NCBI GenBank assembly: GCA_017616735.1
Contig: JAFZXP010000076.1
Coordinates: forward strand, 1 to 41,992
DNA from: Bacteroidales bacterium
Lineage (GTDB): Bacteria > Bacteroidota > Bacteroidia > Bacteroidales > F082
Direction: 5' to 3'
Length of the DNA stretch: 41,992 nt
Under the pieces are notes generated by a model that saw nothing but the letters and a program-made list of their open reading frames with translations, did not search any database and was not told the origin of the DNA. This document shows positions 1 through 41,992 of the stretch, piece after piece. A program made the translations under genes and the position numbers. The first letter of the stretch is position 1. Every line of letters begins with the position of its first letter.

Positions 1-616
1 CCATGAGGAGCTGCTTGAACTGTTGCGGTGATTGTGGAAGAGCGTAGAACTCGCCTGGATTCATACGTGACGGCACCACGAAGTCGCGGGCGCCTTCAGG
101 AGTTGATTTGATCAAGCAAGGAGTCTCGATTTCAAGGAAGTCGTTGCCTGACAGATATTTACGCACTTCCTGTGCCATCTTGTGGCGCAAGATGATGTTG
201 TTCTTGATTGGGTTACGGCGAAGGTCAAGGTAGCGGTACTTCATGCGGATGTCGTCGCCGCCGTCGCTCACGTCTTCAATTGTAAACGGAGGCACCTTCG
301 AGGTGGTCAAAATCTTCAATGACTCGACTTTCAGCTCGATGTCACCAGTCGGGTTTTTCGGGTTTTTCGACTCGCGTTCCACCACTACGCCTTTGGCCTG
401 GATAACGAATTCACGTCCGATTTCGCGGGCGGTCTTCATTGTTTCGGCCGAACTAGCTCCTTCTTGCATAAAGAGTTGAGTGATACCATATCTATCGCGT
501 AAATCAATCCACAGCAGGGCGCCTTTGTCGCGAACGCGCTGCACCCAGCCGCTCAAAGTGACTTCCTGACCCACGTTGGCCATGCGAAGTTCACCACAAG
601 TATGAGTTCTAAACAT
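1..616 (-). CDS. aspS: Aspartyl-tRNA synthetase, N-terminal part (gene cut by window edge)
   Basis: This is the first ~205 residues of a class II aspartyl-tRNA synthetase, which charges tRNA-Asp in the cytoplasm. The protein starts [11 protein letters not shown] and continues through the anticodon-binding OB fold ([20 protein letters not shown] near residues 22-41). It then reaches the opening of the catalytic core (KYRYLDLRR followed by the [20 protein letters not shown] motif 1 region). The remaining ~380 residues lie left of the window. The ATG at 616-614 sits about 30 nt downstream of a good -7 box on the same strand. The family call is very secure. What cannot be told from this fragment is whether the enzyme is discriminating or non-discriminating for tRNA-Asn. 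Confidence 0.96.
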
Positions 617-645
617 ATCGTTTGAAAATTATATTCTATAAACTT

Positions 646-654
646 GCAAATTTA
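646..654 (-). promoter_or_regulatory. Bacteroidetes -7 box for aspS
   Basis: On the minus strand this reads TAAATTTGC, matching the Bacteroidetes -7 consensus TAnnTTTG. It implies a 5' leader of roughly 25 nt before the aspS ATG at 616. The promoter abuts the 3' end of the upstream U32 gene (stop at 663), so aspS probably has its own promoter. No clear -33 TTG was found. Confidence 0.6.
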
Positions 655-662
655 CACATTTT

Positions 663-2579
663 TTAAATACTCACCACCTTCATCCGGCAATTTTTACAGT
701 CAAAATCCAGTCGGAAACGACCGTGTTCGTTGCTGATATATAAAGATGTGGCTGGTTTACCGGTTTCTTTGGCACACATTCCGTTGGCGTAACGAATGCA
801 ATGACGTGTGGTCATCACCACGATTTCACCCTGAGGCATCGACTTCTCAAGACCGTCGTCGATCTGTGTAACACCATGATTTTCATAGAATTTGCGAGAC
901 AATGCGTTAGTGACGTTTGCGAGGTATGACAAATCATTGGCCGGGTAATCCATTTGTAGAGACGTGCCATGGCGCGTCTCTACAGGACGTGCCGCACGAT
1001 GGTTTTCAATCAATGATTTTTCCAATTCTACCACCAATTGCCGTTTCATCTCACCAAGGATGGAGGCAGGGATGAAATAAACGTCGTTGAATTTTATTTC
1101 GATGTCGCTGACGGTGAATTTCGTATCACCCCATTGCGACAGTTTGGTGCGTATTGTTTCAAGCGCCTTTTCAGGATTTTTTGCCACGTCTTTTTGCGAT
1201 TGCAAGCAAACGCTAACGTTTTCATTGACAGCAGATAATTTGAAACCGTCAGCAGTTTCGCAGAGCTCGAGTTTGATGGCGAGTTTGCGGTTGCCGTTAG
1301 AGGTGTCGACGGATTTCTGCCAAACGATGTCGAAGTTTCTGTACAATGAGATTTTTTCACCTGCGGTGAAAGCTCTCGCTTCGCTCGGGTCTCCATTCCG
1401 CTTCGCTTCGCTCGAAATGACGACCTGTTTTACGTCATGTCGACCGACCGTAGGGAGCGGAGACATCTCCTTTGAACAAAGAATGACGTTGCCCTCTACT
1501 CCATTTACATTAAATCCTTGCAATTCATTATTCTCATCCAAGAAGCAAAGCCCATCGCCGTTGTGAAGTGCAACCCCTTCCTTCAACTTGACAGTCAAAC
1601 GCTTACCATCGATTTTTTTGATTTCGCCGATATATTCTCCCATCGATTTCGGGGTAAAAGGCGCGTCGATGCCTTTTTGCCGACCGTGTAAGAAATAATC
1701 GGTAAAACCACGTGAAAACGACTTCTCCAGATTTGGTTCGAACGATGGCATCGACGCGCCTAGTGAAGCACGCTCCAAATCAGAGCGGCGTTCTATGATT
1801 TTATCGATAGCACGACGATAATATGCCGTCGTGTTCTTCACATAATCAGCATCTTTCAATCGGCCTTCAATTTTGAACGATGAAATTCCGGCATCAATCA
1901 ACTCTTCGAGATTTTTCGAGTTGTTCATATCGCGCAACGACAGCAGATGACGATTGGCTATCAACACTTTACCGTTTTCATCTTCGAGATTCCATTTCAG
2001 TCGGCATGGTTGGGCACAGGCTCCACGGTTGGCCGAGCGGCGTCCGATGACGTGGCTCAGATAGCATTGTCCGCTGTAGCTTACACACAAGGCGCCATGC
2101 ACAAAAAACTCCAGCGGCACGGTTGTTTTGGAACGTATGTCTTTTATCTCATCTATGCTCAACTCTCTTGCAAGCACAACTTGTTTGAACCCGACATCTT
2201 CCAGAAATTTCACCTTTTCGGCAGTTGTGTTGTTGCATTGCGTAGAAGCGTGAAGCGCAATCGGCGGCATATCCATCTCAAGCAGCGCCATATCCTGCAC
2301 AATCAGGGCATCGACTCCGGCATTGTAGCAGTCCCATGCAATCCGGCGAGCCTGCTCCAGCTCTTTATCAAACAACAAAGTATTCAGAGTGACATAAACT
2401 TTGGCACCGAACAACGCCGCATAATCACAAAGCTTGGCAATATCCTCTATGCTGTTGCCGGCTTTCTCACGCGCGCCGAAACCAGGACCGCCTATATACA
2501 CGGCATCGGCGCCATGATTTATAGCCGCCAGTCCAACCTCAAGGTTTTTCGCCGGAGAAAGTAGCTCGATTCTTTTCAT
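663..2579 (-). CDS. U32 family peptidase-like protein (RlhA/YhbU-like), with palindromic insertions
   Basis: 638 residues. The N-terminal half is a peptidase U32 domain (ELLSPAKNLEVGLAAINHGADAVYIGG at the start; the conserved HGALCVSYSGQC and NRGACAQPCR motifs near residues 160-190). This matches the RlhA class, which hydroxylates a cytidine in 23S rRNA and is not a true collagenase. The Cys residues of those motifs are present. The C-terminal third (DUF3656-like) ends in a Cys-bearing tail (CKNCRMKVV). Three palindromic features lie inside the frame: residues ~532-542, ~370-397, and a 14-bp inverted repeat at ~274-307. All keep the frame open, so the protein may carry short family-foreign loops. 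It has its own -7 box 13 bp upstream. Family call firm; substrate inferred. Confidence 0.9.
   Translation of the reverse strand: MKRIELLSPAKNLEVGLAAINHGADAVYIGGPGFGAREKAGNSIEDIAKLCDYAALFGAKVYVTLNTLLFDKELEQARRIAWDCYNAGVDALIVQDMALLEMDMPPIALHASTQCNNTTAEKVKFLEDVGFKQVVLARELSIDEIKDIRSKTTVPLEFFVHGALCVSYSGQCYLSHVIGRRSANRGACAQPCRLKWNLEDENGKVLIANRHLLSLRDMNNSKNLEELIDAGISSFKIEGRLKDADYVKNTTAYYRRAIDKIIERRSDLERASLGASMPSFEPNLEKSFSRGFTDYFLHGRQKGIDAPFTPKSMGEYIGEIKKIDGKRLTVKLKEGVALHNGDGLCFLDENNELQGFNVNGVEGNVILCSKEMSPLPTVGRHDVKQVVISSEAKRNGDPSEARAFTAGEKISLYRNFDIVWQKSVDTSNGNRKLAIKLELCETADGFKLSAVNENVSVCLQSQKDVAKNPEKALETIRTKLSQWGDTKFTVSDIEIKFNDVYFIPASILGEMKRQLVVELEKSLIENHRAARPVETRHGTSLQMDYPANDLSYLANVTNALSRKFYENHGVTQIDDGLEKSMPQGEIVVMTTRHCIRYANGMCAKETGKPATSLYISNEHGRFRLDFDCKNCRMKVVSI
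955..984. repeat. Family A palindromic element (GTAGAGACG...CGTCTCTAC) inside U32 gene
   Basis: A 30-bp palindrome with one mismatched pair: left arm TGTAGAGACGTGCC, centre ATGG, right arm ending CGTCTCTACA. It is translated on the minus strand as part of PVETRHGTSLQ (residues ~532-542). The same outer arms, GTAGAGACG/CGTCTCTAC, occur at 3330-3351 in the neighbouring radical SAM gene, so this is a dispersed element and not a local accident. Confidence 0.85.
1389..1470. repeat. Family B element, paired arms, inside U32 gene
   Basis: Two inverted half-elements meet head to head. The left arm, read on the minus strand, starts GTCATTTCGAGCGAAGCGAA and runs to GGAGACCC. The right arm, read on the plus strand, starts GTCATGTCGACCGACCG and runs to GGAGACAT. 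The frame stays open and gives VISSEAKRNGDPSEARAF in the protein. Related copies lie at 16983-17011 and 37525-37608. Confidence 0.8.
1660..1760. repeat. 14-bp perfect inverted repeat inside U32 gene
   Basis: GGCGCGTCGATGCC at 1660-1673 is the exact reverse complement of GGCATCGACGCGCC at 1747-1760, leaving a 73-bp loop. It contributes LGASMP and KGIDAP to the protein. A perfect 14-bp pair this close is unlikely by chance. It may be a third small insertion or a recombination trace. Confidence 0.6.
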
Positions 2580-2591
2580 TTCAAAATTTTT

Positions 2592-2600
2592 GCAAATATA
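2592..2600 (-). promoter_or_regulatory. -7 box for the U32 gene
   Basis: Minus strand TATATTTGC, matching TAnnTTTG, 13 bp before the ATG at 2579. It lies in the 26-bp gap after the radical SAM gene, so the U32 gene can be transcribed separately from it. Confidence 0.55.
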
Positions 2601-2605
2601 TGAAT

Positions 2606-4300
2606 TTATGCCTTACGACGGATAAAGAATATGCTGCCGACATCAACCGGCTTGCCATCATACAACTCGATGATATTCATTTTATTACGACGAATAAACT
2701 TGCGCAGTTCCTTGCATTCTTTCAAATGTTTCAAGGCTCCGCAAACCACCAAAGTGTCATCAACAAGGCCGCAGCAGCCAGGGAAGAATCCGTAATCCTG
2801 TCCTGGAAGGGCAATTTGATGTGGATCAACATAGAAAACATTGCAACCGCACAATTCCGCACACTTTTTTATACCCATATCGGAGGTAATGAGATTATGC
2901 TCGTCCAATGCCAACAGATTGCATCGCGTATATCCCTGATTTACATTCAATTGCACGGATTTTGTCGATATATTTTCAAACAATTCCTTAATCTTTTCGT
3001 CGGTATATTTCAGATTATGAATCAACATATTTCCCACCCCGACAGCATTGTACGGAACCGTTTCAGGATAGGCGTTTCCGACCGATTTACCACCTTTTAC
3101 CACCCTTATGCCATCAAGTGGAGTAATATCGACATTATTCGCACAAATCACTGTGTCACAATGCCTTTCGTCTTTGCAAAAGAAAAATATGTCGGGATGG
3201 GTTGAAATTGACGGATAAGCTTTGTCGGACGGTTCGAGCCACACCACATCTCCCATTTTTGAGAGAGATTCTTTTGCTGGTTCTGGCATGGCAGCGCTGG
3301 CGATTATTGTGTGCGCAACACGATGCGTCGTAGAGACGCATGCGTCTCTACACACAAACGTCACCTTTTTATACCGTTCCTGCAATTTCCGTTTATTCTC
3401 TCCCCTATATCCTATCGCATGATTCAATTGATCTTCAGGCACTTCAACAACAATTTCATCCGATTTTTCATCGATTTTATCCAATTTTCTGCCCCAGATA
3501 CGGCTGAAAACCATCTCGGCGAAATTTTTATGGTACGGCCCGGCCACAAAAGCCTCACCGTTCAAATCATCTGAAGTGTGCAGGCCAATTCTCAGCACTT
3601 TCACATTGTTTTCGGTGAAATATTCATACAAATCGGCCGACAGCTCCACTGCCTCGCCTATTGTCAACGGTTGAAATTCACCTTTTTTGTAAATCCGCTC
3701 CAATTCGGTATCCTTAACCACAACACAAGGATAAATTCTTGTCTCTGCAGCCCCAAGCCTCACAATATCCGCAGCCGTTTGCATATCGTCCTCCTGCGTG
3801 TCATAAGGCAAGCCAATCATCATCTGCAATCCAAGCGTAACACCCTCATTAACAATTATTTGAGAAGCATTTTCAATATCCTTAAAAGTGTGGCCGCGTC
3901 CTATTTTCCGTAGAATAACGTCGTTTGTGGTCTGAGCACCCAACTCAATATTCAACATGCCGAAAGATTTCAGCTCTCTGACCCTTTTTTCGTCAATATA
4001 ATCCGGTCGGGTACTGCATCTGATGCCTTGTATCAAGCCTTTTTCCAGATAAGGCTGTACTGTTTTCAGATAATCGTCCTGCATTTTCAGCGGCAATCCT
4101 GTAAAATTTCCGCCGAAAAAAGCCACTTCGACAAAACGGTCGTCTTCCTGAAATGAAGCGAGATGCCTGTCTATTATCATCTTAACATCCTGAGTATCAG
4201 GTAATTGCTGCCGGCCAGTAATGCTAAATTGATTGCAATAGACGCATCTGAACGGACACGCCAGCTCTGGTAAAAATATCGGGATGTTGTAATGCTTCAT
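2606..4300 (-). CDS. Elp3-like radical SAM protein fused to DUF6873 (GME-fold) domain
   Basis: 564 residues. The N-terminal part (about 1-310) is a bacterial Elp3-like radical SAM enzyme. The cluster-binding cysteines C15, C19 and C22 (CPFRCVYC) are visible, followed by FFGGNFTGLP, STRPDYI and the ELGAQTTND segment of the TIM-barrel core. The C-terminal part (about 328-564) matches what I recall of DUF6873: HPDIFFF, NAVGVGNMLIHNLKYTD, VNQGYTRCNLLALD, LITSDMGI, PGQDYGFFPGCCG and a final DVGSIFF. These two modules are normally separate proteins, so this is a fusion. A perfect 22-bp palindrome at 3330-3351 (residues 317-324) lies exactly in the linker. The reaction is unknown. No AdoMet acceptor or tRNA-binding feature is obvious beyond the family core. 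Confidence 0.85.
   Translation of the reverse strand: MKHYNIPIFLPELACPFRCVYCNQFSITGRQQLPDTQDVKMIIDRHLASFQEDDRFVEVAFFGGNFTGLPLKMQDDYLKTVQPYLEKGLIQGIRCSTRPDYIDEKRVRELKSFGMLNIELGAQTTNDVILRKIGRGHTFKDIENASQIIVNEGVTLGLQMMIGLPYDTQEDDMQTAADIVRLGAAETRIYPCVVVKDTELERIYKKGEFQPLTIGEAVELSADLYEYFTENNVKVLRIGLHTSDDLNGEAFVAGPYHKNFAEMVFSRIWGRKLDKIDEKSDEIVVEVPEDQLNHAIGYRGENKRKLQERYKKVTFVCRDACVSTTHRVAHTIIASAAMPEPAKESLSKMGDVVWLEPSDKAYPSISTHPDIFFFCKDERHCDTVICANNVDITPLDGIRVVKGGKSVGNAYPETVPYNAVGVGNMLIHNLKYTDEKIKELFENISTKSVQLNVNQGYTRCNLLALDEHNLITSDMGIKKCAELCGCNVFYVDPHQIALPGQDYGFFPGCCGLVDDTLVVCGALKHLKECKELRKFIRRNKMNIIELYDGKPVDVGSIFFIRRKA
3330..3351. repeat. Family A palindromic element inside radical SAM-DUF6873 gene
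   Basis: A perfect 22-bp palindrome, arms GTAGAGACGCA and its complement. On the minus strand it encodes RDACVST within residues 317-324, between the radical SAM module and the DUF6873 module. It shares its outer nine bases on both sides with the element at 955-984. Confidence 0.85.
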
Positions 4301-4359
4301 TTCGACTCCAAAATTGCTAAAAAATATTGAATAATCTTACACAAATGAAAAATATTTCT

Positions 4360-4367
4360 TATCTTTG
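4360..4367 (+). promoter_or_regulatory. -7 box for the 4404-8995 operon
   Basis: TATCTTTG, a full TAnnTTTG match, 36 nt before the ATG at 4404. It sits in the divergent gap with the radical SAM gene. It also overlaps an in-frame TTG at 4365, which argues that translation starts at 4404 and not there. Confidence 0.7.
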
Positions 4368-4403
4368 CGAGTTATTAATGACAGCAAACAAATTCATAAA
4401 ATT

Positions 4404-5045
4404 ATGATAAAACATCTTAAAAGTATCATTATCATCGCGATGGTAGCACTCGTATCAATCTGTGGAACAACGAGTTGCAAATCATCAGGAAAATTATCGA
4501 AGAAAGAGTACAAAGCCAAGGTAGAACAGGCCAAACGCGATCTGAACGCCATTCTCAACAATGAAACCGAGTGGACTTTAGAGGAGCAACAGGCCCGCGT
4601 CAACGAAATCAAAAAGGTTGATTTCTCAAAGAAGAACCCTGAAATCATGGAGTTGATCGACCGCGCCGAGGCTAAAATCGCCAAAGAAATGGCCGAAAGA
4701 GACCGCTTGGCCGAAGAGCAGCGACTGGCCGAGGAGCAGCGACTGCGAGAACTCGAGGAGCAAAACAAGCCCAAAACCGAGTTGACAGATTATTTCAACA
4801 TGATTGCCAACGCCAAAGACGTGACAACAGCCAACAAGCACATCAAAGACGCTTTGCAGCTGTTCGAATCGCCCGACGTTGTGGTGCTTATCCTCATCAC
4901 CAACTATGGTGACTACGACAAACCAACCACTGCCGTCAACTATCTGAACTACATCAAAGATCAGAAGAAAGTCAACGTGAAGGTCAACGACATCAAATAC
5001 AATTCAGAAAACAAGATTACCGAACTCGAATTAATCAAGAAATAA
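4404..5045 (+). CDS. Lipoprotein with Glu/Arg-rich coiled coil, unknown function
   Basis: 213 residues from the ATG at 4404. An upstream in-frame TTG at 4365 lies inside the -7 box and is rejected. A lipoprotein signal peptide ends in TTSC (Cys25). Residues ~33-120 are highly charged and helical, with a clear coiled coil (MAERDRLAEEQRLAEEQRLR, containing a duplicated RLAEEQ unit). A small alpha/beta domain follows (LTDYFNMIANAKDV ... VVVLILITNYGDYDKP). The residues after Cys25 (KSSGK) lack the acidic surface-export signature, so it probably faces the periplasm. It is first in a tight operon: the next ATG starts one base after this stop. I do not recognise a named family. Confidence 0.8.
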   Translation: MIKHLKSIIIIAMVALVSICGTTSCKSSGKLSKKEYKAKVEQAKRDLNAILNNETEWTLEEQQARVNEIKKVDFSKKNPEIMELIDRAEAKIAKEMAERDRLAEEQRLAEEQRLRELEEQNKPKTELTDYFNMIANAKDVTTANKHIKDALQLFESPDVVVLILITNYGDYDKPTTAVNYLNYIKDQKKVNVKVNDIKYNSENKITELELIKK

Positions 5046-5046
5046 T

Positions 5047-5631
5047 ATGAAAAAGTTAGTTTTTGCAATAGCATTCGCATTTTTCGCACTCAGCGGTTAT
5101 CAGATGTTCGCCCAAGAGCCTGAATTGAGCCCTGAGCGCAAGCAAGCCATTGACAGTCTGGCACTTGAAAAAGTCCGCGACCTTTCAAAATACGTCAAAC
5201 TGATTGGCTCGAAAAACACTCCATGGAGCGAAGCCAACAGAGTGATTGACCGTGCCGAAGAGCTTTTCGCTCCAGACGCTGAAATCGGTGTTTCATCATT
5301 GGCCAAGACAAAAATTGAATACTACAGAGTGCGTCAGTACCTCGAAAGACTCATGCGCCTCAACTACGACCGTGTTGAGATTGACTGGTACAAGATTCAG
5401 TACGTGTCCGACCTGCAGCGCCAACCCGACGGCACCTATGTGGGCGTTATCACCATTTTCCAGACATTCAAAGGCTACGATGCTGAAGGCCGCCTGGTTT
5501 ACCAAGACACAACCAAGAAAGACATAACAGTGTATGTGAAGCGCAAGGAAACTCAAATCGGCGGACGTCTCATCGGATTCTGGGATGTATTGCTCGGCGA
5601 CATGCGCGTAAAAGAAACAACACATAAATAA
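5047..5631 (+). CDS. Secreted protein of unknown function, NTF2-like candidate
   Basis: 194 residues with a clear Sec signal peptide (hydrophobic stretch then MFAQ, cleavage before about Q23). The mature part has a helical N-terminus (RKQAIDSLALEKVRDLSKYVKLIG), then a strand-rich half with repeated aromatic patterns (IDWYKIQYVSDL, GVITIFQTFKGYDAEGR, DITVYVKRKE, GFWDVLLGDMRV). This resembles an NTF2-like/SnoaL-like cone fold and resembles the N-terminal region of the LRR protein encoded two genes later. Its stop overlaps the next start (TAATG). Function unknown; the fold suggestion is inference from the pattern only. Confidence 0.75.
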   Translation: MKKLVFAIAFAFFALSGYQMFAQEPELSPERKQAIDSLALEKVRDLSKYVKLIGSKNTPWSEANRVIDRAEELFAPDAEIGVSSLAKTKIEYYRVRQYLERLMRLNYDRVEIDWYKIQYVSDLQRQPDGTYVGVITIFQTFKGYDAEGRLVYQDTTKKDITVYVKRKETQIGGRLIGFWDVLLGDMRVKETTHK

Positions 5632-6479
5632 TGACAAAATTTTTGAAAATCATGGTGCCAGTATTCGTGCTGGCACTATCTTTTAAAATCGACGCCCAAG
5701 TGATAGGCAGTCTGGGTGACGTCCAAATGGACGAGACAGAGTTGTACACCATGACCAAACAGATGAGCCAGTTTATCAACAGGTTCAACTACGAGGAAGA
5801 CCAGTACGGCAAACGTCTCTACCCCAGCGACGCCGACTACCGCAGCGCCCAAAAGCGTAAAGACGCCCTTCCGCTTCTGTTCGACCTCAATAATCCCAGA
5901 ACATCGGGCACACTGCGCGACTTTTTTGTTGAAGACCTCACCAAAAACAACAACCAGTTTATCGAATTCCTTGGCGGAGACTGGTTTTCGGAGGTTTCAG
6001 CCAAATTTATCTGGAAAGGCAAGGAAGTAGACGTAAGCCTTATCATGAGGATAGAAAAAGACGGACTTGGCTCGAAATGGGTCATTTCAAACGTGTTTTT
6101 CTCCGAATTCCAGAAACATTTTCCGCAAGGCGAGCTGTCGGAGCGCGAGAAGCACTTCCTGCACCCTATGAGTCACGAACTCGATTTTATGAATATTTAC
6201 AAGGTGTTCAGCGACCCTCAAATAGTCGAGTATTACGCGTCAAACGACTATCAACCCGACTACCTGACACTGTTTTTTTACGAGATAAAACAGGGCAATC
6301 TGAAATTTGACCATGTCGTCAGTGTCAAATTCCACATATTTCAGATTAAAAACTGGTATTTTGAAGTATCGTGGTTTAACCGCAGCGGTTACAATTCAGG
6401 ATGGCTCATTTCCAACCTGATTTATCTCAAAGATAATGAAAAAGAAGCACTTATAAAGCTCTATCAACCAACAAAATGA
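5631..6479 (+). CDS. Secreted protein of unknown function
   Basis: 282 residues, starting at an ATG that overlaps the previous stop by one base. A signal peptide is visible (KFLKIMVPVFVLALSFKIDAQ, cleavage near IDA|Q). The mature part looks like two consecutive alpha+beta modules: one ends near SKWVISNVFFSEF, and the other runs from SHELDFMNIYKVFSD to SGWLISNLIYLKD. The shared W[VL]ISN motif at both module ends hints at an internal duplication. No membrane segment or catalytic motif is seen. The ATGA overlap with the LRR gene indicates translational coupling. No known family is recognised. Confidence 0.75.
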   Translation: MTKFLKIMVPVFVLALSFKIDAQVIGSLGDVQMDETELYTMTKQMSQFINRFNYEEDQYGKRLYPSDADYRSAQKRKDALPLLFDLNNPRTSGTLRDFFVEDLTKNNNQFIEFLGGDWFSEVSAKFIWKGKEVDVSLIMRIEKDGLGSKWVISNVFFSEFQKHFPQGELSEREKHFLHPMSHELDFMNIYKVFSDPQIVEYYASNDYQPDYLTLFFYEIKQGNLKFDHVVSVKFHIFQIKNWYFEVSWFNRSGYNSGWLISNLIYLKDNEKEALIKLYQPTK

Positions 6480-8995
6480 AGAAATTTTTCTTAATCGCGA
6501 TTTTATTTTTGTCATGCCAAGGCGCTTTCGCACAGAAATCCAACCTCAGCAAGGCCGATATCGAAGAATATTCACAACAAATCCGCACTATGGTGAAGTA
6601 TCTTGAGGAGACATTCTCGTTCATCGGCAACCCTGAAAACACAGCTCAGGAAAAGGATATCATCTTCCGCGAGAGTTATTTGAAAATATTTCAGAACGAC
6701 GAGGTGCAAATTGAAGACGATCTCGACGACAACCGCAGCACATACATCAACAAGGATGTGCAAGCCTATCTGAAAGACATTGATTTCTTCTTCAAAGACG
6801 TTAAATTCACCCTGAAAGTTGACGATATCAAGCCTCAGACCAACGAAAACGGAGAAACTTACTTCAAAGTGACCATGATGCGCACCATTGCCGGACACAA
6901 TGTGGTTGGCGACACAGTCAACAACAGCCTGAAACGTTTCATGGAAATCAACGTCGACCTGTCGAAGAAGGATCTTAAGATTGCCAGCATCTACACAACC
7001 AAACTCAATCAAAACGAAGAACTGCGTACCTGGTGGAACAGAATGCCGGCGGCATGGAAGGCCTATTTCGGTGACAATCAATACATTCTTGACACAATCG
7101 AACTGGAAAATATAATTCACATCTATCGCGATTCAATAGTAGTGGTGGACGACAGCCTTAGGGAAAGCACCATCGCCTGCGACATGCCGGTGCTGTACGA
7201 CAAGCTGACCGGATTTACAAAAATCACCGATGTTGACGTCAGCCTCAACCGCTTCATCACCACACTTGAGCCTCTTTATGAGTTGTCAGAGCTGCAAAAC
7301 CTTGACTGCTCTGACACCGATGTTGACGATATTTCACCTATCAGAAATTTGAACAAAATCAATAAGTTAGATATTAGCAACACTAAAATAACGGATATTT
7401 CCGATTTAAGATATACCAACGCTATCAAAGTTTTTATTGCCGACAGCATTGGCCTCGACAACATTGAGATTATCGGTTTGTATCATCAACTCACCACCCT
7501 TTCAATCACCAACACCAATGTGCAAGATATCAGTGCACTGGGCGACTGCGAGCAACTTATCGATCTCAACATCGCTGGTACACAGATTACCGACCTCAGT
7601 GCCGTGGAACTGCCGCAAACATTACGTTTCCTGAATATCAGCAACACTGCTATATCCGACCTCGCACCTTTGGCAACGCTTGAAAATCTGCAGGTGTTAA
7701 TCATCGACAACACTAAGGTGACCGATCTTTCGCCTCTTGCCAACATGAACAAACTCAACGAGTTACAATGCAGACACACCGAAGTCAGCGACATCATGCC
7801 TCTCAAAGACATGCCGTTGCTGGTGAGAATCTATTGCGACAACACTCTGATTGATTCCGACAAGGCTGACAGTTTCAGAAATGTCAATCGCCGAGCCATG
7901 GTCATTTATGAAACCAAAGCGTTGCAAGACTGGTGGGATCGCCTGCATGTGTCATGGAAAAAGACCTTGGCTGCTCAAAGCGGTACCAGCCTCGACCCGA
8001 GCCCAGAAGAATTGCATGCCATAATCAGCATTAAATCGCTTAAATTGGAACCGCACTTCCTGGACGCGATACCGGTGGAGCGACTCACCAACCTCGAGCA
8101 GCTCAACATCAGCGGCACCAAGATTATCGATTTGACGCCTTTGCACGGGCTTCACAATCTAAAATACCTGAATCTGAAGAATACCAAAGTTTCTGATTTG
8201 ACACCTCTGGAAAACCTTGGCAACCTCATGGAACTCAACATCGAAAACACCAACGTGGCCAATCTGAAGCCATTGCGAAGCATGCCGAATCTGACTAAGG
8301 TTTACGCCGAAAACAGCCAAGTCGACTCGGAACAGGTGTTTGATTTGAGGATTATTCAGCCCAATGTGACAGTTTATTATCAAGACGTTGACCTGCGCAG
8401 ATGGTGGAACACTCTGGATGGCGGCTGGCGCGAGGTGTTCAGAGGTATAGTCGACATCGATGCCAACCCTAAGTCGACTCAGCTGCAAGCGGTTGTCAAC
8501 ATTGAGGAAATCAATGTCGACACAAAGGTGATCATATCAAATCTTGAGCCTTTGACAAAACTTATGTTCCTGAAGAAACTGACAATTTGCGATAATCATA
8601 TTTCCGATTTAACTCCATTGAGCGAGTTGAGAGTTTTGAGCGAGTTGCGTGTGAACGGCAACGCCATCAACGACCTGACCCCTATTCACGGACTGACAAC
8701 ACTTGAAGTGCTGTCGATTGCCAACACTCGCGTCATCGACATCAACGCACTTGAAGGATTACACAACCTGCGTGTGCTCAATATCGAAAATACCGGTATA
8801 AAGAACATCAAGGTCTTGTCGAACTGTCAGAATTTGGAGGAGCTTAACATCGCCAACACCAATGTCAAATCGCTCTCACCTGTCGAAAACATCGGCAGCC
8901 TGAGATACATCAAAGCTTTCAATTCAAAAGTAAAGGCAAAGGAAGTCGACGCTCTCGGCAAGAAAAGACCCGACTTGAATATTTTGTATCATTAA
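6476..8995 (+). CDS. Secreted leucine-rich-repeat protein with three WW-W helical modules
   Basis: 839 residues, coupled to the previous gene by an ATGA overlap. The signal peptide ends GAFAQ. Residues ~22-180 form an alpha+beta domain resembling the two preceding secreted proteins. Three LRR blocks follow (about 225-465, 500-630, 675-839). They use 21-22-residue internalin-like units (L..L.I.NT.V.DLSPL..L..L). Each block is introduced by a helical motif, WW...L...W...F, with the tryptophan pairs at residues 186-187, 486-487 and 643-644. LRR arrays of this type bind protein ligands. There is no T9SS tail and no lipobox, so it is either periplasmic or exported another way. The operon partners may form a complex with it; this is inference. 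Confidence 0.85.
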   Translation: MKKFFLIAILFLSCQGAFAQKSNLSKADIEEYSQQIRTMVKYLEETFSFIGNPENTAQEKDIIFRESYLKIFQNDEVQIEDDLDDNRSTYINKDVQAYLKDIDFFFKDVKFTLKVDDIKPQTNENGETYFKVTMMRTIAGHNVVGDTVNNSLKRFMEINVDLSKKDLKIASIYTTKLNQNEELRTWWNRMPAAWKAYFGDNQYILDTIELENIIHIYRDSIVVVDDSLRESTIACDMPVLYDKLTGFTKITDVDVSLNRFITTLEPLYELSELQNLDCSDTDVDDISPIRNLNKINKLDISNTKITDISDLRYTNAIKVFIADSIGLDNIEIIGLYHQLTTLSITNTNVQDISALGDCEQLIDLNIAGTQITDLSAVELPQTLRFLNISNTAISDLAPLATLENLQVLIIDNTKVTDLSPLANMNKLNELQCRHTEVSDIMPLKDMPLLVRIYCDNTLIDSDKADSFRNVNRRAMVIYETKALQDWWDRLHVSWKKTLAAQSGTSLDPSPEELHAIISIKSLKLEPHFLDAIPVERLTNLEQLNISGTKIIDLTPLHGLHNLKYLNLKNTKVSDLTPLENLGNLMELNIENTNVANLKPLRSMPNLTKVYAENSQVDSEQVFDLRIIQPNVTVYYQDVDLRRWWNTLDGGWREVFRGIVDIDANPKSTQLQAVVNIEEINVDTKVIISNLEPLTKLMFLKKLTICDNHISDLTPLSELRVLSELRVNGNAINDLTPIHGLTTLEVLSIANTRVIDINALEGLHNLRVLNIENTGIKNIKVLSNCQNLEELNIANTNVKSLSPVENIGSLRYIKAFNSKVKAKEVDALGKKRPDLNILYH

Positions 8996-9007
8996 AACAA
9001 AGGGAGC

Positions 9008-9910
9008 TCAAAGCACCCAAGTGATTGGGAAGCCTGATTCCTTCATGTAATCGTTAGTCTTATCGACATCATCCGCAAAGCCGAGGAAGTAGCCTCCTCC
9101 GCCCGATCCGCATATCTTTATCTGGAAACCGACATCCTCGTGCTTCAGCGAGAATAGAGGAAGCATATTGTCGGTAATCATCGGACGCATCATAATTGTC
9201 TGATAATACGACAAATGGCGCAGATTCTCGAAAAACAGCGCCTCGTCGCCGCTTACCAGCGAATCGATGCAGCGGCCCACAAAAGGATAATACAACTCAT
9301 TGAAGGCCTTAAGATACTTAGGATTCTCGCGTTGTTCCTTAAAATAGTTGACCAACGACTTGGTGTCGCTTTTTACCTGACTGTCAATCAAAAAGACATG
9401 AATGTTTGACGGCATGAAATCCTTCTCGAGCAACTTTATCTGCTTGTCTTCGGTGATTATGAAAGGCTTGCCAAGATAACACTGCAGCGGATCAAGCCCC
9501 GAGCTACTGCCGTGGAAACAGTTCTCCATGTCGCCTAAAAACTTCTTAAGCTCAAGCAGGTCTTCTATTTCCTTTGATTTAAAGCGATCGTAAACTGCCG
9601 CTGTAAGGGCACCCGAGCTGCCCACTCCATATCCCGACGGAATGCACGAATCCAGAAACAGACCTCTCTTTAATTCCGTTGTAAACTTCTGAATATCAAT
9701 CTTATCGGTAAAATACTCGTTTTCAGAAAGATAGTTGGCAAACATATGCAAGCTACGGTTGGACGAGTAGTTTCTCTTTCCGCGCTTGCGCCAGATGTAA
9801 TCCCAATGAGACTCGCTGGTGTACAATGGCATCAGCATTGCCGGCGACCCGAAAATCATCGAGTATTCACCGAACAAAATCACTTTTCCGTAGTATTTCT
9901 TTATTTCCAT
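9008..9910 (-). CDS. GHMP kinase, probable mevalonate kinase
   Basis: 300 residues. The GHMP motifs are clear: ILFGEYSMIFG near residue 11 (motif 1), IPSGYGVGSSGALTAAVYD near 90-108 (phosphate-binding motif 2), and IKICGSGGGGYFLGF near residues 264-278 (motif 3). HGSSSGLDPLQCY carries the catalytic Asp of the family. It lies 8 bp downstream of mvaD, so the pair belongs to the mevalonate route to isopentenyl diphosphate. The likely reaction is ATP-dependent phosphorylation of mevalonate. Phosphomevalonate kinase is the main alternative and cannot be excluded from sequence reading alone. Cytoplasmic. Confidence 0.85.
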   Translation of the reverse strand: MEIKKYYGKVILFGEYSMIFGSPAMLMPLYTSESHWDYIWRKRGKRNYSSNRSLHMFANYLSENEYFTDKIDIQKFTTELKRGLFLDSCIPSGYGVGSSGALTAAVYDRFKSKEIEDLLELKKFLGDMENCFHGSSSGLDPLQCYLGKPFIITEDKQIKLLEKDFMPSNIHVFLIDSQVKSDTKSLVNYFKEQRENPKYLKAFNELYYPFVGRCIDSLVSGDEALFFENLRHLSYYQTIMMRPMITDNMLPLFSLKHEDVGFQIKICGSGGGGYFLGFADDVDKTNDYMKESGFPITWVL

Positions 9911-9918
9911 GTCACTAA

Positions 9919-10947
9919 CTATTTTATCTCATTATTCATAACAACATCGTCAATCCATCTGTTTTCATGACAATATTTCAACAATTCCGACTCAATCAAC
10001 TCTTTCACAGCCGCGACCGAAGCTTCAGGATACAGCAGGTGTACGTTGGGGCCGGCATCAAGGGTGAAACATACCGGTATCTTGGTCTGCTGGCGGAATT
10101 TACGCACCGAGTCGATGATACTCAATGTGTTAGGCTCAATCAGCTTGTACGGAGGCGTTGATGTGGCCATCATTTCGTGAAGTTGCAAAGCCTCGGCCTC
10201 CGCAATCTCGATAAACCCTTCCAAATCGCCGGTTTTAATCACCTTAAGCAGCCGCTCGGTATTCTCACGGGCTGTTGCATAACGCTTTTCGGCCAAAGGA
10301 TGTCCGTTCATCAGCGAGTGACCCACACGCGACGAAACGCTCTTTTCCTTGTTGGAAACTATCATTATACTGTCGTGATATGTCTTGAAAACAGGGTTGA
10401 CAATATCAGTCAACGGCACAGCATATTGGTCGGAACTATCTGGCACTGAATGAGTTGCGCCCCACAATGCCATCACTGGGAACACCGAACGCGCCGCGCT
10501 GCCCGAAGCCAATCGGGCCAGCATGGAGGCTTTTCGCATATCGATGGGTGTAACATCACTATTGACAGCTTTTTCAATTTGCAGAAGGCATAACACCAAG
10601 GCGCTCATCGAAGCCGCACTGGAAGCTATACCCGACGAATGTGGAAAAGAATTGCTGCTTTCAACCTCGAGGTCAAGGCCCTTCAAAAAGCCAAAATATT
10701 GCTGATTATCAACGAGATACTTTTCGATTTTTTCTTGAAACTTAGGCGATGGCTGGCCTTCGAACAAAAAACTGAGATTGTAATTCTGTTGCGCATTAGG
10801 TGTAGCTTTGATATGCGTTTGGGTGTGGCATCGGCTCAGAGTGAAGCTGATGGACGGGTTGTTGGGCAATTGGTTGCCGTGTTTACCCCAATATTTCACT
10901 ATCGCAATGTTGGAAGGCGAAGTTGCCGAAACTGATATCTCGTTCAT
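9919..10947 (-). CDS. mvaD: Diphosphomevalonate decarboxylase
   Basis: 342 residues. The start SATSPSNIAIVKYWGKHGNQLPNNPSIS is diagnostic for diphosphomevalonate decarboxylase. The NSFPHSSGIASSAASMSAL loop (phosphate binding) follows, then RLASGSAARS, where the family's catalytic region lies, and FTLDAGPNVHLLYP near the C-terminus. It converts mevalonate diphosphate to isopentenyl diphosphate with ATP and release of CO2. It is the first gene of a two-gene unit with the downstream GHMP kinase. A -7 box lies 30 bp upstream, divergent from the DUF4837 gene. Length matches the family. Confidence 0.95.
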   Translation of the reverse strand: MNEISVSATSPSNIAIVKYWGKHGNQLPNNPSISFTLSRCHTQTHIKATPNAQQNYNLSFLFEGQPSPKFQEKIEKYLVDNQQYFGFLKGLDLEVESSNSFPHSSGIASSAASMSALVLCLLQIEKAVNSDVTPIDMRKASMLARLASGSAARSVFPVMALWGATHSVPDSSDQYAVPLTDIVNPVFKTYHDSIMIVSNKEKSVSSRVGHSLMNGHPLAEKRYATARENTERLLKVIKTGDLEGFIEIAEAEALQLHEMMATSTPPYKLIEPNTLSIIDSVRKFRQQTKIPVCFTLDAGPNVHLLYPEASVAAVKELIESELLKYCHENRWIDDVVMNNEIK

Positions 10948-10976
10948 GGTACAGCAGTCTTTGACTTAATCATGAT

Positions 10977-10985
10977 GCAAAGATA
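10977..10985 (-). promoter_or_regulatory. -7 box for mvaD unit
   Basis: Minus strand TATCTTTGC, matching TAnnTTTG, 29 bp before the mvaD ATG. It shares a 132-bp divergent region with the promoter of the DUF4837 gene. Confidence 0.65.
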
Positions 10986-11002
10986 ATGATTATTTAATTC
11001 AA

Positions 11003-11037
11003 TTGTACCAAAATCAGAAATTTTACGTTATTTTTGC
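11003..11037 (+). promoter_or_regulatory. Promoter (-33 TTG and -7 TATTTTTGC) for the DUF4837 gene
   Basis: TTG at 11003-11005 and TATTTTTGC at 11029-11037 are separated by 23 bp, near the Bacteroidetes spacing. The predicted leader before the ATG at 11080 is about 35-40 nt. Confidence 0.6.
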
Positions 11038-11079
11038 AGCGTCATTTCAGCCAAATGGCAAATTTTAATATCATTACCT

Positions 11080-12075
11080 ATGAAAAAGATTAAGATACTT
11101 GCATTGATTCTGGCCATGGCGACAGCGTTTACCGCTTGCACAGCCAAAAAGTCTGACAACCGTAAAGACCGTTCGGTAGGCGGCACATCGGAAGTGCTGT
11201 TTGTCACTCAGAACGACGAGCAATGGAATGGCCGCATGGGCGAAGCTGTCCGTGAATTTTTCGAAACCGAGCAGTACGGTTTGCCACAGCCCGAAACGAA
11301 TTTCAAGGTGGCTCACATCAACATCAACGCGCTCAACGACATGTTCCAAAAGCACCGCAACCTTATCATAGCCGAGATAGTGCCCGACCTGCCCAATCCT
11401 GTAATCGAGTCGCAGAACGATTGGCAGTCAGCTCCGCAATACGCCATCCGCATCAAAGCAAAAGATGCCACAACCTGGATCAAAGTATTTGAAAATCAGA
11501 AAGATGATATAAAGAAACACTTTGACAGCAACGAACGCGCGCGTTTCATGGATTTCTTCCATCCTCAAGCCGATCCCAAAGCTATACAGGCTATGAAAAA
11601 CGTGTTCGGCTGCACCATGATAGTGCCTAACGGCTATTACGTGGCTGTCAACAAAGACCATTTCATGTGGCTCAGACGCGAAGAGGCAGATAAGAGTTTT
11701 GGCTTGATTATCTACGAGTTGCCTTACAGAAGCACCGACGATTTGAGCGATGCCCGACTCATAAAAGTGCGCGACTCAGTGACCAAAAAGTACATCCCGG
11801 GGCCAACCGACGGCAGCTACATGACTCTTGACAAAGACTTCATCAAGCCAGTGTTTGACACCATAGCCGATTTCCCAGCCGGCTTCGCCATTGAAACCCG
11901 CGGCCTCTGGAAGACCGAAGGCGAATTCATGGCCGGACCGTTTGTTTCGTATACCGTAGTGAATCCAGAAGCGACAAAACTCGTCACCGTGGAAGGCTTT
12001 GTTTACTACCCCAACAAGGCGAAACGCGATTTGCTGAGGCAACTCGAATCGATATTGTGGAGCTTAAAGTTTTAA
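11080..12075 (+). CDS. DUF4837 family lipoprotein
   Basis: 331 residues. The lipoprotein signal ends FTAC (Cys20). The mature start matches DUF4837 as I recall it: [13 protein letters not shown], then [11 protein letters not shown], then [15 protein letters not shown]. This family is widespread in Bacteroidota and has no assigned biochemical role. Residues after Cys (TAKKSDN) lack the acidic export signature, so it is likely anchored facing the periplasm. The 3' end overlaps the convergent lytic transglycosylase gene by 12 bp, with no room for a classical terminator between them. Confidence 0.88.
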
Positions 12076-13923
12076 CTTCTGCCCCACCTTCAAATCGTTG
12101 GATTTAAGATTGTTCAGTTTCTTGATATGATCAACCGACACTCCGTATTTCTTTGAAATCGACCAGAGCGAATCGCCCGATTTCACAGTATAGGTGGTGC
12201 CGCTTCCGGTTTTGGCCGGTGTGGCCGACTTTGACGAGGTGTTCAAGGTCTCTGGCGGATACACCTTCAATCTCTGTCCCACCTTGATTGTTGTCGACTT
12301 CAGATTATTCCATTTTTTCAAATCTGTAACGCTGCATTTGTATTTGGCGGCTATCTTGCCCAGGGTCTCGCCCGACTTAACCACGTGTGTGGTCTGGACA
12401 GTGGAACGCTCCACCGGAGCGGTGTTGCCGGCCTGTGCCATCGGAGCGCCCGAGTTGTAAACTATGAGCTTCTGACCTATGCTCAGATTGTCCGACTTAA
12501 GGTTGTTCCACGATCTCAGCTGCTTGACGCTGACGTGATATTTCTTGGCGATTAAACTCAGGTTATCACCTTTTTTCACAATATGCACGCTTCTGTCCGA
12601 CATCTGCTTGATGCGCTCCTGCAGTTTTTCCTTGTCGATACCGCTCTTGGTCTTGAAGGTATAAAGCTCTTTCTCGTGGTCGATATAGTCGTTGACATAC
12701 TTCTCGGGCAACTGGAGCACCAAAGGCTTTTTGTCGGTTGCCGGAATGATTTGAGCTTTATATTGAGGATTGAAAAACTGTATGTCTTTCATCGGAACGC
12801 CCAGCATTTCGTTGATTTGGTCGAAATGCAGCACATCGTGCACCATCACGGTGTCTATGCCGTTTTTGATGATACCCGGATCAACCGGACAGATGTTGTG
12901 CTCGGCAGGATAATTCATCACGTAGTTGACTGCTATGAAAGCCGGCACATAACCACGTGTCTCGCGCGGCAGATAAGGCCAGATGGCCCAATAGTTCTTG
13001 ATGCCGCCTGCCCTGCGGATTGCTTTTTTCACATTGCCGGCGCCGCTGTTATATGCAGCCAAAGCCAGGAACCAGTCGCCGAACTGGTTGTACAGGTCGC
13101 GCAGATGCTGACATGCCGCCTCGGTCGATTTCAACGGGTCGTAACGGTCGTCAACCAAAGTAGTGACGTTGAGGTGGTACATCTTGCCAGTGCCGTACAT
13201 AAACTGCCACAAGCCCTTGGCGCCAGCCCACGAGCCTGCGGTCGGGTTCAAGGCCGACTCTACCACAGCCAGATATTTCAACTCAAGAGGCATGTTGTAT
13301 TTGTCGAGAGTTTGCTCAAACAAAGGGAAATATACATCGGCCAATCCCAGGATTCGCTCGGTTTTGTCGCGCTTGCTGACGGCATACACATCGATAAACG
13401 ACTTCACGTGTTTGTTGTAAACCAACTCCATGGTGGTGTTGCGGTTCAATTCCTCGATACGTTGCACGTAGACGCTGTCGGGGAACGACGGGATATAACC
13501 CGGAGGATAGTTGCAGGTGTTGACAAGACTGCCGTCAAAATACGGAATCACCTGCAGAGTGTCAATCATTTCCAACATGTCGGCCGACTCGTCGACTATG
13601 CCTTTTCCTGAATTCTCATCATCGAAAAGCTCCTGTATTTTCAGCTGAATGCTGTCGGGAAGCTCGGGGTTGATGGTATCCAAATCATAATCATATTCCG
13701 CAAAGACATCTTCGTCGTTCGAAAGGCTTTCATCAACATTTTGACTTTCTTCAACCGCTTGATTTTCAGCAGCCTCTTGCTGGTCGGCTCCAGCCTTTTG
13801 TTTTTCAACATTCTGAGCCTGTTTGGCCTTTACCTCACGAAACTCCTTAAATTCATTGATGGTTGCGCACGACACCATGACAACCGACAGTATCAATGCA
13901 ATGATAAACAACTGCTTTTTCAT
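12064..13923 (-). CDS. Membrane-bound lytic transglycosylase (MltD-like) with three LysM domains
   Basis: 619 residues. The signal peptide ends MVSC (Cys19), so it is a lipoprotein. Residues ~30-110 are an acidic low-complexity linker. The SLT domain covers ~190-350: E222 in [10 protein letters not shown] is the catalytic glutamate, followed by GAKGLWQFM and [12 protein letters not shown]. Three LysM peptidoglycan-binding repeats close the protein (about 440-485, 505-550, 573-619), each with the [HY][VIT]VK.G..L form. The enzyme cleaves the glycan strands of peptidoglycan, leaving 1,6-anhydro-MurNAc ends. Expected in the outer membrane, facing the periplasm. It has its own -7 box. Confidence 0.93.
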
Positions 13924-13958
13924 GCTCTTGGAAATTTCTCGTTACAATATTTTAAAAC

Positions 13959-13967
13959 GCAAATTTA
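13959..13967 (-). promoter_or_regulatory. -7 box for the lytic transglycosylase gene
   Basis: Minus strand TAAATTTGC, matching TAnnTTTG, 35 bp upstream of the ATG at 13923. It lies only 12 bp from the divergent -7 box of the deiminase gene. Confidence 0.6.
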
Positions 13968-13979
13968 CAAAAAAAGTTG

Positions 13980-13988
13980 TATCTTTGC
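13980..13988 (+). promoter_or_regulatory. -7 box for the peptidylarginine deiminase gene
   Basis: TATCTTTGC, matching TAnnTTTG, 35 bp before the ATG at 14024. The divergent transglycosylase box is at 13959-13967, so the -33 regions of the two promoters must overlap each other's core. Confidence 0.65.
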
Positions 13989-14023
13989 GGGCCATTTTAG
14001 AATAAATTAATAATTTTAAAAAT

Positions 14024-16006
14024 ATGAAAAAAGTCTTACTAACATTAGTTGCCATTGCCTTGTGCATAAGCGTGAAGGTCAATGCCCAGGATCAGACCAA
14101 GCCCGATTGGAAGAGATGGCATTACCTTTCTGAAGAAGAAATGAACACCCCTGTCAGAAACGAGAATTTTGTCGAGACCGATCCTCCGACAGGCACACCT
14201 CGTTTTGTGGCTGAGTTTGAGCCTATGCAGGGCGTGATGATTCGTTACCCTCTCGGAATTCCTACAAGTTTGGTAGTTCAGTTGTCCAACAACTGCCATG
14301 TTTACTGCATTGTTTCATCATCGTATCAGAGCAGTGCACAGAGCTCTTTCCAGAGCGCCGGAGTCAACATGAGCAACGTGACTTGGGTGAATGCGGCATC
14401 CGACTCATATTGGGTTCGCGACTACGGTCCGTGGTACATCTTCGAGGACAGAAACCCTGCTATCGTTGATAACGTTTATAATCGTCCGCGTCCTAACGAC
14501 GACAATATGTCGGGCGTTTTCGCCAACTTCTGGCAGATTCCGATGTACGGCATGAACCTCCAGCACACTGGCGGTAACATGATGGAAGACGGTCGTGGCC
14601 ATGGTGTCAGCGACGAGCTTGTGTTTCAGGAAAACAACTACAACGAAGCCAACGTGCGTCAAAAGATGCGCGACTATCTCGGCATCGACCCTTACCATGT
14701 AACCATCGACCCACAGGGCGATTACATCGCACACGTCGACTGCTGGGGCAAATATCTTGCACCTGACAAGATTTTGATTGCACAATTGCCTTCAAGCAAC
14801 TCGCAATATGCTTTGTATGAACAAGTTGCTGAGTATTTCGCGACAACAAACTGCTGCTGGGGCTATCCTTATCATGTATACCGCGTGCAGGAACCAGGTG
14901 GAAGCACACTTGCTCCTTACACCAACTCGTTGATTCTCAACAAGACAGTGTACGTTCCGCTCGGCTCACAGTCGTCATACAACGAAGCCGCTTTGCAGGT
15001 TTATCAGGAAGCAATGCCTGGTTACACAATCGTTGGCGTTACAAACAACGACTGGAGCATAGGTTGGGAGAACACCGACGCATTGCACTGCCGCACACGT
15101 GGCGTGATGGACTTCGGCATGCTCTTTGTCGACCACAGAGATGTCATCTTCGGCGAGCAGCAGTGGCAGGATTCAATTGCAATCACAAGCAAGTTCATCG
15201 CTTACAGCGGCGAGAACCTGAAACAGGATTCACTCCTTGTTTATTATAGCATCGACGGCGGCGCATATCAGGTTGCACACATGACAGCAACAGGCGAGCC
15301 TGATGAATATGTCGGCTACATCAAAGGTTATCAGGGTGAATCGAGCATCGATTACTATGTTTTCGGCGCTGACGAGTCGGGTCGACGTTACACACAGCCG
15401 GTGTTTGCCGAGTTGGATCCTCACCATTTCACAATGGAAGCACACACACCTGTAACTCCAACCGAGCCTTCTATCAGCGTTGAAGAACTCGTGTTTGACG
15501 AATCAGGCGAGTTAACATTCACAATCACCAACGAAACTGCCGCCCCATTTACCATCAACGATATAAGCGAAGAAATCGATGGTTTGAATTATCTGTGGTT
15601 TGAAACAAGCCAGGATCTTCCTGCAACATTGGCGGTTGGTGAAAGCTTGGTAGTTACCGTTGGCATTGCATTGGTTGCTAAAGGATATGTTGAAACACAT
15701 ATAGTAGTCATCTCCGACCTTGGTTCACAATATATTACTGTAAAGATCAACGAGGAAATCATTAACGGTGTTGGTGAGAACCTTGCAGCAAGCTTCGAGG
15801 TTTATCCTAACCCGATGAACAACACCTTATATATTAACGGTGAGGTTCAGGATGTGACAATCTTCAACGCAGTCGGCCAGCAAGTAATGTTTGTGGTGAG
15901 CGCTAACGAAATCAACGTTGCAGATTTGAATGAAGGATTGTACTTTGTGAGAATCAGCGACAAGAAGGGTAACAGCGTGGTGAAGAAGATTGTGAAGAGT
16001 CTTTAG
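14024..16006 (+). CDS. Secreted peptidylarginine deiminase (PPAD-like) with T9SS sorting domain
   Basis: 660 residues. The signal peptide ends VNA|Q22. The catalytic domain (about 40-370) closely follows P. gingivalis PPAD: DSYWVRDYGPW (D133), YNRPRPNDD (R154, R156), TGGNMMEDG, HVDCWGKYLAP (H237, D239), YTNSLILN (N301) and DALHCRT (C356). These correspond to PPAD D130, R152/R154, H236/D238, N297 and C351. PPAD converts peptidyl-arginine, preferably C-terminal, to citrulline plus ammonia, and the two arginines bind the substrate carboxylate. An Ig-like segment (~370-585) and a T9SS sorting tail (VYPNPMNNTLYI ... LNEGLYFVRI ... VVKKIVKSL) follow. It is about 100 residues longer than PPAD. The stop codon falls inside a heptad repeat. 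Expected on the cell surface or in vesicles. Confidence 0.93.
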   Translation: MKKVLLTLVAIALCISVKVNAQDQTKPDWKRWHYLSEEEMNTPVRNENFVETDPPTGTPRFVAEFEPMQGVMIRYPLGIPTSLVVQLSNNCHVYCIVSSSYQSSAQSSFQSAGVNMSNVTWVNAASDSYWVRDYGPWYIFEDRNPAIVDNVYNRPRPNDDNMSGVFANFWQIPMYGMNLQHTGGNMMEDGRGHGVSDELVFQENNYNEANVRQKMRDYLGIDPYHVTIDPQGDYIAHVDCWGKYLAPDKILIAQLPSSNSQYALYEQVAEYFATTNCCWGYPYHVYRVQEPGGSTLAPYTNSLILNKTVYVPLGSQSSYNEAALQVYQEAMPGYTIVGVTNNDWSIGWENTDALHCRTRGVMDFGMLFVDHRDVIFGEQQWQDSIAITSKFIAYSGENLKQDSLLVYYSIDGGAYQVAHMTATGEPDEYVGYIKGYQGESSIDYYVFGADESGRRYTQPVFAELDPHHFTMEAHTPVTPTEPSISVEELVFDESGELTFTITNETAAPFTINDISEEIDGLNYLWFETSQDLPATLAVGESLVVTVGIALVAKGYVETHIVVISDLGSQYITVKINEEIINGVGENLAASFEVYPNPMNNTLYINGEVQDVTIFNAVGQQVMFVVSANEINVADLNEGLYFVRISDKKGNSVVKKIVKSL

Positions 16007-16082
16007 TCGTTAGTCATTAGTCTTTAGTTGTTAGCTGTTATTAGAATTACTAACGACTAACAACTAAAGACTAAAGTCTAAA
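15998..16082. repeat. Heptad-repeat hairpin (NTTAGTY units) at the deiminase 3' end
   Basis: The left arm runs as 7-mers (TTTAGTC, GTTAGTC, ATTAGTC, TTTAGTT, GTTAGCT). The right arm (CTAACGACTAACAACTAAAG and on) is its inverted counterpart, so a long imperfect hairpin can form. It supplies the deiminase's SL-stop codons. It may act as a bidirectional terminator, but lacks a GC-rich stem. Confidence 0.75.
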
Positions 16083-16098
16083 TTTTTGAAAAAAATTG

Positions 16099-16129
16099 TT
16101 GTGCGTGTCAAAATTTTTTGTAATTTTGC
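16099..16129 (+). promoter_or_regulatory. tRNA-Glu promoter
   Basis: TTG at 16099-16101 and TAATTTTGC at 16121-16129 with a 19-bp spacer, an ideal Bacteroidetes -33/-7 arrangement. The transcript would begin around 16133, about 12 nt before the tRNA. Confidence 0.7.
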
Positions 16130-16144
16130 AGCGCAAAAAAACAG

Positions 16145-16216
16145 GTCGGGTTCTACTAACGGTTAGGTAACGACACTCTCACTGTCGAAATAAGGGTTCG
16201 ATTCCCTTACCCGATA
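16145..16216 (+). tRNA. tRNA-Glu (anticodon CUC)
   Basis: A 72-nt cloverleaf folds by eye. The acceptor stem is GTCGGGT/ACCCGAT (first pair G-U). The D stem is TACT/GGTA with a GG-containing loop. The anticodon stem is CGACA/TGTCG with loop CTCTCAC, giving anticodon CTC. The T arm is AAGGG-TTCGATT-CCCTT. The discriminator is A and CCA is not encoded. The loop differs from the usual glutamate loop CUUUCAC only at the wobble base. It would read GAG, supplementing a UUC-anticodon tRNA elsewhere. Confidence 0.92.
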
Positions 16217-16217
16217 C

Positions 16218-16249
16218 AAAAAAGCACCGAAAAATTCGGTGCTTTTTTT
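16218..16249 (+). terminator. Rho-independent terminator after tRNA-Glu
   Basis: Stem AAAAAGCACCGAA paired with TTCGGTGCTTTTT, short A-rich loop, then a T run. It starts 2 nt after the tRNA. The symmetric A and T tracts mean it could also stop transcripts arriving from the right. Confidence 0.85.
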
Positions 16250-16320
16250 AGTTTTTAGTCTTTAGTTGTTTAAGATGTTGATTAAAGACTAACGACTAAG
16301 AACTAAAGTCTAAAGACTAT
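16250..16320. repeat. Second heptad-repeat hairpin, at the MBL hydrolase 3' end
   Basis: The left arm TTTTTAGTCTTTAGTTGTTT is inverted against ACTAACGACTAAGAACTAAA with the following CTAAAGACT. It shares heptad units with 15998-16082. On the minus strand it supplies the last codons and stop of the MBL gene (NSL-stop), mirroring what the first copy does for the deiminase. Confidence 0.75.
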
Positions 16321-16960
16321 TAATCTCCGGATTGTTTCTTTTTTCGTCTCCAATGCGCGTCATCGGGCCGTGGCCGCAATAAACGATGGTGTCATCTGGA
16401 AGTTTATAAAGCACTTCGCGCAGACTTTTTTCTATTGCCGAATAGTTGCCACCGGGCAGGTCGCAACGTCCGATTCCTCTGTAAAACAAGGTATCGCCCG
16501 TGAAAATAATGCCGTCTTTCTCATCGTAGAAGCAAACATGTCCTGGCGCGTGACCCGGAGTGAAAAGCACCTTCAAGGTGTCATCACCTATATTAATAAT
16601 GTCGCCATCATTGAGGTCGACGGTCGGTGCCAGACAACGGTCTTGAGTGAAATTGATGCCGAAAGCTGCAGCAAACGCCCACACCTTGTCGTACAGCGGT
16701 TTCTCGATTGGATGCGCGGCCAATTGAATTCCATATTTTTTGGCAATGACGGCGTTGCCCATCACATGGTCGATATGCGAGTGAGTGTTGAGCAACATCA
16801 GAGGCTTCAGACCGTTTTTGTCGATATAATCCAAAATCTGCTCATCTTCAAAAGGTTCAAAACTGCCCGCATCTATGATGACACACTCCTTGTTTTCGTT
16901 GTAAACGATGTAGGTGTTGACCTGTATAGGGTTGAAAATAAAGGTTTTAACTGATAACAT
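16310..16960 (-). CDS. MBL-fold metallo-hydrolase (glyoxalase II-like)
   Basis: 216 residues. Metallo-beta-lactamase fold with the NTHSHIDHVMGN dinuclear metal motif (residues ~59-70), a downstream His in FTPGHAPGHV (~132-141), Asp in IFTGDTLF and a late His in YCGHGP. This is the compact YcbL/GloB-like group that hydrolyses thioesters such as S-lactoylglutathione, or related small substrates. The actual substrate is unknown. It is the last gene of the long lysS-to-MBL unit, 5 bp after the glycosyltransferase. Its final three residues come from the heptad repeat. Confidence 0.9.
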   Translation of the reverse strand: MLSVKTFIFNPIQVNTYIVYNENKECVIIDAGSFEPFEDEQILDYIDKNGLKPLMLLNTHSHIDHVMGNAVIAKKYGIQLAAHPIEKPLYDKVWAFAAAFGINFTQDRCLAPTVDLNDGDIINIGDDTLKVLFTPGHAPGHVCFYDEKDGIIFTGDTLFYRGIGRCDLPGGNYSAIEKSLREVLYKLPDDTIVYCGHGPMTRIGDEKRNNPEINSL

Positions 16961-16965
16961 AATTA

Positions 16966-17994
16966 TTAGTTTTGATTTGCAGGGGATTTCTCCGCTTCGG
17001 TCGAAATGACGTTTTGTCTTAGTAATGACACCACTTTGTCGGTATCAATCATCTGCATGCACTTGAAGTGTCCTTTCGGGCATTTCTTGTAGCCAAGTTT
17101 CGAACACGGACGGCATTTCAAGTCTTTCACTTCCACGATGTTCAATGGCTGGGTGCTGTTTTTCGGATAATACTGATACATTCCGAATTCAGGCACTGTG
17201 TTGCCCCAAACCGACACAATAGGTTTGTTAAATGCCGCGGCTATGTGCATCATGCCGGTATCGCTGGTTAGCACACCTTTCGACATCTTGATGATGGATG
17301 CCGACTGCTCCAGATTCAGCATGCCAACCGGGTTGCCGATATTTTGCCCGATGGCTTCGACTATGATTTTGGAACGCTGCATATCGCCCGGACCGCCAAG
17401 CAAAATAACAGGCTCGTCGAGTTTTTCTATCACCTCGATAATCTTTTCAACCGGAATTGTCTTGGTGTTGTAGCTGCCTCCAATCACCACCGCATAAAAT
17501 CCCTCGCGGAACTCTTCTGGCAGATCGGGCTCCTGCATATAGTTTTGCTCCGAGATGTAGAACTCGAGGCCACGCCCGTCGTTCTGAACACCCAAAGGCT
17601 CCACCGCCTCGAAATATCTGTCCACTATGTGAACATCAGGCAATTTGTTGATTTTAAACGTGGTGAGGAGCATTTTCTTGAAATCGAGCTTGTGAAACGA
17701 ATGATGCTCGCAACCCAAAGCCCAACAGACTCTCCTTGAAAGGTTATTCTTTTGTAAATCAGCAATATAATCGTATTCTTCCTGCTTCAGTTCCTTGATA
17801 ACCTCACGTATCGAACCTCTGTATTCATAGGTTTTATCGACATAAGGATTGTTGTACGATATGTTTGAAAACTGCTCTTTGGTAAGCACATGAAGCTCAA
17901 CGTCGTCGTCCATCTGCCTTTTTATGCAGCGAATAACCGGCGTTGTCAGGACGATGTCGCCTATTGAACTGAAACGGATTAATAATATCTTCAT
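16966..17994 (-). CDS. Glycosyltransferase family 9 (heptosyltransferase-like)
   Basis: 342 residues. The N-terminus ILLIRFSSIGDIVLTTPVIR and the C-terminal TSDTGMMHIAAAF...PIVSVWG identify GT9, the ADP-heptose:LPS heptosyltransferase family, acting at the cytoplasmic face in LPS core assembly. A Cys-rich segment near the end (CRPCSKLGYKKCP) is typical of Bacteroidetes members. The last ~13 residues (VISTEAEKSPANQN) are encoded by a half copy of family B element, so the original C-terminus was probably altered. It lies between the 5'-nucleotidase-like gene and the MBL gene in one unit. Confidence 0.92.
   Translation of the reverse strand: MKILLIRFSSIGDIVLTTPVIRCIKRQMDDDVELHVLTKEQFSNISYNNPYVDKTYEYRGSIREVIKELKQEEYDYIADLQKNNLSRRVCWALGCEHHSFHKLDFKKMLLTTFKINKLPDVHIVDRYFEAVEPLGVQNDGRGLEFYISEQNYMQEPDLPEEFREGFYAVVIGGSYNTKTIPVEKIIEVIEKLDEPVILLGGPGDMQRSKIIVEAIGQNIGNPVGMLNLEQSASIIKMSKGVLTSDTGMMHIAAAFNKPIVSVWGNTVPEFGMYQYYPKNSTQPLNIVEVKDLKCRPCSKLGYKKCPKGHFKCMQMIDTDKVVSLLRQNVISTEAEKSPANQN
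16983..17011 (-). repeat. Half family B element at the 3' end of the GT9 gene
   Basis: On the minus strand CGTCATTTCGACCGAAGCGG continues into AGAAATCCCC. It matches one arm of the element at 37525-37608. It encodes VISTEAEKSP just before the stop codon. Confidence 0.8.
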
Positions 17995-18002
17995 CTTACA
18001 CG

Positions 18003-19448
18003 TTATTCATTGATTATCTTAATAGTGTAACGGTTGACATCTTTGTATTCAACGTTCTGATGGTCGCTGAGATATAAAAGCTCGGCGTCGTTGGAATTGA
18101 TGCCGGTGTCTTCCATGCTTTGGCAGCAATCCTTTGCCCACTGCGCCATGTAGCTGTTGACCGTCACTTTATAAACCTTGTCGGGATTGATACGCTGGCC
18201 GTTGCCCAAATATGCCTTGGCTGAAACAAAACCCGACTCGCCGTCGTCCGACTGGGCGTATTCGGCGGTGTAAGTGATGCCCGACACGTGAGTGCTGTTG
18301 TGGTCTTTGTTGGATGCCAGCACTATGAAGTCTTCCACCTGACTGCCAGTCATCTCACACACCACCAAAGAGTTGTTGAACGGGTCCAGATTAAAAACAT
18401 CGGCCTTGGTGATGTCACCGCCATGCATATTGTCGAAACGCACTCCACCCGGATTCTGCATCGCGATATCGGCCTTGGTAATGTAACGCTCAGCATCGGC
18501 CATATATGCTCCGAGGGCATTCTTGTCGGCAAAAGGCGATTTGGCATGACCCACCACCTTTTTGAATTCCTGCTCGTCGTAATAGCCGTCGACCAAAGCC
18601 TGAACCTCCTCGTCAACTTTGTTAACTTTATTTAAATCAATCACTTGCGCTTCTTTTCCGACGACCTTGCCGTTTTTGATTTTAAGTTTGGTCACCGTGG
18701 CCATCTTCAGATAATACTTCGACTGGGTGTAAAGCACGCCATCATCCATTTGTTTGGTATACAAATCGTGCGAATGGCCTCCCATAATCATATCAAACTG
18801 TGGATATTTCTCGGCAAACCTCAGTTCGTCGGCCAAGCCGCAATGCGACAACAGTATAAAAACATCGCAACTTCCACGCAAATCAAGATATTTATCAATC
18901 ATATCCTCGGCATCCACAAAGTCCATGTTCTGCAGATTTTTAATATGGGCGCTTGGCTTGCCGTCGTTGCTTGTCTCAATGGTTCCAAGCAGAATTATTT
19001 TGATATCATGACCGTTGATAGACTTTGTAATTTCAATATAATCAGGCAATTGGACATCAGGATAGCCTGTAAAGAAAGCGTTGGAGCAAATCAGCGGAAA
19101 CTTTGCTTTTTCAAGCACAAACCTAATTCCGTCAATATTGCCGTCAAACTCGTGATTGCCCAAGGCCGACGCCTCAAAACCTATTGTATTCATCAGGTTT
19201 ATCATAGGCCAGTTAGGCTCACCAGGGTATTTGTCGTTGTAGGCGTTGCCTGTACGGTTGTCGCCGGCGCTCAAAACCATAAGCTCAGGATAGATAGCCC
19301 GCAGGCTATCGACAACATAAGCCAACTTAGGCATCATCTCAATATGAGAATGCATATCGTTGACCGAAAGTATCACCAACTCGTCTTGACGCGAGTTGCA
19401 AGAAATCAGCAACAAGCTGATTATCAATATATTAAAAAACTTTTTCAT
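18003..19448 (-). CDS. 5'-nucleotidase/UshA-like metallophosphatase lipoprotein
   Basis: 481 residues. The lipobox is LISC (Cys17). The metallophosphatase half carries the dimetal motifs: ILSVNDMHSHIE, LSAGDNRTGN, ALGNHEFDG, LLSHCGLADE and MIMGGHSHD. The C-terminal half has the 5'-nucleotidase substrate domain (MQNPGGVRFD, FNLDPFNNSLVV, YKVTVNSYMA). The family hydrolyses 5'-nucleotides or related phosphoesters outside the inner membrane. After Cys17 come NSRQDE, with acidic residues delayed, so surface exposure is uncertain. The start overlaps the dus stop (ATGA). Confidence 0.92.
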   Translation of the reverse strand: MKKFFNILIISLLLISCNSRQDELVILSVNDMHSHIEMMPKLAYVVDSLRAIYPELMVLSAGDNRTGNAYNDKYPGEPNWPMINLMNTIGFEASALGNHEFDGNIDGIRFVLEKAKFPLICSNAFFTGYPDVQLPDYIEITKSINGHDIKIILLGTIETSNDGKPSAHIKNLQNMDFVDAEDMIDKYLDLRGSCDVFILLSHCGLADELRFAEKYPQFDMIMGGHSHDLYTKQMDDGVLYTQSKYYLKMATVTKLKIKNGKVVGKEAQVIDLNKVNKVDEEVQALVDGYYDEQEFKKVVGHAKSPFADKNALGAYMADAERYITKADIAMQNPGGVRFDNMHGGDITKADVFNLDPFNNSLVVCEMTGSQVEDFIVLASNKDHNSTHVSGITYTAEYAQSDDGESGFVSAKAYLGNGQRINPDKVYKVTVNSYMAQWAKDCCQSMEDTGINSNDAELLYLSDHQNVEYKDVNRYTIKIINE

Positions 19449-20386
19449 AAAACATTATGTTCGTTAAATATCAGTTCAACTGCTTGTTCATATTCATCCA
19501 AATGGTTGACTTTCTTCACTTTACGCCACACATTCAGCGGATCGTCGAATATGTTCATCATATATTTCCACAGCTCTTTCATGCTGCCGATGATTTTCGG
19601 ACTACCTCCGGCGTGACGCAGACGTTCGACGTACAAATCTACGACAAAATTATGAAGTCTGGCCTTTTTTTCGGTCAGATTTTTGGGTGCCATCCTGATT
19701 TCTTCGGCAAGGAAAGGATTTGTCAACAATCCGCGTCCCAAAGCCACTGCTTGCGACATTTTTGAAACCACATTGTATTTTTCGACATCAAAAACATCTC
19801 CGTTATATACCAACGGTTTGTTAATCAGCGGTATAAGAGCCTGAAACTTTTCCAACGAGGCCTCGCCTGTGTACATTTGCTTGCCAATGCGAGGATGCAG
19901 TATTATCTCGCTGATAGGTAAGGTGTTAAAAGTGTCTACAAAGCTGTAAATCTCCTCGTCGCTGTAGTATCCCAACCTGCATTTGATGCTGAAATCAATG
20001 CCGTCAACATGCATGCAGACCTCATTAAGCATTGCTGTGGTGCGCTCGGGGTCGGCCATCAACCCGCAGCCTCGTGTCTTGTTGGCCACACGTGGAAACG
20101 GGCAGCCCATATTCAAATTAAACTCTTTATAACCAAATGATTTACATTGATTTGCAAATCGTATTATTTCATCGGCATGATTACTCAAAATCTGTGGAAC
20201 AACGGTTTTTACATCGTTAAACTCAGGGCTGATCTCCTCCCCTCTCAAGCTTTTTGAATTATCTTTCTGAATGCCGGTGAAAAAAGGCGTGTAAAACTTG
20301 TCGATACCGCCAAAATGCTTCTGGAACGCATTGCGATACACAACATCGGTGATACCTTGAAACGGTGCTAGACTTAGTGTTTCCAT
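19445..20386 (-). CDS. tRNA-dihydrouridine synthase
   Basis: 313 residues. It opens with LSLAPFQGITDVVYRNAF, an FMN-binding Dus start. NLNMGCPFPRVANKTRGCGLM carries the catalytic Cys (GCP) and the conserved KTRGCGL-type loop. IDFSIKCRLG and LHPRIGKQMYTGEA complete the barrel. It reduces uridine to dihydrouridine in tRNA D-loops, using FMN and NADPH. It lies in the same minus-strand unit, overlapping lnt upstream by 13 bp and the nucleotidase downstream by 4 bp. Which Dus class (A, B or C) is not assignable here. Confidence 0.93.
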   Translation of the reverse strand: METLSLAPFQGITDVVYRNAFQKHFGGIDKFYTPFFTGIQKDNSKSLRGEEISPEFNDVKTVVPQILSNHADEIIRFANQCKSFGYKEFNLNMGCPFPRVANKTRGCGLMADPERTTAMLNEVCMHVDGIDFSIKCRLGYYSDEEIYSFVDTFNTLPISEIILHPRIGKQMYTGEASLEKFQALIPLINKPLVYNGDVFDVEKYNVVSKMSQAVALGRGLLTNPFLAEEIRMAPKNLTEKKARLHNFVVDLYVERLRHAGGSPKIIGSMKELWKYMMNIFDDPLNVWRKVKKVNHLDEYEQAVELIFNEHNVL

Positions 20387-21924
20387 TGCTTTCCAATAAT
20401 TAGTTTAACAATTGTCAAAGCCGCAAGCAAGGCCGTCACAAAGACCGACAGTTTATAAATGTAATCGCCATAACGCACGTAGAACGTTAGTCTATCGTTG
20501 GTTTTCAACGTATTGCGCAAAGCCGTGTGTTCCCAATACTTGCTTTGCTCAATAATATCGCCCCGCTGATTGATGAATCCCGAGATTCCGGTGTTGGCCG
20601 AGCGTGCCACGCTGCGGCGCGTCTCGATGGCACGCAGCTTGGAGAACTCCAGATGCTGACGGTGTCCGGGCGAGTTGCCCCACCAGCCGTCGTTGGTGAT
20701 CACAAACAGCAGGTCGGCGCCATTTTTAACAAACTCGGTCACATAACCTCCGAACACCGACTCGTAACATATCAGCGTGCCGATTTTATGGTTGTCAAGC
20801 TCAAGCGCCCTCGCCTCGCTGTCTGTTTTCAGAGTGCCAACCGTGCCGCCAAGGTCAAGGGCATGGTTTTTCATCATCCTTAAAATCCACCACGAAGGCA
20901 TCGACTCGGCACCTGGTGTCAGACGCGATTTGTGATAAAACTGTATGGAATCGCGCGTTATCAGAGTGGCGGTGTTGTAAGCGTAATAATACTTTTCAGC
21001 ATCCATAAACCTGCGGGCGGCAAAGTCGTCGGCGGCATCGTCGGGTGCCATTCCGTAGGCGCTTATTCCTATCACATAACAACTTTTGGGATGATTGTTC
21101 AAAAAATCGCGCAACCGTCTGACAGAGTAACTATTGTCAATGCGTTCAAGCCAAATGTCTTCCTGTACAGCCGATTCCGGGCTCACCACAAAACATGTGC
21201 TGTCTGTAACCAGCGGCTCGGCAACCTTCAGATTGCGGTCCATGATTTTCACGGGCGACAGGGTAAACTCCTCGGTGTAAGGGTCAAGGTTGGGCTGAAC
21301 CACCACGATTTCGACATCTGAGCCGGTTTCTTTATAGGAATGATATTGTATTTTGCTGATAATTATCGGGACAAATAAGATTGCTATGACTGAAAAAGCC
21401 AATCTTTTACTATAATTCTTCAACAACCGATATATCACGATATTAGCCAGCAACACCCAAACCGTACCGCCGGCAATGCCGGTAAACTCATACCATTGAA
21501 CCCATGTGTGATAATGCGAAAACACATTTCCGAGGTTGAGCCAAGGCCAGTTGAGCTGCCAGTTGAGGTGCATATATTCGAAAGCCAGCACGAAGACCAT
21601 AATTAAATAATAGCCTTTTTTGCCATTGTACAGCTTGGATTTCACAAAATGATAAGTCCAAAACACACTGGTCATCAGAAGGCTGTTCACAACTATCATC
21701 GCAATGGTGCCTGCCGCGGTGGTTTTCCAAACCCACCAAGTCGTCAGGGCGTTCCATGTAAAGAACGCAATGCTTGAAATCCAGTAGGAATAATGTTTGT
21801 CTTCGAGATATAGAAGTGGAATGAATGCCACGAAAGCCAGTGGCGCAAGACCCCTAACCGGCCATGCCGCAGCGATCAGCAGACCGCTCAACAATGCCAA
21901 TCCGATTCTGGTTAAAGTCTTCAT
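20374..21924 (-). CDS. lnt: Apolipoprotein N-acyltransferase
   Basis: 516 residues from the ATG at 21924. An in-frame GTG one codon earlier is less likely, because the ATG gives a TGATG overlap with holB. About eight hydrophobic segments fill residues 1-200. They are followed by a carbon-nitrogen hydrolase domain starting at VVVQPNLDPY. The catalytic triad is visible as Glu in VVSPESAVQ, Lys in YHKSRLTPGAE and Cys in TLICYESVFGG. A last hydrophobic helix is near the C-terminus. It N-acylates lipoproteins at the inner membrane, which fits the many lipoproteins in this window. Confidence 0.95.
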   Translation of the reverse strand: MKTLTRIGLALLSGLLIAAAWPVRGLAPLAFVAFIPLLYLEDKHYSYWISSIAFFTWNALTTWWVWKTTAAGTIAMIVVNSLLMTSVFWTYHFVKSKLYNGKKGYYLIMVFVLAFEYMHLNWQLNWPWLNLGNVFSHYHTWVQWYEFTGIAGGTVWVLLANIVIYRLLKNYSKRLAFSVIAILFVPIIISKIQYHSYKETGSDVEIVVVQPNLDPYTEEFTLSPVKIMDRNLKVAEPLVTDSTCFVVSPESAVQEDIWLERIDNSYSVRRLRDFLNNHPKSCYVIGISAYGMAPDDAADDFAARRFMDAEKYYYAYNTATLITRDSIQFYHKSRLTPGAESMPSWWILRMMKNHALDLGGTVGTLKTDSEARALELDNHKIGTLICYESVFGGYVTEFVKNGADLLFVITNDGWWGNSPGHRQHLEFSKLRAIETRRSVARSANTGISGFINQRGDIIEQSKYWEHTALRNTLKTNDRLTFYVRYGDYIYKLSVFVTALLAALTIVKLIIGKQWKH

Positions 21925-23060
21925 CACTTGACTCTAAGCAGTTTTGACATCTTGCAACTGTCGTCCATGAAGACGATTGAAGCATTGGCGTTGCGCTCAA
22001 TCTGATTGATGCTTTCTTCGAACAGCTCACAAATCTCGGCCATGTTTTTGCGGTTGACAAATGGCGCGAAGTTCTGCGTAAAAGTCTTCTCGTCAGTCGG
22101 AAGCATCACTTCGTCCGACATATTATTGTTGAACAGCAACGAGTTGTGGAATATGTTGAGGCCGTATTCCAAAAACTCTTTCTGCCGCTCGCGTCCGAGA
22201 GGTTTGATATCGTTGGCCACAAAGTCGATAAGCTCGGGCAGGGCTCCCTTGAAGCAGTAACGCATCCATTTCTGGAATGTGTTGGCGTAGAGCTTCTCGT
22301 CTTCTTTATCGTTGGCGAAACGCTGCGCCAACAGCCAATTGCCGTCGGCCAGCATTGCGGCGTCGTGTGCCTCCTGAGGGTCGCAGCCAAGATTATCGAC
22401 TAGGGCGTCTTGAACTTCCTGATATGTCAGTTTAGGCACTTTCACCATCATGCATCGCGAGCGTATGGTGTTCAGCAGCTCCTCCTGATTCTCGGCTATG
22501 AGTATGAACAGGGTTTTCTCGGGCGGTTCCTCTATGAGTTTGAGCAGTTTATTGGCAGTCTGCACATTAAGCTTCTCAGCCATCCAGATAACAGCCACCT
22601 TATACTCGCCTTCATAAGCCTTGAAACTGAGCTTGCGCATGATAGTGGCGGCATCACGCACGTTGATGACACCCTGTTTGTTCTCTATATCTAGTTTTGT
22701 AAACCAATCCGACAAATCGGCGTAACCTTTGCAATCGGTCAGATATTCCCTCCAATCGGCGATAAACAGGTCTGATTCAGGATTCTTGTCGACTTTTTTG
22801 GTGGTGGCAGTCGGAAAAACGAAGTGCAAGTCGGGATGAGTCAGTGTCATGAACTTGCGGCACGACGGGCACTGGCCGCAGCTGTCGGTTTCGGAGCGGT
22901 TGGTGCAGTTGATATACTGGGCATAGGCCAAGGCCAAAGCCATCTTGCCGCTACCCTCCGGCCCGATAAAAAGCTGAGCATGCGACACACGACTGTCCCT
23001 AACGCTTTGTATCAAGCGTTTCTTCAAATCGTCATGTCCTATAACATCAGCGAAAAGCAT
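21924..23060 (-). CDS. holB: DNA polymerase III, delta' subunit
   Basis: 378 residues, a clamp-loader AAA+ protein. The nucleotide-binding loop reads IGPEGSGKMALALAYA (residues ~33-48). The zinc module is CTNRSETDSCGQCPSCRKF, and the sensor-like region reads LLKLIEEPPEKTLFILIA followed by TIRSRC. It helps load the beta clamp on DNA. Its ATG shares one base with the gingipain-like gene's stop (TAATG), so the two are probably translated from one message. Its own stop overlaps the lnt start (TGATG). Confidence 0.93.
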   Translation of the reverse strand: MLFADVIGHDDLKKRLIQSVRDSRVSHAQLFIGPEGSGKMALALAYAQYINCTNRSETDSCGQCPSCRKFMTLTHPDLHFVFPTATTKKVDKNPESDLFIADWREYLTDCKGYADLSDWFTKLDIENKQGVINVRDAATIMRKLSFKAYEGEYKVAVIWMAEKLNVQTANKLLKLIEEPPEKTLFILIAENQEELLNTIRSRCMMVKVPKLTYQEVQDALVDNLGCDPQEAHDAAMLADGNWLLAQRFANDKEDEKLYANTFQKWMRYCFKGALPELIDFVANDIKPLGRERQKEFLEYGLNIFHNSLLFNNNMSDEVMLPTDEKTFTQNFAPFVNRKNMAEICELFEESINQIERNANASIVFMDDSCKMSKLLRVK

Positions 23061-26000
23061 TATTTTTTAATGACTTTGGTCGAGTTAATATTACCCTTGC
23101 TGTCAATTGTCCTTACGAAATACATTCCTGCGGCCAAACCGGTCAAATCAACCGACTGCGAGTTGTTCACATCATTTGCGATAACTCTCATGCCCAATGA
23201 ATTATAAACCTCGACACTTTTCACATCATCGGCTTTGATGAAGATTACATCGGCGGTTGGATTAGGATAGACAGCCATTTCGCTGAATATCACTTCCTCG
23301 GTGTCGTCCAAAACTATAGTGTTGCCAGGGAATGTGATATCGTCAATCCAGCACACGTTGCCGTCGGTGGCACCGCTGGAGGATGTATCGTAACGCCATT
23401 CAAGCACATGGGTGCCGGCTTCGATGGTATATGTGGCAAGTGTCCAATCGTTATCGCCGGTCCAGAAGCCCAACACGGTATTGTCCATGTACAGGATCAA
23501 ATAGTCTTTCTTGTATTTTGTCAAAGTTTTATAGTAGAACGACAATTCACCGTCAGTTGTGGTGTTGATTTCGACTATGAGAGATGTCATCTGATTCTTG
23601 CCTATTTCGCCACACTGAGCGCTAAACGAGCCGCTGTACGCCTGATCGGAAGTTACAAACCACTCAGCATCACCCCACAAAACCCACGGCAATTTCGACA
23701 AATCGCCTGTTTCAAAATCTTCGGTTATCAAACCTACACACAGCACTATATCGCTTGTTGCCGAATACTCTCCCGCCATAACGTTGAAACTGAAGACGAT
23801 GGTGGTGCCTTGCGGAGTGTTTTCGTCAATTGTCACCTGAAGTTCTGCTTCAAAATCACCGCCGGCGGCCACATCGTTGAGCGGCAAATCGTTGGTGTTG
23901 AACTGAGCAGCCTGATTGTCGGCACTTCCGTGTATGTAAGGATTTGAGGCAATCAGATGTCCCACGTTCTTGCCTGTTATGGTGAACAGGAATGTCTCGC
24001 CAGGTTCCAGATAACCATTCATGTTGCCTTCAATTTCGGCATATTCAATATTATTGATTTTCAATGATGGAGCCTTTGCCTTGAAGAAAAGATTGCGGTT
24101 CCAGACGCTATTGCCGTCGGTGCAAGCCATCACGAAATCAACCAATGTGCCGTCGGGGATGTTGGCTGCCACGTCAAAATCGAAGGCGTCTTCAACCAGC
24201 ACCGAGCTTCCCGCATTAATTGTGCCAACCTCCACTGTCGATTTTGACAAGCTGACATATTGCGACACTGTCGACAAAGAAGCTGTCACACCAGCTGCAT
24301 CGGCTGTACCTGCGTTTTTGAAATTGACATCCATATCCAGACTGTTGCCTGTAGCGAAATCATCGTTCAGCTCAATATCCTGAGGATAGACAAAAGCGGT
24401 GTTGTCACTAAGTCCGATTATGTCGATTGTCTGAGGAATTGCGTTAGGGCCTGTGATTATAAGCTGCATTGTGTCGGCCACGTCGAGCGGGCTGCCGAAC
24501 TCCACATTGGCCATGCCATTTTCGTCGGTCATTCCGAAAGCCAAAAGTTGGCCGTTGTGGAAAATACTGCAACGGAAGTTGCTTTGGGCCACGCCGTCTT
24601 TTCTAACCTCAACAGTTGTGGCTGCAGATCCGAGATTGATGGCCGACTCGTAGCTCAGCTCCGGACGGAACGGCTCGTCAAGCCACGGGCACACCGCCAC
24701 GTCGCCAAGGATGTTGATGTCGTAGAGATTCCAGCGCATCGCGCCATCATCGCCCCAAGGTGTCGCAACATAAGGAGCTGTCATTATCTTCATCTCCACA
24801 AAAGCTGTGCCTATGTAAGGCAAGCGATCGTTGTAGTAAGCGTCGACAAACTCACGGTTGAGGTGTGCCGCCATGCCGTCGCCCCAAGGCTGATACCAAC
24901 CGTAACGCGAATTACCCGTGGTGGCCACAAATCCTGTGGAAATATTGACCAGACGCTCAAGCATACAGGTGTGGGTAAAGTCACCGCAGATGCATCCGTG
25001 CGAGTTGAAGAAACCGTAGTTGTGCGTCACGCCGTTGAGTTGAGCGAACGAGGCGTCGTTGGTGCTGTTTACATACCATCCGGCCACATAGTCGGTGTTG
25101 GCGTGACCGCAATGGAACACGTACTGCCCGCCGTGTTCGTTGATGGCGTTTCGGAATATAGCTCCCGACCAACCTGTCGGACCGTTTTCGTAGATTTTCA
25201 CAAACTCGTAATCCTCAGGAATTCCTACGGTTGTGTATCCAAAATCACTGTTAACTCCAATAAGTCTTTCAATGTCAGAACTGCCGTAGTATCCGTCACC
25301 CATATGCTCGGCTCCGAGAATAACTGTATTGAACTCGCCCAGCACCGGATTTGACTGATACTCGAGAGTTTTGTGCATCATGTTGTTGAACTGAGTCTCG
25401 TTGTTGAAAGGCATACGGCCTACACCTACCTCTGGCATCAGGTCATCCTCGCCTACCTCGCCCCACAACCCGTTGTTGTCTTCGTCCCAGTTGGTGTCGA
25501 AGCAGCCGAAATACATATCGGCCGGCAGGTTGTCGATATATTCGTCCGAGACGTAGCAGTAGAGTGCACGCCACGGCACCAGTCCGGCATCGCCGCCCAA
25601 AAGTATCATCATAATGCCGTTGTCTTCGTATTCCTGTTTGGTGTAGTTGAACACCTTCTCGGCATCGTCACGGCCTTCGAAGCTATTGAGGATGTCTTCC
25701 AATGCTGTAACATGAGTGCGCAAGCCGCGAGCCTGGTAGAAAGCCACATATTCGTCGAAATGCGAGACCCACTCCTGCGGTGTGATGACCAGCAGCTCAT
25801 AGCCGCCAATTGAGCGGCCGCGGGTTTTGTATTCAGCCACAGCCTCAGGGTTCTGCGCCATGCGCTCCACACGGGCTTGTACCTCAGGAGTCATCCACAG
25901 CAGACGGCTCTTATCGGCTCTCGATGCCTTGACGTCGACGGTAACTGTAACCGTCTTGGCATACGACACCTTGCCACTGGCAGGAACGTAACGAACTGGG

Positions 26001-26440
26001 GTAAACTGTGCAAACGCGAAAGAGCATCCGTTCATAAACTGAGTGCTGACTTTTGAGTAGGTTTTCTCGGGATAAACCGCTTCAGAACCGTAAAATTCTT
26101 CGTTTCTCTCAAGCACCAAAGGCTCTGTCGACGACAACGGACGGGCCTGTTGGTATGGCAGCAGGTTAAAAGTGCCCTCAAGTTCCACGAAGTCGGAATA
26201 TTCCACTGCTATTTCATTAGCCTCAGTGTTGGGAGGCAAAAGCAGCGAAACATGCTGACCCGGCAAAGTGGCTTTACCAACTTCACCAAGGCCGATTGTA
26301 CCGTCAAAGCTGATGACGTCATAGCCACCGACCACGCTAACAGCCGGATTGTCAAAATGATATGTTTTTTGTACCGTCTGGGCGATTGAAAGAGCGCCCA
26401 AAACAGCCACAAAAACAGTTGTTAAGATAAGTTTTTTCAT
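23060..26440 (-). CDS. Gingipain-like C25 cysteine protease with T9SS sorting domain
   Basis: 1126 residues. Signal peptide (LGALSIAQ) and a propeptide (to about 210). The C25 catalytic domain covers ~215-600: ELLVITPQEWVSHFDEYVAF, MMILLGGDAGLVPWR, EVGVGRMPF, FHCGHANTDY (catalytic His446) and NSHGCICGDF (catalytic Cys483). The His-Cys spacing of 37 is close to the 33 of RgpB. Ig-like/adhesin modules (~600-920), a lectin-like jelly-roll segment (LSFYYKTLTKYKKDYL, CWIDDITF) and a T9SS tail (VYPNPTADVIFIKADD ... MYFVRTIDSKGN) follow. Surface or secreted endopeptidase. Arg versus Lys specificity cannot be read directly. It sits 14 bp after lysS and overlaps holB. Confidence 0.92.
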   Translation of the reverse strand: MKKLILTTVFVAVLGALSIAQTVQKTYHFDNPAVSVVGGYDVISFDGTIGLGEVGKATLPGQHVSLLLPPNTEANEIAVEYSDFVELEGTFNLLPYQQARPLSSTEPLVLERNEEFYGSEAVYPEKTYSKVSTQFMNGCSFAFAQFTPVRYVPASGKVSYAKTVTVTVDVKASRADKSRLLWMTPEVQARVERMAQNPEAVAEYKTRGRSIGGYELLVITPQEWVSHFDEYVAFYQARGLRTHVTALEDILNSFEGRDDAEKVFNYTKQEYEDNGIMMILLGGDAGLVPWRALYCYVSDEYIDNLPADMYFGCFDTNWDEDNNGLWGEVGEDDLMPEVGVGRMPFNNETQFNNMMHKTLEYQSNPVLGEFNTVILGAEHMGDGYYGSSDIERLIGVNSDFGYTTVGIPEDYEFVKIYENGPTGWSGAIFRNAINEHGGQYVFHCGHANTDYVAGWYVNSTNDASFAQLNGVTHNYGFFNSHGCICGDFTHTCMLERLVNISTGFVATTGNSRYGWYQPWGDGMAAHLNREFVDAYYNDRLPYIGTAFVEMKIMTAPYVATPWGDDGAMRWNLYDINILGDVAVCPWLDEPFRPELSYESAINLGSAATTVEVRKDGVAQSNFRCSIFHNGQLLAFGMTDENGMANVEFGSPLDVADTMQLIITGPNAIPQTIDIIGLSDNTAFVYPQDIELNDDFATGNSLDMDVNFKNAGTADAAGVTASLSTVSQYVSLSKSTVEVGTINAGSSVLVEDAFDFDVAANIPDGTLVDFVMACTDGNSVWNRNLFFKAKAPSLKINNIEYAEIEGNMNGYLEPGETFLFTITGKNVGHLIASNPYIHGSADNQAAQFNTNDLPLNDVAAGGDFEAELQVTIDENTPQGTTIVFSFNVMAGEYSATSDIVLCVGLITEDFETGDLSKLPWVLWGDAEWFVTSDQAYSGSFSAQCGEIGKNQMTSLIVEINTTTDGELSFYYKTLTKYKKDYLILYMDNTVLGFWTGDNDWTLATYTIEAGTHVLEWRYDTSSSGATDGNVCWIDDITFPGNTIVLDDTEEVIFSEMAVYPNPTADVIFIKADDVKSVEVYNSLGMRVIANDVNNSQSVDLTGLAAGMYFVRTIDSKGNINSTKVIKK

Positions 26441-26454
26441 GGTTTTATTTGTTG

Positions 26455-28170
26455 TTATGCATTAATCCATTTTTCGACTTCCTCAAGTTGCAAAGCAGGA
26501 ACGTCCATTTTTGTTTTCTTGCGGATGCCATTGAGTTTCTCGCGCAGTGCCGACGGCTTCTCCGACTGCATCTGTTCGAGCGAGGTATAGTTTTGTTTCA
26601 CAAGCACTTCGGCCCACACCTCAGGCACGCCGACAGCCATAAAATCGTCTTTTGTGGCGACTTTCTTGTGCACTTCAGGACGCATCATCGGGAACAGAAG
26701 CACTTCCTGAATCTGAGTCTGGCCTGTGAGCAGCATCACCAGACGGTCGATGCCGATGCCCATGCCCGATGTAGGAGGCATACCATATTCAAGTGCGCGC
26801 AAGAAGTCTTGGTCGATAAGCATAGCCTCGTCGTCACCGCGGCCAGCCAGCTTCATCTGCTCCTCGAAACGGGCACGCTGGTCGATAGGATCGTTGAGCT
26901 CGGTGTAAGCGTTGGCGAGCTCTTTGCCGTTGACCATCAACTCGAAACGCTCGGTCAGCTCAGGGTTGTTACGGTGGCGTTTGCAAAGAGGTGACATCTC
27001 GACAGGATAGTCGGTGATGAAGGTAGGCTGGATGTAAGTGCCTTCGCATTTTGCTCCGAAAATCTCATCGATGAGCTTGCCTTTACCCATTGAATCGTCG
27101 ATTTCGATATCGAGTTTCTTACACACCTCACGCAGCTGAGCCTCGTCCATGCCAGTGATGTCGATGCCGGTCTTTTCTTTGATGGAATCGATCATTGTGA
27201 TACGCTTGAACGGACGTTTGAAGCAAATCTCGTTTTCGCCAACCTTCACGGTGTCGGTACCAAGCACCTCTTTCACCGCGCGTTCAATCATTGCCTCGGT
27301 GAAATCCATCATCCAAAGATAATCTTTGTAAGCCACATATATCTCAAGTCCGGTAAACTCCGGGTTATGCGTGCGGTCCATGCCTTCGTTGCGGAAGTTG
27401 CGCGAGAACTCATAAACACCGTCAAAGCCGCCCACGATGAGACGTTTCAGGAAAAGCTCATCGGCTATACGCAGGTACATCGGGATATCCAATGCGTTGT
27501 GGTGTGTGATAAACGGACGAGCTGTTGCGCCGCCAGGTATTGCTTGCAACACTGGAGTTTCCACCTCGAGGTAGCCTTGCTCGTTGAAGAAACGGCGGAT
27601 GCTGTCGATGATACGGGTACGTTTGATGAAGATATCTTTCACCTTATCGTTGACAACCAAATCGACATAACGCATGCGGTAACGCAGCTCAGGATCGTTG
27701 AACTCGTCGTATTTCACGCCGTCTTTCTCCTTCACGATTGGCAGTGGACGCAAGCTCTTGCTGAGCACCGTCATTTCCTTCACATGAATTGAAATCTCGC
27801 CCATCTGGGTGCGGAACACAAAGCCTTTCACACCGATGAAGTCGCCGATATCGAGCAGACGTTTGAACACCACATTGTACATTGTCTTATCCTCGTCTGG
27901 GCAAATCTCGTCGCGATTTAAATATAATTGAATACGTCCGTTGGCGTCCTGCAGCTCGCAGAATGAGGCCGCGCCCATGATACGGCGGCTCATGATACGA
28001 CCGCCTATGCTGACGTTCTCAAACTTTGAGAGGTCGTTATCGTCAAACTGTTCTTTAATCTGAGTGGTTGTCACGTTCACGTCGAACGCCGCCTGAGGAT
28101 ATGGATTGATACCGAGTTTGTAAAGTTCCTGAAGGGAATTTCTTCTGATTTGTTCCTGTTCGCTTAACAT
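26455..28170 (-). CDS. lysS: Lysyl-tRNA synthetase, class II
   Basis: 571 residues, matching the long Bacteroidetes form. It has the N-terminal OB fold ([19 protein letters not shown]). Motif 1 is in [21 protein letters not shown], motif 2 in [20 protein letters not shown] and motif 3 in [15 protein letters not shown]. About 60 extra residues follow motif 3, ending in a helix-hairpin-helix-like tail ([19 protein letters not shown]). It charges tRNA-Lys. It appears to head the minus-strand unit that runs through the gingipain-like gene, with its promoter at 28215-28223. Confidence 0.96.
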
Positions 28171-28214
28171 TTGTTATATCTTTTTATATTTTTTTCGAAT
28201 ATGTGCATTTGGGT

Positions 28215-28223
28215 GCAAAGATA
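28215..28223 (-). promoter_or_regulatory. -7 box for lysS and the 12-kb downstream unit
   Basis: Minus strand TATCTTTGC, matching TAnnTTTG, 44 bp before the lysS ATG. No other intergenic space of more than 14 bp exists on this strand until 16310, so this may drive eight genes. Confidence 0.6.
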
Positions 28224-28273
28224 GGAAATTTCCATGAATTTCGTAGATTTTTATTCTTTTTTTTATTTTTCTC

Positions 28274-28305
28274 TTGTTTTTCAAAAAATTAGTATTTAAC
28301 TTTGC
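28274..28305 (+). promoter_or_regulatory. Promoter for the 28383-32287 lipoprotein operon
   Basis: TTG at 28274-28276 and TAACTTTGC at 28297-28305 with a 20-bp spacer. The leader to the ATG at 28383 is about 75 nt. Confidence 0.65.
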
Positions 28306-28350
28306 AGTCGAAATATTCGAATTCTTCAAAATTAACATAATACTAACCAA

Positions 28351-28367
28351 GTCCGACAAAGGCGGAC
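28351..28367 (+). other. Small hairpin in the 5' leader of the lipoprotein operon
   Basis: GTCCG at 28351-28355 pairs with CGGAC at 28363-28367 around a 7-nt loop, ending 15 nt before the ATG. It could tune translation. Five pairs is weak evidence. Confidence 0.3.
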
Positions 28368-28382
28368 GTAAAATTCAACACC

Positions 28383-28883
28383 ATGAAAACTACCAGATTT
28401 TTACTCGTTTTAGGAGTCACCATGCTCCTCACCTCATGTGCGATGAGTACCTACGAAACACGTTATCGTTATGACGAGAACACAGCAAGTTACATCAACA
28501 CACAGATGCAACCAACCTATGTGATCCCGACCGTGGCCGACCTCGAGATCTCGCCGAACAAAATCGTTGAGAGCCAGACCTTTGACAACACACTAAAAAG
28601 CTATGATATCAGCCATACTGAAGCCTCTCCGACACTCGTTTACTGGAAGAGTCTGACCGTTTCAAAGGCAGTGCAGGCACACAATGCCGATGTGATTGTC
28701 GCCCCTATCTTCGACATCAAGACAAGTGACAACTATGCGACTGTCACCGTCACGGTATCAGGCTATCCCGCAAAATACAAAAATTTCAGAAACATGTCAG
28801 AGAAAGATGCCGATGCGTTCAGAGTCTATGGCATAGAGATTGAGAAGATTGAGAATAAGGAAATTATAGTACCTGTCAAATAA
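28383..28883 (+). CDS. Bacteroidetes lipoprotein, unknown function
   Basis: 166 residues with lipobox LTSC (Cys19). The mature part carries the pattern ADVIVAPIFDIK followed by TVTVSGYPAKYKNFR. I recall it as recurrent in small Bacteroidetes lipoproteins with no assigned role. Residues after Cys19 (AMSTYE) do not match the surface-export pattern seen in the three later lipoproteins, so it is likely periplasmic. First gene of the operon; 8 bp to the next start. Confidence 0.8.
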   Translation: MKTTRFLLVLGVTMLLTSCAMSTYETRYRYDENTASYINTQMQPTYVIPTVADLEISPNKIVESQTFDNTLKSYDISHTEASPTLVYWKSLTVSKAVQAHNADVIVAPIFDIKTSDNYATVTVTVSGYPAKYKNFRNMSEKDADAFRVYGIEIEKIENKEIIVPVK

Positions 28884-28891
28884 CTATCGAC

Positions 28892-29512
28892 ATGTTTAAG
28901 AGATTATTTATGGCGTTTGCAGCAGTGCTTTGCATAGCATCTGCTGCAAATGCGCAAGCAGTAGGCACATATAAGGCCAAGAAAGCCGAGGTGCATGTTC
29001 AAAAAATCAGGAAGCCTCACAACGGTCCGTTCATCGGACTCAACGCCGGCGTCACCGGTACAATGGGCGGCATCAAAGCACTGGATTTCAATCTGGGATT
29101 CGATTTCGCCTTGGCTCCGAGCAAGAGGTTCGCCTGGGGTCTGTTCGCAGGCTATGAGACATTGAAGAAAATCAACGTGGGTCTGCTTTTCATCCATGGC
29201 AACTACGGTGAAGGCGGCGCTTTCTTCTGGGGTATCGGATACACCTTCATGATGAGTTATACCAAAGATATGGAATACGAGGGCATCAGCTATGAACGCA
29301 AGTATTACGACGGCCACAGGTATATACTACGTTTTGGCTATGTAACGCCTTCACCATTGTATTTCAGTCTCTCGCTGATGTACGGAAGCATAAATAGGGA
29401 AGACCATTATCCCAACTATCAAGATGGTCGGCCCGGCAATGCGTCGTTGTACAGCTTAAGTGCGACAATCGGCTACAGGTTTCGTACAAAGGCGAGGAAT
29501 GCCGACCGTTAA
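28892..29512 (+). CDS. Probable outer-membrane beta-barrel protein
   Basis: 206 residues with a cleavable signal peptide (SAANAQ). The mature part alternates short amphipathic strands rich in Gly, Phe and Tyr: GPFIGLNAGVTG, LDFNLGFDFALAP, FAWGLFAGYE, GVGYTF-like GIGYTFMMSY, HRYILRFGYV, YFSLSLMYGS and SLSATIGYRF. This fits an eight-stranded barrel of the OmpA/OmpW size class. It could assemble with the lipoproteins flanking it in the operon. No specific family is assignable. Confidence 0.7.
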   Translation: MFKRLFMAFAAVLCIASAANAQAVGTYKAKKAEVHVQKIRKPHNGPFIGLNAGVTGTMGGIKALDFNLGFDFALAPSKRFAWGLFAGYETLKKINVGLLFIHGNYGEGGAFFWGIGYTFMMSYTKDMEYEGISYERKYYDGHRYILRFGYVTPSPLYFSLSLMYGSINREDHYPNYQDGRPGNASLYSLSATIGYRFRTKARNADR

Positions 29513-29524
29513 AACCCCGATGTC

Positions 29525-30625
29525 ATGAGAAGATTACTACTAATCTTGGCGGCGATCCTGCTCGTGATGACGGGCTGCCACAAGGATAATGTCGGGCCAG
29601 GCATGTATATGAGCGTGGTTTATCACGGCAACGGCGGCTTGACGGCCAATGGTGACAGTTTCGTAAAGTATACCTACCTGAACAACGAGTGTGAAGCTAT
29701 CTCCAATTGTTTCACCAACGGTAACAAGGTTTTCTCCAAATGGAACAACAAATCCGACGGTAGTGGCTACAGCAGTTATAAGCCCGGGTATACCATTCAT
29801 GGCTATCAAGAAGACATTGACTTGTATGCCATCTGGCTGAAAGTGTTCACCATCAACTACAACGCCAACGGCGGCAGCGGCGCCATGAGCTCACAAACCG
29901 TCACGGAAGGCGACTACACCTATCTGACCGGCAACAAGTTTACCCGTAGCGGCTATCAGTTTGACAAATGGAACACCAAGTCCAACGGCTCAGGCACCTC
30001 ATACAGTAACGGCGCCTATATCAAGCCTACCGCCAACGTCACGCTTTGGGCCCAGTGGAAACGCGTGTACAAAGTCACCTTCAACGCCAACGGCGGCAGC
30101 GGTACAATGAGTCCGCAGAGCATAGTGGCTGGTAATGGTGCTTATCTCAATAACAATGCATTCACGAGAACAAACTACATTTTTACTGGATGGAACACCA
30201 ATGCTAACGGAACAGGCACCTCTTATTCCGATCATGCTTATGTTACGCCTTATAATGACATAAATCTGTATGCACAATGGGAGTACTCGTCATACGGAGG
30301 AGCTATCTCCATGAGAAATGGCAGCAAAACCATGGAAAGCGGAGCCTATTACAATTTCTACGACAGCGGCGGGCCAAACAGCAGCTACAGTAATAACGAG
30401 TCATACACTTTTTACTTTTACGCCCCTGCAGGGAAAAGGGTTAAAATTGTGTTCTCTTCTATGAATTTGGAAACTTGCTGTGACCACATCTACATCAACA
30501 ACAATCAGTATAGCACTAATCCAGGCACGTTGTATTCAACAGGTTCAACCATGACGATTCGCTTTACCAGCGACGTAAGTGTAACATATTCTGGTTGGTC
30601 GGCTACGGTATACTCTGTCGATTGA
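29525..30625 (+). CDS. Surface lipoprotein with three InlB B-type repeats and a CUB-like domain
   Basis: 366 residues. The lipobox ends TGC (Cys18) and is followed by HKDN, resembling the lipoprotein export signal of Bacteroidetes (Lys plus acidic residues after Cys), so it probably faces outward. Three Listeria-Bacteroides repeats follow (about 29-103, 106-180, 181-256). Each has the form (F/Y)(N/H)(A)NGG...F...GY.F..WNT...G.G..Y......(L)(W/Y)AQW. Residues ~259-366 form a CUB-like sandwich (FYDSGGPNSSYSNNE, YAPAGKRVKIVF, SGWSATV). Repeats 2 and 3 share long DNA identity with the gene at 31121. Likely adhesion or ligand binding. Confidence 0.85.
   Translation: MRRLLLILAAILLVMTGCHKDNVGPGMYMSVVYHGNGGLTANGDSFVKYTYLNNECEAISNCFTNGNKVFSKWNNKSDGSGYSSYKPGYTIHGYQEDIDLYAIWLKVFTINYNANGGSGAMSSQTVTEGDYTYLTGNKFTRSGYQFDKWNTKSNGSGTSYSNGAYIKPTANVTLWAQWKRVYKVTFNANGGSGTMSPQSIVAGNGAYLNNNAFTRTNYIFTGWNTNANGTGTSYSDHAYVTPYNDINLYAQWEYSSYGGAISMRNGSKTMESGAYYNFYDSGGPNSSYSNNESYTFYFYAPAGKRVKIVFSSMNLETCCDHIYINNNQYSTNPGTLYSTGSTMTIRFTSDVSVTYSGWSATVYSVD
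30077..30102 (+). repeat. 26-bp DNA repeat shared by B-repeat genes
   Basis: These 26 bases recur exactly at 31445-31470 in the paralogous gene, and 20 of them (AACGCCAACGGCGGCAGCGG) also at 29861-29880. Identity at third codon positions suggests recent duplication or gene conversion. Confidence 0.8.
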
Positions 30626-30652
30626 TTTAATAACACTAATATTATTGACTAT

Positions 30653-31096
30653 ATGAAAAGATACCTGATAATTCTTGCGTTATTAATAATGGCGCTGACA
30701 GCTTGCCAGAAAGACGACGTCGAGCCTATCGGCTTAGGCAATTACGACATCAACATGTGTGACGGAAGCACCACTCTTAGAAACGGCAAGACCTATCATT
30801 TTTACGACAGCGGTGGTCCGGAATACTATTATTCTGACGATGAGGATTACTATTACACTTTCTGGGCTCCACAAGGCAAAAGAGTAAAAATGCAGTTCGA
30901 ATCGTTTAGTACTGAAGCGAATTTCGACAAACTCTATATCAATGGGACAGAATACAGCGGATATAATAATCCTGGAACAATCTATTCGACCTATTCCACA
31001 TGGGACTCACTTGGTTCATTCATCTCCATACGTTTTCACAGCGATGGAAGTATAACACATCCAGGGTGGTCAGCTATCGTGACAGCCGTGAATTGA
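30653..31096 (+). CDS. Surface lipoprotein consisting of one CUB-like domain
   Basis: 147 residues. The lipobox is LTAC (Cys18), followed by QKDD, which exactly matches the first four residues of the Capnocytophaga lipoprotein export signal QKDDE. The rest aligns with the C-terminal CUB-like domain of the gene at 29525: FYDSGGPEYYYSDDEDY, FWAPQGKRVKMQFESF, LYINGTEY, NPGTIYST, ISIRFHSDGS and PGWSAIV. It looks like a duplicate of that domain without the B repeats. The function is presumably binding at the cell surface. Confidence 0.82.
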   Translation: MKRYLIILALLIMALTACQKDDVEPIGLGNYDINMCDGSTTLRNGKTYHFYDSGGPEYYYSDDEDYYYTFWAPQGKRVKMQFESFSTEANFDKLYINGTEYSGYNNPGTIYSTYSTWDSLGSFISIRFHSDGSITHPGWSAIVTAVN

Positions 31097-31120
31097 TATT
31101 ATGAAAAAATATTTGACATC

Positions 31121-32287
31121 ATGAAAAAACTATTGATAATCATTCCATTACTGCTTCTTACAGTGATTGGATGTCATAAAGACTCTCAGGATCCCGTTCA
31201 TATGGAGGTGAAATATGACGGTAACGGCGGCACAACATCCGACGGACAGACCATAGCTCGCCGCAACCACATAGGCAACTACCAATTCATCCTCGACGAG
31301 AACATGTTCACCAACGGCAATAAGATTTTTGTCGGCTGGAGCCGAGGCCCCAGTGACAACAATATTTATCAGCCGGGACAAACAGCGTATATCACTTACG
31401 ACTACAACTATGGCTATCTCTGTGCGCGTTGGGGCAATACCATAACCTTCAACGCCAACGGCGGCAGCGGAACAATGAGTCCTCAGACTATTCTTGCAGG
31501 GTATAGTGACCTCATCAAAGCCAACTGCTTCACCAAAAGCGGATATGAATTCAATGGGTGGAACACCAAAGCAGACGGTAGCGGAACATCATACTCTGAC
31601 AAGCAATATATTAGCTTGAGTTCCAGCATCACTCTATACGCCCAGTGGAGCAGCTGTAAGTATTATCACAACGATTATTACATAAACAACATATGGGTGT
31701 GGGGTACATGGTCAAGCACTAATTACAACTATTGTTTCGGAACAAATTCATACGGGTATACTAAGTGCGCGGAGCGTGTTTACAACAGCGGCACCAAGAC
31801 AATATCCGACCTTAAGCTGACTTATGGAGCTGGAGGATCTTCGGGTTCTGTAAAAATATCTTTTTGCAATAGCACTTACAGTGGACCCGGAACTGTGATA
31901 AAAGAGATTTCAATACCCATGTCAACATTATATCAGAATGCTGTTTCAAATGGAGTCGTTTCATATCACAACTATGAAGCTACGGTATTGATAAGCAACT
32001 TCAGTGAGTTTAATGTTAGTGGCGATTTTTATGTTGTTGTAGATTACTCCAACGCTGTAAGCAGGTTTTATGTAATGTCCACATATGATGGCGCATATAG
32101 CGACAACACGGCTTATTACTACAACGGCTCTTCATGGAATCACCTAAGCACCAGGGTGTTGAGTCTTGGACTAAAGCCGAATATTTGTCCTGTTGGTGGC
32201 GGCAAAACCGATGGCGAAGACGACATAATTGTCATGCCGATGCCTAATGAGGAACCGTCACAAGGCTTTGGCGTTGAGATAGAATAA
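31121..32287 (+). CDS. Surface lipoprotein with two InlB B-type repeats and a C-terminal beta domain
   Basis: 388 residues. The lipobox ends IGC (Cys18) with HKDS after it. Two Listeria-Bacteroides repeats (about 28-107 and 108-180) are followed by an Asn/Ser/Tyr-rich beta domain (~180-365: TKCAERVYNSGTKTISDLKL, VKISFCNSTYSGPGTVI, GDFYVVVDYSN, YYNGSSWNHLSTRVLSLGL). I do not recognise that domain. An acidic tail closes the protein. A 7-codon frame (ATG at 31101) ends across this start. Last gene of the operon. Confidence 0.83.
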   Translation: MKKLLIIIPLLLLTVIGCHKDSQDPVHMEVKYDGNGGTTSDGQTIARRNHIGNYQFILDENMFTNGNKIFVGWSRGPSDNNIYQPGQTAYITYDYNYGYLCARWGNTITFNANGGSGTMSPQTILAGYSDLIKANCFTKSGYEFNGWNTKADGSGTSYSDKQYISLSSSITLYAQWSSCKYYHNDYYINNIWVWGTWSSTNYNYCFGTNSYGYTKCAERVYNSGTKTISDLKLTYGAGGSSGSVKISFCNSTYSGPGTVIKEISIPMSTLYQNAVSNGVVSYHNYEATVLISNFSEFNVSGDFYVVVDYSNAVSRFYVMSTYDGAYSDNTAYYYNGSSWNHLSTRVLSLGLKPNICPVGGGKTDGEDDIIVMPMPNEEPSQGFGVEIE

Positions 32288-32298
32288 CATAATGAGAG

Positions 32299-32859
32299 TC
32301 ACGGCTTTTTGGCAATTGAGTAAACGTAATTATCTTTGATTACAGTCTCGATGCTGAAAAGTTCGGGATGCGAAAGGACAGTCTTGAGGTCGCTGCGGAT
32401 ACCTTCTCCGGTGAGCTTCAAGACTGCTTCTTTTTTGGTCCAGAGAGCGAGGAAAGCCGTCAGGCTTTCAGGCGCCGACGCTATCAGTGCCTGTTCTTCC
32501 CGGTTCATGGTATATGCTATCAGCGAAGGCGTGATTTTGCGTGGTGTCTCGACGTCGGCGCCCACCGGCTGGCTGTCGATGGCGCAGAGAGCGACGTTGC
32601 CCGAATGACTGAAGTTGAAATGGATCTCAGGGTGATCTTTTATGACTGGCTTGCCGCCATCGAGATATTCGAACACAGGAGGCTCGGTGATGCCGTATTC
32701 CTTTTGAAGGCCTTCCATCAGCAGCAGATACACCGCCAGCGACAGCCGCCGGCCGCTCTCGTGCGCGAACTTCAGTGCCTGTTCTCGACGTTGCTCCGAC
32801 ACCTTAGCCAAAGCGTCTTCAATATCAAGCAATTCCGTATGATCGTTGAGATAAATCAT
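32299..32859 (-). CDS. 4'-phosphopantetheinyl transferase
   Basis: 186 residues. The Sfp/AcpT-type motifs are clear: HFNFSHSGNVALCAI (substrate-binding), PVGADVETPRKI (Mg-binding Asp/Glu) and LWTKKEAVLKLTGEGI (the W.KEA.LK motif). It transfers the phosphopantetheine arm from CoA to a carrier protein. Whether the target is ACP or a peptide or polyketide synthase carrier is unknown, and no such cluster is in the window. Its -7 box ends only 4 nt before the ATG, suggesting a leaderless message. It converges with the lipoprotein operon, 11 bp apart. Confidence 0.92.
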   Translation of the reverse strand: MIYLNDHTELLDIEDALAKVSEQRREQALKFAHESGRRLSLAVYLLLMEGLQKEYGITEPPVFEYLDGGKPVIKDHPEIHFNFSHSGNVALCAIDSQPVGADVETPRKITPSLIAYTMNREEQALIASAPESLTAFLALWTKKEAVLKLTGEGIRSDLKTVLSHPELFSIETVIKDNYVYSIAKKP

Positions 32860-32862
32860 GAT

Positions 32863-32871
32863 GCAAAATTA
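32863..32871 (-). promoter_or_regulatory. -7 box directly preceding the phosphopantetheinyl transferase ATG
   Basis: Minus strand TAATTTTGC ends 3 nt before the ATG at 32859. By Bacteroidetes spacing, transcription would start at or within a few bases of the start codon. Confidence 0.55.
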
Positions 32872-32897
32872 TGAAAAAAAAACATATTTTAATTTTT

Positions 32898-32931
32898 TTG
32901 GCTGCTCGTAAAGAAAAAAGTTGTATTTTTG
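32898..32931 (+). promoter_or_regulatory. Promoter before the small-RNA candidate
   Basis: TTG at 32898-32900 and TATTTTTG at 32924-32931, spacer 23 bp (slightly long). It points away from the phosphopantetheinyl transferase gene and into a non-coding stretch with two hairpins. Confidence 0.5.
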
Positions 32932-32935
32932 CACC

Positions 32936-32997
32936 AGTTATTAAAGCACCGCCATTCTTTCTTGAATGGACATGGCCGTCCGAGGACGGCATTTTTT
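32936..32997 (+). ncRNA. Candidate small RNA or terminated leader, ~60 nt
   Basis: It follows a -7 box by about 5 nt. Hairpin 1 is CCATTC (32952-32957) with GAATGG (32964-32969). Hairpin 2 is GCCGTC (32975-32980), loop CGAG, GACGGC (32985-32990), followed by ATTTTTTATT, a typical intrinsic terminator. No open frame of useful length fits. The next gene has its own promoter at 33089, so this transcript is probably separate. The remainder of the gap, 32998-33088, shows nothing I can assign. Confidence 0.4.
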
Positions 32998-33088
32998 ATT
33001 AATGTCTGATGATATAATCTCAACAACATCAAAATCTCCAAATTGCCGAAAAATTTTGCTACAAATTGCAGGATTGTGATTTTTTTTG

Positions 33089-33097
33089 TAATTTTGC
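33089..33097 (+). promoter_or_regulatory. -7 box for the small gene at 33103
   Basis: TAATTTTGC, a full match, ending 5 nt before the ATG at 33103. Either the message is leaderless from 33103, or translation starts at the in-frame ATG at 33133 with a ~30-nt leader. Confidence 0.6.
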
Positions 33098-33102
33098 ATT
33101 GT

Positions 33103-33435
33103 ATGAATAAAGTTTCTGAAAATAAAAAAGTTATGCTTTGGCGGCAACTGGAAAAAAATGGTTGCGTTTGGTCATACGCAAAAGGTGCCAAAGAAATCGA
33201 TGACGATATTCTCATCGAAAAAGCATTGCTTTTCCTTGAATTCGAAGAGCTTTATAAACTTAGAGAGGTTTATCCCATGCATCATTTGAAGGATGTATGG
33301 CGCAAAAAACTTGTCTCGCAAGGCGATTATTATGAAATCATAAACTGGCTGTTGGCGGCAATGTTTTTTGAAATAAAAAAACCAGACAAATACTTGAAAC
33401 GCTATGGAAAACCAAAATTGGAAGCAAGGGCTTAA
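33103..33435 (+). CDS. Small helical protein, unknown (possible DUF6922-like)
   Basis: 110 residues from ATG 33103 (MNKVSENKK), or 100 from ATG 33133 (MLWRQLEKNG). All-helical: LFLEFEELYKLREVYP, LKDVWRKKLVSQGDYYEIIN and WLLAAMFFEIKKPDKYLKR. The order of WSY, a DD.LIEKAL helix, a P..H.KDVW segment and a last helix with KKPDKYL resembles small Bacteroidetes proteins (DUF6922-type) often seen beside AbiEii-like nucleotidyltransferases. No such toxin gene is here; recG follows by 12 bp. The assignment is a guess from pattern, and the function is unknown. Confidence 0.65.
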   Translation: MNKVSENKKVMLWRQLEKNGCVWSYAKGAKEIDDDILIEKALLFLEFEELYKLREVYPMHHLKDVWRKKLVSQGDYYEIINWLLAAMFFEIKKPDKYLKRYGKPKLEARA

Positions 33436-33447
33436 AGAACCATCTTT

Positions 33448-35547
33448 ATGGATTTACTGCAGACAAAAATCGAATTTCTGAAAGGCGTCGGGCCGAAACG
33501 AGCTGAGCTTCTGAATAAGGAGTTGGGCATTTTCACGTATCAGGACCTGCTCGACTATTTCCCTTTCAGGTATATCGACCGTTCGCAGATTCACAAGGTG
33601 AGGCAGATTACCGACGACACTGTTTATTATCAACTTGTCGGAACAGTTAGTAACATGCAATGCATTGGCGCTCCGCGAGTTACAAGGATTACTGCAACGT
33701 TTACTGACGATACCGGCTCGATAGAATTGGTATGGTTTAAAGGCCTGAAATGGATAAAAAACCGCTTCCAGCCGGGTAAGAAATACCTCATTTTTGGCAA
33801 AGCGAACGTGTTTAACAATCGCTTCAATTTCACCCATCCCGATGTCGAAGACTATAATCCCGACGACGTGCTGGTCGGCGAGGCATTGCAAGGCGTTTAC
33901 AACACCACCGAGAAGATGAAAAACGCCGGACTTGGCACCAAACAGCTCGCAAAAATCATAAAAACCTGCGTGCTGCAAGTGTGGAACATGATTCCTGAAG
34001 TGCTGCCCGAAAGTCTGATTCTTCACGACAAACTGTTGCCTCGAAAAGAAGCCTACTACAAGATACATCTGCCTTCAAACAGCACTGATATTCAACGTGC
34101 TACGATGCGCTTGAAATACGAAGAGCATTTCTTCTTCCAGCTGCGACTGCTGGTCCATAAAAAAGACCGTCAGATGAACACCCGAAGCGTTGTGTTTCAA
34201 CAAGTTGGCGATTATTTCAACACTTTTTACAAGGAGCATCTCCCCTTCCCTCTCACCAACGCTCAAAAACGTGTCATCAAGGAGATTCGCGCCGACCTGA
34301 AGAGCGGTCATCAAATGAACCGACTGCTGCAAGGCGATGTCGGAAGCGGCAAGACAATAGTGGCATTGATGATAATGCTTCTGGCACTGGACAACGGCTA
34401 CCAAGCGGCATTGATGGCACCGACGGAAATCCTTGCCACTCAACATCTTGAAACACTAAGAGCGCAACTCAATGGCATGGACGTGCACTTCGCCTTGTTG
34501 ACTGGAAGCACCAAGCAATCCGAACGCAAACAGATTCTCGCCGACCTCGCAAGCGGTGATCTTCAGATTATCATAGGCACTCACGCTTTGATTGAAGACA
34601 CTGTGGTTTTCAAAAACTTAGGACTCTGCATCATCGACGAGCAGCATCGTTTCGGTGTGGCGCAACGTGCCTCTTTCTGGGATAAAACGGCGTTTCCGCC
34701 TCACACTTTAGTAATGACGGCAACCCCTATTCCGCGCACCTTGGCGATGACGCAATATGGTGACCTCGATGTCTCTAAAATCGATGAGCTTCCTCCTGGA
34801 AGAAAACCTGTAAAAACAGTGCATGTATTTCAGGAACAACGACTTGCCATCATCGGATTCATGAAAAAACAGATTGCCGAAGGGCATCAGATTTATGTGG
34901 TCTATCCGCTCATCAAAGAATCGGAAAAGATGGATTTGATAAACCTGCAGGAAGGCTACGAGGCGATGCTGAGAGATTTCCCGGAGCCGGACTATCACAT
35001 CAGCGTGGTGCACGGACAGATGAAGGCGGAAGACAAAGACTGGGAGATGCAGCGTTTTGTGCGCGGCGAGACACATATCATGATTGCGACGACAGTCATT
35101 GAAGTCGGTGTTAACGTGCCGAACGCCTCGGTGATGATCATCGAAAACGCCAACCGTTTCGGGCTCTCGCAGCTGCATCAGCTTCGTGGAAGAGTGGGAC
35201 GTGGCGCCGAGCAGTCCTACTGTGTTTTAATCACCGACCACAAAATCACCGGTGAGGGCAAAAAGCGCATGGAGACGATGGTGCGCACCAACGACGGATT
35301 CGAAATCGCAGAAGCCGACCTTCAGTTACGCGGTCCGGGCGAAACACAAGGCACCCGCCAATCGGGAATGATTGAAATGAAAATCGGCGACTTCCAATAC
35401 GATGAGCCAATCATCCGGCACACCCGCCGCATGGCAAACCTGCTTTTGGATACCGACCCGACTCTATCAAAACCAGAACATTACGCTACAAAACAATATT
35501 TCTCGCAACAGTTCGAACGCGATTTTGATTGGAGTCGCATCGGATAA
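33448..35547 (+). CDS. recG: ATP-dependent DNA helicase RecG
   Basis: 699 residues. It has the wedge/OB region (~1-230, GVGPKRAELLNKELGI near the start). Helicase motif I (Walker A) is GDVGSGKT at residues 296-303, with the RecG-type DEQHRFGVAQR at motif II, MTATPIPRTLAMT at motif III, TTVIEVGVNVPNAS at motif V and QLRGRVGRG at motif VI. A RecG C-terminal segment follows (QLRGPGETQGTRQSG). It remodels stalled forks and branched DNA. It is the second gene after the 33103 gene. The first base after its stop begins the 113-bp repeat array. Confidence 0.97.
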   Translation: MDLLQTKIEFLKGVGPKRAELLNKELGIFTYQDLLDYFPFRYIDRSQIHKVRQITDDTVYYQLVGTVSNMQCIGAPRVTRITATFTDDTGSIELVWFKGLKWIKNRFQPGKKYLIFGKANVFNNRFNFTHPDVEDYNPDDVLVGEALQGVYNTTEKMKNAGLGTKQLAKIIKTCVLQVWNMIPEVLPESLILHDKLLPRKEAYYKIHLPSNSTDIQRATMRLKYEEHFFFQLRLLVHKKDRQMNTRSVVFQQVGDYFNTFYKEHLPFPLTNAQKRVIKEIRADLKSGHQMNRLLQGDVGSGKTIVALMIMLLALDNGYQAALMAPTEILATQHLETLRAQLNGMDVHFALLTGSTKQSERKQILADLASGDLQIIIGTHALIEDTVVFKNLGLCIIDEQHRFGVAQRASFWDKTAFPPHTLVMTATPIPRTLAMTQYGDLDVSKIDELPPGRKPVKTVHVFQEQRLAIIGFMKKQIAEGHQIYVVYPLIKESEKMDLINLQEGYEAMLRDFPEPDYHISVVHGQMKAEDKDWEMQRFVRGETHIMIATTVIEVGVNVPNASVMIIENANRFGLSQLHQLRGRVGRGAEQSYCVLITDHKITGEGKKRMETMVRTNDGFEIAEADLQLRGPGETQGTRQSGMIEMKIGDFQYDEPIIRHTRRMANLLLDTDPTLSKPEHYATKQYFSQQFERDFDWSRIG

Positions 35548-35850
35548 GACGAAAAACTATGCAAGGCATCACGAATGTGAGACCTAAAGGACTCACCCTG
35601 AAGTGAGGCTTTGCATAGTTTGCAGTCAAACTGTAAAATTTAAATATGGAAGTTTATAAAGACGGAAAACTATGCAAAAAATAGCAGGCATTGCGTTAGC
35701 TGAAAAAATTAGCCTGCGGCTTTTTGCATAGTTTGAAGTCAAACTGTAAAATCTAAAATATTGAAGTACTTAAGACGGAAAACTATGCGAAAGCATCACG
35801 AATGTGAAGCCGTAAGGATTCACCCTGAAGTGAGGCTTTGCATAGTTTGG
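35548..35850 (+). repeat. Three tandem 113-bp structured repeats downstream of recG
   Basis: Units begin GACG(A/G)AAAACTATGC at 35548, 35661 and 35774, an exact 113-bp period; the last ends near 35850. Each has an outer stem AAACTATGCAAAG(C) paired with GCTTTGCATAGTTT, then a spacer containing AGTCAAACTGTAAAAT. In units 1 and 3 the loop holds two small hairpins, TCAC-GAAT-GTGA and TCAC-CCTGAA-GTGA, so a three-way junction forms. Unit 2 has a different interior with an AGCAGGC/GCCTGC stem. Stems are preserved while loops vary, pointing to a selected structure. No open frame. It fills most of the 35548-35891 gap. Confidence 0.85.
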
Positions 35851-35866
35851 AGTTGAATTAGAAATG

Positions 35867-35893
35867 TTTATAGGTTATAGGTTATTGAAGTTT
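35867..35893. repeat. Heptad repeat (TTTATAG GTTATAG GTTATTG) after the array
   Basis: Three consecutive 7-mers then AAGTTT, running into the stop of the polysaccharide deacetylase gene. The 14 bases GGTTATTGAAGTTT recur at 36560-36573, on the other side of that gene. Confidence 0.65.
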
Positions 35894-36518
35894 AATAGTT
35901 TAAAGCCTTAAAACAATACCCTTGATTTTTGTAATACTCCAAAACTCTAGGCAGAGCTGAAATCATATTGTTGTAAGCTTTCAAGCTGTCGTGGAAGGTG
36001 ACTATTGCTCCGTCACCGGCGTTTCTGATAACATTTTGGTAAACATCCTCTGGCGAAAGATCATGGTCCCAATCGTAAGCAATCACAGTCCAAGCCACTA
36101 TTTTCAGTGTAGAGTTTAGAGTGTAAAGCTTAGAGAGCTCCGACCGCTTGATTTTGCCGTGAGGCGGACGGAATAAGTTACTGTGAATCAATTTATTGGC
36201 ATCTATAAACGATTTGATGTAATCGTCAGTTTTGGTCTTCCAGCCGTTTTCGTGATTGAATGTGTGTATGCCCACTGAATGACCATCTTGTTTCAAAAGC
36301 TCAAAAGTTGCGGGAAACTGTTTTACGTTGTTTCCGATGCAGAAAAATGTAGCCTTTGCATCGTATCTCCTGAGAATCTCGAGCACTTTTGGCGTTATCA
36401 GCGGATGCGGACCGTCGTCAAACGTCAGGTAAATAGTTTTCTCGCCGGTCTTTGGCATCTCCCAAAGCAGCGACGGATAAAACATCCTGAAAAACTTCGA
36501 TGGCTTGACTAATCTCAT
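35892..36518 (-). CDS. Polysaccharide deacetylase (NodB homology)
   Basis: 208 residues from the ATG at 36518. An in-frame TTG at 36533 lies inside the -7 box and is rejected. Homologues begin in the same place (MRLVKPSKFF then MFYPSLLW). Catalytic motifs: LTFDDGPHP (base and metal Asp), HSVGIHTFNH (metal His), FRPPHGK (R.PY-like, with His), and VTFHDS near the end. The family removes N- or O-acetyl groups from peptidoglycan or polysaccharide. No signal peptide is clear, though the N-terminus has a basic/aromatic patch. The gene is bracketed by heptad repeats. Confidence 0.9.
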   Translation of the reverse strand: MRLVKPSKFFRMFYPSLLWEMPKTGEKTIYLTFDDGPHPLITPKVLEILRRYDAKATFFCIGNNVKQFPATFELLKQDGHSVGIHTFNHENGWKTKTDDYIKSFIDANKLIHSNLFRPPHGKIKRSELSKLYTLNSTLKIVAWTVIAYDWDHDLSPEDVYQNVIRNAGDGAIVTFHDSLKAYNNMISALPRVLEYYKNQGYCFKALNY

Positions 36519-36521
36519 GGC

Positions 36522-36530
36522 GCAAAAATA
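36522..36530 (-). promoter_or_regulatory. -7 box directly preceding the deacetylase ATG
   Basis: Minus strand TATTTTTGC, ending 3 nt before the ATG at 36518. The predicted transcript start falls within the first codons, again suggesting a leaderless message or a downstream start at 36473 (MFYPSLLW). Confidence 0.5.
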
Positions 36531-36539
36531 CAAAAAAAG

Positions 36540-36574
36540 TTTATTGGTTATAGTTTATTGGTTATTGAAGTTTG
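36540..36574. repeat. Heptad repeat (TTTATTG GTTATAG TTTATTG GTTATTG AAGTTTG)
   Basis: Five consecutive 7-mers upstream of the deacetylase promoter, related to the copy at 35867-35893. Same orientation, so the deacetylase gene lies between direct repeats 680 bp apart. Confidence 0.65.
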
Positions 36575-36604
36575 AATTATTAATTGATTGTCTCTTATAA
36601 AAAT

Positions 36605-36618
36605 AATGTCATGACATT
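36605..36618. promoter_or_regulatory. 14-bp perfect palindrome upstream of gpmA (possible operator)
   Basis: AATGTCATGACATT is its own reverse complement. Its right end is 13 bp before the gpmA -7 box, so it covers the -33 position where sigma contacts would lie. This placement suits a repressor or a CRP/FNR-type dimeric regulator. The regulator is unknown. Confidence 0.45.
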
Positions 36619-36631
36619 GGATATTTTTTTC

Positions 36632-36640
36632 TAATTTTGC
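36632..36640 (+). promoter_or_regulatory. -7 box for gpmA
   Basis: TAATTTTGC, a full match, 21 bp before the ATG at 36662; short leader of about 18 nt. No canonical -33 TTG at the proper distance; the palindrome occupies that place. Confidence 0.65.
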
Positions 36641-36661
36641 ACTTCAATAAATTTTAGAAAA

Positions 36662-37408
36662 ATGAAAAAATTAATATTAGTTCGCCACGGCGAAAGCGAA
36701 TGGAACAAACTCAACCTCTTCACTGGTTGGACCAATGTTGACTTGTCTGAAAAAGGAATTCAGGAAGCCCTCGAGGCCGGTAAGGCCCTCAAAGAAGGCG
36801 GTTATAAACCTGAAATTTGCTTCACATCATATCTGAAACGTGCCATCAAGACGCTCAACAACATACTCGACGTGATGGACATGGACTGGCTGCCGGTGTA
36901 CAAAACATGGCGCCTCAACGAGAAGAGCTACGGCCAACTGCAAGGACTCAACAAGGTTGACATGGCTAAGAAATACGGCGAGGAACAGGTGCTCAGATGG
37001 CGCCGTTGCTTCGACGTTCAGCCACCTGCGCTGGCAATGGACGACCCGAAAAGCCCTCGTCAGGATGTGCGCTACGCCGAATTGACCGACGATCAGATTC
37101 CGCTCACCGAGTCGCTGAAAGACACCATCGCACGCTTGATGCCTTATTATAAAGATGTGATTCTGAAGGCTTTCGAGAATCACAACGAGGTCATGGTGGT
37201 GGCTCACGGCAACAGTCTGCGCGGCATCGTGAAAGAGCTGAAAGGCATGGGCGAAGACGAAATCATCAAGTTCAACATCCCGACAGCTATACCTTACGTG
37301 TTCGAGTTTGACGACAACATGAAGCTGCAAAAAGACTTCTTCCTCGGCGACCCTGAAGAAATCGCCAAGAAGATGCAAAGCGTAGCTAACCAAGGCAAGG
37401 CAAAATAA
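36662..37408 (+). CDS. gpmA: 2,3-bisphosphoglycerate-dependent phosphoglycerate mutase
   Basis: 248 residues. The phosphohistidine motif [10 protein letters not shown] is at residues 5-14, with [14 protein letters not shown] following and [11 protein letters not shown]. The second catalytic His is in [29 protein letters not shown] and [11 protein letters not shown] are diagnostic of the dPGM group. It interconverts 3- and 2-phosphoglycerate in glycolysis. Length and motifs are full. Five bases separate its stop from the ATG of the next gene. Confidence 0.97.
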
Positions 37409-37413
37409 TCTTG

Positions 37414-38088
37414 ATGTTCGTCGATATCCATACCCACATTGATAATCAATCTGTTATAAAGATTGTTGATGGGGATGTCGAGAAGATTTTAAAAACGGTT
37501 GGGATACATCCTTGGAAACTCGACCGTCATTTCGATTGGAGCGAAGCGAAATGGAGAAATCTACTGCGATTGAGAGGCGTAGATTTCTCCACTTCGGTCG
37601 AAATGACGCGTTTTTTTGCTATCGGCGAAGTCGGACTTGATAAAGTTCATAAAGAAACTTTCGAAAAACAACTCGAAGTTTTCGAGGAAATGATAAGATT
37701 ATCAGAGAGTTGTCGCAAACCTATTATAATTCATTGCGTGAGGGCTTACTCTGAGATAATCGCCGCACGCAAAAAGAAGAAAGCCGTCATGCCATGGGTG
37801 ATTCACGGCTTCAACAGTTCGGTGGAAACCATGCGGCAACTGCTGCGGCACAATATGTATATTTCGCTTGGTGAAGTGCTATATCGCAATGAAAATCAAG
37901 CGATTGATATTCTAAAAAACATCCCGCCCGACAGGCTTTTCCTTGAAACCGATGTTTCTGGCCGCGACATCAGGGATGTTTACGCCAAGGCAGCCGAACT
38001 TATGAATTGCGATATTGATTTTTTATGCAGACAGATTTTTGAGAATTATGGAAGACTGGAAACAACGGACACAGATTCTGGTAGGTGA
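37414..38088 (+). CDS. TatD-family hydrolase (short) with in-frame palindromic insertion
   Basis: 224 residues from ATG 37414; a TTG one codon earlier is rejected. The metal site starts FVDIHTHID (residues 2-10), with VGIHPW, IGEVGLDK, PIIIHCVRAYSE, WVIHGFNSS and LFLETDVSG in TatD order. The family are metal-dependent DNases or phosphoesterases. Residues 38-65 (DRHFDWSEAKW ... GVDFSTSVEM) come from a family B palindromic element. Homologues go almost directly from HPW to AIGE, so the element is an insertion tolerated in a surface loop. The last 41 bp overlap the start of tcdA. Confidence 0.88.
   Translation: MFVDIHTHIDNQSVIKIVDGDVEKILKTVGIHPWKLDRHFDWSEAKWRNLLRLRGVDFSTSVEMTRFFAIGEVGLDKVHKETFEKQLEVFEEMIRLSESCRKPIIIHCVRAYSEIIAARKKKKAVMPWVIHGFNSSVETMRQLLRHNMYISLGEVLYRNENQAIDILKNIPPDRLFLETDVSGRDIRDVYAKAAELMNCDIDFLCRQIFENYGRLETTDTDSGR
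37525..37608. repeat. Complete family B palindromic element inside the tatD-like gene
   Basis: An 84-bp imperfect palindrome. It begins CGTCATTTCGA and ends TCGAAATGACG. Inner arms GGAGAAATCTAC and GTAGATTTCTCC pair perfectly over 12 bp around a short loop. Its 84 bp equal 28 codons, so the frame is kept. It is the most complete copy in the window. Confidence 0.9.
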
Positions 38089-38785
38089 CGACGGGTTGAA
38101 ACGCTTGTCGGAGGCTCACGTTTTGGTAGTGGGACTCGGCGGCGTAGGTGCCTACGCCGCCGAGCAACTGGCACGCGCTGGCGTTGGCGAGATGACCATA
38201 GTCGACAGCGACACCGTGAGCGTCACCAACAAAAACCGTCAGCTTCTGGCACTCAACAGCACTATCGGACGACTGAAAACCGACGTGATGGCTGAACGAA
38301 TCCGCGACATCAACCCTGAAATCAAGTTGCATGTGCTGAATCAATATCTCAAGGACCAGTCGATTATCGACCTTATGGCGCAAAAATTCGACTTCGTGGT
38401 CGACGCCATCGACACCATGGCGCCCAAGGTATTTCTGCTCTATTACGCCGTTCAAAACCATCAGAATATTGTGAGTTGCATGGGGGCTGGCGGCAAATAC
38501 GACCCCACCAAAATCGAGATTTGCGACATCGCCAAGTCGTACAACTGCCGTCTGGCCTTCTACATCCGCAAACGCCTGCACCGACTGGGCATACGCGAAG
38601 GTATCACAGTGGTGTTCTCACCCGAGAAAGTGGCCGACGACGCCTTTATCGTTGAAGACGAGCAACAGCAAAACAAGATAGCCACGGTAGGCACCATTTC
38701 GTATATGCCGGCCGTGTTCGGATGCTTCTGCGCATCACACGTAATCAACCAACTACTAGGAAAACAAAATCGTGTTTCCGTCTGA
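38048..38785 (+). CDS. tcdA: tRNA threonylcarbamoyladenosine dehydratase
   Basis: 245 residues from the ATG at 38048 (MEDWKQRTQILVGDDG), the usual family start; longer frames upstream are rejected. E1-like/ThiF fold: VVGLGGVGAYAAEQLARAG (nucleotide-binding glycines), VDSDTVSVTNKNRQ, VVDAIDTMAPK and SCMGAGGKYDPTKI. TcdA cyclises t6A to ct6A at position 37 of ANN-reading tRNAs using ATP. The start lies inside the tatD-like gene. The 3' end overlaps the convergent zinc-ribbon gene by 41 bp. Confidence 0.93.
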   Translation: MEDWKQRTQILVGDDGLKRLSEAHVLVVGLGGVGAYAAEQLARAGVGEMTIVDSDTVSVTNKNRQLLALNSTIGRLKTDVMAERIRDINPEIKLHVLNQYLKDQSIIDLMAQKFDFVVDAIDTMAPKVFLLYYAVQNHQNIVSCMGAGGKYDPTKIEICDIAKSYNCRLAFYIRKRLHRLGIREGITVVFSPEKVADDAFIVEDEQQQNKIATVGTISYMPAVFGCFCASHVINQLLGKQNRVSV

Positions 38786-39500
38786 CTTCCTTTTCGATAT
38801 TCGCGATGTAATGAGTGCGTCTCGGAATAGTATCGAGAATCTTCTGGGCTTCGTCGTATTCTCTCATCTCGCGATATAACTCAATGATTTCCAATATCGA
38901 AGACTCATACTGCTCGTCATCTGGAGTGTATCGGCCTTTCAGCAACACCAGCAAAGCTTTCATGTTTTCAAGGTATTCCTCATGATGTTTCTTGAAGAGT
39001 CGGCGACCCTCCAATTGTTTGTGACGGTTTTTGCGCCACACGTTGAAACTCATCTTGCCTGAAAACAGATAAGGCAGGTGCATCTGGTAATTGTTGCGCA
39101 CCAAATCGTTGTACGCCCACCACATTAGTCGGCGGATGTAAATTTCCTTATCCTTGTCATTAATGACTTTTAGAAATTCCTTGTAATGCTCTACCAAGGC
39201 CAGGCGGCCTGCATTGCTGCTGAAATAAACGCCGAAGAAACGCCAGTGGTTCCATGTGTAATATGGCACCGTCGGTTTCTTGGCAGTTACCAAAGGATCT
39301 TTAAATTCTTCAACCCAGAACCAATGGCTGCACGAAGGGCATACCACAATTTTCTGGGGTTCGGTTATGTAATTGTCGTTCAACGTCTTGCCATCAGAGT
39401 AAAGTGTCGACTTATTAACCAGCTCCGACCTAACTATATGGCCTTCGAGCCACGCGTCGCATTGTGGACACTGCAGATAGAATGTGTCGAATTTTATCAT
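38745..39500 (-). CDS. Protein with N-terminal zinc ribbon and C-terminal helical region, unknown
   Basis: 251 residues. Two CxxC pairs (CPQC near residue 11 and CPSC near residue 54) suggest a zinc ribbon interrupted by a ~40-residue insertion. The rest is helical with TPR-like pacing: RLALVEHYKEFLKVINDKD, YIRRLMWWAYNDLVRN, MKALLVLLKGRYTPDDEQYE and LEIIELYREMREYDEAQKIL. A DUF2225-like arrangement is possible but not secure. It is 15 bp after rnhA in the same direction. Confidence 0.75.
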   Translation of the reverse strand: MIKFDTFYLQCPQCDAWLEGHIVRSELVNKSTLYSDGKTLNDNYITEPQKIVVCPSCSHWFWVEEFKDPLVTAKKPTVPYYTWNHWRFFGVYFSSNAGRLALVEHYKEFLKVINDKDKEIYIRRLMWWAYNDLVRNNYQMHLPYLFSGKMSFNVWRKNRHKQLEGRRLFKKHHEEYLENMKALLVLLKGRYTPDDEQYESSILEIIELYREMREYDEAQKILDTIPRRTHYIANIEKEVRRKHDFVFLVVG

Positions 39501-39515
39501 AACGTTGACTTTTAA

Positions 39516-40142
39516 TTACTTGCGACCGAAATCGGCGGGTATTTCACCCCAAATCTCGGTTCTCCATTTGTAAATCGGAACTCTGAAAGTGTTGTCGTGA
39601 AGCCATTTCTCGGCTCGGGCGATTACTTCAAAGAGGTATTTGTTTTTATTGCTCTCGACGAGCTTTGTCTTGCACTGGCCCGCAGCCACCCATTTCTGAC
39701 CGTTCACCGAGTCGGAATAAATCGGCAGGTTGATGCGGTTTTTCTGTTGCCAGGCGAGGCAGTGGACTATGGCCAAAAACTCGCCTATGTTGTTGGTTCC
39801 GCCTTCAAACACAGGGCTTTTGAACACCTCGGTGCCTGTATCGACAAACACGCCCCGATATTCCATTTTTCCAGGATTACCGGAGCATGCCGCGTCGACG
39901 GCGATGGCGTTTGTCATGGGTTTGGGGCTGCCTTCAGGCATTGATTCCCACGATTTTACCGGTTCCGTTTCGGATTTTCCGAAATCTGGTTCCGATTTAA
40001 ACGCCGATTCGGCGGCTTCCCTGGTGGGAAATCCTTTGTATTTCGCACCAGGGAACCCTTCGACCTGCAGACGGCATTCGTCCCAACTGTTGAAGACACC
40101 TATCTGCCGGCCTGTCCAAACCGTGTAATATTTGTTTTTCAA
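39516..40142 (-). CDS. rnhA: Ribonuclease HI with N-terminal viroplasmin (hybrid-binding) domain
   Basis: 208 residues starting at TTG 40142, directly after the mutase stop (TAATTG). The first internal Met is too late, since the hybrid-binding domain KYYTVWTGRQIGVFNSWDEC begins at residue 4. The RNase H active-site carboxylates are visible: AVDAACSGNPG (Asp), NNIGEFLAI (Glu), IYSDSVNG (Asp) and the final IPADFGRK (Asp). It degrades RNA in RNA-DNA hybrids. The N-terminal domain tightens hybrid binding. Likely translationally coupled to the mutase gene. Confidence 0.93.
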   Translation of the reverse strand: MKNKYYTVWTGRQIGVFNSWDECRLQVEGFPGAKYKGFPTREAAESAFKSEPDFGKSETEPVKSWESMPEGSPKPMTNAIAVDAACSGNPGKMEYRGVFVDTGTEVFKSPVFEGGTNNIGEFLAIVHCLAWQQKNRINLPIYSDSVNGQKWVAAGQCKTKLVESNKNKYLFEVIARAEKWLHDNTFRVPIYKWRTEIWGEIPADFGRK

Positions 40143-41992
40143 TTACTGTTTACGAACTGCCAATAACAATTCCAACATCTTGATTGCCGAATCCGACACA
40201 ATTGTACCAGGTCCGAAGATGGCAACCGCGCCTGCGTCATACAAGAACTGGTAATCCTGGTGAGGGATAACGCCACCCACTGTCACCATGATATCAGGGC
40301 GACCGAGTTTGGCCAATTCTTCGATAACCTGAGGCACGAGGGTCTTGTGACCTGCTGCCAACGACGACACGCCCACGATATGAACGTCGTTTTCCACAGC
40401 CTGACGTGCTGTCTCGGCCGGTGTCTGGAACAATGGCCCCATATCGACATCGAAACCTATATCGGCGTAGCCTGTAGCGACAACCTTAGCACCACGATCG
40501 TGACCGTCCTGACCCATCTTAGCGATCATGATACGAGGACGACGGCCTTCGATCTTTGCGAACTCATCGGCCATTGCCTGTGCCTTTGCGAACTTCTCAT
40601 TGCCTTTTGCTTCCATAGAATAAACTCCTGATATTGAACGAATAACAGCTTTATAACGGCCAACCACCTTTTCGCATGCCATTGAGATTTCACCCAATGT
40701 GGCGCGGCATTTAGCGGCTTCAACTGCCAAAGCCAAGAGGTTGCCCTTGCCGGTCTTAACCGATTCGGTGATTGCATCGAGGCAACGCTGCACGTCGGCT
40801 TCGTTACGGTTGGCTTTCAACTCTTTCAAGCGGCGAATCTGTGACTCACGCACCGCTGTGTTGTCAACTTCAAGAGTATCAATGCTATCCTCATGCTCAA
40901 GGCGATATTTGTTGATACCGACGATGGTCTCGGTGCCGGCGTCGATCTTAGCCTGCTTACGAGCTGCAGCTTCTTCGATACGCATCTTAGGAAGACCTGT
41001 CTCGATAGCTTTTGCCATGCCGCCCATAGCCTCAACCTCCTGGATGTGAGCCCAAGCGCGCTCATAAATGTCGCGAGTCAACGACTCAACATAATATGAA
41101 CCTGCCCATGGGTCGACCACGCGGCAAACGTTGGTTTCTTCCTGGATGTAAATCTGAGTGTTACGTGCAATACGAGCCGAGAAGTCGGTAGGCAGAGCGA
41201 TAGCCTCGTCCAAAGCGTTGGTGTGCAACGACTGAGTGTGACCGAGAGCTGCTCCCATAGCTTCGATACATGTACGGGCCACGTTGTTGAACGGGTCTTG
41301 CTCGGTGAGCGACCATCCTGAAGTCTGGGTGTGAGTACGCAGAGCCAGTGATTTATCGCTCTTCGGGTTGAAGGTCTTCACGATCTTAGCCCAAAGCATA
41401 CGAGCTGCACGCATCTTGGCAATCTCCATGAAGTGATTCATGCCCGAGCACCAGAAGAATGACAGACGTGGAGCGAATGCGTCGATATCCAAGCCCGATT
41501 TGACACCTGTACGGAGGTAATCCCAACCGTCGGCCAGAGTGTAGGCGAGCTCGATGTCGCATGTGGCGCCAGCTTCCTGCATGTGGTAGCCGGAGATTGA
41601 AATCGAGTTGAACTTCGGCATGTTCTGCGATGTGAACGCGAAGATATCAGCGATGATACGCATCGAGAACTCAGGAGGATAGATATAGGTGTTACGCACC
41701 ATGAACTCCTTCAAAATGTCGTTCTGGATTGTACCCTGAAGCTCTTCATATTTAGCGCCCTGTTCCAAAGCTGCCACGATGTAGAATGCCAAAATCGGCA
41801 ACACAGCGCCGTTCATTGTCATTGAAACAGACATCTTATTCAAAGGAATCTGGTCGAACAACACCTTCATGTCTTCGACTGAGCAGATTGACACACCGGC
41901 TTTACCAACGTCGCCCATAACACGTTCATGGTCAGCGTCATAACCACGGTGAGTAGCAAGGTCGAATGCCACTGACAAACCCTTCTGACCAG
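40143..41992 (-). CDS. Methylmalonyl-CoA mutase large subunit (N-terminus outside window)
   Basis: About 616 residues are visible of a protein usually near 715; the frame runs off the right edge ([18 protein letters not shown] just inside it). The TIM-barrel substrate domain ([34 protein letters not shown]) is followed by the B12-binding domain, with the DGHDRGAKV cobalt-ligand His motif and [14 protein letters not shown]. It isomerises succinyl-CoA and methylmalonyl-CoA in the propionate pathway and needs the partner small subunit, presumably just outside. Its stop abuts the rnhA start. Known symbols mutB/scpA/mcmA are interchangeable, so none is given. Confidence 0.95.

Follow-up and report, generated by a model that had tools for sequence, protein, structure and literature searches.

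The window analysed here, a stretch of 41,992 nucleotides from the genome of an uncultured Bacteroidales bacterium whose close relatives live in ruminant and horse guts, contains a complete orthologue of the Porphyromonas gingivalis peptidylarginine deiminase (PPAD). Its product is likely a T9SS-secreted, cysteine-dependent peptidylarginine deiminase that acts on C-terminal arginine after cleavage by R-gingipain-like proteases. The same genome encodes gingipain-like genes, and PPAD genes are linked to genes for C25 (gingipain-family) peptidases in part of the relatives. This repeated pairing of PPAD with R-gingipain-like genes is the part of our results most worth following.

A complete PPAD orthologue with an intact active site

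The open reading frame (ORF) at 14024..16006 of the forward strand starts with ATG, encodes 660 amino acids and contains no internal stops. In phmmer searches, the best solved relative of its product was P. gingivalis PPAD (PDB 4yt9; E 3.2e-106, residues 49-475), with 180 identities over 418 aligned residues (43%) and 147 over the 310 residues of the catalytic domain. The Pfam family PAD_porph (PF04371) scored 86 bits against a cut-off of 25, and dN/dS over the core, between the window gene and seven relatives, was 0.06-0.12, indicating purifying selection. Because of this constraint and the E-value of 3e-106, chance likeness to PPAD is excluded, and ORF, phmmer, Pfam and tree evidence together confirm a real PPAD orthologue.

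The protein starts with a probable Sec signal peptide, recognised by eye (residues 1-21, 14024..14086, ending in ...VNA, with Q following). The catalytic, guanidino-modifying enzyme domain was located by alignment and Pfam at about residues 49-362 (14168..15109, the end being approximate), and is directly followed by an Ig-like domain corresponding to the one in PPAD, at about residues 363-475 (15110..15448), which has predicted strands; the alignment with 4yt9 spans both domains and reaches residue 475. A type A T9SS sorting domain occupies residues 593-657 (15800..15994), where the Por_Secre_tail profile scored 48 bits against a cut-off of 27. All these features are on the forward strand.

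In the alignment, all five catalytic residues of PPAD, D130, H236, D238, N297 and C351, were present one by one as D133 (14420..14422), H237 and D239 (14732..14740), N301 (14924..14926) and the catalytic C356 (15089..15091). Likewise, the three carboxylate-binding residues R152, R154 and Y233 correspond to the pair R154 and R156 (14483..14491; role in PMC4893104) and to Y234, whereas W127 and I234 of PPAD align with W130 and I235; the roles of the active-site and carboxylate-binding residues are described in PMC4893104 and PMC4487231. An earlier note on this DNA had read from it a close PPAD homologue with the five catalytic residues in PPAD order, the arginine pair in the motif YNRPRPNDD and a T9SS tail. 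Each of these points held, since the motif is common to both proteins, the tail exceeds its profile cut-off and, besides the phmmer match, the protein shares a clade with P. gingivalis PPAD (see below). The predicted structure, built from 23 sequences, was of moderate quality (pLDDT 77.6, pTM 0.60), with pLDDT below 50 at residues 351-353 and 356-358, hence at C356.

Gingipain-family peptidases in the same genome

The draft source genome (2.08 Mb, 78 contigs, completeness 80.5%) contains nine C25 peptidase genes, one of them in the window, as well as the T9SS translocon gene sprA/sov (SprA model, 2527 bits). The earlier note was silent on the window C25 peptidase and on the gingipain-like genes that the genome encodes outside the window. 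The window gene (23060..26440, reverse strand) encodes a secreted-type peptidase with Propeptide_C25, Peptidase_C25 and T9SS tail profiles.

Two of the nine genes resemble gingipain R, L157 (E 2.3e-66, versus 5.6e-16 for Lys-gingipain) and L160 (5e-66 versus 2.7e-11), and one, L158, resembles Lys-gingipain (8e-100, versus 1e-25 for gingipain R). These three genes form a tandem array on contig C71 (L204), and each encodes Propeptide_C25, Peptidase_C25, C25_C and Por_Secre_tail domains. The RgpB residues D163, H211, C244, Q282 and W284, whose catalytic or S1 roles are given in PMC9559808 and PMC4357240, are all conserved in L157 and L160. Among 58 R-type loci, comprising the best-scoring ones plus L157 and L160, all five residues were present in 56, and the Asp, His and Cys in all 58. 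Conversely, Asp163 was found in none of the five other C25 domains of this genome that aligned (one Thr, two Glu, two gapped or uncovered). The remaining two, including that of the window, did not align in this residue check; MAFFT placed Asp, His and Cys of the window peptidase in the RgpB columns, with no pairwise hit to L157.

Linkage of PPAD and C25 genes

The C25 gene closest to the window PPAD is separated from it by 7 kb with housekeeping genes in between, and the R-type genes belong to a different contig. An operon of PPAD and the window C25 gene is unsupported, given this gap. In loci L102 and L105, a window-type C25 gene lies past lysyl-tRNA synthetase from PPAD, so the proximity of both genes may be old, a point to which we attach no weight. 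The window PPAD gene is located beside genes for a LysM lytic transglycosylase (12064..13923, reverse strand) and a DUF4837 protein (11080..12075, forward strand), a site with no close C25 neighbour. Each of these two genes adjoins PPAD in 22 of the 80 named loci (best 80 of 581 confirmed stretches), some of them cut short, and this context is probably the ancestral PPAD site.

Outside the genus, we examined 80 PPAD neighbourhoods from 75 genomes and 33 families, covering 74 of 103 PPAD-positive genomes of the same order and one genome of another order; they were picked mostly by score and before the protease search. C25 genes were counted with a catalytic-domain HMM, which missed a 5'-cut upstream C25 gene in L107 that is visible by Pfam in L207, and gaps were measured between stop-to-stop frames. 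A C25 gene occurred within approximately 2.7 kb of PPAD in 14 of the 80 neighbourhoods, belonging to eight of the 33 families, and within 400 bp in nine; 13 of the 14 linked genes had the same orientation as PPAD. The other 66 neighbourhoods showed no C25 gene in the fetched flank, which in some cases ended at a contig edge. By chance, 0.9 cases would be expected within 2.7 kb versus the 14 observed, and 0.13 within 400 bp versus nine, although this estimate uses the C25 density of five genomes, 33 genes over 15.7 Mb, and ignores relatedness, the safer figure being eight of 33 families. Ten of the 14 linked genes were R-type, with D163, H211 and C244 (W284 in seven of the ten), as compared with a background of 7 of 33 (p 8e-5, relatedness ignored).

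Among the named loci (best 80 of 581), seven had a C25 gene near PPAD: three with the R type (L071, L104 and L107), two with an L158-like gene alone (L103 and L115) and two with the window type (L102 and L105). PPAD of L104 is flanked by an L158-like (Lys-gingipain-like) and an L157-like (R-type) gene (L104:2-5689 and L104:7834-12510), both carrying the Cleaved_Adhesin domain, which is named for gingipains and hemagglutinins (PMC10394638). L207, the same place as L107, contains on one strand a C25 gene, an M14 zinc carboxypeptidase gene (L207:3670-6444), PPAD and another C25 gene, adjacent genes overlapping by 4 bases at the closest and lying 124 bases apart at the widest; the M14 enzyme could compete for, or prepare, C-terminal arginines. 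Two L076 genes labelled as C25 by full-length BLAST turned out to be S8 subtilases, and the first L071 ORF, likewise mislabelled, was just the dockerin-bearing end of a gene.

Co-occurrence of PPAD and R-type proteases

We compared the distribution of both genes in 392 genomes of the same order, excluding our own, from lists compiled by hand. Genomes were considered PPAD-positive at E ≤1e-130 and R-type at E ≤1e-40, both thresholds being chosen after viewing the tables. An R-type match was present in 99 of 107 PPAD-positive versus 59 of 285 PPAD-negative genomes, and in 99 of 107 versus 58 of 263 when only SprA-positive genomes were counted; by family, the figures were 44 of 46 versus 21 of 74. 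There were thus 59 genomes with the R type and no PPAD, and eight with PPAD and no detected R type. The p-values of these comparisons are too small because the genomes are related.

As a control, another C25 type, similar to L161, was searched in 222 of the 392 genomes and found in 46 of 70 PPAD-positive versus 5 of 152 PPAD-negative genomes. Where the L161-like type was absent, the R type occurred in 24 of 24 PPAD-positive versus 32 of 147 PPAD-negative genomes; where it was present, in 43 of 46 versus 4 of 5, with no detectable addition. The R type is thus not alone in co-occurring with PPAD, and because of this mixed control we regard PPAD as part of a C25-rich way of life, in which the R type is its most constant companion. 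Among the titles and abstract openings listed from open-licence papers, in lists that were partly capped, there was no account of PPAD occurring next to gingipain-like genes in organisms other than Porphyromonas.

These distributions also bear on a different function, that of a scavenger mainly of free arginine and short peptides, in which an extracellular arginine deiminase would make ammonia independently of gingipain-like proteases. PPAD is described as able to deiminate free L-arginine (PMC12599369, PMC4893104), and the gene lies mostly away from C25 genes, as in the 66 of 80 neighbourhoods above, some of them cut by contig ends. However, the R-type match in 99 of the 107 PPAD-positive genomes and the close neighbourhood of PPAD and R-type genes in several families argue against such independence, making this function improbable.

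Proposed function

In the function that we favour, deimination following cleavage, R-gingipain-like C25 proteases would cut after arginine at the cell surface, generating new C-terminal arginines. D133 and D239 would hold the guanidinium of the substrate, and deimination of C-terminal arginine is expected because R154, R156 and Y234 would hold its free carboxylate. C356, aided by H237 and N301, would then attack the guanidinium, so that ammonia leaves and citrulline remains, following the deimination chemistry derived from PPAD structures (PMC4893104, PMC4487231). Free arginine would probably be deiminated too. The likely benefit would be nitrogen and alkali drawn from protein of dietary, host or microbial origin, the simplest case being that ammonia supplies one or the other; in P. 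gingivalis, ammonia protects in acid according to PMC4487231. It is in this sense that we infer secretion, activity, substrate and benefit for the window protein, whereas the pairing of both enzymes has genome data behind it. The link to rheumatoid arthritis mentioned in the earlier note cannot be derived from these data.

Conservation in the genus and distribution in the phylum

A long PPAD match was found in 31 of the 36 genomes of the genus, our own included. Among the exceptions, G003 has the gene split over two frames, G007 has a short fragment beside a contig edge, and the match in G001, G014 and G028 (58-89% complete) is confined to the tail. The G003 gene (L039, G003:C3) is a same-genus PPAD in two overlapping frames, for which assembly error and decay are indistinguishable. 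That the window gene itself should be a decayed or inactive copy is very unlikely: one relative is split, but nothing of the kind is seen in the window gene, whose open frame, complete active site and dN/dS of 0.06-0.12 speak against decay. In its lineage it is a normal, conserved gene, and it adds a sound member to a family already known.

In the order, 107 of the 392 other genomes contained a strong match (E ≤1e-130), and 46 of 120 families were PPAD-positive, including our own. From 394 other genomes drawn from the phylum, 27 matched at 1e-30 and four, all from one family, at 1e-130. Named relatives (best 80 of 581) belonged to uncultured Bacteroidota titled Bacteroidales, Bacteroidia, Muribaculaceae, Prevotellaceae, Porphyromonadaceae or Prevotella, with one identified as Candidatus Limimorpha caballi; where titled, their sources were yak, goat, water buffalo, dairy cattle, sheep, red or roe deer, and horse.

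The reference of the earlier note to another lineage is right, but it understated the breadth of the family, and the single finding is less surprising than supposed because the family is wide. Nor is presence beyond Porphyromonas new in itself, because Cummings et al. 2021 (PMC8826395) already state that pPAD is "more widespread than previously thought". Elsewhere PPAD is called unique, namely in the PMC4487231 abstract (2015), in the opening of that of PMC9010743 (2022) and in a heading of PMC9559808 (2022), and the excerpted text of PMC12599369 (2025) names relatives in other Porphyromonas only.

PPAD and agmatine-deiminase-like proteins form separate clades

The earlier note had proposed a tree of PPAD and agmatine deiminases as a check. 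A quick tree was built with 108 rows, omitting 38 of 146 rows (37 odd-numbered order loci, for thinning, and one duplicate). It included two spurious rows, the second ORFs of L279 and L281 (24 and 27 bits, branch length 8), which were removed together with the long row L028 and ten others for a careful tree of 95 rows. In the latter, the window protein and P. gingivalis PPAD grouped with 63 more rows in one clade (100/100), apart from a clade of 13 agmatine-deiminase-like rows (100/100), and the remaining 17 rows, which represent other orders and classes in the phylum, fell outside both. P. gingivalis PPAD was nested inside its clade in an unstable position, beside the f82 genus in the quick tree (85) and beside L228 in the careful one (95/95).

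Both carboxylate-binding arginines were present in all 20 rows of the close group, which includes the window protein, in P. gingivalis PPAD and in 83 of 83 other rows of the PPAD clade, 75 of which kept all ten active-site residues; the clade's exceptions were its four tandem-variant rows (see below), all without R152. Conversely, both arginines were lacking from the 13 agmatine-deiminase-like rows, which make up the 15-row group of our residue table together with the two spurious rows, and the 12 that were compared were 18-23% identical to the window protein. The NCBIfam agmatine deiminase models scored 39.5 and 44 bits on the window protein against cut-offs of 381.8 and 483, the first of which is strict, being passed by none of 60 genomes of the order, our own included. 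Profile scores, residues and tree thus rule out an agmatine deiminase. Even in the wider form of an agmatine deiminase or other small-molecule guanidine hydrolase that acquired an export tail, and despite the shared Pfam family PF04371 and the derivation of PPAD from agmatine deiminases proposed by Goulas et al. (PMC4487231), this identity is scarcely credible in view of the 100/100 separation, the missing arginine pair and the low identity.

Within the PPAD family, five loci contain a second copy just downstream of the normal one (L033:2880-4157, L034:2914-4191, L046:8281-9921, L050:6471-8117 and L064:5012-6652). In these tandem copies W127 is replaced by Phe, I234 is changed and the Michaelis loop is shorter, and R152 is lost (Glu in MAFFT, Glu or Pro in BLAST alignments). 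The four copies in the tree, all but L034, formed one clade (100/100), and their substrate has possibly changed. As for the Michaelis loop, the commonest form was DPNNTYIDH, in 23 of 146 aligned rows, all within the 108 rows of the PPAD clade, and the form of 4yt9 was found in 4yt9 alone; the published loop of the P. gingivalis variant structure 6i0x matches the naturally common form. Distant PAD_porph relatives (L028:862-1893 and L169-L190), mostly from other classes of the phylum, had R152 and R154 in 20 of 23 cases and Y233 in none, with L028 having Glu at R152.

A variable segment precedes the tail

Beyond the part that aligns with PPAD, predicted strands, profiles and alignment delimit an extra beta-rich segment at approximately residues 480-576 (15461..15751, forward strand). 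Eight strands were predicted here, with block pLDDT of 68-90, which would fit an Ig-like sandwich, but no profile exceeded its cut-off (DUF1573, 16.4 of 26.1 bits; choice-of-anchor D, 21.1 of 45). The extra segment of about 100 residues described in the earlier note is present, and its Ig-like nature is a possibility. We measured the stretch following the core in 83 PPAD ORFs of the 80 named loci (best 80 of 581), and found 27 stretches of 85 aa or less, 25 of 170-200 aa and another 25 of 280-300 aa; among the remaining six, one had 497 aa, four ran off the contig and one was partial. The segment is accessory and variable among close relatives.

Short-tailed PPAD ORFs from the same best 80 of 581 loci carried a Pfam dockerin type I domain in 22 of 28 cases and a T9SS tail in five. 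The dockerin-tailed loci, their type assigned from reading the tail, are L071, L076, L082-L084, L086-L092, L094-L100, L108, L110 and L116, and dockerins also occur on genes adjoining PPAD in L071, L076 and L087. Tail type, labelled by a simple pattern rather than by Pfam, switches at least three times on the core tree. A dockerin-tailed PPAD was likewise absent from the titles and abstract openings listed from open-licence papers, in partly capped lists.

Evolution of PPAD

Goulas et al. (PMC4487231) propose that PPAD arose when a bacterial agmatine deiminase was transferred horizontally and two domains became fused. In our tree, P. gingivalis PPAD is instead nested in a large Bacteroidales family, and the tree does not require such transfer and fusion inside Porphyromonas. 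We see roughly even chances that PPAD, rather than having been invented in Porphyromonas, is part of an old extracellular module that is widespread in Bacteroidales and cuts proteins after arginine before deiminating the end so formed. Its two components, R-gingipain and PPAD, would have been inherited or moved together, sometimes in one gene array, the P. gingivalis virulence pair being one member. Side branches would have led to dockerin tails and to tandem copies with a remade carboxylate site (R152 lost), possibly the sign of a changed substrate.

Should Bacteroidales of gut and rumen produce PPAD along with R-gingipain-like proteases, the origin of PPAD would become testable with data. 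The basic role of PPAD would then more likely be nutritional or pH-related than disease-related, and hunts for microbial sources of citrullinated peptides could extend past the mouth.

Comparison with known systems

The window protein shares with PPAD (PDB 4yt9, 5ak7) the catalytic pentad, the Tyr and the arginine pair that bind the carboxylate, the Ig-like domain and the T9SS tail, that of PPAD being known from the literature, and both are encoded in genomes with gingipain-like genes. They differ in sequence (43% identity), in the extra Ig-like segment of about 100 residues in the window protein, in the Michaelis loop (DPQGDYIAH versus DPNGEYINH in PPAD) and in the host, a gut Bacteroidales lineage with relatives including Candidatus Limimorpha versus an oral species. 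With the bacterial agmatine deiminase AguA it has in common PF04371 and the catalytic His, Asn and Cys, whereas AguA lacks the carboxylate arginines, the Ig domain and the export tail, and belongs to a separate clade. Among the proteases, L157 and L160 share with gingipain R (RgpB, PDB 1cvr) the catalytic His and Cys, the S1 residues D163, Q282 and W284, the propeptide, the C25_C domain and the T9SS tail, differing in the linker regions. L158 has the layout of Lys-gingipain (PDB 4tkx, 4rbm) and matches it over the domain with an E-value of 8e-100.
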